From Methanosarcina sp. KYL-1 (lineage in GTDB: Archaea; Halobacteriota; Methanosarcinia; Methanosarcinales; Methanosarcinaceae), in NCBI RefSeq assembly GCF_024372725.1, contig NZ_VOUA01000014.1, positions 1 to 64,000 on the forward strand: a stretch of 64,000 bases of DNA, read 5' to 3'. The position numbers and the translations under genes were made by a program. Shown here in pieces: positions 1 through 64,000 of the stretch. The notes below the pieces were generated by a model. It did no database searches and was not told where the DNA came from. It was given only the letters and a program-made list of their open reading frames with translations. How positions within the stretch are numbered: the stretch's first letter is position 1; each line of letters opens with the position of its first letter.

Positions 1-1
1 A

Positions 2-73
2 ATTAGAAAGAATGGCCTGAATGCCATGGATGCTATTATAGCGGCGCTCAATGGAGCGCCGCTGTTATCCTGA
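2..73 (+). pseudogene. 3' end of a probable IS66-type transposase (partial at window edge)
   Basis: An open frame enters from the left edge and stops at 71-73. Its last residues read NGLNAMDAIIAALNGAPLLS, which resembles the usual C-terminus of IS66-type transposases (a basic stretch, then a helix with A/L residues, then G-x-P). The last codons contain a perfect 9-10 bp stem with a 4-nt loop (40-63), so the stop lies inside a hairpin-rich end. Only 23 codons are visible, so the family call is an inference from a short motif. Confidence 0.4.
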
Positions 74-210
74 TAATTGCAGATTTTGCTCAAAAAATAC
101 TTTTTTAGCAGTGGGCTGAATAGTTACTTTTATTCTTTTTATTTATCCAGAAATCTTATTTATCCCCCTCAATATATTAGTATTAAGTTCTGCCGGATCA
201 CATGGGGAAG

Positions 211-255
211 TAAACCGCAAACTTCGGGTTTTGCATCTGTCGGCATTGCGGTTTA
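211..255. repeat. Perfect 10-bp inverted repeat upstream of the rubrerythrin
   Basis: TAAACCGCAA (211-220) is repeated in inverted orientation as TTGCGGTTTA (246-255) around a 25-nt spacer. It lies between the transposase tail and the rubrerythrin promoter. It could be an operator, an RNA hairpin or an end of the left-hand mobile element; nothing in the sequence decides between these. Confidence 0.5.
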
Positions 256-343
256 AATGCAGGTTTGAAAAAAATTATACTCCCAGGTTAATTAGACGCC
301 TGAGTTATATGTATGATTATTTTATAGAAGAAACGGTGATTTC

Positions 344-727
344 ATGAGTCTTGAAAAGATTTTAAAAGACACGTTTAGAGGAGAGACCACTGAAGTTGGG
401 TGGTACCTGGCAATGTCGAAGGTTGCTGAACAGGAAGGGCTTGCAGATGTTGCAGTCTATCTCCGGCAGATCGCCATGGATGAGGCCTGGCACGCCACGG
501 AAGTGGCCGAGATCCTGGGGCTGGTTAAGAGCACGACCCTTGAAAACCTGGAAATGATGCTCGAGGGAGAGAGCAAGGCCGAGGTAGAAAAGGCCGAAGC
601 TGCAAAGATCGCCAGGGACGAAGGCAACACCCGGGCGGCCCTTTTCTTTGAGCGTGCATCCCTTGACGAAGCCAGGCACAAGGCAGGCCTGCAAGGCTTC
701 CTTAAGCGGCTGAAAACTCAGCAGTAA
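344..727 (+). CDS. Rubrerythrin-like diiron protein (erythrin type, no rubredoxin domain)
   Basis: This 127-residue ferritin-like four-helix protein has two ExxH-type diiron half-sites: E14/E17 with E47-x-x-H50, and the C-terminal pair E109-x-x-H112. The C-terminal CxxC rubredoxin domain of classical rubrerythrin is absent, so electrons must come from a separate donor. Family members reduce peroxide and protect anaerobes in the cytoplasm. The ATG follows a ribosome-binding site GGTGAT (334-339) at good spacing, and an AT-rich TATA-like stretch lies near 303-312. The gene appears monocistronic with its own hairpin terminator just downstream. Family assignment is firm; the exact substrate is inferred. 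Confidence 0.9.
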   Translation: MSLEKILKDTFRGETTEVGWYLAMSKVAEQEGLADVAVYLRQIAMDEAWHATEVAEILGLVKSTTLENLEMMLEGESKAEVEKAEAAKIARDEGNTRAALFFERASLDEARHKAGLQGFLKRLKTQQ

Positions 728-736
728 TGGCAGAGA

Positions 737-754
737 ATGGATCTTTGGATCCAT
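737..754 (+). terminator. Hairpin terminator after rubrerythrin
   Basis: ATGGATC (737-743), a 4-nt loop and GATCCAT (748-754) make a perfect 7-bp stem followed by a pyrimidine-rich run (cttttccatttt). Its position 10 bp after the stop codon fits a terminator. Confidence 0.6.
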
Positions 755-1060
755 CTTTTCCATTTTGAGCTCTTGTGCTCGATATAATTATCATTTATTT
801 AATATAACATACAATTATATCTCCCTGAACCTATATTGGTTTGAGTTGGATTAAGTTTGAGTTCGGATATACGGTCTGTTTCCAGAATGTTGCCGAGACG
901 AGGGGTATAGTTTCTGGCTTTCTGGGGTCTGGATTTCACAGGAACCGATTTTATAGGAGCCTGATTAATGTGGAGTTTGAGCTGAATTCCTGATTTTCAT
1001 AGGGGAATTTTGGGCCAGCTTCTTCTCCTTATGTAAGATCATCCTGTAAGATTTGTTTAT
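755..1060. other. Intergenic stretch, nothing recognised
   Basis: About 300 bases of AT-rich sequence between the rubrerythrin terminator and the TnpB element. All frames are broken by stops and I see no RNA motif. The last five bases, TTTAT (1056-1060), abut the element and are the candidate target motif. Confidence 0.6.
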
Positions 1061-1202
1061 CTCTTAAGGCGAGAAGACCCCCTTCCTCGCTAGTTCCGGC
1101 TTTGCCGGAAATGGCAGGGAGGGGATGAAAGCCGTCCACTTCCCAGCACTACGATTAGTTAACTTGCCTATATACATATAAATTCGTAAAACGTTTGGTA
1201 AT

Positions 1203-2318
1203 ATGATGTTAAAAGCCTATAAATTCAGGTTGTATCCTGCCGCCGAACAAAAAACCATGATAGCTAACCATATCGAGAGCTGCAGGTTCGTCTATAACTG
1301 GGCTTTAGAACAGAAAATCAAATCTTACGAGCAGGAAGGAAAATCCCTCTCCCAGTATGACCTGAACAAACGGCTTCCTGAACTGAAAAAAGAGCATGAA
1401 TGGCTTAAGAAAGTAAATTCTCAGTCATTGCAGGGAATGACGAAAAACTTAGATTCCGCTTTTACCAGGTTTTTCAGGGAAAAGAATGGTTTTCCTAATT
1501 TCAAATCAAGAAAGAACCCCATACAGTCTTTTCCTATCCCTCAACACTACACTGTCGATTTTGAGAATAACGTTGTCAAACTCCCTAAAATCGGTAAAGT
1601 TAAAGCAGTTCTCCACAAGAGGTTTGAGGGAAAACTAAAAACAGCAACTGTTTCCAGAACCTCCACTGAAATCTACTATATCAGTATTCTTGTGGATAAT
1701 GGTGAAGAGTTGCCTGAAAAACAGGAATTTTCGGCTGATACAACTGTAGGGGTTGACGTGGGTATCAAGGATTTTGCAGTTCTCTCAACAGGAGAAAAAA
1801 TAGAGAATCCTGAGTACCTGAAAAACTCTATGAAACGCCTGAAAGTCCTGCAAAAAAGAGTAAGCAAAAAACCGAAAGGCTCAAAGAACAGGGAAAAAGC
1901 CAGATTAAGGCTTGCCAAACTTCACGAAAAAATCAGCAACCAGCGAAACGATTTCCAGCACCAACTTTCCTCTAAACTTATACGCGAGAACCAAGCAATA
2001 GCTGTGGAAACGTTAAACATTTACGGTATGCTTAAAAACCATCATCTTTCACAGGCAATAAGTGATTCTTCATGGAGCAGTTTTGTTACAAAGTTAGTGT
2101 ATAAAGCTGAATGGTTCGGGAAAACCCTGTTAAGGATAGGGATGTTTGAGCCATCAACAAAGCTTTGTAACGTTTGCGGGTATCACAATTCAAACATAAC
2201 TCTGGATGTTAGAGAATGGGAATGCCCTGTGTGTAAAACAAAACATGACAGGGACATAAATGCCGCTATTAATATCAAAAAATTTGCACTTCAAGCTCAA
2301 AATCTGATTGTAACTTGA
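1203..2318 (+). CDS. tnpB: TnpB, RNA-guided RuvC nuclease of IS1341-type element (copy 1)
   Basis: This 371-residue protein shows the TnpB layout. An N-terminal helix-turn-helix-type domain begins at MMLKAYKFRLYP. The RuvC-I motif GVDVGIKD carries D185, RuvC-II E269 lies in AVET, the zinc finger uses C322/C325 and C341/C344, and RuvC-III is DRDINAA with D351. All three acidic catalytic residues and all four zinc ligands are intact, so the nuclease should be active. TnpB proteins bind a right-end-derived omega RNA and cut DNA next to a short TAM. The copy at 60493-61608 has the same length and catalytic residues, with scattered substitutions. A TATA-like run (around 1170-1185) precedes the ATG. 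Confidence 0.93.
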   Translation: MMLKAYKFRLYPAAEQKTMIANHIESCRFVYNWALEQKIKSYEQEGKSLSQYDLNKRLPELKKEHEWLKKVNSQSLQGMTKNLDSAFTRFFREKNGFPNFKSRKNPIQSFPIPQHYTVDFENNVVKLPKIGKVKAVLHKRFEGKLKTATVSRTSTEIYYISILVDNGEELPEKQEFSADTTVGVDVGIKDFAVLSTGEKIENPEYLKNSMKRLKVLQKRVSKKPKGSKNREKARLRLAKLHEKISNQRNDFQHQLSSKLIRENQAIAVETLNIYGMLKNHHLSQAISDSSWSSFVTKLVYKAEWFGKTLLRIGMFEPSTKLCNVCGYHNSNITLDVREWECPVCKTKHDRDINAAINIKKFALQAQNLIVT

Positions 2319-2439
2319 CACCTGCGGAACGTGGGGAAGAGCCTGTGGACTTGCGGAGCTTACTCCGGGGAATGAAGCAGGAAGCCCCTTCCTCAAAACC
2401 TGAGCCGCAAGGCGAAGGTTTTAGGGAGGGGTAGTTCAC
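2319..2439 (+). ncRNA. Putative omega RNA scaffold at the right end of TnpB copy 1; guide would start at 2440
   Basis: The 120 bases after tnpB are strongly conserved with copy 2, contain several short GC stems and end at GTAGTTCAC. In this family the omega RNA spans the tnpB 3' end and the right end, and its guide is whatever genomic sequence follows. The predicted guide therefore starts at 2440 with TAGATTCTGAAAATGA. The 5' limit of the RNA cannot be set from sequence. Inferred from family knowledge plus conservation between copies. Confidence 0.5.
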
Positions 2440-2534
2440 TAGATTCTGAAAATGATTCAATTCTTAATAGCAATTAATTTCCAAAATTGCGATTAAATTT
2501 TAAATTATATAGAATGTTGGGAGGAGTATGATAT

Positions 2535-3194
2535 ATGAAAGGCGACATTCCTGAGAAAGGAGCAATTGTACAGAGAGACGGTGAGACCTATGCAATTGCC
2601 CCCCATATTCCGGGGGGAATTGTATACCCGAAGACCCTTAAAAAGATTGCTGAGATTGCCGAGAAATACGGGGCTGCAGCCCTGAAGCTCACATCTGCCC
2701 AGAGGGTTGCAATCGTGGGGTTAAAGGAAGAAGACCTGGATTCTGCTTGGGCGGAACTGGACATGAAGCCCGGTGCAGCAATCGGGCTTTGCGTAAGGAG
2801 TGTCAAGCTCTGTCCCGGGACGACGTTCTGCAAACGAGGTAAACAGGACGCAGTCGGGCTTGGCCTGAAGCTTGATGAAAAATACCACGGCATGCAGCTT
2901 CCTTCCAAGTTCAAGATGGCAGTCTCCGGCTGTCCGAATTCCTGTTCGGAACCGATCATAAAGGATGTAGGGATCATGGGCACGGCAAAAGGATACACCC
3001 TGACAGTCGGGGGCAGTGCGGGGCCCAGCCCTAGGCTTGGGGACGTAGTGGCAAAGGAGCTTTCGGAAGAACAGGTGCTGGACCTGGTTGAAAAGATCAT
3101 AAACGTCTACAAAGGGTATGGAAAGCAAAAGAGGCTTGGAAAGGTTATAGATGAGGTCGGGCTTGAAAAATTTAAGCAGGATATCGGACTTTAA
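2535..3194 (+). CDS. Small siroheme/[4Fe-4S] sulfite reductase-like protein (Dsr-LP)
   Basis: This 219-residue protein has the sulfite/nitrite reductase core in miniature. A TSAQR motif at residues 53-57 corresponds to the substrate/siroheme-binding arm. The cluster motif is C93-x5-C99 followed by C133-x3-C137, which ligates a [4Fe-4S] cluster coupled to siroheme. It lacks the F420H2-oxidising domain of methanogen Fsr and is half the size of DsrA/B, matching the small Dsr-like proteins common in methanogens. Their substrate is unsettled, so no reaction is claimed. A TATA-like TTTAAATTATATAG (about 2497-2510) and a strong site GGGAGGAG (2519-2526) precede the ATG. It is transcribed toward hdrED but separated by 420 bp. 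Confidence 0.85.
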   Translation: MKGDIPEKGAIVQRDGETYAIAPHIPGGIVYPKTLKKIAEIAEKYGAAALKLTSAQRVAIVGLKEEDLDSAWAELDMKPGAAIGLCVRSVKLCPGTTFCKRGKQDAVGLGLKLDEKYHGMQLPSKFKMAVSGCPNSCSEPIIKDVGIMGTAKGYTLTVGGSAGPSPRLGDVVAKELSEEQVLDLVEKIINVYKGYGKQKRLGKVIDEVGLEKFKQDIGL

Positions 3195-3614
3195 TTCTTT
3201 TCCGATTTTTCCGATCCTTTTTTCATCCTCTTAATTTTTTGGCTATAATCCGGGTACTTTTTTCCTTTTTCCTTCCTTTTCGTGAGTATTCTATGAATTT
3301 GATTATATAACTTCTTAATTATAATACTCTATATTTCTGCTGTTTTTTTTCTTTTTTCTTTTCCTTTCTTTTGTAAACGGGCTCCTTATTTTTTGGGCTC
3401 CCGAAGGCTTTTCGATCTATGAAAAGTTAAAGATAACGTTTAAATATAATAGATACAAAGACTATGCAAACCTTATGCAGACAGTCTCTACGGCAGTCTC
3501 TCTATCTTTACTGTTATCTATATCCTGTAACAATACTAATAACAATTCTAATAAAGCAGTATCAGTTCTCAGTTTTTGACCCATACATAGGAGGAATAAA
3601 TTATAAGTAGCGAA
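3195..3614 (+). promoter_or_regulatory. Promoter and long leader of hdrED
   Basis: A TATA-like box TTTAAATATAA lies at 3440-3450, which would start transcription near 3473 and give a leader of about 140 nt. The leader contains a near-repeat (cagtctctacggcagtctctc, about 3481-3501) and a ribosome-binding site GGAGG at 3591-3595. That site is about 19 nt from the annotated ATG, wider than usual, so the true hdrE start may be a non-AUG codon slightly upstream. The first half of the interval is T-rich and probably terminates the preceding gene. Confidence 0.5.
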
Positions 3615-4397
3615 ATGGCTTACTTTTCTGGGCTTTCGGATGCACTCAGGCTCACGTTTGTCCAGATAATGATACTCAGTACAATCGCCATCGTTGTTTT
3701 CTTGTACGGCATGATCCTCAACTTCCAGAAATGGGGTGCCGGGGTAACAGGCTATGCCCTTGAACCCGCCCCCGGAAGCAAGGGAAGTGCGATCAGGTTC
3801 TTGAAGACCTGGTGGGAACAGGTCACAGAAGAGTCTCACCACGGGCATGGAAAACCCATTCTTGAGGTCCTGATCCTTGATATCGTCTTCCAGAGGCGGA
3901 TCCTTAAGAGAAGCCCTGTCCGCTGGTTCATGCACTTTACTATTGTTTTCGGCTGGATGGCCCTTTTTGCCCTCTCTGGTTTAATGTTTGCAGTGGAAAT
4001 GACCGAAAAATTCGGAATCGAACTCCCCTTCACCCCCGCAGAGTTCAGAGAGTTCCTCTCTCTCCCGAACTATATCTTCGGCTACATCCTGCTGGTCGGT
4101 GTAATCATCGCAGTGGTCAGGAGACTCCTTGTCTCGGATGTCAGAAACGCTTCTATCATGTATGACTGGGTTCTTCTCGGTGGTGTCTTCATTGTTACGA
4201 TTTCCGGTTTCATTGCTGATGGTATCAGGACCGGATTTATCTGGAGCTTTGGGCTTGACCCCTCAACAGCACCCCCTGCAGCTCTTTTCCACTCCGTGAT
4301 TTCCCTGCTTTTCTGTATTGCATACATCCCGTACAGTAAGTATATCCACGTAATCGCCACCCCGCTTGCAATCCTTGCAAACAAGGGAGGAGAATAA
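3615..4397 (+). CDS. hdrE: Heterodisulfide reductase subunit E, cytochrome b
   Basis: This 260-residue integral membrane protein has about five hydrophobic segments (roughly residues 13-36, 104-126, 152-170, 183-203 and 222-240). Histidines H107, H226 and H245 lie in or near membrane segments and are candidate heme b ligands. In Methanosarcina, HdrE takes electrons from methanophenazine and passes them to HdrD, which reduces the CoM-S-S-CoB heterodisulfide and helps build the ion gradient. It is followed after one base by hdrD, the arrangement expected for the two-subunit membrane enzyme of cytochrome-containing methanogens. Strong assignment from sequence and partner gene. Confidence 0.95.
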
Positions 4398-4398
4398 A

Positions 4399-5628
4399 AT
4401 GGCAAAACGAACCCCCTCTATCGACACCAAGAACCTTACGGCAGTCCAGCTCATGGAGCTCGACTCCTGCACCCGCTGCGGTGAATGTGTGAAGTGGTGT
4501 CCGACTTATGCCGCTTCCGGCGAGAAGCCCGGGTTAGCTCCCAGGGACAAGATCCTGCGCTGGAGGCAGTTCATGAACAAGTCCTACGGGCTTAAAGCGA
4601 AACTCTTCGGCCCCTCGGAAATCCCCTCGTCCGAACTCGAAGAATTCAAAGACGATGTGCACGGCTGTACCACCTGCGGTATCTGCGCAACTGTTTGTGA
4701 ATCCGGTATCAACACCGTGGAACTCTGGGAATCCCTCAGGACAAACCTTGTCAAGAAAGGCATCGGCCCCTTCGGAAAACAGGGCATGTTCCCAAAACTC
4801 ATCGGGCAGTACCACAACCCCTACCTGCTTGACCAGAAAGACAGGCTTGCCTGGGTCCCCGAAGATGTTAAGATTGCAGACAAGGCAAACATCGTCTACT
4901 TCACCGGCTGTACTGCAGGGTACAAGCAGCTCGCTCTTGCCTTTGCCACCTCCCGTGTACTGAATAAGCTGGGCATCGAGTTCACAATGCTCGGGGAAGA
5001 GGAATGGTGCTGCGGCTCCGCCCTTATCAGGACCGGGCAGGTTCATGTTGGTGACGTGGCCCGCGAAACTGCAAAGCATAACGTGGAAGCAATTAAGGCA
5101 AAGGGTGCCACTAAGGTCCTCTACGCCTGTGCAGGCTGTTTCCGTGCCTCCAAGGTTGACTGGCCGAGGCTTATCGGAGAAGAACTGCCCTTTGAGGTAA
5201 TCCACATCACCGAGTTCCTGGCTGACCTCATCAAGAAAGACAAGGTTAAATGGGAAACTTCCATTGACAAGACCGTCACATACCACGACCCCTGCCACCT
5301 TGGCCGCCACGTAGGCGTCTACGATGCTCCCAGGTTTGTGCTTGAACACATCCCCGGCGTTAAATTTGTTGAGATGGGCCGGGTCAAGGAATTCCAGCGC
5401 TGCTGTGGAGCCGGCGGTGGTGTGAAGGCAGGTATCCCCGATCTTGCCCTGGGGGTTGCCGAGTCCAGGGTTAAGGATGCCCTTGAAACCAACGCAGACA
5501 TCCTTTCCAGTTCATGCCCCTTCTGTAAGAGGAATCTCATGGACGGCCGTGACTCCCTCAAAGCCGACATCGAGGTTGAGGACGTAATTGTACTGGTTGC
5601 ACAGGCCCTGGGCCTTAAAGTAGAGTAA
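4399..5628 (+). CDS. hdrD: Heterodisulfide reductase subunit D, catalytic FeS subunit
   Basis: The 409-residue protein starts at ATG 4399, immediately after the hdrE stop and with GGGAGGAG just upstream. Two ferredoxin-type motifs lie at the N-terminus (C24/C27/C30/C34 and C90/C93/C96/C100). Two CCG domains follow: C171...C204-C205...C244-x-x-C247 and C299...C335-C336...C373-x-x-C376. These ligate the unusual [4Fe-4S] clusters where the disulfide of CoM and CoB is split. HdrD corresponds to a fusion of HdrC-like and HdrB-like parts. It forms the membrane complex HdrED that ends the methanogenic electron-transport chain. All cluster ligands are intact. Confidence 0.97.
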
Positions 5629-5647
5629 ACAAAATATATGAGTAATG

Positions 5648-5680
5648 ATGAGGGATGGCTGATTCTCAGTCCTTCCTCAT
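5648..5680 (+). terminator. Terminator after hdrED
   Basis: ATGAGG (5648-5653) pairs with CCTCAT (5675-5680), with partial pairing inside, followed by ttctatctttttt. It lies 20 bp after the hdrD stop. Confidence 0.5.
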
Positions 5681-5752
5681 TTCTATCTTTTTTAGTTCGT
5701 TTTCTTAATTTGTAGTAACGCTTAAATATAGTATTTGACCCTTTCTGAATAT

Positions 5753-6388
5753 ATGCAGATCCCTTACGAATTTCTCGGAAAAGTATTCATCTATATGTTG
5801 CTCTTTGCCCTTGCCGGTACGGGGCTTGCCCTTATCATTGGGGCCTATTCCTTCAAAAAGCACAGGATCATTTTTCCGAGCTTCGTGCTGTTTACTCTCT
5901 ACCTTTTCTATTCCCCCGCAAAATTGCTCTGCAGGGCTTTTCGGATCCGTGACACCCTTGTTGATGATATCCTTATCGATGTCCGGAATGCGGTCATGCT
6001 TGAGGATTTCGTGCATGTAAAGGACAGGAGGGTTGTGTTTCTTCCCCAGTGCCTGCGTCATCCTAACTGTAAAGCTCGCTGTGACCCTGTTCATGGTTAC
6101 GAATGCAAGCGCTGCGGGCTCTGTGATATTGCAAAGGTATGTGAGGCAGGGGACATGTATAACTTCAAAATTTTTGTGATTCCTGGGGGCAGTTTTGTCA
6201 AAAAGATTTTCAAGGAGTACGGGCCGAAGGCCTGCCTGGGAGTTGCCTGCTACAACGAGCTTTCTGAGTCAATGCAGGAGGTCTCTTTTATCCCCGTCCA
6301 GGGGGTCCTTCTCCTCAAGGACGGCTGTTTCAATACGGAAGCAAACATTGAGGAAATAATTCAAAAAATGGAGTTGTGCGATGTATAA
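5753..6388 (+). CDS. DUF116 cysteine-rich membrane-anchored protein, first of a tandem pair
   Basis: The start is taken at ATG 5753 (211 residues) because a TATA box CTTAAATATA (5721-5730) lies about 25-30 bp upstream, indicating a leaderless mRNA. Two hydrophobic segments fill the first 60 residues. A soluble domain follows with a cysteine cluster (C-x5-C-x3-C, then CKRCGLC and a further C) that could hold an FeS cluster or zinc. DUF116 has no established function that I know of. It overlaps the next, related gene by 8 bp, so the two are translated together. The position after hdrED suggests, but does not prove, a redox role. Confidence 0.75.
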   Translation: MQIPYEFLGKVFIYMLLFALAGTGLALIIGAYSFKKHRIIFPSFVLFTLYLFYSPAKLLCRAFRIRDTLVDDILIDVRNAVMLEDFVHVKDRRVVFLPQCLRHPNCKARCDPVHGYECKRCGLCDIAKVCEAGDMYNFKIFVIPGGSFVKKIFKEYGPKACLGVACYNELSESMQEVSFIPVQGVLLLKDGCFNTEANIEEIIQKMELCDV

Positions 6389-7001
6389 CTACATTGGAAA
6401 GGCATTGTTTTTCTTCATCATCATATCCCTTGTCCTCTCGACCACAGCCCTGGTTGTCAGCCGCAGGAGCCTTTCCGGGAGTGTCTGGCTGGCAGGCTTT
6501 TTTGCAAATGTGCTCGACTTTTTTTATTTACCCATCAGACAGCTTTTCCTCAAGTTTTCGGATACCCGCATCCTTGACAAGTGGATGTCTTCTCTTAAAA
6601 ATGAGGCACATGAATCTGCTTTTGCAAAAACAAGACGGAGGATCATCCTGGCTCCCCACTGCATGCGTGCCCTTGACTGTCCGGCCTATTCAACACAGAC
6701 CGGAATACAGTGCAAGTCCTGCGGGAAATGCGTTTTTACGCAAATAAAAAAAGATGCTGAAAAATACGGGTATAAGGTGTTTATCCTCACCGGCTCTTCC
6801 TATGTAAAGCGCATCCTGCAGATGGAAAAAGCCGATGGTGTGCTCCTGATAGCCTGCGACTATGAGATCAACAAGGTCATGAGAGCCCTGAAAGGTAAAA
6901 AAGTGGTGACTTACGGGGTCCCCATGGAACGGGACGGCTGTTTCGGAACAGAGGTTGATTACCAGAGTGTCCTTAATGTTTTCGAAACTTTTAAAAATTG
7001 A
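6381..7001 (+). CDS. DUF116 cysteine-rich protein, second of a tandem pair
   Basis: This 206-residue paralogue of the preceding gene has an N-terminal membrane segment (about residues 8-30). Its cysteine block is HCMRALDC...CKSCGKC, and the following motif VFILTGSSYVKRIL matches VIPGGSFVKKIF in the neighbour. The ATG overlaps the upstream stop (ATGTATAA), so the two proteins are probably made in equal amounts and may pair. The conserved C-x-x-C-x-x-C and the later C in IACDYE suggest metal binding. Function unknown. A long T-rich tandem repeat follows immediately. Confidence 0.75.
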   Translation: MYNYIGKALFFFIIISLVLSTTALVVSRRSLSGSVWLAGFFANVLDFFYLPIRQLFLKFSDTRILDKWMSSLKNEAHESAFAKTRRRIILAPHCMRALDCPAYSTQTGIQCKSCGKCVFTQIKKDAEKYGYKVFILTGSSYVKRILQMEKADGVLLIACDYEINKVMRALKGKKVVTYGVPMERDGCFGTEVDYQSVLNVFETFKN

Positions 7002-7039
7002 ATCTTTGTCCCGTATGGAAAAGCTTTCATTCTTTTTCT

Positions 7040-7210
7040 TCTCTTCTTCTCTCTCGTTTTTCTCTTCTTCTCTCTCGTTTTTCTCTTCTTCTCTCTCGTT
7101 TTTCTCTTCTTCTCTCTCGTTTTTCTCTTCTTCTCTCTCGTTTTTCTCTTCTTCTCTCTCGTTTTTCTCTCCTTTTCTCTTGTTTTTCTCTCCTTTTCTC
7201 TTGTTTTTCT
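7040..7210. repeat. 21-bp T/C-rich tandem repeat downstream of the DUF116 pair
   Basis: Six near-identical contiguous copies of a 21-bp unit (TCTCTTCTTCTCTCTCGTTTT) are followed by two diverged copies (TCTCCTTTTCTCTTG...). Each unit ends in a T run, so on the plus strand the array offers repeated oligo-T tracts, the usual archaeal termination signal. The minus strand reads as an open frame of NEREEEK repeats, but this follows from the unit length being divisible by three. I treat it as non-coding. The rest of 7002-7334 holds only the TATA-like region before the next gene. Confidence 0.85.
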
Positions 7211-7334
7211 CTTCTATATCTTTTTTACTCGAATCGTTATTTTGAATTAAGATCGACACTTTAAATTAGCCCCTTGTCAATTAGTATGAAACTCATAATT
7301 TAGTTGTAAATCTTTTTAAAAAGGTGTCCTTCTC

Positions 7335-8459
7335 ATGTATGACGTAATCATTGTAGGTGGCGGCCCTTCCGGAGCCTCGGCCGGAAGGAGGGCGGGAATG
7401 CTCGGCTTGAATACACTGCTGCTTGAAAAAGAAGATTTTCCGAGGTACAAGCCCTGCGGAGGGGGGCTTTCAGACCATGCAATTTCTCTCCTCGATTTTG
7501 AACTTCCGGAAGAGGCCATAGAATGGGAAATCACGGGAGCAAAGGTCTTTTTCAATGGCCATATGATTGAGGCCCACAAAGATTACAGGCTATCAGTCCT
7601 GGTTTCCCGTGACGTGTTTGACAATCTCCTGCTCGAAAAAGCAAGGGAAAGCGGTATAAATGTCCGTACCAGAGAAAAGGTCATTGGCTGCAGGGAAATG
7701 CCTGACTGTGTGGAAGTGGAAACCGAGGAGAATACTTACCTGGCCAAATTTGTGATTATTGCAGAAGGGGCTCACGGACTCCTTAAGACCTGCGTAAGGC
7801 CTGCGGATACTAAAGAGGAGTATGGGATCTGCATGGTCACCGAAGTCCCTGCAGAGGAAAAGGAGATCGAAGAAAGGCTGGGGAGGGCAATTGAACTGCA
7901 CTTCGGTGTTGCAGGTGGGGGATATGGCTGGATCTTTCCACATAAAACCTACTATTCTGTCGGAATTGGCGGAGTCGTTAAAGACTTGCCCCACCCAAAA
8001 GAGACAATGCTTGAGTTCCTGAAGGCAAACGGCTTTACAGGGAAGTACAAATTGCACGGGCACAAGATCCCCTGGGGCGGGATTAAGCGAAAAGTTTCTG
8101 ATTCGAGAATTCTCCTTTGCGGGGATGCAGCCGGGTTCGTGGACTCGTTTTCAGGAGAAGGCCTGGCTTATGCCATCCGTTCAGGGCAGCTTGCAGCCGA
8201 GGTGCTCGCAGGAGTTTGCCTGGAAGGGGGAAAGATAAAAGATCTCAAAAAATACGAATCCCTATGCCAGGCCGATTTCGGGACCCACCTTAAGTATTCC
8301 CTTATGTTTTCAAGGGTAATGCACCGCTTCCCGGAGAGGACTTTTAAGGTCTTCACCTCAAGTGAAAAAATGATTGACAAATACCTGGAAGTAGTGGATT
8401 TCAAGATGGATTATAAAGACTACCTGCGGTGGGCACTTCTGAATTTCAAGCTCAGATAA
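7335..8459 (+). CDS. Geranylgeranyl reductase-family FAD-dependent oxidoreductase
   Basis: This 374-residue flavoprotein starts with a Rossmann dinucleotide motif (VGGGPSGASAG, residues 6-17). It has the family motif PRYKPCGGG near residue 40 and the FAD-binding GDAAGFVDSFSGEGLAYAI near residue 260. This is the layout of the GGR/digeranylgeranylglycerophospholipid reductase family, which saturates isoprenoid chains of archaeal lipids or quinone-like carriers such as methanophenazine. Which prenyl substrate this paralogue acts on cannot be told. The ATG follows a TTTTTAAAAAGGTG region. Downstream it converges on the minus-strand RNase P RNA gene. Confidence 0.85.
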   Translation: MYDVIIVGGGPSGASAGRRAGMLGLNTLLLEKEDFPRYKPCGGGLSDHAISLLDFELPEEAIEWEITGAKVFFNGHMIEAHKDYRLSVLVSRDVFDNLLLEKARESGINVRTREKVIGCREMPDCVEVETEENTYLAKFVIIAEGAHGLLKTCVRPADTKEEYGICMVTEVPAEEKEIEERLGRAIELHFGVAGGGYGWIFPHKTYYSVGIGGVVKDLPHPKETMLEFLKANGFTGKYKLHGHKIPWGGIKRKVSDSRILLCGDAAGFVDSFSGEGLAYAIRSGQLAAEVLAGVCLEGGKIKDLKKYESLCQADFGTHLKYSLMFSRVMHRFPERTFKVFTSSEKMIDKYLEVVDFKMDYKDYLRWALLNFKLR

Positions 8460-8498
8460 CTTAAAGAGTAGTATTTGAAAAACGGTTTAGTAATTTTG

Positions 8499-8869
8499 AT
8501 GCGAGTGAGGCACGTAAGCTCCCTTCTGTTCCTGCAATATTTCCCTGCCACCCGTCAGTGGTAGGGACGGTCCCGAAGGACTCTTGCAGTGACGGCATTC
8601 GGCTAAGCGTTACCAAAACCAATCGGGACGATTCCGGACTGCTCGTTACTTCCCGATTTCCAACTTGCACCCACGAGGGTTCACCGTTTCATCCGTTCTC
8701 CCTGCGACCTCAGCTTTTGGCATCATCGCATTTGCAGGGTGCGGTTTTCGTTTCTGTGCCAGAGCCCGGGCTCTCGCCCGACACCCTTCACAGGTGTTCG
8801 TGTGTCCGGAGCGGTGGGGAGACTTTCCTCAGACTCGAAGGTCCGGCAGCCGTCCAGCCTCTCTCGCAT
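8499..8869 (-). ncRNA. rnpB: RNase P RNA
   Basis: Read on the minus strand, this 371-nt segment has the conserved 5' motif GAGGAAAGTC (plus-strand 8821-8830), the ACAGAAACGAAAACCGC block and the 3' motif ACAGAAGGGAGCTTAC (plus-strand 8514-8529). All are hallmarks of archaeal RNase P RNA. The ends pair as helix P1: the strand 8857-8869 pairs with 8499-8511 over 13 bp with one mismatch. The RNA is the catalytic part of the enzyme that trims tRNA 5' leaders. The ends are set by P1 pairing and may be off by a few bases. Confidence 0.95.
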
Positions 8870-8890
8870 GTTAATATTGATTGGGGTCTC

Positions 8891-8900
8891 TATATATTTT
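8891..8900 (-). promoter_or_regulatory. TATA box of RNase P RNA gene
   Basis: On the minus strand AAAATATATA lies about 26 bp upstream of the deduced RNA 5' end (8869), ideal spacing for an archaeal TATA box. Confidence 0.6.
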
Positions 8901-9236
8901 TTAAAGCTATATATATTTTGGGGTACGCTGTCTCTGCAAACTGGTGAGACGGTGGAAAGCCCGGAATGGCCGGAAATTATTTCCTCGATAAGGTTTCAGG
9001 AGCCTTATTTCCTTAATTCCTGCTCTGCAGGTGAACGTTTTCCTTCTGCTTCTTTTATTTTTTTTGAATTGGGCATGCGCCCAAATATTAATATATATGC
9101 ATTGTAATCGATAACCTGTGGAAGGTGTTTTGTTTCGCTTCCCGTGATTATCTGGAATAAATTATCGTTACTTTAATATGTGACTATAAGTATCATTTTT
9201 GTATTCAGTTTCCAGGCTTATTTTAAGAGGTAAAAC
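8901..9236. other. Intergenic region upstream of MMP9
   Basis: No gene is seen. A second AT-rich run (about 9081-9100, AATATTAATATATATGC) and a TTTAATATG region near 9172-9180 are candidate promoters for the plus-strand MMP9 cluster. The ribosome-binding site GAGGT lies a few bases before ATG 9237. Confidence 0.4.
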
Positions 9237-10376
9237 ATGAGTGATGATCTGTTCAATCTGCATATTGGATATGTTTGTTTTAAGAATCCTATCGCACTGG
9301 CTCCCATGGCAGGGATTGTCGACAGTGCGTTTGCCAACCATTATGCAGGTGATGCCGGGCTGGTAGTGCTTGGGGCATTTAACATTGATGAAGGCTCCAT
9401 TTCAGTTGCATCCCAGCTTGCAGCCCGGGGTAGAAAAGAATTCATTTCCGATGAGCCCATGGAGCTTATAAAAAAGGAAATCCGGGCTGTTACGTCCGGG
9501 AGTGCAGTTGCTGTCAATGTGAGGAGCACCACGCTTGACCCCCTCATCGAACTTGCAAAGCTCGTCAGGGATGAAGGTGCGATCCTTGAGTTAAACGCCC
9601 ACTGCAGGCAGCCCGAGATGCTTGAAGCAGGGCTGGGGGAAGCTCTCCTCCGCGACCTTCCCAGGCTTTCCAAATGGATCCGGGCGATCAAGGAAACGGG
9701 GGTTGTGCTTTCCGTAAAGGTCCGTGCAAATATTGTTGACGATGCCGAGCTTGCCCGGGTTATAGATAAGGCCGGGGCGGACATCATCCATGTGGATGCC
9801 ATGCTGGAAGGATTCGGTCCGGACATGGACGCGATCCTGACCTACAGGGACGCCACCAGGCTCTTTCTCATAGGGAACAACTCCGTTACGGATTTCATAG
9901 CTGCAAAGGAGATGTTTTCCCGGGGTGCGGATATGGTTTCCGTTGCCAGGGGAGCTATGGATGACCCCGAACTTATCCGGAAGCTTGTAGAAAGTGTGAA
10001 CTCTTACCAGGAAATCATAGGCTGGTATAATGCCCCAAAGCATGTCTGCAGTGATGGGGACTTCAGGGCCCTTGCTTTCTGCTGCATGCCCGTAAAGCCC
10101 TGCCCTGTTCATGAGAAGTTCAAGAAACTTGGGTACACGGCCGAGGAGTTTGCCCGGACAAAAATGGAATTCGCAAGGGGTACCTTGCTTGAATTTGGGG
10201 AGGACACCTGTTTCGGGAGCCTTGTCTGGTGCTGCAAAATCACAAAGCCCTGCTGGATCAGGGACGGGGCGTTAAATGCGCTTGATCTCTCTGATTCGGA
10301 GTATATGAGACTCAAGGAGCAACTGGCAAAATATATATTGGACCATGCGAGAATCCCGGTAAATGAATCCCGATAA
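9237..10376 (+). CDS. Methanogenesis marker protein 9 (Dus-like TIM barrel with cysteine-rich tail)
   Basis: This 379-residue protein has an N-terminal FMN-type TIM barrel related to dihydrouridine synthases (NPIALAPMAGIVDS at about residue 18; VKVRANIVDDAE; GADMVSVARGAM). A C-terminal cysteine-rich region follows, with FCCMPVKPCPVH and DTCFGSLVWCCKITKPCW. That barrel-plus-tail arrangement characterises methanogenesis marker protein 9, found essentially only in methanogens and of unproven function; the cysteines probably bind FeS or zinc. A good ribosome-binding site precedes the ATG. The 3' end overlaps the CitG-like gene by 14 bp, so they are translationally coupled. Confidence 0.88.
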   Translation: MSDDLFNLHIGYVCFKNPIALAPMAGIVDSAFANHYAGDAGLVVLGAFNIDEGSISVASQLAARGRKEFISDEPMELIKKEIRAVTSGSAVAVNVRSTTLDPLIELAKLVRDEGAILELNAHCRQPEMLEAGLGEALLRDLPRLSKWIRAIKETGVVLSVKVRANIVDDAELARVIDKAGADIIHVDAMLEGFGPDMDAILTYRDATRLFLIGNNSVTDFIAAKEMFSRGADMVSVARGAMDDPELIRKLVESVNSYQEIIGWYNAPKHVCSDGDFRALAFCCMPVKPCPVHEKFKKLGYTAEEFARTKMEFARGTLLEFGEDTCFGSLVWCCKITKPCWIRDGALNALDLSDSEYMRLKEQLAKYILDHARIPVNESR

Positions 10377-11454
10377 CGCAGATATCCCCGGCTTTTTGCC
10401 CTCAGGAGCTTTTGCTTCTCCCGCATCCAGCCATATCGCCCGCTGTGCCCAGCTTGCCATGCTACTTGAGGTCTCGGCCTCCCCCAAGCCCGGGAACGTG
10501 GACCGGGAACATGACTATCCTGATACCTGTTTTGAGCATTTCGTGGCTTCCTCCGTGGGAGTTTATCCGGCGCTTGAATTTGCTGCAAGGAGCAGGGAAG
10601 GGGTAGGAGCCCTGATTAAAGCGGCGGTATCCGAAAGTTCGGCATGGCAGCGGGGTGGAAATACCCATTTCGGGGCTTTTTTGCTTCTGGTCCCACTGGC
10701 AATGGCTGCAGGTGAATTCTTTGGAATAAAGGCTTCCGGAAACGGAAGTTTTGGCCAGGAAAGTTTCAGCCAGGAACGTTTCGGATACGAAAGTTTCATA
10801 CTCAAGGCCTCGGACTTTGAGGTTCTTGCGTCTCGAGCCCATGCTTTTGTCCGGGCAACGGATTCCGAAGACGCTGTCGAGTTCTACCGGGCATTCGGGG
10901 CTGCAGGAGTCCGGGTAAACAGCGTGGAAGAGTTCGACCTGGAAGACCCCGAAGCAACTGCAGAGCTCAGGGAACAGAATATAACGCTTTACGACCTTAT
11001 GGAAATTTCAAAAGGTTACGACCTTATCGCAAACGAGTGGACCTCGGGCTTCGGGCGCTGCCTTGAAGGGGCAAGGTGCATCCTCGATTTCATGCAGGCC
11101 CGGAATGGCGGAGCGGAAAGTTCCGTTCGAGGCTCTTCTCCGGACTGTTCGGGCACCGGGATCAATGAAGCCGTGGTTTATGCTTTTATTAAGCTGCTTT
11201 CCAGGCACAGGGACACCTTCATTCAGACCAAGTTTGATTCAGAGACTGCAGATTACGTCTCTTCCCGGGCCCGGGAGATCCTTCTTGCCCGGGAGGACGG
11301 CTCAGGGCCTGCGAGCCGGGCTTTTTCCTCATTGATCCCTGCGATAAGGGAGTTTGATTCCGAGCTTCTTGAAAAGAGGATCAACCCAGGTTCAACTGCA
11401 GATATCATTATTGCCGGGCTTTTCATTGCCCTTCTTGGGGGGCTGCGCTTTTGA
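10363..11454 (+). CDS. CitG-like (triphosphoribosyl-dephospho-CoA synthase family) protein
   Basis: This 363-residue protein carries the CitG/MdcB signature SPKPGNVDREHDYPDT near residue 42 and later GINEAVVYAFIKLLSRHRDTFI. Bacterial CitG makes the prosthetic-group precursor of citrate lyase, but a methanogen has no such lyase. Homologues instead occur in the methanopterin biosynthesis clusters of methanogens and methylotrophs (my recollection: orf5 of that cluster). Here it lies between MMP9 and DUF447-DmrX, which supports a pterin-coenzyme role. Residues about 125-145 (SFGQESFSQERFGYESF) look like a repeat-born insertion. It overlaps MMP9 at its 5' end and the next gene by 4 bp. Confidence 0.8.
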   Translation: MNPDNADIPGFLPSGAFASPASSHIARCAQLAMLLEVSASPKPGNVDREHDYPDTCFEHFVASSVGVYPALEFAARSREGVGALIKAAVSESSAWQRGGNTHFGAFLLLVPLAMAAGEFFGIKASGNGSFGQESFSQERFGYESFILKASDFEVLASRAHAFVRATDSEDAVEFYRAFGAAGVRVNSVEEFDLEDPEATAELREQNITLYDLMEISKGYDLIANEWTSGFGRCLEGARCILDFMQARNGGAESSVRGSSPDCSGTGINEAVVYAFIKLLSRHRDTFIQTKFDSETADYVSSRAREILLAREDGSGPASRAFSSLIPAIREFDSELLEKRINPGSTADIIIAGLFIALLGGLRF

Positions 11455-12188
11455 CCGAACCTCTTATTGAATGCAAGGAATTAAATGAAGATAAGGAATG
11501 CAAGGAATTAAATGAAGATAAGGAATGCAAGGAATTAAATGAAGATAAGGAATGCAAGGAATTAATGGAAGATAGTGGGTGCAGGAATACGGTTCTTGAT
11601 ATCGATCTCTCCTCTTTCGGAATTCTTGAAGGGATTTCCGAAACAATTGTCAGCACGGGCTTCGAGTTCCCGAATGCGGCCCCCATAGGGATCATACGGA
11701 AAAGCGGAAGGCCTTTTGTCCGGCTCTTTAAGGGCAGCCATACTTGGGCAAATGTCTCGAAAGAAAAGTACCTGGCCGCAAACGTGGTGTACGACCCCCT
11801 GCTCCTTGTGCGTTCCACTTTCTTTGACCTCGCCATTTCCGAGTTTGAGTTCGTTCCCGCAGGTGGGCGAAGCTTTCCGGTCCTGAAGGAAGCTTCCGCT
11901 TGGGTGGTCTTCAAATGCGTCAACATAAAGAATACGGACCAGGCCCTGGTGGCAGAACTGGTGCCGGTAGAAGCGGGCTTTAACGAAGCGAATATGAAAT
12001 TCCTTCCTGTCCCCAACCGGGGCTTCAATGCCGTGCTTGAGGCCACTGTCCACGCAACGCGCTACCAGCTTTCCAGAGATGAAAAATACCTGGAATGGAT
12101 CCTGCACTACGAAGAGCTTGCTTCCAAGTGTGGAGGCGAAAAAGAAAAGCAGGCAATGGAACTGCTTTATAAGGTTCTGGGGCTCTGA
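11451..12188 (+). CDS. DUF447 family protein with repeat-expanded N-terminus
   Basis: Translation can start at TTG 11451, which overlaps the upstream stop as TTGA (245 residues), or at ATG 11565 after the repeat (207 residues). The conserved DUF447 domain begins at LSSFGILEGISETIVSTGFEF, a split-barrel flavin-binding-like fold. Before it lie about four copies of CKELNEDKE encoded by a 27-bp tandem repeat. Homologues sit in tetrahydromethanopterin biosynthesis clusters (recalled as orf7), consistent with CitG-like upstream and DmrX downstream. The biochemical role is not established. The repeat is in frame, so it does not disrupt the protein if the TTG start is used. Confidence 0.8.
   Translation: MTEPLIECKELNEDKECKELNEDKECKELNEDKECKELMEDSGCRNTVLDIDLSSFGILEGISETIVSTGFEFPNAAPIGIIRKSGRPFVRLFKGSHTWANVSKEKYLAANVVYDPLLLVRSTFFDLAISEFEFVPAGGRSFPVLKEASAWVVFKCVNIKNTDQALVAELVPVEAGFNEANMKFLPVPNRGFNAVLEATVHATRYQLSRDEKYLEWILHYEELASKCGGEKEKQAMELLYKVLGL
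11470..11562 (+). repeat. 27-bp tandem repeat inside the DUF447 gene
   Basis: Three complete copies of AATGCAAGGAATTAAATGAA plus GATAAGG (27 bp) are followed by a partial fourth. The unit is divisible by three and encodes CKELNEDKE. It is nearly identical between copies, so the expansion is recent. Confidence 0.9.
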
Positions 12189-12352
12189 ATCTTTTTTCCA
12201 GGGCTGGGAATTTTTCATCATGTCTGGTTCTACACATTTCCATTTTTTTCTCTTTTAACCTTTTTTTGTTCCTCTTTCAGTCCTCTTTTAGCCCTCTTTT
12301 TTGCTTTCTTTTTAGAAAATTATATTATCCCCCTTGGGCATGAGTTCTTTCT

Positions 12353-13072
12353 ATGACTTTTCAGAGAATTGCATGGGGCATTACGGGAGCCGGGCATTTC
12401 CTGGACCGGAGCTACCAGGTCTTCAAGGAGCTCAAGTTAAGAGACTCCGAGCTTTCCGTAAACACTTACGTTTCCAGGGCTGCCGAGGAGGTGCTGCGGA
12501 TGTACGGGCTTGAGCAGAAACTTGTGAAAATCTCAGGCGGGGATTACCTGGAAGAGGTCTTCAGGGAAAGTGAGCAGGGGTCCAGTTCCCCAAAAGTCGG
12601 GCGCTTCCTCCTTGAAAGATACGATGCCCTCTTTGTTACGCCCGCAACCTCTAATACGGTCTCGAAAATCGCCTATGGGATCGCAGACTCCCTGGTTACG
12701 AATGCCGTTGCCCAGGCCGTGAAGGGAAGGGTCCCGGTCTATGTGGTGCCTGTGGATATCGAAGGCTCGATAGTCTCTGAGATGCCCTACAATATAGACC
12801 GGAAACAGTGCCGGCACTGTGAGGACTGCCCTCCGCGGGAAAACTGCCCCCACGGCGCAATCACCGAAAGGAACGGTGCAACGGACCAGATCGAACTCCT
12901 TAAATGCAAGGGATGCGGGATCTGCAAGGAACTCTGTCCCTACAATGCCATCAAGGGCGGCCCTGTGGAGGTCCTGGTCCGGGATGTTGACATGCGCAAC
13001 GTTGAGATCATGAAAAGCCTGCAGGGAATAACCGTGCTTGAAAGTCCCGAAGCGATCCTGAATCTTTTCTAA
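12353..13072 (+). CDS. dmrX: Dihydromethanopterin reductase (acceptor), iron-sulfur flavoprotein
   Basis: This 239-residue protein has an N-terminal flavoprotein domain of the FMN-binding, decarboxylase-like fold (GITGAGHFL near residue 10; TPATSNTVSKIAYGIADSLVTNA near 97-118). Two [4Fe-4S] motifs follow, at C153/C156/C159/C165 and C185/C188/C191/C195. This matches DmrX of Methanosarcina, which catalyses the last step of tetrahydrosarcinapterin synthesis by reducing dihydromethanopterin with electrons from a reduced carrier. The two preceding genes belong to families also found in methanopterin clusters. A TATA-like AAATTATATTA (about 12315-12327) gives a nearly leaderless mRNA. The older annotation archaeoflavoprotein AfpA is the main alternative. 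Confidence 0.87.
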   Translation: MTFQRIAWGITGAGHFLDRSYQVFKELKLRDSELSVNTYVSRAAEEVLRMYGLEQKLVKISGGDYLEEVFRESEQGSSSPKVGRFLLERYDALFVTPATSNTVSKIAYGIADSLVTNAVAQAVKGRVPVYVVPVDIEGSIVSEMPYNIDRKQCRHCEDCPPRENCPHGAITERNGATDQIELLKCKGCGICKELCPYNAIKGGPVEVLVRDVDMRNVEIMKSLQGITVLESPEAILNLF

Positions 13073-13314
13073 GTTTTTCGGTTTTCGGCACCTTTTTTCC
13101 TTTCATTTTCTTTTCCTTTCCTTTCTTCTTCTCTTTCTTCTTCTCTTTTTTTAATTCGGAAGTTAAGCAAACTTTCAGATGGAGCTTCACGACCTATAAG
13201 GCAGGATGCTTGCCACTTTAGTGGCGAGAGGAATGCCGTCCACTTCCCCTAATACTTGTTATTGAGCACATAGTATATAAAATCCAGAACATATTCTTCT
13301 ACAGGGGATGTTAT

Positions 13315-14388
13315 ATGCTTCTAACGGTAAAATCTAAATTAACTACAAATCATGAACAACATGATAGCCTATTGAAAACTATGGAAAAGTTCAATGAAGC
13401 ATGTAACTACATCTCTGTTTTTGCATTTAAGAAAAAGACTTTCGGTAAAGTCAGAATTCAAAAAGAACTTTATTATGAAATCAGAGAAAAGTTTGGATTA
13501 TCTGCTCAAATGACTGTTAGGGCAGTTGGAAAGGTAGCAGAATCATATAAGGTAGATAGAAAAACACTTCATGAATTTGAACCTCATGGAGCTATTGTTT
13601 ACGATCAAAGAATTCTGTCTTATAAATCGGCTGATGAAATCTCCATATTAACCCTTGATGGCAGGATAGAAGCAGGTGTCCAATATGGAGAATCTAGAAA
13701 ACTCGAAGCTGACAGGGTAAAGGGGCAGGCCGACCTCATCTATAAAAATGGAACTTTCTATCTAATGATAGTGGTTGATCTGCCAGATGCAGAACCAATC
13801 ATTCCTGATGATGTATTGGGTATAGATCTGGGAATTGTTAATCTTGCTACTACATCAGATGGAAAAGCATATTCAGGTGAAAAATGTACCGAAGTTAGGC
13901 AGAGATATGCTAAAATTAAAGCTTCTCTACAATCTACAGGTACATATTCTGCAAAAAGACACCTGAAAAAAATTAGTGGTAGAGAACGCAGATTCAAAAA
14001 AGATACCAATCATTGCATTTCAAAGGAAATAGTACAAACAGCTAGAGACACGAATCGAGCTATTGCCCTTGAAGATCTTTCAGGCATTAGAGAGAGGGTT
14101 ACGGTTTCAAAGGCTGCTCGGGAATCTATTGGAAAATGGGCTTTTTTGGAATTAAGGAACTTTATTGAGTATAAAGCAAAACTGGCAGGAGTTCCTGTAT
14201 TTCCAGTCGATCCTCGAAACACTTCAACAACTTGCTCAGTATGTGGGTACACAAACAAGAAAAACAGAAAGAATCAAGCATCTTTTGTTTGTCTTGCTTG
14301 TGGTCATACTGAAAACGCTGATTTCAATGCAGCAAAAAATATCGCTTTCAGGGCAGCCGTCAATCTGCCTATAGTCCTCTGCTCGTAA
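13315..14388 (+). CDS. tnpB: TnpB-family RNA-guided nuclease of a second clade
   Basis: The protein has 357 residues. RuvC-I is GIDLGIVNLA with D171, RuvC-II is ALEDLSG with E253, the zinc finger is C307-SV-C310 / C326-LA-C329, and RuvC-III is ENADFNAAKNI with D336. The catalytic triad and zinc ligands are complete. It has little identity to the 371-residue TnpBs outside these motifs. The coding sequence is clearly more AT-rich than its neighbours, consistent with recent arrival. A GGGGAT site precedes ATG 13315. Its expected activity is omega-RNA-guided DNA cleavage; the putative guide starts at 14435. Confidence 0.92.
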   Translation: MLLTVKSKLTTNHEQHDSLLKTMEKFNEACNYISVFAFKKKTFGKVRIQKELYYEIREKFGLSAQMTVRAVGKVAESYKVDRKTLHEFEPHGAIVYDQRILSYKSADEISILTLDGRIEAGVQYGESRKLEADRVKGQADLIYKNGTFYLMIVVDLPDAEPIIPDDVLGIDLGIVNLATTSDGKAYSGEKCTEVRQRYAKIKASLQSTGTYSAKRHLKKISGRERRFKKDTNHCISKEIVQTARDTNRAIALEDLSGIRERVTVSKAARESIGKWAFLELRNFIEYKAKLAGVPVFPVDPRNTSTTCSVCGYTNKKNRKNQASFVCLACGHTENADFNAAKNIAFRAAVNLPIVLCS

Positions 14389-14434
14389 GAGAAGTTGAAG
14401 GACAAGCCTGTGACTTTAGTCGGGGGTAATTGAC
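14389..14434 (+). ncRNA. Putative omega RNA 3' end of the divergent TnpB element; guide would start at 14435
   Basis: The short tail contains a small hairpin GACT-TT-AGTC followed by GGGGGTAATTGAC, analogous to the right ends of the other two elements. The RNA probably also includes the 3' part of tnpB. The predicted guide begins TTTGATATGGTAATTT. Inferred, not demonstrated. Confidence 0.4.
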
Positions 14435-14562
14435 TTTGATATGGTAATTTTTCCATATCTTCCGGTAAACAAACTTTCAGCTCCAAGAAAGTTGAAAAAA
14501 ATAAAAAAGAAGTGTACTGTGTGGATTATTCGTTTTTCCGTGGAAATGGTGGAGATTTCCAA

Positions 14563-14601
14563 TGGCAAAACACTCTATAATCAAGTTAAGTTGTTTTGCC
14601 A
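14563..14601. repeat. 10-bp inverted repeat with 19-nt spacer
   Basis: TGGCAAAACA (14563-14572) and TGTTTTGCCA (14592-14601) are perfect inverted copies. They lie between the TnpB element and the ABC operon end, followed by a TATA-like TTTTATATATAAATATG. No gene follows on the plus strand, so this may be a relic of a lost promoter or insertion. Confidence 0.4.
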
Positions 14602-14713
14602 ATAATTGGTATTCCTTTTTTATATATAAATATGTTGTTAACGCCGTTATGTCTTAGGGCCTTCATGCCTTCTTTTTCCTTTACTCCTCGATGTGTTTCC
14701 TGGTTCTCATTTT

Positions 14714-14797
14714 CTATCTTCCTGATTCTATCTGTTTTTCAATTTTCCTTGCCAAACTTTCTTCCTGGTGCAAATGCAAAGAGACCTTTACTTTCAT
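14714..14797 (-). pseudogene. Relic of a PHP-domain gene C-terminus
   Basis: On the minus strand this 27-codon frame ends HQEESLARKIEKQIESGR. That matches the last residues of the intact PHP-domain protein at 21362-22375 (HSEENLAREIEKQIENETWK), with clear nucleotide similarity over about 40 bp. The remainder of the gene is missing. It looks like a fragment left by duplication or deletion; a very short independent peptide is less likely. Confidence 0.45.
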
Positions 14798-14858
14798 TCT
14801 CTTCACCTTTTATCATAATCCGCCTGATCCGGAATCTTTTCCGGAATCTTTTCCGGTA

Positions 14859-15551
14859 TCATGCTTCAATCACGTCCAGTTTCCCGTTTTCAAGCATTCC
14901 CAGGCTGTCCGACATGAAGCGGACAACGGCTTCGTCATGTGAGATCAGGAGGTAACCGATTCCCTGCTCGTCCTGCACCTTTTTCAACAGGTGGAGGATC
15001 TGGGCCTGGACTGAGACGTCAAGGGCTGAGGTTGGCTCGTCAAGCACAATGTATTCCGGTTCGAGCAGGAGGATCCTGCCGAGGGCAAGGCGCTGTAGCT
15101 GGCCGCCTGAGAGCTGGGCCGGGTAGCGGGCAAGCACTTCTTCGGGGAGGCCTGTAGTCTTCAGCATTTCTTTTGTGCGCCGGATACGCTCGGTTCCCGG
15201 GGTATCGAGCAGTTTCAGGACTTCGGAAACCGAATGCTCGATCCGCTTCCCGGGGTTAAAGGCATCTGTGGGGTCCTGGAACATCATCTGGACCCGGCGG
15301 CGGAAAGTTGCATATTCGGCTTTTTTCATCCCGGAAAGTGGACTCCCCTTAAAATGAATCGCTCCCGCCGTGGGACTTTCAAGTCCTGCAATTATTCTTC
15401 CGAGCGTGCTCTTTCCTTCCCCCGAGGGCCCCATCAGCCCGAAAGTTTTCCCGGGTTCAAGTTCAAACGACACGTCCCGGAAAATACATTTTCCTCCTCC
15501 AAGCAATCCGGACCCGTATATCTTTGAGAGGTTTTCGGCTTTCAGGGACAC
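14859..15551 (-). CDS. ABC transporter ATPase, oligopeptide/nickel type (DppF-like)
   Basis: The 230-residue ATPase starts at GTG 15551, placed 7 nt after GAGGTG; an earlier GTG at 15560 is possible. It shows Walker A GPSGEGKSTLG, signature LSGGQLQRLALGR and Walker B LLEPEYIVLDEPTSALD. It is the last gene of the minus-strand operon and overlaps the DppD-like ATPase by about 10 bp, so the pair probably forms the heterodimeric motor of one importer. The short length lacks the C-terminal extension of many DppF proteins. Confidence 0.88.
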   Translation of the reverse strand: MSLKAENLSKIYGSGLLGGGKCIFRDVSFELEPGKTFGLMGPSGEGKSTLGRIIAGLESPTAGAIHFKGSPLSGMKKAEYATFRRRVQMMFQDPTDAFNPGKRIEHSVSEVLKLLDTPGTERIRRTKEMLKTTGLPEEVLARYPAQLSGGQLQRLALGRILLLEPEYIVLDEPTSALDVSVQAQILHLLKKVQDEQGIGYLLISHDEAVVRFMSDSLGMLENGKLDVIEA

Positions 15552-16579
15552 AAAAAACACCTCACTGCCCTTCCGTTACTTTCTTTAAGTTTGGGGTGTT
15601 CCTGCATGCAGCGTTTTTCCTTAACGTTGCATCTCGGATGGAACCTGCAGCCAGCGGGCGGGCTGCTGAGGGGCGGGGATAAACCGGGTATGGGTACAAA
15701 ACCCCTTTCAGGCAGGCTGTTCAGGAGCCCCCTGGTGTAGGGGTGGCGCGGGCTTTCAAATAAGCTTGAAGTGTCAGCAATCTCTACGATTTCCCCTGCA
15801 TACATTACTGCAACCCTGTCCGCAAGCCGCCGCACAAAGCCGAGGTCGTGGCTTATCAGAAGCAGGGCGGTTTCACTCTTCTCTTTCAGGCCTTTAAATT
15901 CGTTCTCCAGTTCGGATACGCGGTCCCTGTCGAGCCCTTTGCTGGGTTCATCTGCTATAAGGAGGACCGGGTCAAGTATGGTTGAAGCCGCAATCAAGAA
16001 GCGCTGGTTCATTCCGCCGGAACACCATGAGGGGTAGTATCCCATGTATTCATGAGGATTTGAAAAGCCCACTCGTTTAAGGGCTCCTGCGACTTTTGAG
16101 AGAGCTTCAGTTTTTTTCTTTTCCTTCCCTTTCCCTTTTTCCTGTCCGTGTATTCGGAGGGGTTCTGCAAGCTGGTTCCCTATTGAATATACGGGATTTA
16201 AAGCGAGAGAAGGGTTCTGGAAAATGATGGAGATTTCTTTTCCCCTGAGCTTTGCCATCTCTTTTTCTCTCAGTCCGAGGAGGTTTTTGCCTCCGAATTC
16301 TATTGTTCCCCGAACTCTGGATTCCGGGGGCAGAAGACGCATAATTGCATGTGCAACGACGGATTTCCCGCAGCCTGTCTCCCCTACAAGGGCCAGGGTT
16401 TCTTTTTCCCTGATAGAAATCGAAAGGCAGGAAACTGCGGTCACGGTTCCGGTTTCATTTTCTTTTTTAGTTTCGTTTTTAATTTCTTTTTTATTCTCTG
16501 ATTTATTTTCGTTTTTGTTCTCGGTTTCATTTCCCTGGAAAGAAACATTGAGATCTTTTATTTCCAGCAGTATGTTCAT
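15542..16579 (-). CDS. ABC transporter ATPase, oligopeptide/nickel type (DppD-like), with lysine/glutamate/asparagine-rich insertion
   Basis: The 345-residue protein starts at ATG 16579, which overlaps the permease stop as ATGA. It shows Walker A ALVGETGCGKSVVAHAI, Walker B DPVLLIADEPSKGLD and the C-terminal cysteine-containing oligopeptide-transporter motif (FHPRCNVKEKRC). Between the first two strands lies a low-complexity run of N/E/K residues (about residues 17-42), encoded by imperfect short repeats and absent from ordinary family members. The signature region is SGGMNQRF. Partner of the DppF-like ATPase downstream. Confidence 0.88.
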   Translation of the reverse strand: MNILLEIKDLNVSFQGNETENKNENKSENKKEIKNETKKENETGTVTAVSCLSISIREKETLALVGETGCGKSVVAHAIMRLLPPESRVRGTIEFGGKNLLGLREKEMAKLRGKEISIIFQNPSLALNPVYSIGNQLAEPLRIHGQEKGKGKEKKKTEALSKVAGALKRVGFSNPHEYMGYYPSWCSGGMNQRFLIAASTILDPVLLIADEPSKGLDRDRVSELENEFKGLKEKSETALLLISHDLGFVRRLADRVAVMYAGEIVEIADTSSLFESPRHPYTRGLLNSLPERGFVPIPGLSPPLSSPPAGCRFHPRCNVKEKRCMQEHPKLKESNGRAVRCFLCP

Positions 16580-17553
16580 TCCGCATCCACTCCCCTTTTT
16601 CCGTTTTCTTTCTCTTTTCCTTCGAACCCGAACCCTATCAGTGCGATGGACATTACACAGAGAGTGATACAGATTCCCGGGGGCAGGTACCACCACCACA
16701 TGTCCCTGATAAAACCGCCCCGGGAAAAGGCAAAGGAAAGCATGATTCCCCAGCTTTTCATGCTTATGTCCCCGAGTCCCAGGAAGGAGAGTGAGGCTTC
16801 CGAAATCATTGCCGAAGCCGTCGCCAGCATGAACTTGGGCAGCAGGACGTGGAAGAGGTTAGGGAAGATGTCCGATGCCATGATGTGAACTGAGGAGAAG
16901 CCCATGCATCGGGCACTTTTGACATAACCTGCTTCCCTTATCTGGAGGGTTTTTGAGCGGACAACCCTGGCAATGGACTCCCAGGAAAGAAGCCCCAGGA
17001 CAAGGATAAGGGTCCAGATGCTCGGGCGGAGAAATGCTCCCAGGATTATGATCAGGGGGATCTTCGGGATTATCAGGACAACGTCGGTAAAGCCCATAAG
17101 CAGCTCGTCAAGCGTCCCCCTGAAGTATCCTGAAAATAGCCCTATCATGAGGCCTATTAAGGTTGAGATGCAGGCCGAAGCAAAGCCCACCATCATCGAG
17201 ATTCTGGCCCCGTAAACCAGTTCCGAGAGTATGTCATTTCCGATATCGTTTGTCCCCAGAAGGTGGGCAGTCGACGGGGCTTCATAGGGCATGAAGCGCT
17301 CGGTTGGTGAGTAAGGGGCAAAAAGGACGGGTAAGAGGGCAAGAATGAGGAAAAAAGTAAAGAGAAAAAGCCCTCCTCTATTGAATCTTTTCAGGTTTCT
17401 TTCGTATCTCCGGATATCAAGGTTTATATTGTGGGCTAGAAAACCTTTCCACTGCCGGGCATTTTCCTGGATGATATTTTTCCGGATGGTATTTCCCTGG
17501 ATTGTACTTTCCTGAATTGTACTTTCCCGTACGTACGCTTCCTCCTGCATCAT
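16576..17553 (-). CDS. ABC transporter permease (DppC-like)
   Basis: This 325-residue inner-membrane subunit has six predicted segments and the DppC N-terminal region (FLILALLPVLFAPYSPTE). The EAA-type loop is ESIARVVRSKTLQIREAGYVKSARCMG, which docks to the ATPases. The first 35 residues contain repeats of the type STIQ/NTIQEN, encoded by about 15-bp repeats and probably not conserved; an internal start is possible. The gene overlaps both neighbours by 4 bp (ATGA), typical of this operon. Confidence 0.87.
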   Translation of the reverse strand: MMQEEAYVRESTIQESTIQGNTIRKNIIQENARQWKGFLAHNINLDIRRYERNLKRFNRGGLFLFTFFLILALLPVLFAPYSPTERFMPYEAPSTAHLLGTNDIGNDILSELVYGARISMMVGFASACISTLIGLMIGLFSGYFRGTLDELLMGFTDVVLIIPKIPLIIILGAFLRPSIWTLILVLGLLSWESIARVVRSKTLQIREAGYVKSARCMGFSSVHIMASDIFPNLFHVLLPKFMLATASAMISEASLSFLGLGDISMKSWGIMLSFAFSRGGFIRDMWWWYLPPGICITLCVMSIALIGFGFEGKEKENGKRGVDAE

Positions 17554-18497
17554 GCCGGCCTCCTGACTCTCGGGTCGGCAACTTCATACAGCAGATCCGC
17601 AAGCATGTTTGCGAGCAGGACTGCGAGGGCTATTACCAGAAACGATCCCTGAAGAACCGGATAATCTTTTCCGATTATTGCATCATAGATAAGGGTCCCC
17701 ATTCCGTTTAAGGAAAAAACGATTTCAGTAAACAGGGCTCCGCTGAAGAGAAACCCGAAATCAAGGGCAAGCAGGGTAATGATCGGAAGGGAAGCATTCT
17801 TTATGACGTGCCTGAAAAGGATGGATGTGTCGTAAAGGCCTTTTGCCCGGGCATAGAGGGCGTAAAGCTGCCCTTTTTCCTGTATGACACTCCCACGCAT
17901 TATCAGGAAGTTCCTGGAGGCGGAAAAGAGGGCCATCACAGTTACCGGTAAAAACATGTGGTGCGCGATACTTCCTGGGGTCGGGACGTCATAAAACCCC
18001 TTGAAAGGAAATAGCCCGAGCTTGAAGGCAAAGATCTCAAGGCAAAGCAGGGCAAGGAAATAGGGGGGTGTGCAGGAGAGGGTAATAAACCCGCAGCATG
18101 CCAGGCGGTTTGCCTTTGTTTCAGGTTTCCAGCCTGCATATGCCCCAAGAAGGGTCCCCAGTGCGGTTCCCAGGAGTACGGATACTCCCACAAAAAGGAG
18201 GGTCCAGCCAATCCTGTCCCTCAAGATATCGGCCACGGGGCTGTGGAGGTGATACGAATATCCCAGGTCAAGCCGGAGTAGGTCTCCGATGTAAGCTGTA
18301 AACTGCTCGTAAAGTGGCCTGTCCAGCCCCATCCCGGCCCTCAGCTCCTCCATTACTCCCTCCGAAACGTAGACGTCCTCTCCTATGAGGTTTTTTACGG
18401 GGTCTCCTGGCATGAGCCTCGGGAGCGCAAAGTTGAGAGTAACTATGAGGAAAAAAGAGGCCGCATACCTGACCACTTTTTTTAGCCCTTCACGCAT
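17550..18497 (-). CDS. ABC transporter permease (DppB-like)
   Basis: This 315-residue membrane subunit has the DppB start (an N-terminal transmembrane helix, then NFALPRLMPGDPV). The cytoplasmic coupling loop is FLIMRGSVIQEKGQLYALYARAKGL. It would form the channel with the DppC-like protein. A GGTGATAC site precedes ATG 18497. The 167-bp gap to the upstream binding-protein gene contains no obvious terminator hairpin, so continued transcription is likely. Confidence 0.87.
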   Translation of the reverse strand: MREGLKKVVRYAASFFLIVTLNFALPRLMPGDPVKNLIGEDVYVSEGVMEELRAGMGLDRPLYEQFTAYIGDLLRLDLGYSYHLHSPVADILRDRIGWTLLFVGVSVLLGTALGTLLGAYAGWKPETKANRLACCGFITLSCTPPYFLALLCLEIFAFKLGLFPFKGFYDVPTPGSIAHHMFLPVTVMALFSASRNFLIMRGSVIQEKGQLYALYARAKGLYDTSILFRHVIKNASLPIITLLALDFGFLFSGALFTEIVFSLNGMGTLIYDAIIGKDYPVLQGSFLVIALAVLLANMLADLLYEVADPRVRRPA

Positions 18498-18664
18498 TGT
18501 ATCACCTTCCCGTTTTCAAATCTCTTTGCCTTTTTCAAATCGTTTTGTCGTTTTCAAAGTGTCGTAGAGGCTGCCCTTTCCTCATACCTGGCCTCATACC
18601 TCATGTACGTTGAGGAAGGTGAAGCTGTACGACGAAATGAAAAAATATGGGGTCATGCGGTGCC

Positions 18665-20482
18665 TCAGATCCCATGTACATTCAAAAAGTTGTCCAGGTT
18701 ATAGATCCCGTAGAGAGGGTCTGCATACCAGCCTTCGAATTCCCGGTTGAACGGCGTTACCACATTGTTCCAGTAGAGGGGAATTGCCGGCAACTCTTCT
18801 GCATAGTAGTCCTGAAGCTCGTGGGCACAGGCCTCAAGTTCTGCGGGGTCAGTTGTTGCCAGGGCCTCGTCACAGAGCTGCAGGAACTTGGGGTCTTCCA
18901 CGTTGTGCATGACTCCCTGCCCGGTCCTTCTGGAATCGAAATAGCCGCTTCCCCAGCTTGCGTGCATAAGCATGCCCCAGGGGGTTGAACGGGTGACGGT
19001 CAGGTCATAGGCATAGCTGTCCTTCATGGTGATCCAGGTATCTGCGTCCACAGTCCTCAGGTTGGCGGCAATGCCCACCTGTTCCAGGTATTCCTTCAGA
19101 AGTTCCCCGGTGCGGGCATAGTCCGGCCTTATCAGGATTTCAAGTTCGATGTCTTTCCCGTCTTTGCCTTCAAGGATACCGTTTCCGTTGCTGTCCGAAT
19201 ATCCTGCATTTTCCAGGATTTTCCTGGCCTTTTCAGGGCTGTACTCAAGCTTTTCGGTTTCCTTGAAAGCCTCCATGGACGGAGGCACAAACCCGTGGTT
19301 CGGGACGTCTCCGTACCCGAGGGTCTCGAGCCTGACGATTTCCTCATAATTTACGGCATAGGAAAGTGCTTCCCTGAATTCAAGGTCCGAGAGGGGGGCT
19401 TTCTTCAGGTTAGGGGCCAGGAAGACAAGCCCGATGTTTGTCTTTTCCAGGAAGTCGAAATCTCCGGTCTTTTCAAGCTGCTCTATGTTGGGGTAGGGGT
19501 ATGACCCTGCGTACTTGTAATAAGTATCAGCATCCCCGTTTTCAAGGGCCAGGGTGGCTACGTCCACATTGGAATAAAAGTGGACCTCCACGCTTCCGAA
19601 TGCCGGGGCTTTTCCTTTCCAGTACGGGTTTTTCTCGAATACGAGTTTTCCGGCATTGAGGTCTATCTGCTTGAGGTAGTAGGGACCGCAGCCAACGTAT
19701 GGGCCTTCGTTTAAGTATTCCATGGGGTTCTCGATTGATTCCCATACATGGGCGGGCAGGATGTCGTAAGTCGCAAATTCAAGGTTGATGCGGGTGTAGG
19801 GCTTGTTGAATTTGAAGGTCACGGAGTTGTCGGCATCCGAAACTGCCGAACTTTCCAGGGTATCGTTGATCCACCTTGCCCAGGGGGTTTTTTCTCCGTA
19901 GTAGCGGATGGAAAACTCAATGTCTTTTGGGGTTACCTTTTTCCCGTCGCTCCAGTAAAGGTCATCTTTCAGGTAGAATGTCCACTGCGTGTTATTTTCC
20001 GAAACCTCGTAGCTTTCTGCCAGCTGCCCTACAAGGTGCCCGTCAGCATCCATTTTCATGAGGGGCGGGTTTGAGAGGTGGGCAAAAACCCCCAGGTTGG
20101 AATCCCCTATGAAGGACGCGGACTTTATCACGTTAGGGGTTGCGATTTTCAGGACCGAGCCGTCGGATTCAGCAGCCTGCTCCAGGTATGCGGCTGCTGC
20201 CCCGGTGAGAAACTCAGCTTCGGGCAGCTCTCCTTCCTCTCCCAGGTACAGGATTTTCATGTACAGGATGATCGTATCCGAAAGCTCACTTTTTGACATC
20301 TGGAGGCTTTCTCCTGCAGCTCCGGCTCCTTCCGCTCCTGCTGGAAGCATGTTTGAAACGAGCATGAGAATGAGCACGGTGAGGGCCAGTCCATGTTTCG
20401 ATCCCCCTTCCACCTTCTTCAACCCCTGTCTTAATTCCCGTTTCAATCCCTGTCTTATGGGCTGTTTGATCTCGTGTTTCAT
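18665..20482 (-). CDS. Solute-binding protein of oligopeptide/nickel class (SBP_bac_5)
   Basis: The start at 20482 (605 residues) is chosen because AGAGGCGACAAA precedes it and it does not overlap the upstream gene. The N-terminus is basic (repeated RQGLK elements), then a hydrophobic signal segment (LALTVLILMLVSNMLPAG). The mature part has the class 5 binding-protein domain (WTFYLKDDLYWSDGKKVTPKDIEFSI near residue 175). A calcium-type loop DSNGNGILEG also occurs. It would capture the substrate outside the membrane for the DppBCDF machinery. Peptide, nickel or another ligand cannot be told from sequence. Confidence 0.85.
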   Translation of the reverse strand: MKHEIKQPIRQGLKRELRQGLKKVEGGSKHGLALTVLILMLVSNMLPAGAEGAGAAGESLQMSKSELSDTIILYMKILYLGEEGELPEAEFLTGAAAAYLEQAAESDGSVLKIATPNVIKSASFIGDSNLGVFAHLSNPPLMKMDADGHLVGQLAESYEVSENNTQWTFYLKDDLYWSDGKKVTPKDIEFSIRYYGEKTPWARWINDTLESSAVSDADNSVTFKFNKPYTRINLEFATYDILPAHVWESIENPMEYLNEGPYVGCGPYYLKQIDLNAGKLVFEKNPYWKGKAPAFGSVEVHFYSNVDVATLALENGDADTYYKYAGSYPYPNIEQLEKTGDFDFLEKTNIGLVFLAPNLKKAPLSDLEFREALSYAVNYEEIVRLETLGYGDVPNHGFVPPSMEAFKETEKLEYSPEKARKILENAGYSDSNGNGILEGKDGKDIELEILIRPDYARTGELLKEYLEQVGIAANLRTVDADTWITMKDSYAYDLTVTRSTPWGMLMHASWGSGYFDSRRTGQGVMHNVEDPKFLQLCDEALATTDPAELEACAHELQDYYAEELPAIPLYWNNVVTPFNREFEGWYADPLYGIYNLDNFLNVHGI

Positions 20483-20501
20483 TTTGTCGCCTCTTTTTGC
20501 T

Positions 20502-21041
20502 TTAAACGCGTTTTCCATAAGCCGAAACTGCAAGAGCAGCCGCCATAACTCCGGATATCACCGGGAAAATTCCTGCAGGGCTTTTTTCGGTTTCTGCTTC
20601 CTGTTCTTCCGCAGCTTTCGAATCCGGATCTACGGAAACTTCCGAAGCTTGTATTGTGCCTTTTTTCTGGTTCAGGATGTCATTCCACTGGCCTTCGAAG
20701 TTCCCGCTGCCTGAAACCGGGGCCTTTACCCTGTAGACAATTTTCCTGTCGTCCAGCACGGAGAATACAAGGTTCTGGCCTGAAACGCTGACTCTTCCGT
20801 CTGCAGGGTATGAAGTCGAAACATAGGTGAACCCCTCAGGAATACTTTCCACAATTCCTGCAGCCCTGAGCCCGGAAATTGTGAGAATCACTTCAAACTC
20901 CTCGTTCGGGGCCGGGTTCTCTTTCGAAAAACTTCTCGTTATGCTGCTATCCTCTGCCGCTGCGGGCGATGTGAGAAGCACGGTGCATGAAATTATGAAT
21001 AAAATAAATAATAGTGTCCTTAATGTTCTTTTTCTTTCCAT
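20502..21041 (-). CDS. Secreted membrane-anchored protein leading the ABC operon
   Basis: The start at 21041 (179 residues) follows AAAGGTGTAAACAAA. A signal peptide (TLLFILFIISCTVLLTSPAAA) is followed by a beta-rich domain of the cell-surface repeat type (NPAPNEEFEVILTISGL...VYRVKAP). Then come an acidic linker (EEQEAETEK) and a C-terminal hydrophobic segment ending GKRV, resembling archaeal C-terminal sorting or anchor signals. It is 19 bp upstream of the binding protein and probably shares its promoter at about 21060-21085. It may help dock the binding protein; that is inference from position. Confidence 0.65.
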   Translation of the reverse strand: MERKRTLRTLLFILFIISCTVLLTSPAAAEDSSITRSFSKENPAPNEEFEVILTISGLRAAGIVESIPEGFTYVSTSYPADGRVSVSGQNLVFSVLDDRKIVYRVKAPVSGSGNFEGQWNDILNQKKGTIQASEVSVDPDSKAAEEQEAETEKSPAGIFPVISGVMAAALAVSAYGKRV

Positions 21042-21361
21042 TTTGTTTACACCTTTTAATAACATTAAGTAATATAATAGTTAAAAATCATACTAATTTA
21101 TCATTTTTTATGTAATAGGAACTAAACAATTTCGTGATATAAACCTTTTGATTTTTTTATAATATGCGTAAAAACCAGATTCAGGGCAAACCTTTGATCT
21201 TTTTAGATGCCGAATTGAATGGAAATGGGAGAGTGGGAAAAAGAAAAATGTTAAAAAAGAAGGTATTTACGAATCTTTAAGGCCTGTTTTTTATGATGCT
21301 TTTTTGTGCCGTTTTTTGCTTCTGCTTTTTGATGCTGTTTTATGACTCTGTTTTTGCGTTT

Positions 21362-22375
21362 TCATTTCCATGTTTCATTTTCTATCTGTTTTTCAATTTC
21401 CCTTGCCAGGTTCTCTTCCGAATGGAGGTAGAAAGAGGCTGGAAGGCCTGTATTTGAAATCATGTAGAGCAGGTTCATGGTTGTCCGGTTAAGCCCGGGG
21501 AAGCAGTTCAAAAGGGCACTCCTGGAGAGCCTGACCATTGTGTCGAGGGATTTTATTCCTGTCAGAAAGGTTTTGATTTCCTGGCTTTTCCGGCTTTTTT
21601 CAAAAATAAGGTCGATCCAGGTGTTCATTTCTTCAATCAGAAACTCTCTTGTCAGGTCTTCCGTGACAATGTAGTTTCTTCCTTTCTCGATATTCCTGAA
21701 GTACTCCCTGAAACTCTCTCCCTTTGCCAGGGTATAGACCTGCCCGAATTTCCCTGTATGCGAATCTGTGGTCGCGACTATTCCTTTTCCTAACGTTTCC
21801 GCAATGGAGATTGTTAGCTCGTTTTTCAGTTTCGGTTCGTGCATGTTATATTCCAGTACCGGGAAGAGCTTTGCAAGCCCGGGCACCACTGAAGGGTTTG
21901 GTTCCTGATGGAATTCAAACCAGAACGGGTGGTTGTATATGAATGGAAGCCTGTTTTTTTTCAGGTAGTGGACAAAGCTTTTCAGGCTGTGTTCGATTTC
22001 CGCAATCTCTCTGAGTTCCTCAAACTCTTCCCGGTCCAGGTCAAAGACGTTCACATGGAGCGTGTGTCCTGCCCATTCCGGGTCGTGCACCATCATTTCA
22101 ATTCCGGTGACCAGCTTTTCCCGTTCCCAGCCCAGGATTTCGTACGCTTCAACGGTATCGTGGTCTGTAAAAGTAATGAAATCCAGCCCCTCACCAAGGG
22201 CCTTTTCATAAAGTTTCTCAGGGTGCAGGTTTCCGGCTGGCAGCACGTCAAAAGAGCAGTTCGTGTGCACGTGCAGGTCCGCCCGCTTCCAGCCGCCCTC
22301 TTCCATGAGCTCCGCTGCTCTTTCCGGTGTTATGAGCTTCTCTGTGTAATTCCCCTGCCTTTCCCCCATAGGCAT
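21362..22375 (-). CDS. PHP-domain metal-dependent phosphoesterase
   Basis: This 337-residue protein has the PHP metal-binding motifs DLHVHTNCSFD (about residue 33), FTDHDTVEA (about 71), YNHPFWF (about 145) and TTDSHTG (about 200). These place it in the PHP superfamily with DNA polymerase-associated and histidinol-phosphatase-like enzymes. The roughly 120-residue helical C-terminus is not typical of small PHP phosphatases. A TATA-like GATATAAAAC lies upstream on the minus strand (about 22420). A fragment of a related gene end is found at 14714-14797. Substrate unknown. Confidence 0.8.
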   Translation of the reverse strand: MPMGERQGNYTEKLITPERAAELMEEGGWKRADLHVHTNCSFDVLPAGNLHPEKLYEKALGEGLDFITFTDHDTVEAYEILGWEREKLVTGIEMMVHDPEWAGHTLHVNVFDLDREEFEELREIAEIEHSLKSFVHYLKKNRLPFIYNHPFWFEFHQEPNPSVVPGLAKLFPVLEYNMHEPKLKNELTISIAETLGKGIVATTDSHTGKFGQVYTLAKGESFREYFRNIEKGRNYIVTEDLTREFLIEEMNTWIDLIFEKSRKSQEIKTFLTGIKSLDTMVRLSRSALLNCFPGLNRTTMNLLYMISNTGLPASFYLHSEENLAREIEKQIENETWK

Positions 22376-22679
22376 AGAATCCTGAGATTTTAATATTTTC
22401 TGATATTTGATTGGGTTTTATATCCCTATATGTATATATTATACCCTCTTTGAGATTAAGTTTTTCCGGGAATACCAGGGCATCAGTTTAAGTACCCGGA
22501 ATATGAGCCCTTGAGTGGAGGTGCTGCATTTTTCCTGATATAATCTACTTTGAGGATTTTTTCCTTTTTGAACTCTTATTAGGCCTTATTTTTTTCTTCT
22601 CTCCGACCACCACATTTTATAAATATGCTCGAATACTTTCACATCTTTGCAAAAAACAGAAACTGTAGGATGGTTGTCT

Positions 22680-23177
22680 ATGGGGCTGCTCAGAAAATTA
22701 TCAAAAATCATGGATGTAATGCATGAAAACGAGTCCGAGGAAAAGGGAAACGACTTCGAGAGGTATGTGGTAGACCTCTTCGACGAAAAAACCTTTTCCC
22801 TCATCCAGTGGACCACGGACATGGGAAGAAAACATACCCGTTTTGTCGAATCGGACTGTGGCCCTGACCTTGTCCTGCGCTACAGGCCCACAAACGAAGT
22901 CTTCTGCATCGAGTGCAAGTTCAGGTCTTCCCTCTACAAAGACAAGCTCCAATGGTCCGAACCCGCCCAGATTGAACGCTACCGGACCTTTGCCCGGGAT
23001 AACGAGGCCCCCTTTTTCGTGTTAATAGGCCTCGGGGGAAAAGCCAGGAAACCGAAAAGGATGTTTTGCATCCCTCTCGAGGAAGCGTGGTACCCGGCAC
23101 TTTACCCCAGCGTGTTTGAAAGATTTGAGCGGGACCCGAAGAAGAAATTTTCATGGAGAAAGGGGGATTTGAATTAA
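22680..23177 (+). CDS. PD-(D/E)XK-like nuclease-domain protein, first tandem copy
   Basis: The start at ATG 22680 gives 165 residues, exactly the length of the neighbouring paralogue. The core reads GNDFERYVVDLF, then ESDCGPDLVLRY, then EVFCIECKFRS. This is the E...D...ExK arrangement of PD-(D/E)XK nucleases, followed by QIERYRTFA as a possible motif IV. The conserved C-terminus (MFCIPLEEAWYPALYPSVFERF) is not one I can name. A TATA-like TTTTATAAATATG lies at about 22615-22627. It precedes a second copy, then NurA and HerA on the same strand, so a DNA-processing role is likely. Confidence 0.7.
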   Translation: MGLLRKLSKIMDVMHENESEEKGNDFERYVVDLFDEKTFSLIQWTTDMGRKHTRFVESDCGPDLVLRYRPTNEVFCIECKFRSSLYKDKLQWSEPAQIERYRTFARDNEAPFFVLIGLGGKARKPKRMFCIPLEEAWYPALYPSVFERFERDPKKKFSWRKGDLN

Positions 23178-23427
23178 ATTTCTCAGGCCTGAACTTTTTT
23201 AAGGATTCAGGTTTTTGGCTTCTCCAGGTTATCCGGTTTTAAGCTGCAGATCTACCCCACGTTCTCACCGGTTGCGCTTGCGCAACCGGCCTTTCCCGAA
23301 AAAGGTTTGAATTATACATGAAATCAGATTTATTTTTTAAGTAGTTCTAAAAATATTTCTAAACATATATAAATCTATATATTTATGCAGAAACTTCCTC
23401 TTTTTCTGGAATCACGGAGGTTTTATC

Positions 23428-23925
23428 ATAGGGTTTCTAACTAAACTAAGTAAAGTAGTTGATGTATTACTGGAAGATGAATCCGTGGAAAAAGGGGATA
23501 ATTTTGAAAGGTGTGTAGTAGACTTATTTGATAACAGGTATTTTTCCGTCGTCCAGTGGAGCACGGACATGGCACGAAAACATGACCGATTCGTCGAGTC
23601 AGATGCCGGGCCGGATATTGTCATGCGCTACATGCCAAAAAATGAAGTTTTTTGTGTAGAATGTAAGTTCCGGTCAGATCTATATGAGGGGAAACTTCAG
23701 TGGTCCAATCCCCAGCAGTTAAGGCGTTACCAGGATTTTGCCGCTGAAAACAGGCTCCCTTTCTTCGTTGTTGTAGGGCTTGGCGGGGACCCTGACAGCC
23801 CGGAAAGGATGTTCTGCATCCCTCTGGAGGAAGCAAGGTATCCGGGGCTCTATCCGAGTGTGTTTGAAAGGTTTGAGCGGAACCCTGAGAAGAACTTTTT
23901 CTGGAAAAATGGTGTGTTGAGTTGA
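23428..23925 (+). CDS. PD-(D/E)XK-like nuclease-domain protein, second tandem copy with apparent ATA start
   Basis: This copy aligns without gaps to the previous one over 165 residues when translation starts at ATA 23428, whose counterpart is the ATG of copy 1. A ribosome-binding site CACGGAGG (23413-23420) is 7 nt before ATA. No ATG, GTG or TTG exists in frame until GTG 23485, which would remove 19 conserved residues. The motifs NFERCVVDLF, DAGPDIVMRY, EVFCVECKFRS and QQLRRYQDFA are retained. A separate TATA-like run (23363-23385) suggests its own promoter. Either a non-AUG start or a recent start-codon mutation. Confidence 0.65.
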   Translation: MGFLTKLSKVVDVLLEDESVEKGDNFERCVVDLFDNRYFSVVQWSTDMARKHDRFVESDAGPDIVMRYMPKNEVFCVECKFRSDLYEGKLQWSNPQQLRRYQDFAAENRLPFFVVVGLGGDPDSPERMFCIPLEEARYPGLYPSVFERFERNPEKNFFWKNGVLS

Positions 23926-23980
23926 TATTTCAGTTACCCACTCAATAAATATATATCACTCCTGAAAGTATCTTCTGTTC

Positions 23981-25345
23981 ATGACCCTTGAGCCCGTGCA
24001 CATGCGGAAGATCTCGGAGCTGGCAGAGAGGATTGACCGGTCTTTTGAGTTTGAGGAGCCGAAGACTGCGGCTGATATTTATAAGCTTCTCGAGGAGTTG
24101 AAGGTAGACGGGAAGGTCATCCTGAAGGCTGTGGACCGGCTCTTCAGGGGGGTGGTCAGGACCGAGCTTATGGCGGAGTGCGAAGACCCTTACCCCGTGA
24201 CCTATGCCTGCGACAGCGGGAGCACGAACCCGAAGACCTATGACAGCGGGCTTTTTGTTGACTTCTGCCACTGCGGGCTGGCTGCAACGCCTACTGATCT
24301 TGATGTCCAGAGGTACAGGACGATTGTGTGTGCGGCTTATTCTTCTTCCCGGAGTGTGGCCATGCAGGCGACTTCCGGGTGGGAGGAGTTTGATGAGGGG
24401 ATGGGACGGGCAAAGCTTGTCAGGATTGCGCCGGACGAGCTGAATAAGAAATTTCCGGACATGGTGCACAGCCTTGCCATGTACCTGGCGGAGTCGGAGC
24501 ACATTCTTTTCATGAAGGACAGGGTGGACCCTTCAGGCTTTTTCATCATGGACGGGACGGTTTACCCGAAACAGCTCATGTACTGGCTGGTGCTGGATGA
24601 CGAGGACGTAAAAATCCGGCAGAATGAGGATGCCAGGAAGGTCCTCCAGAACTACATCGATATCGTGGACCATTTCCTGGAAAAGCGGGTTCCGGTTATC
24701 GGGTTTGTGAAAAATCCCATTGACATGCAGATCATGGACAGCGTCCGGAAAAAGAGCGAAGGCTTTGACCTGCCCTGGACGCTTGACTCCCAGTTTTTCC
24801 GAAACCTCCTATCACCTGAGAAATGCGGAAGCGAGGGCTCTGGACAGGGCTCAGGAGATTGGTATTCGGGGAATTCCGGTAAGAATGGTAAAAATGGAAG
24901 GAATCCCGGCAAAAATTTCGGTTCCAGAAGCTCTTATATTACCTATACGAACTGGTTCTTGCAACCCAACAGGTTTTACGAGAAGCTGTTATCTGGGACA
25001 TCTCCCCTTGCGGCAGGCGACAGGCTCCGGCAGCAGCTTCGGCACAAATTCCCGCTGGAAGATTACGCTTTATGCTTTTTCATGCTCTACGTCCCTTCCA
25101 CGGACGTGGTCTTCAAGGTCGAGTCCCCTTACGGGCTCGTAAAAGACGATTTCCTGCGGATGCAAATTACCAAAAAGGTGCTCTTCGACCTTTCCCTTCA
25201 TGGTTTTCCCCTCACTTTAACGAAGGCGGACCACCTGGCAAAAATCCGGAAGGTGGAAAGGCAAGAGATTGACAAATTCTTTGAAAACATGAGTCCTGAT
25301 AAAGATTATAATGACACACGTTGGGGTAAGATCAGTGAAGTATGA
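23981..25345 (+). CDS. nurA: NurA nuclease
   Basis: This 454-residue NurA-domain protein has the metal-binding motif ACDSGSTNP with D78, and downstream GFFIMDGTVYPKQL supplying another acidic residue. NurA is the nuclease partner of the HerA helicase in archaeal DNA double-strand-break end resection. The ATG at 23981 is about 30 bp from a TATA box AATAAATATATATC (23945-23958), so the mRNA is probably leaderless. Residues about 285-320 are a glycine/serine/asparagine-rich insertion. The 3' end overlaps herA by 35 bp, supporting coupled production of the complex. Confidence 0.9.
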   Translation: MTLEPVHMRKISELAERIDRSFEFEEPKTAADIYKLLEELKVDGKVILKAVDRLFRGVVRTELMAECEDPYPVTYACDSGSTNPKTYDSGLFVDFCHCGLAATPTDLDVQRYRTIVCAAYSSSRSVAMQATSGWEEFDEGMGRAKLVRIAPDELNKKFPDMVHSLAMYLAESEHILFMKDRVDPSGFFIMDGTVYPKQLMYWLVLDDEDVKIRQNEDARKVLQNYIDIVDHFLEKRVPVIGFVKNPIDMQIMDSVRKKSEGFDLPWTLDSQFFRNLLSPEKCGSEGSGQGSGDWYSGNSGKNGKNGRNPGKNFGSRSSYITYTNWFLQPNRFYEKLLSGTSPLAAGDRLRQQLRHKFPLEDYALCFFMLYVPSTDVVFKVESPYGLVKDDFLRMQITKKVLFDLSLHGFPLTLTKADHLAKIRKVERQEIDKFFENMSPDKDYNDTRWGKISEV

Positions 25346-27416
25346 AGATGCCGATATCCTGGCTTTTGCCTCTGGCAAAGGAAAAAAAGCCCCGGTTCCG
25401 GATGAGGGCCCGGGGACCGAAAAAAGTCCCGAAAACAAAGCTTCAAAAGCTGCTTCAGCAGCCGGGCCCGACCCGGGTCCTTCTCTTAACCCTGTTTCAG
25501 ACTCAGTTTCAGACTCAGTTTCAGACTCTGTTTCAGACCCTGCTTCAGGCCCTTTTTCAAACCCTGTTTCAAACTCAAGTTCTGCGTCGGGTTCTTCTTC
25601 GACAGGCTCAGGCAGGCCTGCGGCTTTTGAAGACCCCCTGGAGTCTCTGGGTTCCCGTGCTCCCGAAAAGGCTGATCTTCCTTTTGAAGCCTTCCCGGCC
25701 TATGATAAAGGGGTCTCGAACATCCGGGCCCCGGTGGGAGAGGCTTTCGGGATCGTGACCACCGGGATTGACCCCCTTGAAATAACCTCTGCAGGAGCAA
25801 CGATTACCGGCTACATCACTTCTTCCCACCGGAGTGAGATCCGGCTCGGGACTTACGCTGTCGTGCCTTATGAGGGAGGAGAAAAGCTTTTTGCAAGAAT
25901 CGGAAAGCTCCAGTACCGCCAGGAATTCGCTGTGGACGATGCAACGGAAATCCATTCCCGGCGCATGCTCAATACCCGCTCAAGCCCCGTAAACGAATCT
26001 GACTACAAGTTCCTGGCCTACCTTGACCCCCTCTGCATCCTCTACCGGAAAAATGGGGGGACAGCACTAACTCGAAGGATGGCGGACAGGATTCCCCGCC
26101 CGAACACCCCTATCCTGCCTGTCCGGGACCGGATTGAGGTCCAGACAGGGCTGAACATCCCGGAAGAAGGAATTTTCCTCGGGCACCTTAGTGTGGGAGG
26201 CGAGCTCGTAAAGACTCATTCCGAGCCTGAAACCGTTGCCTACTACCTGAGGAACGACTACTCCATGGGCGACCCGCTAATCTTTCGGCATATGCTGGTC
26301 TGCGGGAGCACCGGGACCGGAAAGACCTTCCTTTCCAAAAATATCCTGCGCCAGTTCATGGCCGAAAGCAACCGTTACAGGCTGCGCAACTCTCCTGACG
26401 GGGCCCGGAAAAACCCCTGCCTGGTGATCATGGACCCTCAGGACGAATACTCCCAGATTTTCGAGGACAACGAGACCCTGAGTGAGGACGACAGGTTCAG
26501 GTTCGAGTCCGAAAAGGTGGCATACGGCCGTGTCCAGTCCACAAAGGCTTTCGTAGCAAAGGTGGAAGGGCAGACCTATCCCGGAGACAAGTCCAGAGCC
26601 GAGCAGGTAGAATTTACCATCCCCTTCTCTCTTGTGGAGCACAATTCCTGGCTGATTGCCGCAACCGGGATGTCCGAACTCCAGTACATCGGGCTTGAGG
26701 TGCTCCTTGGGGACTTCTTCAAATCAAGTGTGCCCCACACCTACCTGAACTTCATCTCCTACATTGACAATGAAGGCACACGTTCCCATTACGTTGACAG
26801 CGGGAAGCTCCACGAGTCCTCTTACGACGGGATCGTGAGGAGGGTAAAGAGCCGCTTCTTCTCGAAGGTCTTTGACCAGGCTGCTACCCCGATCACGGAA
26901 CTCCTGGACCGGATCTTCAGGCCGGGTCAGGTCTCGGTCTTTCCCACCGAGTACATCAGCGCTCCCCGGATCCGGGACCTTATAGTGCTTACCATCATGA
27001 ACCTGATCGTAGACAACAAGCTCGGCACCACCGGGACCGAGGCCATCAAGGAAACTCCTATCATCCTGGCACTGGACGAAGCCCACCGCTATCTCTCCCG
27101 GGCAAACGGGGAACACTCCCGCCTGATCATCTCACGCTTTGCAGATGCAGCCCGCCAGGGCCGAAAAGAGGGCCTCGGGCTCTTTTTGATCACCCAGGAT
27201 CCCCAGGACATCGATGATACGGTCATAAAGCAGATAAACACGAAACTGGTCCTGAACCTCAACAACGATGCCGCAATCAGTTCCTTAAAAGTCCCGAAAG
27301 AATACGAGCGCCGGATACCCTACCTCAAGAAAGGGCAGATGATCGTGCACTCCCCGGACAACAGCGACATCGTGGAAATCATCGGGCTTTCAAACTGCGT
27401 CGTAAGGCACAGATAA
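25311..27416 (+). CDS. herA: HerA-type DNA helicase/translocase with serine-rich repeat linker
   Basis: This 701-residue ATPase has Walker A GSTGTGKTFLSKN at about residues 331-343 and Walker B PIILALDEAHRYLS near 583. The C-terminal arginine-finger/sensor region includes FADAARQGRKEGLGLFLITQ. The N-terminal HAS-barrel part lies near residues 155-250. Between about residues 55 and 110 is a low-complexity linker with SVSDSVSDSVSD repeats encoded by a 12-bp repeat (25496-25570). HerA hexamers pump DNA into NurA. The overlap with nurA and the tandem nuclease genes upstream suggest one DNA-processing cluster. Confidence 0.92.
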   Translation: MTHVGVRSVKYEDADILAFASGKGKKAPVPDEGPGTEKSPENKASKAASAAGPDPGPSLNPVSDSVSDSVSDSVSDPASGPFSNPVSNSSSASGSSSTGSGRPAAFEDPLESLGSRAPEKADLPFEAFPAYDKGVSNIRAPVGEAFGIVTTGIDPLEITSAGATITGYITSSHRSEIRLGTYAVVPYEGGEKLFARIGKLQYRQEFAVDDATEIHSRRMLNTRSSPVNESDYKFLAYLDPLCILYRKNGGTALTRRMADRIPRPNTPILPVRDRIEVQTGLNIPEEGIFLGHLSVGGELVKTHSEPETVAYYLRNDYSMGDPLIFRHMLVCGSTGTGKTFLSKNILRQFMAESNRYRLRNSPDGARKNPCLVIMDPQDEYSQIFEDNETLSEDDRFRFESEKVAYGRVQSTKAFVAKVEGQTYPGDKSRAEQVEFTIPFSLVEHNSWLIAATGMSELQYIGLEVLLGDFFKSSVPHTYLNFISYIDNEGTRSHYVDSGKLHESSYDGIVRRVKSRFFSKVFDQAATPITELLDRIFRPGQVSVFPTEYISAPRIRDLIVLTIMNLIVDNKLGTTGTEAIKETPIILALDEAHRYLSRANGEHSRLIISRFADAARQGRKEGLGLFLITQDPQDIDDTVIKQINTKLVLNLNNDAAISSLKVPKEYERRIPYLKKGQMIVHSPDNSDIVEIIGLSNCVVRHR
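25496..25572 (+). repeat. 12-bp tandem repeat in the herA linker
   Basis: About six imperfect copies of GTTTCAGACTCA encode VSDS repeats between the N-terminal segment and the HAS-barrel. The unit length is a multiple of three and the reading frame is preserved. Confidence 0.8.
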
Positions 27417-27439
27417 GTTCCTTCAGCAGTTTAAGCTTG

Positions 27440-27548
27440 AGTATAAAGAGTAAAATGCAAGAGTAAGATGCAAGCGTAAAAAGCAAGCGTAAAAAGCAAG
27501 AGTAAAAAGCAAGAGTAAAAAGCAAGAGTAAAAAGCAAGAGTAAAATA
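27440..27548. repeat. 13-bp tandem repeat downstream of herA
   Basis: About eight copies of AGCAAGAGTAAAA, with some variants AGCGTAAAA, lie between the herA stop and the hairpin at 27591. The purine-rich strand is the herA mRNA strand, so the T-rich strand faces the opposing gene at 27705. No protein is likely because 13 is not a multiple of three. Confidence 0.85.
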
Positions 27549-27590
27549 GCATACAAAATTCGATTCAGGGCAACCTGATTGGGGTTGTTT

Positions 27591-27620
27591 GCACATGCCA
27601 GGTTTGAAGCAGGCATGTGC
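27591..27620. terminator. Bidirectional hairpin terminator between herA and the minus-strand gene
   Basis: GCACATGCC (27591-27599) and GGCATGTGC (27612-27620) form a perfect 9-bp stem with a 12-nt loop, followed by TTTATTACTTTAT. It lies between two convergent genes. Confidence 0.7.
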
Positions 27621-27704
27621 TTTATTACTTTATATCCGGGCAGTTTTTATGCCGCGGGATTTCTTTATGTTTTCAGTTCTTTTCTGCTTTAACTCATTCC
27701 CGTT

Positions 27705-28133
27705 TCAGAGTTCTTCAAAAAGCAGTATGTTGTCCAGAACAGCCTGGATGTTCCAGTAAACGAAGGTCTTGTAGGCTTCTGGATTCTTTATGTCATAGAT
27801 TGCCATTCCCCCTACATTCCAGGAGACTTTTGTGATGAGTTCGCTCTTTTCCAGTTCGTCAACAAACCCTTTGAGTTTGCTGAAGTCGTCGATGCTTTCT
27901 CTCCAGTCCGCTGCTCTCAGTCCGCTGTCACTGTCCGCTTCTGCCATCTCCAGCTTTTGCAGGGCAAAGGCATATATCTCGAGAAGGTCGATGTTTGCAG
28001 GCGAGACATTCCTGACAATCGGGGTTCCTTCCCGCCTGCTGTCCTTCAACTTGTTCGTGAATACGAAGAGGTCAGCGGATGTCAGGGTGTTATCTGTTAT
28101 TTTACATTTTAAATCGTTTATTGTCTGTTCCAT
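27705..28133 (-). CDS. Uncharacterised 142-residue protein
   Basis: I do not recognise this protein. It is hydrophilic and mostly helical by appearance, with a central segment on SPANIDLLEIYAFALQKLEMAEA and a C-terminus rich in aromatic residues (WNVGGMAIYDIKNPEAYKTFVYWNIQAVLDNILLFEEL). It has no signal peptide, membrane segment or cysteine motif. The ATG lies after a TAAAATACC stretch and TATA-like sequence around 28160. It stands alone between the herA terminator and tRNA-Pro. Confidence 0.6.
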   Translation of the reverse strand: MEQTINDLKCKITDNTLTSADLFVFTNKLKDSRREGTPIVRNVSPANIDLLEIYAFALQKLEMAEADSDSGLRAADWRESIDDFSKLKGFVDELEKSELITKVSWNVGGMAIYDIKNPEAYKTFVYWNIQAVLDNILLFEEL

Positions 28134-28359
28134 GGTATTTTACCCCTACATAAAAACGGCTCAAATAATATGATTCTAAATGGGTGATAAGGGGGGAGTA
28201 ATCCATTTACTCCTTGATAAAATAAGATAGTAAGTTTTCTGTATTAAAATTACCCGTCATTTATAAAGATATTACTTAAAAATTAATATTTTTAAAATGT
28301 TATGCAGGCGCTGGCACTCATTTTGGGTTTTAAATCTCATAAAAAAGTGTAAAATTTGA

Positions 28360-28434
28360 TGGGATAGCGCGGATTTGAACCGCGGTCCAAGCGTCCCAAA
28401 CGCTCGAGGATGGACCAAGCTACCCTACTATCCC
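28360..28434 (-). tRNA. tRNA-Pro (anticodon TGG)
   Basis: On the minus strand the acceptor GGGATAG (28434-28428) pairs with CTATCCC (28367-28361). The anticodon arm GAGCG-TTTGGGA-CGCTT gives anticodon TGG, and the T arm is GCGG-TTCAAAT-CCGC. The discriminator is A and no CCA is encoded. A TATA-like ACTATATAAATA lies about 35-45 bp upstream (28465-28476). It reads proline CCA codons, with wobble. Confidence 0.95.
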
Positions 28435-28662
28435 ATGAAGTGCTTCCTCTCAAAGGCGATTATTATTTATATAGTTTTCGTTAGAGTCAGGGGCTGTAAT
28501 CCTTCATCACCTCTTTGAAAACCTTTTTTACATCTGAATATTTTTACTCATATTCACTCATATTTACTCATTTTTACTCACATTTACTTTTCATATCTTT
28601 TTCATATCTTCTTTATTCTTCTTCATTTTTGATTCTTCTCAGCCTGTTTTTTTCTTTTCCGT

Positions 28663-29214
28663 TCATTCCCAGCGCCGATATATCTCGTTTTCAATCCCGA
28701 GAAGGTCAAGAGCCCTTCCTGCCATCGTATCTATAAGGTCATCAATTGTTTTCGGCCTGGAATAGAAGCCCGGACATGCCGGGAGGATGCTTGCCCCTGC
28801 CCTTTTGGCCCTGAGCATATTTTCAAGGTGGATAAGGCTGAGGGGGGTTTCCCGGGTCAGGAGGATGAGTTTTCTTTCCTCCTTCAGGCAGACGTCTGCG
28901 GCCCTTGTCAGGAGGGTATCCGAGATCCCGTTTGCGACTGCTCCCAGGGTTTTCATGCTGCAGGGGGCGATGACCATCCCTCCGGTTGCGTGGGACCCGC
29001 TGGCTATGGGCGCTGAAAAGTCTTTCTGGGCATGGTTCCAGGTCGCAAGTTTTTGAACTGCTTCAGGTGAGTAGTCAGTTTCGATTTCTATAATCTGTTT
29101 TGCAGCTTCCGTCAGTACCAGGTGGGTCTTTACCCCTTTTTCTGCCAGCACTTCAAGGAGGCGGATTCCGTACTGGACCCCTGAGGCCCCGCTAATTCCT
29201 ACTATTATTTCCAT
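28663..29214 (-). CDS. ubiX: UbiX-type flavin prenyltransferase
   Basis: This 183-residue protein starts with the flavoprotein motif IIVGISGASGVQYGIRLLEVL. It contains the prenyl/FMN-binding block SHATGGMVIAPCSMKTLGAVANGISDTLLTRAADVCLKE and the late motif RETPLSLIHLENML. UbiX attaches a dimethylallyl group to FMN, making prenylated FMN for UbiD-family decarboxylases; archaea use these in methanophenazine/quinone-like ring chemistry and in the mevalonate variant pathway. It directly follows the LpdD-like gene without spacing. No ubiD gene is seen in this window. Confidence 0.92.
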   Translation of the reverse strand: MEIIVGISGASGVQYGIRLLEVLAEKGVKTHLVLTEAAKQIIEIETDYSPEAVQKLATWNHAQKDFSAPIASGSHATGGMVIAPCSMKTLGAVANGISDTLLTRAADVCLKEERKLILLTRETPLSLIHLENMLRAKRAGASILPACPGFYSRPKTIDDLIDTMAGRALDLLGIENEIYRRWE

Positions 29215-29595
29215 TTATTCCTCTCTCTCTTCCGTTTTGTTGGCCTTTTCACAAAAGGCTATGAACTTTTCTATCATTTCCCCGGATATCGAGACGATCT
29301 CCCTTATCTCTTCGGGGCTAATGTCGTCCAGATGGATCCCGGCGACAAACACGCTTGTGCCCCGGGTAGCCCTGCTAACGAGCCTTGCGCCCTGTAGGGC
29401 GAGCTGCTCTTCCCGGTGCCCCGGGAGGCAAATCACAGAAGAGCTTGCACGCTGGCTTTTCTCATCGAATAACCCCACTGCAACAGCGCCAGCATGCTCT
29501 TTTCCCCCCGTAAGGGTCAGCAGGTAATCGTCTCCCAGTTTTTTCGCATCGAGTAGGAGTTCGATTCTGCCGACTTTCCTTGTAATCTGAAACAA
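29215..29595 (-). CDS. LpdD-like prenylated-flavin chaperone family protein
   Basis: This 126-residue protein appears to start at TTG 29595; no ATG is available near the N-terminus. It contains GGKEHAGAVAVGLF and VICLPGHREEQLALQGARLVSRAT, which I associate with the LpdD-like family linked to UbiX/UbiD systems. It ends on an acidic tail and abuts ubiX with zero intergenic bases. The proposed role is assisting delivery or maturation of prenylated FMN. The family call rests on recalled motifs and on the adjacency to ubiX. Confidence 0.65.
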   Translation of the reverse strand: MFQITRKVGRIELLLDAKKLGDDYLLTLTGGKEHAGAVAVGLFDEKSQRASSSVICLPGHREEQLALQGARLVSRATRGTSVFVAGIHLDDISPEEIREIVSISGEMIEKFIAFCEKANKTEEREE

Positions 29596-29599
29596 AAAT

Positions 29600-29682
29600 C
29601 TTCCCTCTCAACGTTTTCTCTCAACGTTTTCTCTCAACGTTTTCTCTCAACGTTTTCTCTCAACGTTTTCTCTCAACATTTA
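29600..29682. repeat. 13-bp tandem repeat upstream of the LpdD-like gene
   Basis: Six copies of CTCTCAACGTTTT lie head to tail just before the TTG start of the minus-strand LpdD-like gene. On that strand the array would be in the promoter or 5' leader, an unusual place compared with most other arrays in the window. Each unit includes the palindromic AACGTT. Confidence 0.9.
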
Positions 29683-29798
29683 TTCTGACCCTATAAACTT
29701 ATTGAGTTTTTGTGCATAAAAACCTAAGTCCTGAAAGGGGCGCAGCCTCAAGCGGAGAAATCCCCTTTTCCCTGCTTTACCTTTTCCCTTATTTATTT

Positions 29799-30998
29799 TC
29801 AGAGGTCGCTCAGCTTAAACTGTTTTATCGTCTTCTTGACATCAAAAAAGTCCCTGGCAGCTTTTCCCACGGCTTCACAGTGTTCTTTCGGGCTGTAGAC
29901 CCCAAGCCTCCAGTTGTCCATGTGGGCTTCTTCCAGAATGGATACAAAGTGAGAAGCCTCGTTTAAGTGGATCATCCTGTGGTCGGTTTTTATCAGGGCC
30001 CGCATTTCAGACATCTCCGGCATCTTCGGGATATCCACGAGCACGTCTTTTGGGTCCACGCCTGCAAGTTCGGCGATCTCTGTTTCCACCCTCTGGACCT
30101 TGCCCCGGTGCTTGAGCACGCCTTTTCCGACTGCATCCAGCCCGGCGTAAAGGGCCCTCTTGTAGAGCCTGCGGGTGTCAAGCCTTCTGGATAGCTCTTC
30201 TCCGTGTCCGCTTGCACGGCGCATGGCTGCCACGAGGTCTATGTCGTCCATCTGCCTGAGCTTTGAGGGGTCAAGTTCCCCGTTTTCTATCATGTATTCC
30301 ACGGCTTTTGAGCACATGGCTTCTGAAATCCTGCCCACGTGGTGATAGTAGACAGAGGTGTTCATCCAGAAGCGCGAGACCAGCAGGGACTCGGCGGCTT
30401 TGAGCCCTCCCTGGCCGACAACGAGCCTGTCTTCATAAAACTGCATCTGGTTGATCAGGCGGTTGTAGTCCACAACCCCGAAGGCAACGCCTGTGTAATG
30501 GGCATCTCTTACCAGGTAGTCCATCCTGTCCACATCAATTTCACTGCTCAGGATCTGCCCGATAGAAGTCTCCCCTTTGATATGCTTTGCCAGGTTTCCC
30601 GGGGAAATCCCGTACTTTTCCAGAACTTCCTTAAGTTCCCCTTTCCCCAGGATCTCCCTCACATCATCGTGCCTGCGCCGGGTGTATTTGTCTATGATGT
30701 TCTCGGTCACGTGGGAAAAAGGCCCGTGGCCCACGTCATGCAGGAGGGATGCGGCTTTAAGTTCTGTTTTTTTCTCCCCGTCGATGGAGTCTAGGTTTTT
30801 TATGAGCATGGAAGCCAGGTGCATAACCCCCAGAGAATGCTCAAAACGAGTGTGGTTTGCCCCCGGATAAACGAGGTTGGAAAAGCCAAGCTGCCTGACC
30901 CTCCGGAGCCGCTGAAGCTGCGGAGTGGCCAGAATTTCCTGGACAATTTCGTCCAGTTCGATGTAACCGTGCACAGGATCAAGGACGACCTTCATCAT
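29799..30998 (-). CDS. HD-domain phosphohydrolase (SAMHD1/dGTPase-like)
   Basis: This 399-residue protein starts VVLDPVHGYIELDEIVQEIL. The HD motif is in NHTRFEHSLGVMHLA and SLLHDVGHGPFSH, with the later D in EIDVDRMDYLVRDA. These residues build the metal site of the dGTPase/SAMHD1 group. Such proteins hydrolyse dNTPs or related nucleotides, so a role in nucleotide-pool control is plausible. It is divergently oriented from cofD with 114 bp between starts. The second methionine (30995) could also be used. Confidence 0.85.
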   Translation of the reverse strand: MMKVVLDPVHGYIELDEIVQEILATPQLQRLRRVRQLGFSNLVYPGANHTRFEHSLGVMHLASMLIKNLDSIDGEKKTELKAASLLHDVGHGPFSHVTENIIDKYTRRRHDDVREILGKGELKEVLEKYGISPGNLAKHIKGETSIGQILSSEIDVDRMDYLVRDAHYTGVAFGVVDYNRLINQMQFYEDRLVVGQGGLKAAESLLVSRFWMNTSVYYHHVGRISEAMCSKAVEYMIENGELDPSKLRQMDDIDLVAAMRRASGHGEELSRRLDTRRLYKRALYAGLDAVGKGVLKHRGKVQRVETEIAELAGVDPKDVLVDIPKMPEMSEMRALIKTDHRMIHLNEASHFVSILEEAHMDNWRLGVYSPKEHCEAVGKAARDFFDVKKTIKQFKLSDL

Positions 30999-31112
30999 CT
31001 TTTAGACAGATGTCATTATATATTGCTGTTACTATTACTTTGATGCTGAAAACTTTGCAGTGAAGAATACCTGCTACCCGAAAGATGAAGTAATCCATAA
31101 CAAGGTATCATC

Positions 31113-32036
31113 ATGATCATATTTTCAGGCGGCACCGGAACTCCGAAACTCCTTGACGGGCTCAAGGAAATCCTCCCCCATGAGGAACTGACCGTTGTAG
31201 TGAACACTGCCGAAGACCTCTGGGTCTCGGGGAACCTGATATCTCCCGACCTGGATACCATCCTATACCTTTTCTCAGGCCAGATCGACCGGAAAAAGTG
31301 GTGGGGCATCGAAGGCGATACTTTCCTGACCCATGAATACATGCAGGCCCTCGGGGTAGAAGAAAGCATGAAACTCGGGGATAGGGACCGGGCAACTCAT
31401 ATAATACGCTCGGACCTGCTCCGGGACGGGGCAACCTTAAGCGAGGCAACCGAAAAGCTTGCGTCCCTCTTCAAGATCAGGGCAAAGATCCTGCCCATGT
31501 CCGATGACCCTATTTCCACATATGTCGAAACCCCCGAAGGCCCCATGCATTTCCAGGACTTCTGGGTCGGATATCACGGGGAACCCGAGGTGGAAGGAGT
31601 CGATATCTTGGGAGTTTCCGAAGCCTCTATCGCAGAAAAGGTATTTAATGCCCTTGAAAACGATGACCGCGTCCTTATCGGCCCCAGCAACCCCATAACT
31701 AGCATCGGCCCGATAATCTCCCTCCCCGGGATGAAAGACCTTCTTAAAGAGAAAAAAGTCGTTGCAGTCAGCCCTATCATCGGCAACGCTCCAGTAAGCG
31801 GTCCTGCCGGAAAGCTCATGCAGGCCTGCGGGCTTGAAGTCTCTTCCATGGGAGTTGCGGAGTACTACCAGGAATTCCTGGACGTTTTCGTTTTCGATGA
31901 AAGGGACCGGGCAGATGAATTTGCCTTCGAGAGGCTCGGCTGCCAGGCCTGCCGTGCCGATACCCTGATGACTTCCACCGCAAAGAGCATCGAACTGGCA
32001 GAGTTTGTAACAGGGCTCTTTGACACGATTGTCTGA
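31113..32036 (+). CDS. cofD: 2-phospho-L-lactate transferase
   Basis: This 307-residue protein opens with FSGGTGTPKLLDGLKEILP and contains VVVNTAEDLWVSGNLISPDLDTILYLFSGQID, the CofD signature for binding the activated phospholactate donor and the deazaflavin Fo. It makes F420-0 (or its dehydro form), the electron carrier essential for methanogenesis. SNPITSIGPI and the C-terminal segment are also typical. A TATA-like TTATATATTG (31015-31024) lies about 90 bp upstream, and the leader includes GGTATC before the ATG. Confidence 0.95.
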   Translation: MIIFSGGTGTPKLLDGLKEILPHEELTVVVNTAEDLWVSGNLISPDLDTILYLFSGQIDRKKWWGIEGDTFLTHEYMQALGVEESMKLGDRDRATHIIRSDLLRDGATLSEATEKLASLFKIRAKILPMSDDPISTYVETPEGPMHFQDFWVGYHGEPEVEGVDILGVSEASIAEKVFNALENDDRVLIGPSNPITSIGPIISLPGMKDLLKEKKVVAVSPIIGNAPVSGPAGKLMQACGLEVSSMGVAEYYQEFLDVFVFDERDRADEFAFERLGCQACRADTLMTSTAKSIELAEFVTGLFDTIV

Positions 32037-32088
32037 TCCTTAAATTTTAATTTTCTCTTTTTTCACTTTTTTCTTTTTTCACCCTTTT

Positions 32089-32200
32089 CTCTCTACTTTC
32101 CTTCATTTTTCTCTCTACTTTCCTTCATTTTTCTCTCTACTTTCCTTCATTTTTCTCTCTACTTTCCTTCATTTTTCTCTCCACTTTCCTTCATTTTTCG
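32089..32200. repeat. 22-bp T/C-rich tandem repeat downstream of cofD
   Basis: Five contiguous copies of CTCTCTACTTTCCTTCATTT plus TT (22 bp) lie 50 bp after the cofD stop, each ending in a T run. It resembles the 21-bp array at 7040 in composition and placement. The remaining part of the interval to 32380 is AT-rich and holds the promoter region of the FmdE-like gene. Confidence 0.9.
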
Positions 32201-32380
32201 ATGTTAACAAAATTCGAAAGTTTTATGTATTATTTTTTGTATTTTTTTTAACACTAAACATTATTCTATATTAATTTTATCTTAATTTTTATTCCATATC
32301 TTTCGGAAATGTATTCTCTATACATGCTGAAGGGTGTACGAACTTAATTTGATTGAAGAAATCTGGAGAAATGATGCGTG

Positions 32381-33532
32381 ATGAATAATATTGTGACAAG
32401 GGCAAAAATGATCCTTTTATTATGTCTTGCAGCGCTGGTTTTTTCCCTGGGTTCGGTTCCGGGGATGGCGGCGGAATATGAGAATTCGGGATTGATGACT
32501 CAGGTTTTTGCTGCAGCCGAAACAGAGTTAGGTGACATGGGGCCGGAAAATACCCTCATCATAACGGATATCGGGTCTCCTGCGGAATCTTATGTTTACC
32601 TGGATGATTTCTATGCAGAGTTCTATGGAAGGGATCTGCAGTACACGAAGAATCTCCTGGTTCTCCAGAATTCCAGGAACAGCCCTCTCTGGTTTGCTTT
32701 CTTTGACAGGGATTCCGGGAACTGTACTTATATTGAGGTTTCCTATGGAGCCGGGGAAGAGATCAGCTACAAGGTAACGGAAAACATAAATTTTGAGGAT
32801 CTTGTATCTGATGACGATTCCAAGGCATCCTGGAATGAAAAGGTCGGTGCAAAGGTATTCAATGGCCGTGAGTTTGCAATTCTCACAATATCCAACGCCT
32901 GGGCTACCGGGGAGTTTGATTACGAACTTATGCAGTGCCTGGAAGTGCATAACCACTTCTGTCCCGGAGTCTCAAGCGGTTATGTGATTGCAAACTGGAT
33001 GGAGGAGAACTATCCGCTTGAGGCCGGAGTAAGTTATACTGTTTTCTCCTGCCCGAACTGGTGCAAAGAAGATGTTTTCGTGAAGCGCTGGGATACAACC
33101 CCCGGAAAGGGAGGAATCTGGGTATCCGCACTGACAGATGAAGAAAAAGTAGCTCTTGGAGTGGCTCCGGCCGGAATCTTCGTGGTCACGAACAGGACTG
33201 CAGGAACAATGCAGGCAGTCGTACTGAGTTTTGACTTTGCACCTGTCAATGCAAAATGCGGGGCTCAGGAAGGAGATCCTGCCTGGGTTTCAAAGTACCT
33301 GATGGACCTCTGGCTTATGGATAAGGACAACTGGGACGAGGAAGGGATGGTCTCGGAAATTGCCGTCATTGACATTAACGAAGCCATCCTGAACGAAATG
33401 AAGCAGGCAGATACCAACCCATATGTGGTCCTTGGACTGCTCAATCCTGCAGGGGCAGTCAATCCTTCGAAAAACGGAATTCCAGGAATCGGGCAGTGGA
33501 TGAATAATAACAAAATCAAGCAGAATGCCTGA
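32381..33532 (+). CDS. Secreted FmdE-domain protein
   Basis: The start is ATG 32381 (383 residues), with GGAG at 32364-32367. A signal peptide (MILLLCLAALVFSLGSVPGMAA) marks export. The FmdE domain begins at LEVHNHFCPGVSSGYVIANWM (about residue 186), where H and C are the likely zinc ligands, and continues with FSCPNWCKED. FmdE occurs in the molybdenum formylmethanofuran dehydrogenase operon, but the exported, enlarged versions of Methanosarcina are not assigned a reaction. A C-terminal half with DINEAILNEMK follows. It is single, with its own terminator. Confidence 0.8.
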   Translation: MNNIVTRAKMILLLCLAALVFSLGSVPGMAAEYENSGLMTQVFAAAETELGDMGPENTLIITDIGSPAESYVYLDDFYAEFYGRDLQYTKNLLVLQNSRNSPLWFAFFDRDSGNCTYIEVSYGAGEEISYKVTENINFEDLVSDDDSKASWNEKVGAKVFNGREFAILTISNAWATGEFDYELMQCLEVHNHFCPGVSSGYVIANWMEENYPLEAGVSYTVFSCPNWCKEDVFVKRWDTTPGKGGIWVSALTDEEKVALGVAPAGIFVVTNRTAGTMQAVVLSFDFAPVNAKCGAQEGDPAWVSKYLMDLWLMDKDNWDEEGMVSEIAVIDINEAILNEMKQADTNPYVVLGLLNPAGAVNPSKNGIPGIGQWMNNNKIKQNA

Positions 33533-33550
33533 ACAGGATGCAGCTGAAGC

Positions 33551-33573
33551 CAGGGTAATAAATCTTTACCCTG
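33551..33573 (+). terminator. Terminator of the FmdE-like gene
   Basis: CAGGGTAA (33551-33558), a 7-nt loop and TTACCCTG (33566-33573) make a perfect 8-bp stem, followed by TCTTTTCTATTTTTT. Confidence 0.75.
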
Positions 33574-33876
33574 TCTTTTCTATTTTTTACTTTGTTATCC
33601 TTACTTTGTTGTGCTTCCTTCATTTTTCCATTCTGTTATCCGTTTTTCCATCATGTTGCCATATTTTTTCCGGAATTCTCCCTGGGGCATCTTTAAATTT
33701 ATTAACACTGAAATAATTATTTAATATAAGTTCCTTGCAATAGGGAAAGTCTGATCTGGAAATCCAAAATTATATTAAATACTTTGATGTTTCCCTGAAT
33801 TCGGTTTGTTTTTCCCTGACAGCTATCCGTCCTGCCGTTTATGTGGCTGCCAGCGGGAAGGCAATACAACTGACAT

Positions 33877-33931
33877 GATACTGGCATAATACCTCTGACG
33901 TAATACTGACATAATGAATACTGGCATAATG
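33877..33931. repeat. Iteron-like repeats upstream of hpt
   Basis: Three spaced copies of ATACTGRCATAAT occur within 55 bp. They lie about 145-195 bp before the hpt start in a 500-bp gap that has no other recognisable feature apart from the terminator at 33551 and the hpt promoter (TATA-like TCTAAATATTA, 34036-34046). Spaced direct repeats like these can be protein-binding sites. Confidence 0.5.
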
Positions 33932-34071
33932 ATATGTTTTGAGATCTTAAAGGGCAATAGATTTAAAAGGGTATTTTATAGGATAATATCTCAGATTCAC
34001 TAATTCACTATTTCCCGGAATACTTCAACAGCCTTATCTAAATATTAAGACAGCCCATAAAGGTTAAAACC

Positions 34072-34641
34072 ATGCTTGAAAGACTGAAAAGCTCACTTGT
34101 AAATGCTCCTGTGATCAAGCGGGGTGAATACAACTACTTCATCCATCCCATTTCGGACGGCGTGCCATCTATCGATCCTCGCCTGGTGGAGGAAATCTCC
34201 GATTATATCCTGAAGATTGCAGAGCTGAACGTGGACACCATCCTTACCGTGGAAGCCATGGGCATCCCTGTGGCAAACGCCCTTTCCCTGAAAACAGGGA
34301 TTCCCCTTACTATTGTCCGGAAGCGCCCGTATTACCTTGAAGGGGAAGTGGAGCTTTCCCAGAGCACCGGCTATTCCAAAGGTGTCCTTTACATAAACGG
34401 GCTCAAGAAAGGAGACCGAGTCCTGCTTGTGGACGACGTTATCAGTACAGGGGGAACCCTCCTTGCGCTTGTGAAGGCCCTAAAAGGTATGGGCGTTGAA
34501 GTCCTTGACGTTGTTTCCGTTATTGGGCGCGGGGGCGGCTCTTTAAAAATGAGGGATCTCGGCGTTGAGCCCAAGATCCTCGTTACCATTGATGTTAGCG
34601 AGAAAGGCGTGGAGATCAAGGATGTCTTTGGGGATCAGTGA
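34072..34641 (+). CDS. hpt: Hypoxanthine/guanine phosphoribosyltransferase, archaeal type
   Basis: This 189-residue protein has the phosphoribosyltransferase PRPP loop [21 protein letters not shown] (about residues 121-141) and an N-terminal [13 protein letters not shown] base-binding region. It salvages purine bases to nucleotides with PRPP. It is the first gene of a run hpt-dph2-methyltransferase-csl4-rpoL, and its end overlaps dph2 by 20 bp. Distinguishing hypoxanthine/guanine from adenine preference from sequence alone is uncertain, but the archaeal Hpt family fits best. Confidence 0.87.
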
Positions 34642-35629
34642 AGCGTTTGATCTCAGGCTCGATTATCTGATCGACGTTGTAAGGAAAACGGGCGCAAAGC
34701 TTGTGGGTTTCCAGTTTCCCGAGGGGCTCAAGCGAAAAGGCCCGGAGCTTGCAAAAAGGGTTGAAGAAGCCACCGGAGCGGAGGTCCTGATCTCAGGAGA
34801 CCCCTGTTTTGGGGCCTGCGACCTGGACCGGACCCTGCTCGGGCACGTGGACCTCCTCTTCCATTTCGGGCATGCGGAACTGGAAGACACGAAACTTTCC
34901 GAGAAAGTCTATTTCATCGAAACGCGCTCTGCAGTGGACGTCCTTCCTGTGGTCGAAAAGGCTCTCCAGGAACTGAAGGGCCAGCGGATCGGCCTGATCA
35001 CCACAGTCCAGCACGTCCACAAGCTTCAGGAAGCCTGCAAACTGCTCGAAACCCGGGGGAAGACCTGCGTGATCGGGCGCGGGGATTCCAGGCTTGCCTA
35101 TCCGGGGCAGGTGCTCGGCTGCAATTTTTCGGCGGCAAGGGCTGAAGCCTGCGATGAGTACCTTTACATAGGAAGCGGGGATTTCCACCCCCTGGGTGTT
35201 TCCCTTTCCACAAAAAAGCGAGTCCTTGTGGCAAACCCCCTCTCAGGGGAAGTCCGTGAGGTTGACCCTTCAAGGGTTCTCCGCCAGCGAAGCGCGGTTA
35301 TTGCCAGGTCCCTGGACGCTGAGGTCTTCGGGATCATCGTATCAAGCAAAAACGGGCAGAAGAGGATGGAACTTGCTTCCTCCCTGAAGGCCCTTGCAAA
35401 AAAGCACGAGAAAGAGGCGCATCTCATCCTGATCGACCTTGTGACCCCTGACCAGCTGCTCCAGTTCAAGGTGGATGCTTTCGTAAATACCGCCTGCCCC
35501 AGGCTTGCCATCGATGAAGTGGGCCGTTTTCCTGCTCCCATGCTCACTCCCCAGGAGTTTGAGATCGTGCTTGGGGAGCGGGACTGGGAACATCTTGTGC
35601 TTGACGAGATCACGGAAGAGCCGGTGTGA
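34622..35629 (+). CDS. dph2: Diphthamide biosynthesis enzyme Dph2 (radical SAM, noncanonical)
   Basis: The start at ATG 34622 gives 335 residues. Three conserved cysteines lie in [18 protein letters not shown] and [11 protein letters not shown], which together hold the [4Fe-4S] cluster that cleaves SAM to the 3-amino-3-carboxypropyl radical. The product modifies a histidine of elongation factor aEF2 in the first diphthamide step. The first motif has an additional cysteine. It is translationally coupled to hpt. Confidence 0.93.
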
Positions 35630-35711
35630 ACCGGGCAGTTCAGGAAAAGGCAGACCGGGAAACAAAACCACTTCTTATTCAGGGATTGAAGCAGGGAAAT
35701 GAAAAAAAGAA

Positions 35712-36302
35712 ATGAAACAGAGAAAACTTGAAATTTTGCTGGAGGAAGTTGAAGGTTTTGAGAAGCCCGAGCTTGAGCTTGAGCAGTACCAGACCCCTTC
35801 CCTCCTGGCGGCTGAAATCCTGCATTTTGCTTATATGCAGGGGGATCTGGAGGAATCTGTCCAGGACCTGGGCTGCGGGACCGGCATCCTTGCAATCGGG
35901 GCAAAGCTTCTCGGAGCAAAGCATGTTGTGGGGTATGATGCGGACCCAAAAGCCCTTGAGCTTGCAAAAAAGAATGCAGAAAAACTTGGGGTCGATGTCG
36001 ATTTTGTGTGCACCGATATCGCGGAGATTTCCGGGCATGTCAGGACCACGCTTATGAACCCTCCCTTCGGGGCCAGGGTTAAAGGCAGGGACAGGCCCTT
36101 TCTTTCGGCAGCGTTAAGAACAAGCGAGATAATATATTCCATTCACAACCGCGGAAGCCTCGCTTTTATCCAAAAGTTCATTAAGCCTGCGGTCATTACA
36201 CATTCTTACGTTGCGAAATTTCCTATTAAAAAGACCTTTGAATTCCACAAAAAGGAGCGAGAAGTAATCGAGGTAGAGATTTACAGGATGACTGTTCCCT
36301 GA
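35712..36302 (+). CDS. METTL5-like N6-adenine RNA methyltransferase
   Basis: This 196-residue Rossmann methyltransferase has the SAM motif DLGCGTGILAIGAKLLGA (about residues 52-69), an acidic D of VGYDADPKAL and the catalytic NPPFGARVKG motif of N6-adenine methyltransferases. The small size and the N-terminal YQTPSLLAAEILHFA match archaeal METTL5-like proteins, which modify rRNA. Its place between dph2 and csl4 agrees with a translation/RNA-related cluster. Target not shown. Confidence 0.85.
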   Translation: MKQRKLEILLEEVEGFEKPELELEQYQTPSLLAAEILHFAYMQGDLEESVQDLGCGTGILAIGAKLLGAKHVVGYDADPKALELAKKNAEKLGVDVDFVCTDIAEISGHVRTTLMNPPFGARVKGRDRPFLSAALRTSEIIYSIHNRGSLAFIQKFIKPAVITHSYVAKFPIKKTFEFHKKEREVIEVEIYRMTVP

Positions 36303-36489
36303 ATCGAAACCCTGTATTCCTGAGCCGTTTTACAGCGGCATACATGGGACTTATGGATGTCCTCAAAACTACAGGCCCGCAGGCCTTCACTTAAATATGC
36401 CTTATGTATTAAACCGTACTCTGCAATTAGAGGGAAGAAACATATAAAATTTCCACCCGTAAGGATATGGTTATTTGTGGGGAAAATCA

Positions 36490-36700
36490 CTCTTAAATAT
36501 CTACTAAATATTCATTAAGTATCTATTAAATATCCATTAAAATACCTATTAAATGTCCATTAAAATACCTATTAAATATCCATTAAAATACCTATTAAAT
36601 GTCCATTAAATATCTGTCAAATCACTATTAAATGTCTCAAACATCTCTTAAATATCGTCAAATCGCTCTTAATAATCTATCAAATCACTATTAACGATCA
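36490..36700. repeat. AT-rich degenerate tandem repeat upstream of csl4
   Basis: Imperfect copies of an about 17-18 bp unit (ATTAAATATCCATTAAAAT and variants) fill the space between the methyltransferase and csl4. The array is rich in TTAAAT/TTAAATA elements that resemble TATA boxes, so it may provide many weak promoters. The copies decay toward csl4. Confidence 0.75.
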
Positions 36701-36877
36701 TTTGAATGAGGGATTAAGATTAGAATCCGAAAAAATAAGACTACCAGAAAGAAATTAACCGGGCCTAGCGAAGGAAAACCAGTTGCCGAAAAAGCGGAGT
36801 CAAAAGAAGCCTCCGAAAATAAGGATCAATTTAAGGACCAGGGCAAAAGGAGGTTCCCTTACCCGAAAAAAGCTCCC

Positions 36878-37801
36878 ATGGATCAAAAAGAATCCGGTTT
36901 TTCCAGGGAGAAGAGGGAGTCCGGCTTTTCCAGAGATAAGAGGGAATCCGGTTCTCCCAGAGATACCAGGGAATCCGGTCCTTCCAGAGATCGTAGAGAT
37001 TCCGGTCCTTCCAGGGATCGTAGAGATTCCGGTCCTTCCAGGGATCGTAGAGATTCCGGTTCTTCCAGGGATCGTAGAGATTCCGGTTCTTCCAGGGATC
37101 GTAGGGATTCCGTTTCTCCCAGAGATCGTAGGGATTCCGGTTTTTCCAGAGATAGGAGAGATTCCGGTTTTTCCAGAGATAAGAGGGAAACATCTGCTTC
37201 TCCCGTGTCTCCGGAGGTTGGGATAGCAGAAGAGGATTTTGAAATGGGGTCTTTTGTCCTCCCGGGTGAACTTGTCGGGACCACCGAGGAGTTCAGGTCC
37301 GGAACCGGGACTTCCGTACTTTCGGGGGACATTTACTCCACTGCTACAGGCCGCGTAAGGATCTCCAGGAAAGCCAGGGTAGTCTCTGTCCTGCCTTCCA
37401 CAAACGTCCCGAACATCCTGAAAGTAGGAGACGTCGTTTTCGGGAAGGTCACGGACGTCCGGGAGTCCGCGGCAATGGTGGAAATTGCAGGAATTGAGGG
37501 CAAAATCGGTCGGGAAATCGTTAATGTAAGGCTGGGAGACCTCCATGTTTCAAACGTGCGGGACTCCTATGTCAAGAGGCTGGCTGATGAGTTCAGGCCC
37601 TCTGATATCATACGGGCAAAAGTCATCGACGTTGAGAGAATGCGCCTCACCACATCTGAGGATTCCCTTGGGGTCATGAAAGCATACTGCTCGAACTGCA
37701 GAGGAGAACTCGAGCTGGACGGGAAAAAGCTTAAATGTCCGGTCTGCAATAAGACTGAAACCCGCAAAATCTCAACCGAGTACGGGAAAGGAATCCAGTA
37801 A
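36878..37801 (+). CDS. csl4: Exosome subunit Csl4 with repeat-expanded N-terminal tail
   Basis: The folded part spans about residues 123-307. It has an N-terminal domain (FVLPGELVGTTEEF), an S1 RNA-binding domain (VGDVVFGKVTDVRESAAMVEIAG) and a zinc ribbon CSNC/CPVC. Csl4 is the RNA-binding cap of the archaeal exosome. Ahead of it is a charged tail of about 110 residues made of repeats of RDRRDSGxS, from a 27-bp repeat. The frame stays open upstream of ATG 36878 to 36710 without a canonical start. Ignoring one G in the run at 36710-36712 would join an ATG at 36706. The listed start is therefore provisional. Confidence 0.9.
   Translation: MDQKESGFSREKRESGFSRDKRESGSPRDTRESGPSRDRRDSGPSRDRRDSGPSRDRRDSGSSRDRRDSGSSRDRRDSVSPRDRRDSGFSRDRRDSGFSRDKRETSASPVSPEVGIAEEDFEMGSFVLPGELVGTTEEFRSGTGTSVLSGDIYSTATGRVRISRKARVVSVLPSTNVPNILKVGDVVFGKVTDVRESAAMVEIAGIEGKIGREIVNVRLGDLHVSNVRDSYVKRLADEFRPSDIIRAKVIDVERMRLTTSEDSLGVMKAYCSNCRGELELDGKKLKCPVCNKTETRKISTEYGKGIQ
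36896..37190 (+). repeat. 27-bp tandem repeat coding the RDRRDSGxS tail of Csl4
   Basis: About eleven copies of a 27-bp unit (GATTCCGGTCCTTCCAGGGA plus TCGTAGA) are read in frame as SRDRRDSGP-type repeats. Central copies are nearly identical and outer copies are diverged (KRESG), the pattern of recent central expansion. Confidence 0.9.
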
Positions 37802-37879
37802 AGTTCTCTTTCCCTCTTCGTACCGAACCCAGGTTTCGGTAGAGTTGTTTATATAACTCACCAATCACAGGTGATCACG

Positions 37880-38158
37880 ATGGAACTGAATATCCTTTCC
37901 AAAACAGAGAACGAACTCGAAGTCGAACTCAAGGGCGAAACCCATACCCTCCTTAACATGCTCAGGGACCTCCTGATCAAGGATGAAAGGGTTGAGATTG
38001 CCTTTTACGACATGAAGCATGTGAGCATCAGCGATCCTATCCTTTACATCAAAACCGATGGTTCGGACCCTATTCAGGTCTTAAGGGACGCAGCTTCAAT
38101 CCTGGTTGCTCAGTGTGTTGAGTTTTCAGATGTCTTCAGCAAGGCAGTAAACGCCTGA
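37880..38158 (+). CDS. rpoL: RNA polymerase subunit L
   Basis: The start at ATG 37880 gives 92 residues; GGTGATCAC just upstream is a near-perfect ribosome-binding site. The protein shows the RpoL fold motif ETHTLLNMLRDLLIKDERVEIAFYDMKH and the IKTDGSDPIQVLRDAA segment. RpoL dimerises with RpoD in the archaeal polymerase assembly platform. It follows csl4 by 78 bp, an arrangement I recall as conserved in archaea. A TATA-like TTTATATAA lies at 37848-37856. Confidence 0.95.
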   Translation: MELNILSKTENELEVELKGETHTLLNMLRDLLIKDERVEIAFYDMKHVSISDPILYIKTDGSDPIQVLRDAASILVAQCVEFSDVFSKAVNA

Positions 38159-38194
38159 AGGCTTGAACGCGAAGCTCCGAAATTAAAAAGCGGG

Positions 38195-38213
38195 ACGCCC
38201 TCTTAAGAGGCGT
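38195..38213 (+). terminator. Terminator of rpoL
   Basis: ACGCC-C-TCTT pairs with AAGAGGCGT (one bulged C) and is followed by TTTTG. Confidence 0.5.
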
Positions 38214-38416
38214 TTTGCTCCAATTTTCCGGGTTTATTAGCTTTTTTAGTTTTTCCCGGATCTTTCGGTTATTTTTCAGCCTTTTTGAAGCCTTTTCTGC
38301 TGCGGTGGACTTTTGCCTGGCAGAGCTCATTTTCAGCTGCGCTTTTTCTCTTTTAAATACCAGGGGGCTTTTGCAATACGTTTTTATGAATTACCAGTGA
38401 TAATTAGCATTTATGA

Positions 38417-39589
<1,173 letters not shown>

Positions 39590-39614
39590 AATCCGCTAAA
39601 ATCAGATCTTTTTT

Positions 39615-39659
39615 GATGCCCGGGAGTAATCTTACAGTCTTTTTTGGACCCTGGGCATC
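39615..39659 (+). terminator. Terminator of SepCysS gene
   Basis: GATGCCCGGG (39615-39624) pairs with CCCTGGGCATC (39649-39659) through a 24-nt loop containing a T run. Confidence 0.55.
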
Positions 39660-39706
39660 CTGAATACTTTTTTGAATCTACTTTTTTGAAACCGATATGA
39701 GGCTTT

Positions 39707-39800
39707 CATTCCGAATGACGGATTTCATTGAAAAGGTTTCATTCCGAATGATGGATTTCATTGAAAAGGTTTCATTCCGAATGATGGATTTCATTGAGAT
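39707..39800. repeat. 33-bp tandem repeat
   Basis: Two complete copies and one partial copy of a 33-bp unit (CATTCCGAATGATGGATTTC, then ATTGAAAAGGTTT). The plus strand is open for 61 codons (RMMDFIEKVSF repeats) from 39697, but there is no ribosome-binding site and the peptide is simply the repeat read in frame, so I do not call a gene. The rest of 39590-39991 holds no other feature. Confidence 0.85.
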
Positions 39801-39991
39801 GGTTGTTTTCATTGGATGGATCCATTTTTCTCTTCCAATTATCAAGAAAAACTTGCCATCTTTTTTGAATTCGCTGCGATAGCCCTGGCTAAAAAAGTGA
39901 TTACAAAAAAAGGTTTTAAGGTTGTATTTTTTTGTTTTTTAGCGTTTCTGGGAATAAAAACAAATCCGTGTTTTAAGGAGGCTGCCTGCTT

Positions 39992-40339
39992 TTACTTCTT
40001 CAACTCCACGTTTTCCACGTACCCTTCTCCCCGCGGGGTCAGGACGTAATACATAGCCTCTTCGCTTTCCTCTTTTTCGATACAGAGGGTGCTTTCGAGC
40101 ATGTTGAGGTTGTAGCTTGCCTGGGAGTCCGTGAGCTTGAATTCCGCTTTAATTTCTTCAAGGGACATCTTCTGCTTCCCCAGGGCTTTGAGGATGTTTC
40201 TCCGGACAGGGTTCTGGAGGGCGTTGAGGCAGGACTTGTGGTCTTCGGTCATGTCCTCTTTCATTTTGCCTTCCCGCTTCATCTTTGCGACCCATTCTTC
40301 TTTTCTTTTTGCAGCTTCCTCGGGAGTCATGGTGATCAT
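39992..40339 (-). CDS. ArsR-type winged-helix transcriptional regulator
   Basis: This 115-residue protein has a basic N-terminal helix (AKRKEEWVAKMKREGK) and a winged helix-turn-helix: LQNPVRRNILKALGKQKMSLEEIKAEFKLTDSQASYNLNMLE. Only one cysteine lies in the DNA-binding domain and one beyond it, so a metal site is not evident. The gene is divergent from the DUF2148 gene, and a 7-bp inverted repeat sits next to its start. An alternative start at 40330 (MTPEE) is possible. Confidence 0.8.
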   Translation of the reverse strand: MITMTPEEAAKRKEEWVAKMKREGKMKEDMTEDHKSCLNALQNPVRRNILKALGKQKMSLEEIKAEFKLTDSQASYNLNMLESTLCIEKEESEEAMYYVLTPRGEGYVENVELKK

Positions 40340-40344
40340 TAATA

Positions 40345-40366
40345 TATTTACTTGAATATGTAAATA
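40345..40366. promoter_or_regulatory. Candidate operator, inverted repeat TATTTAC-N8-GTAAATA
   Basis: A perfect 7-bp inverted repeat lies 6 bp before the regulator's start codon, in the 91-bp divergent spacer shared with the DUF2148 gene. Geometry and position fit an autoregulatory site for the winged-helix protein. Confidence 0.55.
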
Positions 40367-40430
40367 AGTTTTTGAAACGCAGCCGTTGCCGGATTCAAGT
40401 TATAAATAGCAGTGTCTCCAATTTCTTTCC

Positions 40431-40985
40431 ATGAAACTGAACCCTGAACTCGAATCCGTCGAATTGCTTGCAAAGGTCATCCTCACCGCAGCCCGCACCG
40501 CCCCTAAGGGCAAGGGCATCGACGACATCGTGACCTGCCTCCTTGGCCCCGGAGAAAAAGCCGAACTTGCAGACCGGATGGAAGAGCTAAGTAAAATCAA
40601 GGGCCTCAAGTTCCTCCTTCGGGACGCAAAGAACGTAAGGGATTCTGACGCTATCGTCCTGATCGGGCTGAAGTCCACCGGGGTCAGCAGCCTGGACTGC
40701 GGAGCCTGCGGGTTTGAGACCTGTAAAGCGATGCTCGAGCACGAAAAGGTGCAAAAGGAATTTCTCGGCCCCCAGTGTATGATCAAGTACCTGGACCTCG
40801 GGATTGCGGTGGGCTCGGCAGCGGCAAAGGCAAAGGACCTGTGTATCGATAACCGTGTGCTGTATTCAGCGGGGGCGGCAGCCTGCTATTTTGAGATGAT
40901 AGATGCAGATGTGGCTATGGGGCTTCCTTTGAGCGTCAAGGGGAAAAATATCTTCTTTGATAGGGAATCTCCAAGAAAAAGTTAA
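40431..40985 (+). CDS. DUF2148 ferredoxin-domain protein
   Basis: This 184-residue protein has an ExxARTAPKGKGIDDI N-terminus. A cysteine motif LDCGACGFETCKAM (about residues 84-97) and a later GPQCMIKYLDLG together could hold a [4Fe-4S] cluster, as in the FeS domains of the CO dehydrogenase/corrinoid protein family. DUF2148 proteins are common in anaerobes and have no proven role that I know of. A TATA-like GTTATAAATAG (40399-40409) places the transcription start close to the ATG, so the mRNA is probably leaderless. Divergent from the ArsR-type regulator. Confidence 0.8.
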   Translation: MKLNPELESVELLAKVILTAARTAPKGKGIDDIVTCLLGPGEKAELADRMEELSKIKGLKFLLRDAKNVRDSDAIVLIGLKSTGVSSLDCGACGFETCKAMLEHEKVQKEFLGPQCMIKYLDLGIAVGSAAAKAKDLCIDNRVLYSAGAAACYFEMIDADVAMGLPLSVKGKNIFFDRESPRKS

Positions 40986-41042
40986 GCCTGCAAATGAAAA
41001 TGAAAAAACAAGTCAGATTTCTCTTAACCTGATTAAATTCCA

Positions 41043-41088
41043 GCAGGAGCTGAATAGGAACTGAAATCAGAATTGTCCCGGCTCCTGC
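41043..41088. terminator. Hairpin between convergent genes
   Basis: GCAGGAGC (41043-41050) and GCTCCTGC (41081-41088) form a perfect 8-bp stem with a 30-nt loop, between DUF2148 (plus) and the secreted protein at 41220 (minus). Confidence 0.45.
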
Positions 41089-41219
41089 TTCAAATTGACT
41101 TTCCAATTTTATGTTATGTTTTGGGCCTTTCATTTAAATGAAATCTTTTTAATGTTTGATTCCCACGAGAAATGGGAAGCAGAGAATTCTAGCTCTACTG
41201 AAGTTAATTGGGGTTTCTT

Positions 41220-41882
41220 TCAGTACTTGCCTTTACCAGTACTTCCCTTACCTTTTGAGCTTCCCTTACCTTTTGAGCTTCCCTTACCTTTCGAACTTCC
41301 TTTTCCAGAAGCTACCTGTTCTTCATCCTGTCCTGTTCCCGATCCTTTTCCAGGTGAAAGTCCCGGTCCCTTATCAGCAGGTCTTTTTGACTTCTCTCCT
41401 CCTTTACCTCCTTTGTTGCCACCTTTTATCATTGTAGTTTTGGCAATGCAATTTGCCGTGAAGTCTTTGCCGGCAACTGATCCCTTCGCTCTAAATTCCA
41501 GACCTGAACCATCATATGTGAAATCTGTGAGTAACAGCTTTTTTGCTTCATAGATCAAAACAAGTTCTTCGGTTCCATCGTTATCGGCATCTGTTATCTC
41601 TGTCCGATCGTATTCACCTACCTTGATTTCATTCGTATTCACAGGATTTGCATTGTCATCGATTTCAAGGGTAATGGATGCAGGATCGATATTCTCCGCT
41701 TCATAGCCTGTATTTTCCACATGGAAAACTACTGATATCCATTTGGCATTAGTTCCGATCACCAGGTTTTCCGGTGAAACCGAAAGACCCAGAGTTTCAG
41801 TTGCTGCTGCAGTAGATGCAAACATTCCCATCAAAATCAGCAAAGACCCAAAACAAATTGCTATATTTCTTTTAGTTCTCAT
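41220..41882 (-). CDS. Secreted protein with KGKGSS repeat tail, paralogue of 42587-43144
   Basis: This 220-residue protein has a signal peptide (ICFGSLLILMGMFASTAAATE), a beta-rich domain and a DxDxDG loop DADNDGTEELVLIYE resembling a calcium-binding site. The C-terminus is a glycine/lysine/serine-rich tail in which KGKGSS is repeated four times, encoded by an 18-bp repeat (41233-41300). A strong site GGGGAGGATGAA precedes the ATG. The domain order and the DxDxDG loop recur in the neighbour at 42587. Probably cell-surface; function unknown. Confidence 0.7.
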   Translation of the reverse strand: MRTKRNIAICFGSLLILMGMFASTAAATETLGLSVSPENLVIGTNAKWISVVFHVENTGYEAENIDPASITLEIDDNANPVNTNEIKVGEYDRTEITDADNDGTEELVLIYEAKKLLLTDFTYDGSGLEFRAKGSVAGKDFTANCIAKTTMIKGGNKGGKGGEKSKRPADKGPGLSPGKGSGTGQDEEQVASGKGSSKGKGSSKGKGSSKGKGSTGKGKY

Positions 41883-41953
41883 TTCATCCTCCCCTATGTC
41901 TTTCCCACTCGATAGTTTACCGTTTTGTTGTTTGAATTATTCCTTGCAACGAT

Positions 41954-41970
41954 ATAATTTTGGAAATTAT
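41954..41970. promoter_or_regulatory. Palindrome ATAATTT-TGG-AAATTAT upstream of secreted gene 1
   Basis: A perfect 7-bp inverted repeat 72 bp upstream of the start at 41882. The identical 17-mer occurs 76 bp upstream of the paralogue at 43144. It may be an operator or part of a common promoter. Confidence 0.6.
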
Positions 41971-42586
41971 ATTTAGGACGAATGGTCCTGATTGTGTTTC
42001 TCTTGCGTAGTTTTTGATGTAATTTCAAGCTCGCTCTTATTTCGAAAACTTCTTATTTTCGGTGCACTCCGCCACAATAATTAGAGATAACTCCTGCATC
42101 GTTCCCGATCTTCTTGAAGAATGTAAAAAGGCCCGGCGTGAAGACAATAATAGAAGAGTTATCAGCGTCAACAGTTTATGATTCATTTACTGTTTGTTAA
42201 ACAAAATAAGAGTGTCCGGCAGCAGATGCTTTATTTTCCTTAGTTCTCCGGGGTTTCAAATGCATTCTTTTGATGCATGCTGTTTTTTGATATCATGGCA
42301 AATTCTATGTCTCTAAAAAATACAAAATGATTCCCTTCTTTCCGGTCAAAAGGTCAGGTTCTTTGAAACCCAAACCTCAAGGAGACGTGTTGCGGCAAAG
42401 GGAAAGGGATCTGCACTTCGGCAACTATGTTCTATATTCGACTGTGGATAAGGTGTTTTATCTTAAAATTGTTGGCAAATGAAAAGTGAGGCTTCCTGAA
42501 GTGTGAGTGGGAAATTTTTTTATCGGAAGCCCTAGAGGCTGAATCCTTACCCTATTATTTTTACATGTTTCTCCGGTGTTTCTTTC
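41971..42586. other. Gene-poor region with possible coding debris
   Basis: About 600 bases with no intact gene. Two short plus-strand frames look coding-like: one ending at about 42180 (LLEECKKARREDNNRRVISVNSL) and one ending at about 42480 that includes LRQRERDLHFGNYVLYSTVDKV. Neither can be extended or identified, so I treat them as possible decayed gene remnants between the two secreted paralogues. Confidence 0.35.
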
Positions 42587-43144
42587 TTAATTCTTGTCCG
42601 GTTTATTTTTCCCTCCGTGATCTTCTGTTTTCCCTGAGCATTTGTGCAGTATCGGGAGTTTATCGTATCCGATGAAGCTTCTTTTGTCGTTAAAGTCCCC
42701 GGTGACTGTAAAATACAGGGCGTCAACACACGAAAGGTCTACCGGATTTGTACTGTCAGTTTCCAGAGGCAGGTTTTCTTCACTCAGGAATGTGCTTCTG
42801 TAGAACATCATCACCAGCTCGACTGCTCCGTCCCCGTCTTCGTCCGGGTTCTCCGAGCGTACGGGCAGCTGGGTGTATGTTTTCTTGGGAGCATCGGTTC
42901 CGTCCCCGAATTTGATCTCAATATTGATGCTGCTTATGTTAACATCTTTTACATCGTAGTCGGTGCCGTTGTCTATTACCAGTGCCATGTAAGGAGAATG
43001 GGAATCCAGCATCATAATCTCCGGGGACACGTACATCCCCACTGTTACGTCGTATTCTTCTGCTGTCGCAGGAGGCGCAAATATGTTAATTAAAGCCAGC
43101 AAAATCCCAAAATAAATTGCCATGTTTCTTTTACTTTTCATCAT
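42587..43144 (-). CDS. Secreted protein, paralogue of 41220-41882
   Basis: This 185-residue protein has a signal peptide (AIYFGILLALINIFAPPATAEE), a beta-rich domain with conserved spacing to its neighbour and the DxDxDGxxE loop DEDGDGAVELVMMFY. The C-terminus is short and basic (GGKNKPDKN) and lacks the KGKGSS array of the paralogue. A GGGGGGAT ribosome-binding site lies before the ATG pair. It shares the upstream palindrome, so the two genes are probably controlled together. Confidence 0.7.
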   Translation of the reverse strand: MMKSKRNMAIYFGILLALINIFAPPATAEEYDVTVGMYVSPEIMMLDSHSPYMALVIDNGTDYDVKDVNISSINIEIKFGDGTDAPKKTYTQLPVRSENPDEDGDGAVELVMMFYRSTFLSEENLPLETDSTNPVDLSCVDALYFTVTGDFNDKRSFIGYDKLPILHKCSGKTEDHGGKNKPDKN

Positions 43145-43219
43145 ATCCCCCCTTTGGTTTTTCCGAAAAAGTCATTTCGGGCAGATTTTCCCTCCTATGT
43201 GATTATTCTTTTTGGTAAT

Positions 43220-43236
43220 ATAATTTTGGAAATTAT
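43220..43236. promoter_or_regulatory. Palindrome ATAATTT-TGG-AAATTAT upstream of secreted gene 2
   Basis: Identical to the site at 41954-41970 and at nearly the same distance from its gene. The rest of 43145-43473 shows nothing recognisable. Confidence 0.6.
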
Positions 43237-43473
43237 TTTTAGTAAGAATTATTCTGATTTATGCCCATATGGGGGATATATCTCCCTTTTTATGCTGCCC
43301 GGAATTCATCCCGGCATCAGGTGGGGGTTGATGTTCTCTCCTGCAATGAACCCAAAAATCAGGTAAGGGTGAGCATCCCGAAAAAGAGACGGTAAAGGGT
43401 TAAAAACCGAAGTTGAAAAAAGGAGAATATAGAAAGTTTCAGGCACCTGGCCTGTTTTTAAGCTTTTAAGCTT

Positions 43474-44736
43474 TCACCTGAAATCTTTCAGTTCCTCGAA
43501 ATCGAGGGTTGCAAAATAGTCCTCGATGGTCTCTGCCCGGCGGATCTGCACAACGCTTCCGTCTTCTCTCAGCAGGAGTTCGGCTGAGCGGAGTTTTCCG
43601 TTGTAGTTGAAGCCCATTGCGTGCCCATGGGCGCCGGCGTCGTGGATTGCAAGGATGTCTCCTCTTTCTATTTCGGGGAGCATCCGATCGATTGCGAACT
43701 TGTCGTTGTTTTCACAGAGGGAGCCTGTTACGTCGTATTTGTGGACGAGGGCTGCGTTTTCTTTTCCGAGGACGGTTATGTGGTGGTATGCCCCGTACAT
43801 TCCCGGGCGCATGAGATTTGCCATGCAGGAGTCCATGCCCACGTAGTCCTTGTAAGTGCTTTTGAGGTGCCTGACCTGGGAGATGAGGTAGCCGTAGGGA
43901 CCGGTGATGACTCTTCCGCATTCCAGGAAGACTTTGAGCGGAGCAAGCCCGCTGGCTGTGATGGTGGCATCGTAGGCTTCTTTTACGCCTTTTGCCACGG
44001 CTTCCAAGGAGACCGGCTCCTGCCCGGGCCTGTAGGGGATGCCGATTCCGCCCCCGAGGTTTACGAATTCGAACCGGATCCCGAGTTCCTTTGATATTTC
44101 CACGATGAGCTCGAAGAGGATCCGGGCGGTTTCCACGAAGTAGGAGGGGTCAAGTTCGTTCGAGGCAACCATGGTGTGCATCCCGAACCGTTTTACGCCT
44201 TTGTCCCTTAGGATCCTGTATCCTTCAAACATCTGTTCCCGTGTAAAACCGTACTTTGCCTCTTCCGGTGTTCCGATGATGGCGTTTCCTTCTTTCAGGG
44301 GTCCGGGGTTGTACCTGAAGCAGACGATTTCCGGAAGCCCTGCATATTTTTCCAGGTAGGGGATGTGGCTGATGTCGTCAAGGTTGATGAACCCGCCAAG
44401 CTCCTTTGCCTTTACGAACTCTTCGGCAGGGGTGTCGTTTGAGCTGAACATGATATCGTCGCCCGTCATCCCTGCTTTTTCCGCAAGGACCAGTTCGGGC
44501 AGCGAACTGCAGTCCGCACCAAACCCTTCTTCTTTGAGAACCTTAAGGATGAAGGGGTTCGGAAGCGCCTTTACGGCAAAGAATTCCTTGAATCCGGGCA
44601 CGTCCTTAAAAGCTGTTTTCATTCTCCGGGCGTTTTCCCTTATGGCTTTTTCATCGTAGATGTGAAATGGGGTCGGATATTTTTCAATTATCTTGAGAAT
44701 TTCTTCTTTTGTGAACGGCAGGGTCTTTGAAACCAT
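43474..44736 (-). CDS. lysA: Diaminopimelate decarboxylase-type PLP enzyme
   Basis: This 420-residue fold-type III enzyme has the PLP lysine in FFAVKALPNP (K56), the glycine-rich phosphate loop NLGGGIGIPYRPGQ and the active-site cysteine region VTGSLCENNDKFA. It would decarboxylate meso-diaminopimelate to lysine. The family also includes arginine and other amino-acid decarboxylases, but CENNDK and the overall length favour LysA-like activity. The gene is alone on its strand; a TATA-like run lies near 44780. Confidence 0.85.
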   Translation of the reverse strand: MVSKTLPFTKEEILKIIEKYPTPFHIYDEKAIRENARRMKTAFKDVPGFKEFFAVKALPNPFILKVLKEEGFGADCSSLPELVLAEKAGMTGDDIMFSSNDTPAEEFVKAKELGGFINLDDISHIPYLEKYAGLPEIVCFRYNPGPLKEGNAIIGTPEEAKYGFTREQMFEGYRILRDKGVKRFGMHTMVASNELDPSYFVETARILFELIVEISKELGIRFEFVNLGGGIGIPYRPGQEPVSLEAVAKGVKEAYDATITASGLAPLKVFLECGRVITGPYGYLISQVRHLKSTYKDYVGMDSCMANLMRPGMYGAYHHITVLGKENAALVHKYDVTGSLCENNDKFAIDRMLPEIERGDILAIHDAGAHGHAMGFNYNGKLRSAELLLREDGSVVQIRRAETIEDYFATLDFEELKDFR

Positions 44737-45204
44737 TATTATAACCTTTGTGGGATTTTCTGTCCTGATGGAATTTTATTAATTATTGGATTTTCCTTCT
44801 TATTGGACCTGTACCCATTTGAATTTTTGTTCCCTTATTAGCTTTTCTCCGTGGGTGTTTCTCACAGGAGATTTTCTTTTTCACAACTTCAGATAACATT
44901 TTCTACATCCGTATTTGCCCGGGAAGCAAACTGGCTGAAGAAGCCCTGCGTTCCAGGATTAACAACTCGGGCCCCAGGTTTCCTCTCCCGGATACAAAGG
45001 GTCCTCCCCTCCGGGACTGTTGTATTAAATTTTTGATTGATGGGCAGGTAATTTTTTTCTTCCTGAATAATTTGCCTGTTTCACTTTCCGTTCGCCCTTC
45101 AAAACCTTCTTTATAATAACAAAGTTGCAACGCACCACTACATCCCCCGTACCAAAAACTATTTTAACAAAAAAGAACATGTAAAGCAAATACTGAGCAT
45201 CTGC
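44737..45204. other. Intergenic region with a GC-rich island
   Basis: The segment 44920-45030 is clearly more GC-rich than its surroundings, and two plus-strand frames are open across it (one reads CPGSKLAEEALRSRINNSG). Neither has a start or ribosome-binding site. It could be a gene remnant or a structured RNA. The AT-rich end (45165-45190) is likely the promoter of tRNA-Gly. Confidence 0.35.
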
Positions 45205-45276
45205 GCGACCGTGGTTTAGTGGCTATGACCTGAGCTTCCCAAGCTTAGAACCCGGGTTCGAATCCCGGCGGTCGCA
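45205..45276 (+). tRNA. tRNA-Gly (anticodon CCC)
   Basis: The acceptor GCGACCG (45205-45211) pairs with CGGTCGC (45269-45275), discriminator A. The anticodon arm is TGAGC-TTCCCAA-GCTTA and the T arm is CCGGG-TTCGAAT-CCCGG. The D arm GGTTTAGTGGCTATGACC is normal. No CCA is encoded. Confidence 0.95.
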
Positions 45277-45333
45277 TTCTAAGCTTTTTTAAAACTTCTT
45301 TTCTGATGAAATGAGAACAATGTCTTTTTATCT

Positions 45334-45738
45334 TTAATCCGAAAGCTCAAGTGGAACTTTTTTCCTGTAGACCATTCCCTGAAATATCGCCACGAGGTCT
45401 CCTTCATCATCAGTGATATTTACGGTATAGGTGGCAAGTTTTGGGTTTATTGAAGTTTCCTTTGCTTCGGCTGTGAGAATCCCTTTTTTCCCGGCTTTTA
45501 CATAGGAGATGCTTGCATTGATCCCGACTGCAGCAGTCCCGTATGCATTTGAGGCGGCGGCAAAAGCAAAGTCTGCAAGGGTGAATATTGCCCCTCCCTG
45601 CACTGCCCTTAAAGCATTAAGGTGTTTTTCTTCGATTTTCATTCTGGTTTTTGCGTGTCCGGGAGAAACTTCCAGCAGTTCTATTCCCGAATATGCAGCG
45701 AAATTATCTTTTTTAAGCAATTTTTTGAAATTTTCCAT
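45334..45738 (-). CDS. Hotdog-fold thioesterase (PaaI type)
   Basis: The start at ATG 45738 (134 residues) is preferred because GGAG lies 7 nt upstream. The hotdog core shows LNALRAVQGGAIFTLADFAFAAASN, with the conserved G-G and catalytic-type D, and the ending VAIFQGMVYRK. PaaI-type enzymes hydrolyse acyl-CoA esters. The natural substrate is unknown. It converges on tRNA-Gly with 57 bp between. Confidence 0.8.
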   Translation of the reverse strand: MENFKKLLKKDNFAAYSGIELLEVSPGHAKTRMKIEEKHLNALRAVQGGAIFTLADFAFAAASNAYGTAAVGINASISYVKAGKKGILTAEAKETSINPKLATYTVNITDDEGDLVAIFQGMVYRKKVPLELSD

Positions 45739-45878
45739 ACAGTAACTCCGTATAACTTGTCGTGTTATTCTAAGTTTTTCACTCAATTTATTTACTATTG
45801 ATGTTACATAAAAAGAATAACAATAAAAGCTAAATAACTTATTCCTATTTTTTATTTTTAAAAGGTGTGAGACAATAA

Positions 45879-46568
45879 ATGAACAATAAGATGGGTGAAT
45901 CGTATTTTAAACTAAAATGGAATGTTCAGGGAATTTTTGATAATTTTTCATCAATAGAAAAAGAATTAGAACACCAAATAGATCTGCTTCCTGAAAATAA
46001 CCTCAATGATCGGAAGAAGCTTACTAATTGGATAAACCAGCTTAAAGAAATTGATGTAAAACTTCAAAACTTCAAAACTTCAAAACTCATTGAGTTAGAA
46101 AAACATGTCAATTATCATTTTGCTGAACCAGATTTAGTCGTTTTAACTTTAATTCAACCCAGCATTAAGAATTTGTTTAGTGAATTATATAGTTACTATT
46201 CAAAAGCTGGTCTTGAATACAATTTTGAACCGTACTTAAATTTGGATGAGGCAGCTAAAGTTTTAGCATTGATTGGGGATGCTGTGATTGATTTAGCGTT
46301 AGTTCAAATTCTCTGGCAGCCTAACATTTCTAATGTTGGTGGATTATCTGAAAAACGAGCAGATCTAGCATCAAATAAAAATTTAGCACGGATATGTGAT
46401 AAATGGGATTTGTTCGATTTTAGAATTCCTTCCAATCCAAATCAACAAGAGGCTAAAGCAGAAAAAGTCAATCATGTGAAGGGGACTATAGTCGAGGCAT
46501 TGTTTGGTGTCATGTATGTCGAATCGGGTCTCGATCAAATAATTTCTTCAACTGTTTTATTGAAGTGA
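45879..46568 (+). CDS. Mini-RNase III-like protein with N-terminal extension
   Basis: The RNase III fold occupies about residues 118-228 of 229. The signature is KVLALIGDAVIDLALVQIL, with D134 matching the catalytic aspartate, followed by GGLSEKRADLASNKNLARI and KGTIVEALFGVMYVESG with E206. The first glutamate of full-length RNase III is replaced by alanine and the later aspartate by threonine, the residue pattern of Mini-III enzymes. The first 115 residues are a charged helical extension. The gene is much more AT-rich than its neighbours, which suggests transfer. It has an AAAAGGTGTGAGAC ribosome-binding site. Double-stranded RNA cleavage is inferred. Confidence 0.75.
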   Translation: MNNKMGESYFKLKWNVQGIFDNFSSIEKELEHQIDLLPENNLNDRKKLTNWINQLKEIDVKLQNFKTSKLIELEKHVNYHFAEPDLVVLTLIQPSIKNLFSELYSYYSKAGLEYNFEPYLNLDEAAKVLALIGDAVIDLALVQILWQPNISNVGGLSEKRADLASNKNLARICDKWDLFDFRIPSNPNQQEAKAEKVNHVKGTIVEALFGVMYVESGLDQIISSTVLLK

Positions 46569-46887
46569 TCCTTGAAGTTTCTGAAGGGCAGAATCACATT
46601 CGTGTTTACCATTCAAATTATTTTTTAAACTTCTCCTTTGCTGATGGCTTCTGTATGGGATACTTCTTTACATATTTTGCAGCTTTATTTGTGAAGTTCT
46701 TTATTTTCATGTAGGGACGGTATTTTTATGCCCTGAAGTTAGCCATCAAAATCCTTATGAGCATCAAAAATCATTCCTTCTTTTTGGGGAAACGGGGACA
46801 AAAATGCGATTTGGAGGAAGTGGACTCTCTACTTGAAGCCGTCCAGGTTTCCTGGCTGATGCCATAAGGTTCTAGCTGGTGATTTTC
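46569..46887. other. Intergenic stretch, possible short relic
   Basis: No intact gene. A minus-strand 30-codon frame (about 46620-46712) reads as a lysine-rich peptide, MKIKNFTNKAAKYVKKYPIQ, without a ribosome-binding site. It may be a remnant and is not called as a gene. Confidence 0.35.
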
Positions 46888-47601
46888 ATGGTTGAAGTGG
46901 TGGAAAAGGATGCGGCATTCTGGAAGGCGTTTCTCATGAGGGCTGTGCAGGTACTTGCAGGCTTATTCCTGATGGTGGCAGTTTTCTTTCTCTCCGCCGG
47001 CCGGACCGATTTGCCCAGGGCATGGAGTTTCTTCGGCCTTTATTTCGTTTCTTTGCTCTTAAATACGGTTATATTCCTCAGGTTCAATCCGGAGGTCATC
47101 CGGGCACGGAGCAAAATGACCAGAAAGGAAATGAAGTGGTGGGATAAGGTTTTTGCGATTCTCTACATCCTGTTCCTTATCATGATGTTTATTGTGTGCG
47201 GGCTCGACGCCGGGAGGTTCCGGCTTTCAGACCCGGGACCGGGGTTTCTGCTTGCCGGCATGATAATTTTCGTTGCAGGCTGGCTGCTTGTGGCATGGGC
47301 AATGGTCGAAAACAGGTTCTTTGAGACCACGGTCCGCATCCAGGAGGACAGGGAGCATAGGGTTGTTTCCACCGGGCCTTATGCCATCATCCGGCATCCG
47401 GGATATGCAGGGATGATTCTCTTTTACGGCTGTGCGCCGTTCATCATTGGGTCCCTTTACGGGCTGGTCCCAGCCCTATTACTTGCTTTTGCTTTCGTTT
47501 TCCGCACACACTTTGAAGACAGGATGCTCTCTGAGGAACTTTCAGGATATAAGGAGTATAAAAAGAAAGTAAGGTATCGGCTGGTCCCATTCATTTGGTG
47601 A
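46888..47601 (+). CDS. Isoprenylcysteine carboxyl methyltransferase-family membrane protein (ICMT/PEMT-like), copy 1
   Basis: The start at ATG 46888 follows GGTGAT. The protein has about 237 residues and about five membrane segments. The family's SAM-binding motif is TGPYAIIRHPGYAGMI near residue 165, and the C-terminal signature EELSGYKEYKKKVRYRLVPFIW completes it. ICMT-like proteins methylate small or prenylated substrates at the membrane. Archaeal substrates are not known, so no reaction is assigned. A second family member is at 54887. Confidence 0.82.
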   Translation: MVEVVEKDAAFWKAFLMRAVQVLAGLFLMVAVFFLSAGRTDLPRAWSFFGLYFVSLLLNTVIFLRFNPEVIRARSKMTRKEMKWWDKVFAILYILFLIMMFIVCGLDAGRFRLSDPGPGFLLAGMIIFVAGWLLVAWAMVENRFFETTVRIQEDREHRVVSTGPYAIIRHPGYAGMILFYGCAPFIIGSLYGLVPALLLAFAFVFRTHFEDRMLSEELSGYKEYKKKVRYRLVPFIW

Positions 47602-47688
47602 GGATTTGGCGGGGTTCTATCAGGTTGACAGAATATCCCGGACAGTTTCCAAGATAGACCTAAACGTTTTTGAGGGCATAATAAAAAA

Positions 47689-48288
47689 TCAAAGCCCTGA
47701 AGCAGGTTCAATTGCCTCATTCGGACAGTTTTCGTAACACCTGCCGCATTCCTGGCACACAGAGCCGTCGATTTTGTAAATATCTCCTTTACTGATTGCT
47801 CCCTTCGGGCATACCTCTTCACATGTTCCGCAAGCCTTACATTTTTCCGTGACTTTATATCCGGGATCTTCGACTTTTGCTCCTCCGAAGGCGAATCTTT
47901 GCCTTTTGGGGGGGACAACCGATAAGTCAAATACCTCTCCTGCCCCGGCAGATAATCGGAAAACCTCCAAACTTTCTTTTGTTTTTCCCGGGTACACCCC
48001 ATCAAGAACGGGGTTTGCCTCGAATATTTTTTCCAGGTAACTTTTATCGACGAATTCTATTTTTCCTTTGACCCGGATCGTAACATGGTTTTTGCCCATA
48101 CCCATAATGGCAATTTCCGGATTTTCCATCAATTGCTTATAATACGGTTTTCCCCTTGCCGTGATAAAATATAGTTTTTCATTTTCAACCAGCATTATTT
48201 CGCTCTTTCTAACTGCCGGTTTTCCCTGAGCAACAGTTGCAACAGCTACTGATCTGATGTTCCTTAAGAATTCAAGTGGATTCTCCAT
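47689..48288 (-). CDS. FMN-binding split-barrel protein with two [4Fe-4S] clusters
   Basis: The start at 48288 (199 residues) follows GGGGAGAAA. The N-terminal half is a pyridoxamine-phosphate-oxidase-type split barrel (VAVATVAQGKPAVRKSEIMLVE...RGKPYYKQLMENPEIAI). The C-terminal half is an eight-cysteine ferredoxin (CKACGTCEEVCPKGAI and CQECGRCYENCPNEAI). This fusion is typical of anaerobe redox proteins that pass electrons between ferredoxin and a flavin-bound substrate. The substrate is unknown. Confidence 0.85.
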   Translation of the reverse strand: MENPLEFLRNIRSVAVATVAQGKPAVRKSEIMLVENEKLYFITARGKPYYKQLMENPEIAIMGMGKNHVTIRVKGKIEFVDKSYLEKIFEANPVLDGVYPGKTKESLEVFRLSAGAGEVFDLSVVPPKRQRFAFGGAKVEDPGYKVTEKCKACGTCEEVCPKGAISKGDIYKIDGSVCQECGRCYENCPNEAIEPASGL

Positions 48289-48567
48289 TTTCTCCCCTTC
48301 TCTCACTTCTCACTTTTAACCTGTAGATTTGTTTAGTGGCAAGCATCTAAATGAATTTGTTAATTATTGATTGATTATTGACCGATTATTGATCGATTTG
48401 TTGTCGTTGAGTGCTTATATCGAAGTCTGCTAATGCTTCCTTCAACAACAAAATTTCCCCCTCTCTTATAATATGTTTCTTTATATTTACTTAGGGGTAT
48501 TCGAAAGCGATATGTGAAATAAAAATCTATCCACCTTTTCTACTATCAATGAAATTGATCAGTGAGT

Positions 48568-49257
48568 TCAATAATAGATCATCGGCCAGATAACATGCCA
48601 TAAACTGTAGTCCGTAAGTCTCCATACCACCGGGGCTAGGAATCCGTATTTCCGAAAAAGTGTGATTGGGATAAGGTTTCCTGCAAATATGAAGATGAAC
48701 AGCCCTGCTCCGAAAATAATGCTCAGAAGCATGCCCATCCGGTACATTCCCGTTATTTGCATGGCTGGTTCCCACAAACTTGCCAGGACGGCAACAACCA
48801 CAAAAACCTCTTCCTGCCGCTTTCCTTTCAGGAGGACATTGGAGGCCAGCCAGACCAGGAAAACGGTGGGAATAAGGTGGTAGAGGATCTCAAGAAAGAT
48901 CCCGCCTGAAAGGTAAACGGGAATGGAAAAAGGAAAGGGCACATGGATATTTGGAAGGTCCATTGCCAGGCCGACCAGGATTTCTATTATTGCAAACCCG
49001 AAACCCAGGAGGACCGGATATAAAAACCGGTGTTTGTTAGAGGCGTTCTCATCCCATATGTCCGGAAAACCTGTTTGTCCGGCAAGTTTTATGGCAATAA
49101 ATCCGAAAAAAGCTGCCAGGATTATTGCTGCCCAGGACCCCGTCCAGTTTTGTACGATCGGATGGTCCACCCCAAAATATGTCCAGATAGCTTTTCCAAG
49201 CAGCATCAATAAAACGAGGGCTAGAAAAGTCTTATCTGATCTGGTTAGTTTGTCCAC
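48568..49257 (-). CDS. Uncharacterised polytopic membrane protein
   Basis: This 229-residue protein has about six or seven hydrophobic segments. Conserved-looking polar patches are FLEILYHLIP (E and H inside a membrane helix) and SLWEPAMQI. The E/H pair inside helices recalls intramembrane-protease-like or CPBP-type families, but the canonical motifs (EExxxR) are missing, so I do not assign it. The minus-strand gene has no close partner. Confidence 0.6.
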   Translation of the reverse strand: MDKLTRSDKTFLALVLLMLLGKAIWTYFGVDHPIVQNWTGSWAAIILAAFFGFIAIKLAGQTGFPDIWDENASNKHRFLYPVLLGFGFAIIEILVGLAMDLPNIHVPFPFSIPVYLSGGIFLEILYHLIPTVFLVWLASNVLLKGKRQEEVFVVVAVLASLWEPAMQITGMYRMGMLLSIIFGAGLFIFIFAGNLIPITLFRKYGFLAPVVWRLTDYSLWHVIWPMIYY

Positions 49258-49352
49258 AATATGATTTTTGTTAGAAACTTTTACATAAAGTTATCTGCCA
49301 GAAAAAACCTTCAGGATAAAACTTTCAGGATAAATTCCCGGTATTTCATTTT

Positions 49353-50387
49353 TCAAAGGCCCGGTTTCCCCACCAGTTCCACAGCTTTGTATATCAGGTA
49401 TTCCCGGTGTTTTAAGTCCTTACTTCTCCAGGCGACCCTCAAAAGGCCGTAGCTCATGTAGAGGGGTAGGACCTGCTTTATCCGACGGTATTCATTTTCG
49501 TCCCGGCTGTAGCTGCGGAGGAAGCGTTTGATGTGGGGAATGGAGGCGTCTGCCTCGCCTTTTTTTGCGAAATGGTGGAAGACTTCGGCGGACAGGATCC
49601 CGAGGTCGTGAGCGCAGTGCCCGTGTTTTGTAGCAAGTTCGAAGTCTATGGCATAGGGCCTTCCCCTGTGGAAAAGGTAATTTGCGGGAGTGGCGTCGTG
49701 GTGGACCATACAGCCCTGGTTTATGTCAAGGAGAGGGCTTTTCTGCCATTTTTCCAGTCTTCTTTCGTATCTTTTTCTGGTGGATTCCCGGAGGGGCATG
49801 CGGGCCAGGCTTCTTCGGATTTTCTCAAATTCCCTGTCTTTTTCGTAATGGTTCCTTGTATTTTTGTGGAGCCTGCGCAGCATGCGGGCTATGGCTTTGA
49901 GCTTTTCGTCCAGGTCTTCGCCGTTTCTCAGGTGCCGGGAAAAAGGTGTGCCAGGGATGTATTCGGTCACAAGCACGCAGTCGAAATGGGAGTTTACTGC
50001 AATTGGCCGGGGGATTTCGATTATTCTTTCAAGTTTCCTGAGTTTATAGTATTCGTTCAGCATGGCTTTCCTTGCATCATAACTCTTTATTTTCCCTGTG
50101 GGTTTTGCAAGGAATTTCGCAATAACGCTGAAACCCTCCCCATCAAACTCATACCTGCAGACTTTATGGGATGCAGGCCTGACCCTGAATTCCCGGATCT
50201 TACAGTTTTTATTCCGTATCCTGTGCCCGAGCTCCTTTACAAGCCAGTCCCTGAAAGAGTCTCCAGGTTCCAGTTTCCTGACATATTCCTGTGAAATACA
50301 AACCCCCCATGTGCCATCCCCGATGTATCGAGACCATTTATCTATATCATGTATCGGAGTCCCTAAAAGCCCCTGGAATCCGCTAAT
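49353..50387 (-). CDS. Aminoglycoside-phosphotransferase-like kinase with no AUG start
   Basis: The kinase core is clear: HHDATPANYLF (catalytic loop) and AIDFELA (metal-binding). The first ATG is at 50063, but coding sequence continues 108 codons upstream and includes the N-lobe (KVCRYEFDGEGFSVIAKFLAK, with the candidate ATP-binding lysine). In this extension no ATG, GTG or TTG is in frame. A stop lies just upstream of ATT 50387. A TATA box TTTTATAT on the minus strand (about 50416-50424) predicts transcription starting near 50392. The start is most likely a rare codon such as ATT 50387 or ATA 50354. Substrate unknown. Confidence 0.65.
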   Translation of the reverse strand: MSGFQGLLGTPIHDIDKWSRYIGDGTWGVCISQEYVRKLEPGDSFRDWLVKELGHRIRNKNCKIREFRVRPASHKVCRYEFDGEGFSVIAKFLAKPTGKIKSYDARKAMLNEYYKLRKLERIIEIPRPIAVNSHFDCVLVTEYIPGTPFSRHLRNGEDLDEKLKAIARMLRRLHKNTRNHYEKDREFEKIRRSLARMPLRESTRKRYERRLEKWQKSPLLDINQGCMVHHDATPANYLFHRGRPYAIDFELATKHGHCAHDLGILSAEVFHHFAKKGEADASIPHIKRFLRSYSRDENEYRRIKQVLPLYMSYGLLRVAWRSKDLKHREYLIYKAVELVGKPGL

Positions 50388-50469
50388 CCTTTTCCCCTAC
50401 TCAATTAGATTTGAAGAATATAAAAGAACACCGGGTCTCACCTGATCGGAAAAACTGCAGAAATCAGAT

Positions 50470-50512
50470 AGACGGAATCAGATGGACGGAATCAGATGGA
50501 CGGAATCTCAAG
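50470..50512. repeat. 14-bp tandem repeat
   Basis: Three copies of GGACGGAATCAGAT lie just upstream of the minus-strand GNAT stop, within the promoter-proximal sequence of the kinase gene. Confidence 0.7.
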
Positions 50513-50526
50513 GAGGGTCCGGCCTT

Positions 50527-51027
50527 TTACAGGAACCTTTGCATCCACACAGTATCAAAGAGCTTCCCGTTCTTTTTCCCGACTTCCCTGAACCTCCCGC
50601 ATTCCTTAAACCCGTGATCTCGGTGGAAGCGGATGCTTCCTTCGTTAAGGGAAGATATGCTGGCAAGGATGCAGTGAAGCCCCTTTTCCCGGGCTCCGGC
50701 CATGAGTCTTTCGAGCATTGAGGAGCCTATTCCTTTCCCGGTGCAGTCAGGCCTGATAAAATAGGTGATCTCTGCGGTGCCCGACAGCGTGGGCATGGGA
50801 GAGTGGGGGTGGAGCATGCCAAAACCGACGACTTTTTTGTTTTCATCCTTTGCAAGGGTTGTCGGGTATCCGGCAGTGGCCTGGAGGAAGAAGTTAAAAA
50901 ATTCGTAGGGGACTTTTTTTTCGGGGTAGGCGGCGAAACTGTTTTCGATATAGTGGTTGAAAATATCTATCACTGCTTCCCGGTCTTCCGGGGAGATCGG
51001 AACAAGGTCGTATTCCATTTTATGCAC
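50527..51027 (-). CDS. GNAT N-acetyltransferase (phosphinothricin-acetyltransferase-like)
   Basis: This 166-residue GNAT-fold protein has the acetyl-CoA motif RPDCTGKGIGSSMLERL and the later NEGSIRFHRDHGFKECGRFREVG typical of the Pat/YncA group. It transfers acetyl groups to small amines or amino-acid-like compounds. Start candidates are ATG 51027 and ATG 51018. No operon partner is clear. Confidence 0.85.
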   Translation of the reverse strand: MHKMEYDLVPISPEDREAVIDIFNHYIENSFAAYPEKKVPYEFFNFFLQATAGYPTTLAKDENKKVVGFGMLHPHSPMPTLSGTAEITYFIRPDCTGKGIGSSMLERLMAGAREKGLHCILASISSLNEGSIRFHRDHGFKECGRFREVGKKNGKLFDTVWMQRFL

Positions 51028-51357
51028 CTATTTTCCATGGTTTTGAGGTTTCTATTTTCCTTGATTTGGGGGTTCGGTTTTCTTAGATTTGTGGATTCTG
51101 CTTTCCTTAATTAGAGGATTTCTTCTTTTCGGTTTTTTGTTTATGAATTCAAATATTGTATATCTACTAAACTATTTTAATTTAGCTGCTATACAAAATT
51201 TCCTGCCGTCTTTTAAGGGCATTTGCTTAAGAAAATTGGCCTGCTGGTATAGTTCTGGTATAGTGCTGGTATAGATAGGACTATACCGGGGCCGATAAAA
51301 AGAGTAATCTCCGGGGCTTATTCGAGCTAAGGTCTATAAAATGTGAAATAGCAGGAT

Positions 51358-51436
51358 TTTTCCCTGCCTTATTTTTTCCCTGCCTTATTTTTTCCCTGCC
51401 TTATTTTTTCCCTGCCTTATTTTTTCCCTGCCTGAT
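51358..51436. repeat. 16-bp T-rich tandem repeat downstream of MarR
   Basis: Five contiguous copies of TTATTTTTTCCCTGCC end at the MarR stop codon. On the plus strand each unit carries a six-T run. The rest of 51028-51436 is AT-rich and also includes three copies of CTGGTATAG (51243-51274). Confidence 0.9.
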
Positions 51437-51943
51437 TCATTCGTAGCGTTCCAGGCAGCGGTCAAGCATCTTTTCAAAATAACCGTAGACCCTGAGCATC
51501 TTTTCTATCTCTGCGTTGCTCATCCGGGCAAGTTCTTCCCGGACCCCGGTTTCCAGGGACTCGTGGAGGGCTCTGTGCCACTCGAAGGCTTCCTGCCCGA
51601 AACCGGTCAGTTCGAGCATTATATTCTTTTTGTTTTCAGGGGTGCGGACTTTTTTCACAAGCCCCTTTTTTTCGAGCTTTCGCACCATCTGGGAGATGGC
51701 CCCCTTCGTCACCCCGAGGTGGGAGGCGATTGCTGTCAGGTTTTTTTCAGGGTACTTTCCCACCACCTCAATGACATGGAACTCCGAAGGGTAGAGGAGC
51801 ACGCCGTTTCCGAGGTCCACCGGCTCTTTTTCGAGGGCATAAGCTTTGTTCAGGGTGCGGATCCCGGCTTCAAGGAGGGAGTCGACCTTTTCATCCAGGT
51901 CCGATCTCTCAACCTCCCGTTTCTTATCTGTAATTTTTTTCAT
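51437..51943 (-). CDS. MarR-family transcriptional regulator
   Basis: This 168-residue protein has a winged helix-turn-helix at LTAIASHLGVTKGAISQMVRKLEKKGLVKKVRTPENKKNIMLELT, with dimerising helices on both sides. MarR proteins bind palindromic or repeated operators and often respond to small ligands. Tandem 15-bp repeats lie 53-82 bp upstream of its start and are candidate binding sites. The regulated gene could be itself or the divergent rhodanese at 52165. Confidence 0.87.
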   Translation of the reverse strand: MKKITDKKREVERSDLDEKVDSLLEAGIRTLNKAYALEKEPVDLGNGVLLYPSEFHVIEVVGKYPEKNLTAIASHLGVTKGAISQMVRKLEKKGLVKKVRTPENKKNIMLELTGFGQEAFEWHRALHESLETGVREELARMSNAEIEKMLRVYGYFEKMLDRCLERYE

Positions 51944-51995
51944 GTGGACGAATTCAGGTTTGTTTCCTTTCCTTATATTCTTTTTGAGGTAAGAG

Positions 51996-52025
51996 ATGGG
52001 TACAGCTATAATGGGTACAGCTATA
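51996..52025. promoter_or_regulatory. Exact tandem 15-bp duplication in the MarR/rhodanese divergent spacer
   Basis: ATGGGTACAGCTATA occurs twice head to tail. The core TACAGCTATA is AT-rich and could include a TATA element. The location between two divergent genes favours a regulatory role. Confidence 0.5.
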
Positions 52026-52164
52026 TCAGGTCTGAATTCAATACAGGAATATTTAATAAAAATAAGTCAGGGTATTCAGTAAAAAGAAGCATGGGCATTC
52101 AACAAAAAAAGCCGAGGTAAAAAGATAGCTTTTAGTGCAGCAAACGCATCAGGGGGGAGCCAGC

Positions 52165-52608
52165 TTGAACAAACAGAATTTGACGTACATCGCCCTTTTT
52201 TTCTTGCTTTTGATAGCAGTATTGATTTTTACATCACAGCCGGAAGCCAGTCCACCCGGGTTTGAAACCGTGAGTGTGGACGAAGCCAGGGGAATGATTG
52301 AAAAAGGCGATCTTTTCTTGCTTGACGTCCGCACGCCTGCCGAGTTCGACGAATCACATCTCGAAGGGGCAGTCCTGATCCCGCTTGAAAACGGCTATGG
52401 GTCAAATCTGGGTCCGGACCAGCTTTTAGAAGCCCGGATAAACGAAGTCCCCAAAGGTAAAAAGGTACTTGTATACTGCAGGACCGGCCGCAGAAGCGCT
52501 GTCGCAAGCCAGATGCTGGTAGATGCCGGCTATACTGATGTTTATAACATGGGGGGCGGCATCAATGAATGGACAGCAGCAGGGTATCCTGTCGTAACCG
52601 GTCCTTGA
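52165..52608 (+). CDS. Exported rhodanese-domain protein
   Basis: The start at TTG 52165 (147 residues) is favoured by GGGGGGAG seven bases upstream. An N-terminal hydrophobic segment (IALFFLLLIAVLIFTS) is a signal anchor. The rhodanese domain follows with LLDVRTPAEFDESHLEGA and the active-site loop VYCRTGRRSA, whose cysteine carries the persulfide. Such proteins relay sulfur outside or at the membrane. Possibly controlled by the divergent MarR gene. Confidence 0.85.
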   Translation: MNKQNLTYIALFFLLLIAVLIFTSQPEASPPGFETVSVDEARGMIEKGDLFLLDVRTPAEFDESHLEGAVLIPLENGYGSNLGPDQLLEARINEVPKGKKVLVYCRTGRRSAVASQMLVDAGYTDVYNMGGGINEWTAAGYPVVTGP

Positions 52609-52706
52609 AGGTTATGGACGCAAGGGGAGAAACGAGTCAAAAAAGTAAACAGTAGGAAAAGTCCGGGCAAATAAACAGTGGCTAAATTATGTAACTATGT
52701 GGTCCT

Positions 52707-52820
52707 TTATTTCGTCGGTATTGAAGCTAAATTGCGCTCAACCACTTCCATTGTTTTGCGGTATTCAGCCATGGTTGTAGAATCTTCCAGGTCCTGTCCC
52801 CATTCCGGAAAGGATGTATT
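52707..52820 (-). pseudogene. Possible C-terminal gene fragment
   Basis: A minus-strand frame reads FPEWGQDLEDSTTMAEYRKT... to a stop at 52707. It has coding-like composition but no start or ribosome-binding site, and I cannot name a family. It lies directly downstream of the isochorismatase gene. A relic is likelier than a functional peptide. Confidence 0.3.
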
Positions 52821-52826
52821 ACGGCT

Positions 52827-53369
52827 TCAGGAAAGGTATTCTTCTGCCTTCTTTACTGTTGCAAACATGCCGTCAAGCGCCGCCATGAACGCCGCATGAA
52901 CGGAACGGGCAGGCACCGTTTCCTCTTTGAATTTGAGGTTGCGGGTGGCACAGGCATCGGAAATCAGGGTGCAGGCAAACCCAAGTTCCTTTGCCGCCCG
53001 GACTGTCGTATCGACGCACATGTGGCTCATTGCCCCACAGACGACAAGGTCCGTAACTCCGGCATCTTTGAGCCGGGAAAGGAGGTCGGTCCGGAAAAAG
53101 CTGTTAGGGTAATTTTTCTCAATGATCGTTTCTCCCGGAAGGGGTCTTATGCTTGTATGGATGTCTGCACCTGAGGTCCCGGGTACGAAGAAGGCGGCCT
53201 CTGGCCTGGTGGAGAGGTGCCTGATAAAAAAGATAGGCTTCCCTTCAGTGCGGAATTTTTCGAGCACGGCGGCTGCTTTTTCTGCCGCGTCCTCCATACC
53301 TTCAAGTTCCATCTTCCCGCCGGGGAAGTAGTCATTCTGGATATCGATAAGGATGAGAGCTTCTTTCAT
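52827..53369 (-). CDS. Isochorismatase/nicotinamidase-family cysteine hydrolase
   Basis: This 180-residue protein has the catalytic triad of the family: D9 in ILIDIQNDYF, K85 in EKNYPNSFF, and C118 in SHMCVDTTVRAAKELGF. It hydrolyses amides or vinyl ethers of small aromatic or nicotinamide-like compounds. The precise substrate is not decidable. The small gene at 53411-53578 lies 41 bp upstream on the same strand and is probably cotranscribed. Confidence 0.87.
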   Translation of the reverse strand: MKEALILIDIQNDYFPGGKMELEGMEDAAEKAAAVLEKFRTEGKPIFFIRHLSTRPEAAFFVPGTSGADIHTSIRPLPGETIIEKNYPNSFFRTDLLSRLKDAGVTDLVVCGAMSHMCVDTTVRAAKELGFACTLISDACATRNLKFKEETVPARSVHAAFMAALDGMFATVKKAEEYLS

Positions 53370-53410
53370 GCTTTTGAATAGAGCATAAAGGGTAATATGT
53401 CTGGTGGTTT

Positions 53411-53578
53411 TTAGATGTCAGGATCCCCTTCGTGGCCCAGCAGTTCTTTATTTGCCTTCTTCTGGGCTGCTATGTCTCCCCGGGAAGCTCCGTTCTCGAC
53501 CATTTTGTCTATTATCTTGTTTGCGTTTTTTTTGCGCCTTTCATCCATTTCTTTTTCTTTATCCTGTTCTCCGCTCAT
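53411..53578 (-). CDS. Small highly charged protein (55 residues)
   Basis: This short gene begins at ATG 53578 after GAGGAGAGATAAA, a strong ribosome-binding site. The product starts MSGEQDKEKEMDERRKKN, continues KIIDKMVENGASRGDIAAQK and ends GHEGDPDI. It is hydrophilic and helical and has no cysteine. It was found by eye; its clean start and spacing to the isochorismatase gene support it. Function unknown. Confidence 0.7.
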   Translation of the reverse strand: MSGEQDKEKEMDERRKKNANKIIDKMVENGASRGDIAAQKKANKELLGHEGDPDI

Positions 53579-53676
53579 TTTATCTCTCCTCTGTTTCTCC
53601 TTTATTTCTCTCTTGCTGTGGTTTTAACATGAATTTTATGTGTTTTCTGTGTTTTATTTGAGGTCTGTTGTGATTG

Positions 53677-54507
53677 TTAAGGATTATAATTTCTCAGATT
53701 CCATCGGGAAACTGCCTGCTCTTTGTCGTTTTTATAAGCTTTACGAAACTCCTCATGGGTAAAGATCGCTATTTTGCCTTTTCCAGTTGAAGCCCATATC
53801 CAGTAAGGAGTGTTGTCCCCTTTTTTCTCCCTGTAGCGCCCCAGAAAAACCGTGGTATGAGGCAGGTCCTTTATTATGCATAGGTCTCCAGGTTTCAGTT
53901 CCAGGCAGGGGTCTGTCATATCCGCAGGCCTGACAGATGTTTTGACCTTTTCGGTATACGGGTATTTTCCTTCGTATTTGCCGAGGGAGAGGGCGTTTGT
54001 ATCCGGGATCAATGTGTTATTGTGATAGACCATTTCCAGGGCGTCCCTTATCGCCTCAATCGCAAGAGCTGAGCAATCGACTGCGTTTTCCTTCATCCAG
54101 ACATCCCAGGCTTTTTTGAAACCGTCTTTTTTGATGTCGTTGAATAAGATATGAAGCAGGTCATCAATTCCGGTGCGCTTGCCCTGTGCTCCCATTATGA
54201 AATCCATGCCTTCGTACATAAACAGGCGATTCACGTATATTTCCATAATTAGTGAATTAATAAAGGCTTTATCCCTGTGGTGATACGAGCAGATAGGGAT
54301 GAGTTCCCCGCTCCCGTCTTCTATAAGAAAATAACGCCCTTTTGAAGGACATAAAGGAGTAGGGTTGAGGTAAGCCGGAACAAGTATATTGACAGGGTGC
54401 CAGTTTTTTGACCGACATCCGTCAAGCCCTCCCTCAAGATCGGCCAGTTCAAGGGCTGTTTCAACGGACCGCAGGTTCAGGGAGCAAAGGGGGTCTAAAA
54501 AATCCAT
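53677..54507 (-). CDS. NlpC/P60-like cysteine hydrolase-fold protein
   Basis: This 276-residue protein has the two key landmarks of the fold in its C-terminal half. The NAVDCSALAI segment has C145 at the start of a helix, and LKPGDLCIIKDLPHTTVFLGRY has H217 on the beta strand. The N-terminal half (residues 1-130) is unfamiliar and ends in KKAWDVWMKE. No signal peptide is seen, so it acts inside the cell. Archaea lack murein, so the substrate must differ from bacterial peptidoglycan peptides, or the protein is a pseudoenzyme. Family call by motif only. Confidence 0.55.
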   Translation of the reverse strand: MDFLDPLCSLNLRSVETALELADLEGGLDGCRSKNWHPVNILVPAYLNPTPLCPSKGRYFLIEDGSGELIPICSYHHRDKAFINSLIMEIYVNRLFMYEGMDFIMGAQGKRTGIDDLLHILFNDIKKDGFKKAWDVWMKENAVDCSALAIEAIRDALEMVYHNNTLIPDTNALSLGKYEGKYPYTEKVKTSVRPADMTDPCLELKPGDLCIIKDLPHTTVFLGRYREKKGDNTPYWIWASTGKGKIAIFTHEEFRKAYKNDKEQAVSRWNLRNYNP

Positions 54508-54886
54508 TATTCTTCAACCTCTTAATAATGTGGCAGATGGATCTCTGAAATAAATTGAGGATCTCTGAAACGAATTATGTTTGAATTAATTTCTTATGTC
54601 TATAAAATTATTGCATATGTTGCAATAAAAACATTTCTGTTCAGTTTTTCTACCCTGCCAATTAATTCAATAACGCTGCTCCCTCATCAATAATCTATAA
54701 AAGAATATCAACATCAATATCACTATCAATAAATTAGGTATTGATTAGTTTTGTTAACTGTATGTGAACAGGTTAACGGTTTATAAGTAAGTTAATAGAT
54801 ATCTTCAGTAAATCAGGGATGCAGATAAATGGGCCGGAAAACAATTCCGGGAACGGCTCGCTAAAAGAACTTTCAGGAAATAGGCT
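54508..54886. other. AT-rich intergenic spacer
   Basis: No gene is seen. It contains ATCAATATC-type short repeats (54685-54735) and a TATA-like GGTTTATAAGTAAG (54777-54790) that probably serves the methyltransferase at 54887. Confidence 0.5.
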
Positions 54887-55570
54887 ATGAAAGAACCCTC
54901 TGAAAAATCGGCACGGGAAAAGGGTGCATGGGTAAGCTGGGGTACAGGTCTCCTGATGCTTTTGCTGGCAGCCGAAACCTGGAAAGCCGTGGACGGGAGA
55001 TGGGGTTATATTGGCCACATGCCGGTTTACATTTATGCAGGAGTCCTGACTCTTTATCTGGGGGCGGAAAGAATTGCATACCGGGGCTCGGGAAGTAAGG
55101 GAAAACAAACGAAGATATGGACTCGCCACCTGCTTTTGCTTTTCTGGTTGCCGCTGTTAATTGTCCCGGTTCTTGAATACAGCCTCTACCCTCGCTATGA
55201 TTTTACCGTCACAGTTATTGGGGCTGCCCTTACCCTGCTCGGGACCGGCCTGAGAGCCTGGGGTTTATGGACGCTGGGAAAATATTTTTCAGCCCACATA
55301 GAGATTAAGGCTGACCATGAACTGGTCGAAACAGGCCCCTACAAATTCATAAGGCATCCGGCTTATGCAGGCAACATTCTGCAGGCTGTGGGAATTCCCC
55401 TGATCCTGAATGCTTACTTCTCTATGTCCATCTCGGCAGTTCTTATTGCCCTTTTCCTTTATCGGTTGAAGCTCGAAGAAGAGGTTTTAGCCCGGGAAGT
55501 GAAAGGTTATGGGGCTTATATGATAGGACTTACAGGCTCATACCGAAGATATGGTAAGCTTGAGTCTTAA
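54887..55570 (+). CDS. ICMT/PEMT-like membrane methyltransferase, copy 2
   Basis: This 227-residue protein has about five membrane segments. The signature ETGPYKFIRHPAYAGNILQAVGIPLILNAY near residue 145 and EEEVLAREVKGYGAYMIGLTGSYR at the C-terminus match the family of the gene at 46888. The N-terminus (SWGTGLLMLLLAAETWKAV) is hydrophobic. The two copies are diverged and probably use different substrates. No operon partner. Confidence 0.82.
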   Translation: MKEPSEKSAREKGAWVSWGTGLLMLLLAAETWKAVDGRWGYIGHMPVYIYAGVLTLYLGAERIAYRGSGSKGKQTKIWTRHLLLLFWLPLLIVPVLEYSLYPRYDFTVTVIGAALTLLGTGLRAWGLWTLGKYFSAHIEIKADHELVETGPYKFIRHPAYAGNILQAVGIPLILNAYFSMSISAVLIALFLYRLKLEEEVLAREVKGYGAYMIGLTGSYRRYGKLES

Positions 55571-55703
55571 TTTCTTTTTACCCACCGGATAATTGTGCTT
55601 ATTTAAAGTACTCTATTTTTCAAGCACTGCCCTTTTCTCGAAACTGTTTCTTTTTATTTTTTCCCTATAAATCTATATTTATTGTGAAATATTATTTGTA
55701 ATT

Positions 55704-56360
55704 ATGATGATACCTGATGAGGATTACAGGCTTTTTGAAGAAAAGGCAGGGGAACTGGGGGCAAGAAGTGTCAGGTTGATTCCTGCAGAGTACATCGTTG
55801 TCGAGAACCGGACTGTTTTGAAGTGCATCTTCGGCTGCAACGGTTACGGAAGCCGGGTCTGTCCCCCCTTTATCCCCACGGTGGATGAATTCCGGAAAAT
55901 GCTTGCAGAATACGACAGGGCTCTCCTGGTAGAATGGAAATCAGAAAACGTTTTCTCCAGAGAAATCAGCGAGAATTTCGTAAAATACAGTGTCTCCCCC
56001 CCCGAAAACGAAGAGATAAGAAAGCAATACCAGGAAAACTTAAAAACCGTGATGAAGGACCGCAAGGAAACCATACAGCCGGGAGTCCTGGAACTTGAAA
56101 AACTCGCCTGGACCCTTGGGTATAACACCGCCCTTGCGACTTTCCCGGGCATGTGCACCTGGTGCGCGACCATCGACTATTCGGGGGTAAACTGTGCAGG
56201 CGATAGGGCGCCCTGCCACCACCCGACACTCCGCAGGCCCTGTCTCATGGGCCTTGGCATAAGGCTGGACAAAACACTCGATAAAATGGGGATCCCCTTC
56301 CAGAAATTCCCTCTGGAGGACGTTGCTCCGTCTCCTTATACCCTTATGCTGCTGGACTGA
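55704..56360 (+). CDS. DUF2284 cysteine-rich metal-binding protein
   Basis: This 218-residue protein has C-x3-C-x7-C in CIFGCNGYGSRVCPPFIPT near residue 38. A second set follows near residue 150: MCTWCATIDYSGVNCAGDRAPCHHPTLRRPCLMGLG. These cysteines probably bind an FeS cluster or zinc. DUF2284 is common in strict anaerobes and has no proven reaction that I know of. A TATA-like CTATAAATCTATATT lies about 30-40 bp upstream of the ATG. Confidence 0.82.
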   Translation: MMIPDEDYRLFEEKAGELGARSVRLIPAEYIVVENRTVLKCIFGCNGYGSRVCPPFIPTVDEFRKMLAEYDRALLVEWKSENVFSREISENFVKYSVSPPENEEIRKQYQENLKTVMKDRKETIQPGVLELEKLAWTLGYNTALATFPGMCTWCATIDYSGVNCAGDRAPCHHPTLRRPCLMGLGIRLDKTLDKMGIPFQKFPLEDVAPSPYTLMLLD

Positions 56361-56467
56361 AACAAGTGTCAGTTCAATAATCGGGTCTTTTTATAGAAAC
56401 AGGGTTTTTAAAGTACCGGGGGTCTTTAAAGAACCTTTTTTTAAAAACCCTGGGGTTTTTCAGAAAA

Positions 56468-56592
56468 CTTCATTCAATTCCCTCTTACATTCAATTCCCT
56501 CTTACATTCAATTCCCTCTTACATTCAATTCCCTCTTACATTCAATTCCCTCTTACATTCAATTCCCTCTTACATTCAATTCCCTTTTACAT
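56468..56592. repeat. 17-bp tandem repeat upstream of the Kef-type antiporter
   Basis: About seven contiguous copies of CATTCAATTCCCTCTTA. Unlike several other arrays this one has no T5 run. It sits 100 bp after the DUF2284 stop. The rest of 56361-56832 shows only AT/T-rich sequence and the ribosome-binding site GGAGCTG before ATG 56833. Confidence 0.9.
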
Positions 56593-56832
56593 TCTCTCCC
56601 CTTTTATCGCCTGCTCCGGTATATTTTTGAAGTGGTTGTCTGTTACCCGTCTTCCTGCCGAAATTCTTATATTTTTACAACAACTCTCCCCCCTGGTCTC
56701 AAAAATATGGGCCTGGAATTAAGAGAGGCTTGCTAAATGGTGTTTCGTGGCTTATCCAATTTCTGCCTTTTTCGGAGGGATGCGGGGATTGCTCGCTGTC
56801 TTTCGATCTTACTTTACTTCAGGAGCTGAAAA

Positions 56833-58851
56833 ATGGAATTATCCTTACTGGCACATGTTGATATTCTCCTCGGTTTTGCCGTTCTGATTCTTACTATCTT
56901 TTACAAATTCCAGGTCCCTCCAGTGCTCGGTTTCCTTGTGACCGGAGTACTTGTGGGGCCCCATGGGCTGGGGATCCTTGGCGAGGGGCCTAATGTGGAA
57001 ATTAATGCAGAGCTGGGAATCATTTTCCTGCTTTTTACCATCGGGGTTGACCTTTCCTTAAAAGAGCTCTGGAAAATGAAAAAAGCCGTGCTGGCAGGAG
57101 GGGCCCTGCAGATCCTTTTTACCACATTGCTGGTTTTTTCCGTATGCATAGCCCTGGGCTTCAGTTCGGCCACTTCAGTTTTCATAGGTTTTCTGATCTC
57201 GCTTAGCAGTACCGCAATAGTGCTCAAGGTCTTTCAGGAAAAAGGTGAGGTTTACACTCCCCACGGGAAAACTTCACTTGCTATTCTGATCTTCCAGGAC
57301 CTCGCTATCGTACCTCTGATCCTGGTCACTCCCCTGCTTGCAGGAAGCCCGCTGACCTTTGAGGGCTCGCTGTCAACAGTTTTTCTCAAAGGTTCGGTAA
57401 TTATCCTGGTTTTTATCCTGAGTGCAAAGTTTCTGATGCCCCGGATATTCTATCATGTGGGACGGACAGGCAACAAACAGCTCTTTCTCCTGAGCGTTGT
57501 GTTTGTCTGCCTGACCACAGCCCTCCTGACGTCCAGCGTGGGGCTTTCCCTCGCCCTCGGGGCTTTTTTAGCCGGGCTCGTCATATCTGACTCCCAGTAC
57601 AGCCAGCAGGCTATGGGAAATATCGTGCCCTTAAGGGACATGTTCATGAGCTTCTTTTTCGTGTCCATAGGCATGCTCCTTGATGTACATTATTTACTGG
57701 AGCATCTGCCTGTTTTCGTCCTTGCGGCACTTGCCCTCGTCTTTTTAAAAACGATTGCCGGGGGAACCGTTACTTTCCTGCTTGGGTATCCCCTCCGCAC
57801 CACCGTGCTCACGGGGTTTGCACTGGCCCAGGTGGGAGAGTTTTCTTTCGTCCTTTCCAGGCTCGGGCTGGAGTACTCTCTCCTGACCGAGGAGGTCTAT
57901 CAGGCCTTCCTGGCAGTCTCCATCATTACAATGGCAGTTACGCCTTTTGTCATCAATTCTTCTCACAGGGCGGCGGATTTCCTGCTCGATAAAATCTCAG
58001 GCAGGGCTTTTGGCATGAAGCTGATTAACGGCCTGTGTTCAAAGTCCATGGAAGGCGAGGAAAAGGCCGAGCCCCGGATAAAAGACCACCTTATTCTCGT
58101 GGGTTTCGGGTTTTCGGGGCGGACGGTTTCAAAGGCTGCAAAGGCTGCAGGCATCCCCTACATTATCATTGAAACTAACCCTGATACTGTTTTGCAGGAA
58201 AGAATGAATGGGGAAAGGATACACTACGGAGATGCCACCTACGGGGCCGTGCTGGAACATGCCGGGATCAAAGGTGCAAGGGTCCTTGTAATCGGAATCT
58301 CGGATGCTTCTGCAACCAGGAAAATAGTCGAAACTGCAAAGGAGCTGAACCCGAAAATTTGTGTAATTGCAAAGGTGCGGGACCTGCAGGAAATGAAACA
58401 CCTGCACGGAATGGGTGCAGATGAAATCATTCCCGAAGAATACGAGACCTCAGTAGAGATCTTCGTCCGCCTCCTTGAAAAATACCTGATCCCCAGGGAA
58501 GAAATTGAAAAACTAGTAAATGATGTCCGGGCCAACGGTTACAGAATGCTGAGAAAGCTGTCTCAGGATGCGGGCATGGATAACAATTTCAGTCTGAGGG
58601 AAGACCTTCCGGGAGTCGAAATCCTCGTCCTTAAAGTTGGGACAGGGTCCGATTTCGAAGGAAAAACCCTTGCCGGTCTGGAACTCAGGAAAAGGCACGG
58701 AGTGACCGTGCTCTCGGTCCGCCGGGGGGCTGAGATAATTTACACTCCCGAAGGGGATTTTCTCCTCCGGGCAAACGATGTCTGTATCCTCCTGGGTAAA
58801 CCTGAGGAAATCTATAATGTCCGGAAATTCTTTGAAGGGGTGCGGGCATGA
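56833..58851 (+). CDS. Kef-type cation:proton antiporter (CPA2) with TrkA domains
   Basis: The 672-residue protein has an N-terminal antiporter domain of about 12 membrane segments (FLVTGVLVGPHGLGIL; IIFLLFTIGVDLSLKEL; LSLALGAFLAGLVISDSQYS). A RCK/TrkA-N domain follows (HLILVGFGFSGRTVSKAAKAAG near residue 417), then a TrkA-C domain at the end (LRKRHGVTVLSVRRGAEIIYTP). Such proteins extrude K+ or Na+ in exchange for protons under cytoplasmic nucleotide control. It converges on the four-cysteine regulator across a hairpin-rich repeat. Confidence 0.9.
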   Translation: MELSLLAHVDILLGFAVLILTIFYKFQVPPVLGFLVTGVLVGPHGLGILGEGPNVEINAELGIIFLLFTIGVDLSLKELWKMKKAVLAGGALQILFTTLLVFSVCIALGFSSATSVFIGFLISLSSTAIVLKVFQEKGEVYTPHGKTSLAILIFQDLAIVPLILVTPLLAGSPLTFEGSLSTVFLKGSVIILVFILSAKFLMPRIFYHVGRTGNKQLFLLSVVFVCLTTALLTSSVGLSLALGAFLAGLVISDSQYSQQAMGNIVPLRDMFMSFFFVSIGMLLDVHYLLEHLPVFVLAALALVFLKTIAGGTVTFLLGYPLRTTVLTGFALAQVGEFSFVLSRLGLEYSLLTEEVYQAFLAVSIITMAVTPFVINSSHRAADFLLDKISGRAFGMKLINGLCSKSMEGEEKAEPRIKDHLILVGFGFSGRTVSKAAKAAGIPYIIIETNPDTVLQERMNGERIHYGDATYGAVLEHAGIKGARVLVIGISDASATRKIVETAKELNPKICVIAKVRDLQEMKHLHGMGADEIIPEEYETSVEIFVRLLEKYLIPREEIEKLVNDVRANGYRMLRKLSQDAGMDNNFSLREDLPGVEILVLKVGTGSDFEGKTLAGLELRKRHGVTVLSVRRGAEIIYTPEGDFLLRANDVCILLGKPEEIYNVRKFFEGVRA

Positions 58852-58928
58852 ACTGCCTTTTCCCTTTCTTCTCCTTTTCTTGTCTCTTTCCTGTCCCTTT
58901 CTCCTCTCTGAAAATCCCCCGCGTAAAA

Positions 58929-59004
58929 ATCATTGATTCCAAATCATTGATTCCAAATCATTGATTCCAAATCATTGATTCCAAATCATTGATTCCAAAT
59001 CATT
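58929..59004. repeat. 14-bp tandem repeat with internal inverted repeat, between convergent genes
   Basis: Five full copies of ATTGATTCCAAATC occur head to tail. Each junction contains TGATT-cca-AATCA, so every unit can form a short hairpin on either strand. The array separates the Kef-type gene from the 3' end of the minus-strand regulator and reaches into its last codons, so it could end transcription from both sides. Confidence 0.85.
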
Positions 59005-59878
59005 CATTCCCGACAGATGCGGGAGTTTCAGTCGGTACTGCCGATACTACCGGTTCTGTTTTTCCGGCATGTTTAGCCAGTGCACCCGGGGCCTGCAGGG
59101 CCGAATAAATCTCGTTTAAGCCTTTTAGAATCTTGAACCCCTTCTCGGTGATCATGTAGTCGCCCCGCTCGTGCTGCTGCATGATAAGCTCGCTGTCCAG
59201 CAGTTTCTGCAGGTGGAAGAGCAGGTTTCCTCCCCGAAGCCCGGTAAGTTCGGAGAAGCCTGAAAAGCTCCTTGCCTCAAAAGCTACGGCTTTAAGGATT
59301 TCCAGGCGCTGGCTGTTGGCTACGGGTTCGAGGATTTCATTGACTACCGGGACGGTTTCAAGGGCTGAAATGTCCTCTTTTTGTTCCTGGTTGACTGCAT
59401 AGATCCGCATTGAGCGCATCAGGCTTACCTGTTTCAGGAAAAGTGTCGAGACTTCGGAAAAGCACCTGTCACATTTCCCATAGGGAGCTTTCTGTCTCAT
59501 TTCCTCGATTTTTTTGCCGGTTTTTGATATGGCAGCTTCGTCCACATGTTTTTCTTTTATCATGCCTGCATTTTTCTGCAGGAGGCCGGTGAAAGCAGCC
59601 CTGCAGTTTTCCTTTTCAGGGCATTTTTTTACCATGCTGCGGTCAAGTCCGGTCTCGATGTCTTCTAAGAGGTGTCCTAAAAGTATGTTTGAGTATTCAG
59701 TCCTGGAACTTGCCAGGGCAGATTCAAGGTGAAGCCTGTTGGAGTACTCCATTACCTTCTTGATGTCGCTGTGCATCTCCGAAAGCTTTGCTTTGATCGC
59801 CTGGATTTCAGCAATTTCAGGATGTTCGGGGGTTTCCGGGGCTTGAAGGCAGTTCCTTCCCTTGTCGTTATTTTTCAT
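59000..59878 (-). CDS. Winged-helix regulator with a four-cysteine sensor-like domain
   Basis: This 292-residue protein has an N-terminal helical part with four cysteines, C86-x5-C92 and C136-x2-C139, that could hold zinc or an FeS cluster. A C-terminal winged helix follows (NSQRLEILKAVAFEARSFSGFSELTGLRGGNLLFHLQKLLDSELI, about residues 197-241) of the ArsR/TrmB type. The arrangement suggests a redox- or metal-responsive repressor. Regulators of this build occur in Methanosarcina, but I do not assign it to a named one. Confidence 0.75.
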   Translation of the reverse strand: MKNNDKGRNCLQAPETPEHPEIAEIQAIKAKLSEMHSDIKKVMEYSNRLHLESALASSRTEYSNILLGHLLEDIETGLDRSMVKKCPEKENCRAAFTGLLQKNAGMIKEKHVDEAAISKTGKKIEEMRQKAPYGKCDRCFSEVSTLFLKQVSLMRSMRIYAVNQEQKEDISALETVPVVNEILEPVANSQRLEILKAVAFEARSFSGFSELTGLRGGNLLFHLQKLLDSELIMQQHERGDYMITEKGFKILKGLNEIYSALQAPGALAKHAGKTEPVVSAVPTETPASVGNE

Positions 59879-60028
59879 ATTTTCAAATTTCCCTGCTTTA
59901 TTTATATAGTTTTTGTCCTAACCTTTAAGGTCATTCCAGTGTATAAATGTCCTTAGGGCACAGGAGTGTATTTTGTACATTTTGATGCCGATTAAGTATA
60001 TATCAATGACTGTTCTATAAGTTAGCAG

Positions 60029-60108
60029 GGCATAAAATGCCGTGTCAAAGGCATCAAATGCCACGTCAGACACAGAATCTGTCAGACACTGATGGGAGGT
60101 AAAATACT
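60029..60108 (+). promoter_or_regulatory. Structured leader of the 40-residue zinc-ribbon gene
   Basis: Two identical-stem hairpins, GGCAT-AAA-ATGCC (60029-60041) and GGCAT-CAA-ATGCC (60050-60062), are followed by two copies of GTCAGACAC (60065-60073 and 60081-60089). Then comes GGGAGGT, the ribosome-binding site of ATG 60109. A TATA-like TAAGTATATATC (59994-60005) would start the mRNA right at the first hairpin. It may be an RNA switch or a double operator. Confidence 0.55.
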
Positions 60109-60231
60109 ATGGTAAAATGCGGAATTTGCGGAGGCGAAGCCCCCAAACAGCCCTGTATCACTGAAGAAGGCAACTGTAACCTCTGCGGCAAGAAGGTAGT
60201 TCTTGCAGAAGAAAAAGAGAAGAAGAAATAA
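60109..60231 (+). CDS. Small zinc-ribbon protein (40 residues)
   Basis: The start at ATG 60109 follows GGGAGGT. The product begins MVKCGICGGEAPKQPC and continues CNLCGKKVVLAEEKEKKK, so two CxxC pairs (C4/C7 and C23/C26) would bind one zinc ion, with an extra cysteine at 16 and a charged tail. It resembles other methanogen rubredoxin-like microproteins. It is too short for routine gene finding but has all signals. Probably a nucleic-acid or protein adaptor; role unknown. Confidence 0.8.
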   Translation: MVKCGICGGEAPKQPCITEEGNCNLCGKKVVLAEEKEKKK

Positions 60232-60370
60232 CGAAAGGAAGAACGGAAATTAAGGCTGAGCAATAACAGCCGAAGAAAAAAGGCCGGTAAATAAAGGCCG
60301 AAGAAAAACAGCTAAAGAGTATCGTCCGAATAAAAACGGAACCAGAATCTTGAGTAGCGAACATACCACC

Positions 60371-60492
60371 GTGAACTACCCCTCCCTAAAACCTTTTCCT
60401 TCCGGCTCAGGTTTTTGAGGAAGGGGCTTCCTGCTTCATACCCCGGAGCAACCTCCGCAAGTCCACAGGCTCTTCCCCACGTTCCGCAGGTG
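60371..60492 (-). ncRNA. Putative omega RNA scaffold of TnpB copy 2; guide lies at 60351-60370
   Basis: Strongly conserved with the tail of copy 1 through TAGTTCAC. On the minus strand the next bases begin GGTGGTATGTTCGCTA and would form the guide. The RNA's 5' end is not visible. Inference from family knowledge and conservation. Confidence 0.5.
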
Positions 60493-61608
60493 TCACGTTA
60501 CGATCAGACTTTGAGCTTGAAGTGCAAATTTTTTGATATTGATAGCGGCGTTTATGTCCCTGTCATGTTTTGTTTTACATTCAGGGCATTCCCATTCCCT
60601 AACATCCAGAGTCATGTTAGAATTAAGATATCCGCAAACGTTACAACGTTTTGTTGATGGCTCAAATCCTCCTATCCTTAACAGGTTTTTTCCATACCAT
60701 CCAGCTTTATATTCTAACTTTGTAACAAAACTGCTCCATCCGGAATCACTTATTGCCTGTGCAAGACAATGGTTTTTAAGCATACCATTAACGTTTAACG
60801 TTTCCGCGGCTATTGCTTGGTTCTCGCGTATTAGTTTTGAGGAAATTTGGTGCTGGAAGTCTTTTCGCTGGTTACTGATCTTTTCATGGAGTCTGGATAG
60901 TTTTAATCTGGCTTTTTCCCGGTTACTTGAACCTTTAACTTTTCTGCTTATCCTTTTTTGCAGGACTTTCAACCGTTTCATGGAGTTTTTCAGGTACGTG
61001 GGATTATCTATCTTTTCTCCAGTTGAGAGAACTGCAAAATCCTTGATACCCACATCAACCCCTACAGTTGTATCAGCCGAAAACTCCTGTTTTTCGGGCA
61101 ACTCTTCCCCATCATCCACAAGAATGCTGATATAACATATTCCAGTTGAGGTCCTGGAAACTGTTGCTGTTTTCAGTTTCCCCTCAAACCTCCGGTGGAG
61201 AACTGCTTTAACTTCACCGATTTTAGGGAGTTTGACAACATTCTTTTCAAAATCGACGGTGTAGTGTTGAGGGACAGAAAAAGACTGTATGGGGTTTTTT
61301 CTTGATTTGAAATTAGGAAAACCTTTCTTTTCCCTGAAAAACTTGGTAAAAGCAGAATCTAAGTTTTTCGTCATTCCCTGCAATGACTGTGAATTTACTT
61401 CTTTAAGCCATTCATACTCTTGTTTCAGTTCAGGAAGCAGGTTGTTCAGGTCATAGCAGGAGAGGGATTTTCCTTCCTGCTCGTAAGATTTGATTTTCTG
61501 TTCCAAAGCCCAGTTATAGATGAACCGGCAGCTCCCTATATGTTTCTCGATCCTGGTTTTTTGTTCAGCTGCGGGATACAACCTGAATTTATAGGCTTTT
61601 AACATCAT
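60493..61608 (-). CDS. tnpB: TnpB, RNA-guided RuvC nuclease (copy 2)
   Basis: This 371-residue protein has the same length as copy 1 and the same intact catalytic residues (D185, E269 in AAET, D351) and zinc ligands (C322/C325, C341/C344). Scattered substitutions (for example NLLPELKQEYEWLKE against KRLPELKKEHEWLKK) show that the two copies diverged a while ago while remaining open, which hints at selection for function. Expected to form a ribonucleoprotein with the right-end RNA. Confidence 0.93.
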   Translation of the reverse strand: MMLKAYKFRLYPAAEQKTRIEKHIGSCRFIYNWALEQKIKSYEQEGKSLSCYDLNNLLPELKQEYEWLKEVNSQSLQGMTKNLDSAFTKFFREKKGFPNFKSRKNPIQSFSVPQHYTVDFEKNVVKLPKIGEVKAVLHRRFEGKLKTATVSRTSTGICYISILVDDGEELPEKQEFSADTTVGVDVGIKDFAVLSTGEKIDNPTYLKNSMKRLKVLQKRISRKVKGSSNREKARLKLSRLHEKISNQRKDFQHQISSKLIRENQAIAAETLNVNGMLKNHCLAQAISDSGWSSFVTKLEYKAGWYGKNLLRIGGFEPSTKRCNVCGYLNSNMTLDVREWECPECKTKHDRDINAAINIKKFALQAQSLIVT

Positions 61609-61947
61609 ATAAGTAAACGTTTTATGAATTTATATGTATATGGGCGGCTTAACTGATTGTAGTGCAGGAAAGTGGACGGCTTTCATCACCTCCCTGCCAT
61701 TTCCGGCAAAGCCGGAAATGTCGAGGAAGGGGTCTTCTCGCCTTCAAAGATAAAAAGCGCATTCTGCGGGTAATAAATGCCTCGGCAGCAGTCGGGGTCG
61801 TTTATTGCTCTCTTCTCTGAAAATGTAAAAAAGTACAGTAGATTTTAAGGATTATGATTTTCTCTTTATATTTTTCCTCCTTAACTTTTCCTCCTTTTAT
61901 TTGCTGCTTCCATCAAGGTTAAATCCACCTTTCTCTGAAATCTCCTC

Positions 61948-62535
61948 ATGCGCCGAATCATCCTCGCTTCCGCATCCCCCCGCAGGAAAGAACTATTAAA
62001 ACAGCTGATAGGGGACAATTTTGAAGTCTTCGTAAGCTCTTATGAGGAAAAACCCCTTCAGGGGTTAAGCCCTGAAGCACTTCTCATCCGGCATTCCGTG
62101 GAAAAAGCCAGGGACGTTGCAAAAAGGTTCGATTCCGGGATCATTATTGCAGCGGATACATCGGTGCTCTGTGAAGGCGAGGTTCTCGGAAAGCCTCACA
62201 CCCCGGAAAGAGCAACGGAAATGCTGGAAAAAATAAGCGGAAAAACAGTGCAGGTCATCACGGGCCTGACGGTCCTGGACATGGACAGAGGAGAGGAAAT
62301 CAGCGAATCCGAGCTCACAGATGTCCGGATGAAGAAAATGAGTGAGGAAGAGATTTCGGCTTACGTCAGGACAGGTGAACCTCTTGACAAGGCAGGGGCG
62401 TTCGGGATTCAGGATAAGGGGGCAGTGCTGGTGGAACGGGTCGAAGGGGATTTCTTTAATGTGGTGGGACTTCCCCTGTTCAGGCTTGGGAGGATTCTTG
62501 AGATGCTGGGTGTGTCGGTTTTTGAGGTAAATTAA
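61948..62535 (+). CDS. maf: Maf-family nucleotide pyrophosphatase
   Basis: This 195-residue protein has the Maf N-terminal signature [16 protein letters not shown] and the basic [11 protein letters not shown] segment. [22 protein letters not shown] supplies the catalytic aspartate region, and the late motif [31 protein letters not shown] is intact. Maf proteins hydrolyse modified or canonical dTTP/UTP-type nucleotides to monophosphates. The end of the gene contains GAGGTAAA, which may serve the small gene starting 5 bp after its stop. Confidence 0.92.
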
Positions 62536-62540
62536 TTTTT

Positions 62541-62639
62541 ATGTGTTGTCGAAAATGCGCACAAGAATCAAAAATTTGTGGAGGGCTGTGTGCGTACCAT
62601 GGTCAAAAACGTCGGCAAAAAATTCTCTCGTCCGGATGA
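62541..62639 (+). CDS. Cysteine-rich microprotein (32 residues), overlaps the next small gene
   Basis: A short frame begins [20 protein letters not shown] (cysteines 2, 3, 6, 13 and 17, plus His 20), 5 bp after maf. A possible ribosome-binding site GAGGT lies inside the end of maf. It overlaps the next frame by 50 bp. The cysteine/histidine density argues against chance, but it could also be the decayed 5' part of a gene that has frameshifted into the next frame. Confidence 0.4.
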
Positions 62640-62751
62640 TGCAGTTATCACGATCAAACAGATTAATGAAGAAAGTATCCATCGTCACAATGCTTTTGCG
62701 GAAAGGGTTGCCCTGATGGGAGAACTTCGGTCAGAAATTGCCCGGGGATAG
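62590..62751 (+). CDS. Small basic protein (50-53 residues)
   Basis: Starts at GTG 62590, 5 nt after GGAGG, or at ATG 62599. The product reads [20 protein letters not shown] followed by [30 protein letters not shown]. It is hydrophilic and probably helical at the C-terminus. No family recognised. The previous cysteine-rich frame overlaps it, so the two could be one broken gene or two overlapping ones. Confidence 0.5.
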
Positions 62752-62839
62752 ATATGGAAAGGTATTTGGAGAAGTATGGGCAATAATATCTGGGTTATCT
62801 GATTAGTAAGCCCCTTGATAAAACCAGGAGGTAATAATA

Positions 62840-62992
62840 ATGTGTAGTGTTGGAGATTCTTTTGATATCGAGCTGGAAGGAAAGCTGGCGCCTAAAAATT
62901 ACGTATGCAAGGACTGTCAAAATAAATTCAAAGGCATTGGCAAGAATGTGACGTGCCCTTCCTGCCAGTCTAAAAATGTAGAACCCAAATAA
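62840..62992 (+). CDS. Small zinc-ribbon protein (50 residues)
   Basis: The start at ATG 62840 follows AGGAGGTAA (62826-62834). The product contains YVCKDCQNKFKGIGKNVTCP and SCQSKNVEPK, giving C23/C26 and C39/C42 as a zinc ribbon, plus C2. It resembles other archaeal rubredoxin-like/zinc-ribbon microproteins. It lies upstream of the hypothetical protein at 63025 and could be coexpressed with it. Function unknown. Confidence 0.8.
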   Translation: MCSVGDSFDIELEGKLAPKNYVCKDCQNKFKGIGKNVTCPSCQSKNVEPK

Positions 62993-63024
62993 TCAACCGG
63001 ATTTTTCAGATACTTATTTTTAAT

Positions 63025-63510
63025 ATGAATAAACCGGATTTTTCTAAAGACATTTCACTGAAGGAAAGTGAAATGCTCCTCCTGCGCGGCACGGCAGGAA
63101 CCGTGGCCATTGTGAAAGTAGGTCCGCGTGGGCAGTTCTTTCTGGAAACAGAACATGAAGAGATTGTACTGGGACTGGAACCTCATGACCTGATTGTTGC
63201 TTCTGCGTTTTCGGTGGATGAGAAAACGGAGAAAGGGCTTAAATGCGTTCTCTTCATGATCCGGGAAATGAGGTCACCATTAATAGTTCTTCCGAAGAAA
63301 CACCCTGCATCACCAAGGCTTCCAATCGTAGTGTCGGTTGGTGAAAAGACTGTCCTAAGCTGCCATATCACGCCTGGCACGCACCCGAATCAGGACGTAC
63401 TATGCGGTTCAAATGAATTTGATAGCCTGGAGGTAACAGGAACACTGGAGGGCGTACAAATCAAAAATATGCCGCAGTGTGAGGTTTTAAAGGTTAACTT
63501 TGATATCTGA
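63025..63510 (+). CDS. Uncharacterised 161-residue protein
   Basis: I do not recognise this protein. It looks like an all-beta fold (LLLRGTAGTVAIVKVGPRGQFFLETEHEEIVLGLEPHDLIVASAF). A middle part, SPLIVLPKKHPASPRLPIVVSVGEKTVLSCHI, precedes a short C-terminal beta segment. No signal peptide or membrane segment. It follows the zinc-ribbon gene by 32 bp. Homology search would be decisive. Confidence 0.65.
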   Translation: MNKPDFSKDISLKESEMLLLRGTAGTVAIVKVGPRGQFFLETEHEEIVLGLEPHDLIVASAFSVDEKTEKGLKCVLFMIREMRSPLIVLPKKHPASPRLPIVVSVGEKTVLSCHITPGTHPNQDVLCGSNEFDSLEVTGTLEGVQIKNMPQCEVLKVNFDI

Positions 63511-63734
63511 CCAACGCATATATTCAGCCATGGGGTCAAATTATCTTATCCCGGTGCTTTTTTTATTTCCATTTCTTAATTTGTCCCGCTTCTGATGTGT
63601 TTTTGTCTTCCTTTCTTTTCCTTTATTTGTCACCGGGTGGTCTATTTGGGGCCGGTTTCGTTTTCTTTATATTTCTTGAGACTTATTTTTAATTATAGCA
63701 TCAAATTAATTCGTTATTCACAGTGGTGTTCGGA

Positions 63735-64000
63735 ATGCTGCAAGTGTACAATACCCTGACCAGAAATAAAGAGCCTTTCAAGCCCCTGAAAGCAGGGGAA
63801 GTTTCGATTTATGCGTGCGGGCCTACGGTTTACAATTTTCCCCACATAGGCAATTACCGCACTTTTTTAATGACGGACAACCTTGTCAGGACCCTTGAAT
63901 ACCTTGGTTACAAAGTAACACTTGTTATGAACATCACGGACATCGACGACAAGACCATCCGGGACTCGGAAAAGGCCGGGATGTCCCTTAAAGTTTTCAC
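63735..64000 (+). CDS. cysS: Cysteinyl-tRNA synthetase (N-terminal part; continues beyond window)
   Basis: The visible 88 residues start [20 protein letters not shown]. They contain the zinc/substrate cysteine in YACGPTVYN, the class I HIGH-type motif [11 protein letters not shown] and [11 protein letters not shown], all typical of CysRS. It charges tRNA(Cys) with cysteine directly, while SepCysS (38429) completes the indirect route. The spacer 63511-63734 is T-rich and holds nothing else recognised. Confidence 0.93.

Follow-up and report, generated by a model that had tools for sequence, protein, structure and literature searches.

Genes at the locus

The window, the whole 64,000-nucleotide stretch of Methanosarcina sp. 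KYL-1 DNA that was analysed, contains two related genes, here called N1 (22680..23177) and N2 (23428..23925), which lie on the forward strand directly before nurA (23981..25345) and herA (25311..27416). N1 encodes a protein of 165 residues that is predicted, from its open frame, an AlphaFold model and Foldseek matches, to be an Hjc-like PD-(D/E)XK nuclease with E27, D63, E78 and K80 at the active site. N2 is its paralogue; the two proteins are 67% identical without gaps (E 4.8e-77), both frames are open over 165 codons and both carry the motif E..(P)D..ECK. The original prediction had described just such a gapless pair of 165-residue paralogues, with an E...D...ECK nuclease-type motif and on the same strand as the NurA-HerA genes that follow, and this description holds except that the start of N2 is non-standard. 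The product of nurA scores 21.1 bits against the Pfam NurA model, for which the cut-off is 21 bits, and that of herA matches DUF87 (38.5 bits) and HerA_C (29.1 bits). Just 55 bp separate N2 from nurA, and nurA runs 35 bp into herA; we regard both as neighbours, with nurA outside the N system. On the other side of N1 lies a divergent gene on the reverse strand (21362..22375), assigned by eye to the PHP type, which in Methanosarcina stays constantly close to N. TATA-like elements, matched by eye only, are present on the forward strand upstream of N1 (22616..22626) and of N2 (23364..23374), and nurA is preceded by a conserved promoter-like block of its own (CACTCAATAAATATATATC..., 23939..23980, forward strand).

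Read over all 165 codons, N2 lacks a start of the ATG, GTG or TTG kind. It would begin on an ATA at 23428, at the site of the ATG of N1, with a Shine-Dalgarno-like GGAGG (23416..23420, forward strand) 7 nt ahead of it, while the first ordinary start, a GTG at 23485, would give a protein of 146 residues. In five relatives from one clade (L046, L053, L054, L056 and L057) the start codon of N2 is ACG, and in others it is GTG or ATG. The N-terminal peptide is conserved, with a dN/dS of 0.25 in the ACG group, a value taken over 20 codons with few changes. The non-AUG start may reflect either an inefficient, regulated kind of initiation or an intermediate stage of decay.

Predicted fold and family relationships

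AlphaFold (AF2) models the domain with confidence (pLDDT 87.5, pTM 0.82), the weaker parts being the first 20 residues and a loop near 50-60. The model shows the alpha-beta core of the PD-(D/E)XK fold with the E/PD/(D/E)xK residues in place. Among known structures the best Foldseek matches were to Hjc of Archaeoglobus and Sulfolobus (E 1.1e-5, TM to target 0.67-0.71), followed by RecU (1rzn, 1zp7). In an alignment of 36 homologues P62, D63, E78, C79 and K80 are invariant and E27 is present in at least 90%. The model topology, the Hjc and RecU matches and this invariant pattern together support the nuclease-type fold that had been proposed, for which a structure of another kind had been named as counter-evidence. 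Given the fold and the catalytic residues, it is very likely that N1 and N2 are active nucleases. Both genes are under purifying selection, with dN/dS of 0.074 for N1 and 0.093 for N2 in a codon comparison, although these figures are approximate because synonymous changes have almost saturated (pS about 0.65). The unfamiliar C-terminal module proposed for these proteins dissolves into the fold itself: FCIPLEEA is predicted to form the last core beta strand (124-132) and YPSVFERF a short helix (143-149).

Neither protein scored above the cut-off of a curated family in Pfam, NCBIfam, PADLOC or PHROGs. The profile search suggested with the original prediction thus gave PD-(D/E)XK matches, all of them below threshold: over the motif region Pfam returned PDDEXK_15 at 18.3 bits and Mrr_cat_2 at 16.6 bits, and the fused homologues described below had sub-threshold matches to YqaJ, NERD and TnsA. 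A resolvase PHROG also matched, at 3.4e-5 and likewise below cut-off. Even with E values of up to 1 allowed, the Hjc models PF01870 (Pfam) and NF040854 (NCBIfam) did not match N1 or N2, and a profile search of PDB sequences returned ST1444, an Hjc, alone, at E 0.78. Against the PADLOC defence-nuclease models N1 and N2 had weak sub-domain matches alone (best E 0.0016) and the fused and phage homologues tested had none, so no model there covers the family as a whole. No relative was confirmed in a scan of viral contigs.

The closest likeness is to Hjc (PF01870, NF040854), the best structural match, with which N shares the PD-(D/E)XK core and KGxxxE..PD..ExK in register. A profile alignment with canonical Hjc brings KGxxFE, PD and E-K into register with a probability of 76%, and is therefore supportive but short of conclusive. 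In contrast to Hjc, N falls below the Pfam and NCBIfam models, has a longer end made up of the FCIPLEEA strand and the YPSVFERF helix, and is patchily distributed, multi-copy and found in fused forms. RecU and the PrfA resolvases, whose fold is related to one found in phages, come next, but N is 11-13% identical to RecU and has no match to Pfam RecU. The Mrr and PD-(D/E)XK restriction-type nucleases (Mrr_cat_2, PDDEXK_15) resemble N over the motif region and, like the N family, include membrane-type versions, whereas N lies below their curated cut-offs (16.6 and 18.3 bits) and as a rule has no restriction-system neighbours. In its habits N recalls the putative nucleases of COG4636, which have a predicted Hjc-related PD-(D/E)XK fold, erratic distribution, tandem copies and no recurrent neighbours (PMC551604); in those mostly cyanobacterial proteins the active-site lysine has migrated, while N retains an orthodox ECK. 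N1 and N2 belong to an unnamed family of Hjc-like nucleases.

Distribution and gene order

About 35 of the 72 sampled Methanosarcinaceae carry N, remnants included, and there are complete Methanosarcina genomes that lack it. In a tree the N1 orthologues separate from those of N2 with support of 100/98, the N2 group itself being weaker (89/87). Each set spans several Methanosarcina species, and the duplication therefore predates most of the genus. Copies have often been lost or broken, leaving remnants with stops. A third and more distant copy is found on another contig of the same genome (G000:C3:233352-233801; L004:6834-7808); by eye its N-terminal extension looks membrane-spanning, and similar forms occur in other methanogens. 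Further homologues are found in Methanoperedens, Methanomicrobium, Bacteroidota and Riemerella phages. Some in Bacteroidota are fused to TerB-like segments (TerB below the Pfam cut-off), one in a Microgenomates MAG to a DUF6804 segment and one in an unnamed bacterial MAG to an OB-like segment (OB likewise below the Pfam cut-off). N is a patchily spread, unnamed family: some members stand alone, others are joined to transmembrane, TerB-like or OB-like segments. In the Riemerella phages the homologue (gp10 of RAP44, L217:4989-5441) sits between an HTH/S24 repressor-like gene and an integrase, a typical position for accessory lysogeny genes.

The nurA and herA genes are conserved together across the Methanosarcinaceae, with NurA in all 72 sampled, and HerA there is the family-wide partner of NurA. 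By comparison, NurA of this type was not detected in 13 N-positive genomes from other families of the order, and it also occurs in families with canonical Hjc and no N match (f13, f23 and f24; phylum samples). The distance between N and nurA ranges in relatives from 182 bp to 7.3 kb (16 loci with nurA on the same contig), the 55 bp of the window being the smallest gap. The genes in between vary by genome and include an aldehyde dehydrogenase, a TM-Mrr nuclease, repeat proteins and small gene pairs. Some recur, namely the aldehyde dehydrogenase (c10), a 125-residue protein (c7), the Mrr nuclease (c9) and an 88/86-residue pair (c13/c14) resembling a toxin-antitoxin module; they were considered as constant partners and rejected as variable cargo. 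When 62 other N loci, some of them overlapping, were searched with NurA and HerA profiles, matches were obtained in L088 only, and that locus is in fact the nurA-herA region of a Methanosarcina. A stretch of 42 bp just ahead of nurA hardly varies between the window and 29 relatives, regardless of what lies upstream, and similarity ends at the 5' edge of this block, which carries the TATA-like AAATATATA. Its motif CACTCAA(C/T)AAATATATA is conserved beyond the needs of a bare TATA box.

Co-occurrence, distance, intervening content, the other loci and the promoter-like block therefore indicate a single inherited arrangement and no module; across these five lines constant linkage of N with nurA-herA was not found. 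The neighbourhood comparison that had been proposed shows that, apart from a single locus passed down vertically in Methanosarcina and its sister genus, homologues usually lie away from herA-nurA, and the suggested functional association with HerA-NurA is, given the patchiness of N, its variable gap and cargo and the separate nurA block, not supported. Inherited gene order best explains the extra nucleases beside HerA-NurA and leaves no reason to seek a new resection or defence complex.

The PHP-type gene was also considered as a functional partner, since its gap to N is always short (198-729 bp in all 18 loci of relatives with intact N and PHP, in Methanosarcina and the sister genus); the N loci sampled from other genera showed no relative of it next to N, and the pairing is not supported. 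In the same region upstream of nurA, nine Methanosarcina genomes (L047, L050, L053, L054, L056, L057, L060, L061 and L062) encode an Mrr nuclease of the membrane type that scores about 107 bits for Mrr_cat, and this region may be an insertion-tolerant site.

Likely role and alternatives

N1 and N2 would be metal-dependent DNA nucleases on a branch of the PD-(D/E)XK superfamily with an Hjc/RecU-like core, in which E27 from helix 1 together with D63, E78 and K80 from the central sheet would bind the metal and cut the DNA backbone. As with Hjc, the protein is probably a dimer, and it would nick or cut DNA whose structure or origin is unusual. Its place in the cell would be that of a dispensable accessory nuclease, and the order PHP, N, variable cargo and nurA-herA would be an inherited one that makes no functional operon. 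We infer nuclease activity, dimerisation, substrate and a defence role for N, its most likely targets being invading or aberrant DNA. That N1 and N2 are stand-alone accessory nucleases with such a role, their place beside nurA-herA being inherited, is given a probability of about one half. Patchiness, duplication with decay, membrane-type fusions and the accessory-gene position in phages would fit a role against invaders better than housekeeping; the lack of constant defence-gene neighbours at N loci counts against it, and the resemblance to Hjc suits a role in recombination equally well. More tentatively, and at best as a possibility, the solo and membrane-tethered forms of this Hjc-related family, which methanogens share with Bacteroidota and temperate phages, could constitute a minimal single-gene DNA defence, with N2 made from AUA or ACG in Methanosarcina.

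The main rival, possible though clearly the less probable, is that N1 and N2 are accessory resolvases of branched, Holliday junction-like DNA that act in recombination beside a core resolvase. The nearest structures, Hjc and RecU, and the profile alignment with Hjc speak for it, as does the failure to detect canonical Hjc in the Methanosarcinaceae, but complete Methanosarcina genomes do without N, 53 of the 55 Methanosarcinaceae searched have a separate divergent Hjc-like protein, and membrane-type fusions would be odd for a resolvase. It is improbable that the genes are selfish or decaying and of no current benefit to the host: the low dN/dS of intact copies and the invariant catalytic residues argue against this, even though many remnants carry stops and several genomes have lost the canonical start codon of N2. 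Least probable is the idea of the original prediction, in which they serve HerA-NurA as accessory subunits or regulators. HerA and Hjc are reported to be interaction partners in S. islandicus (PMC12977600), so a physical link between HerA and an Hjc-like protein is not absurd. In the window, moreover, N and nurA share a strand and lie 55 bp apart, and the two are syntenic in many Methanosarcina. Against this, up to 7.3 kb of unrelated genes can intervene, about half of the genomes with nurA-herA lack N, N adjoins neither gene elsewhere in the loci examined, and nurA has its independent conserved promoter-like block. Defence pairs of HerA with a nuclease, for example HerA-DUF4297 (PMC11291478), likewise have a nuclease gene close to one for a HerA ATPase, but here HerA belongs with NurA and N has no constant link to it.

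Because canonical Hjc (PF01870) was not detected in the Methanosarcinaceae, it was tempting to see N as its replacement. N was rejected as the core Holliday junction resolvase, however, as complete genomes lack it and the other Hjc-like gene is near-universal. This divergent protein of about 155 residues is single-copy in those genomes that have it (loci L199-L203, L206 and L207-L216), and it is probably the resolvase of the Methanosarcinaceae in place of Hjc. Representatives of it in other families reach 21-24 bits against the Pfam Hjc model. In the present genome the gene lies at G000:C22:33064-33534. This gene and the conserved non-AUG starts of N2 raise two side questions for methanogens.
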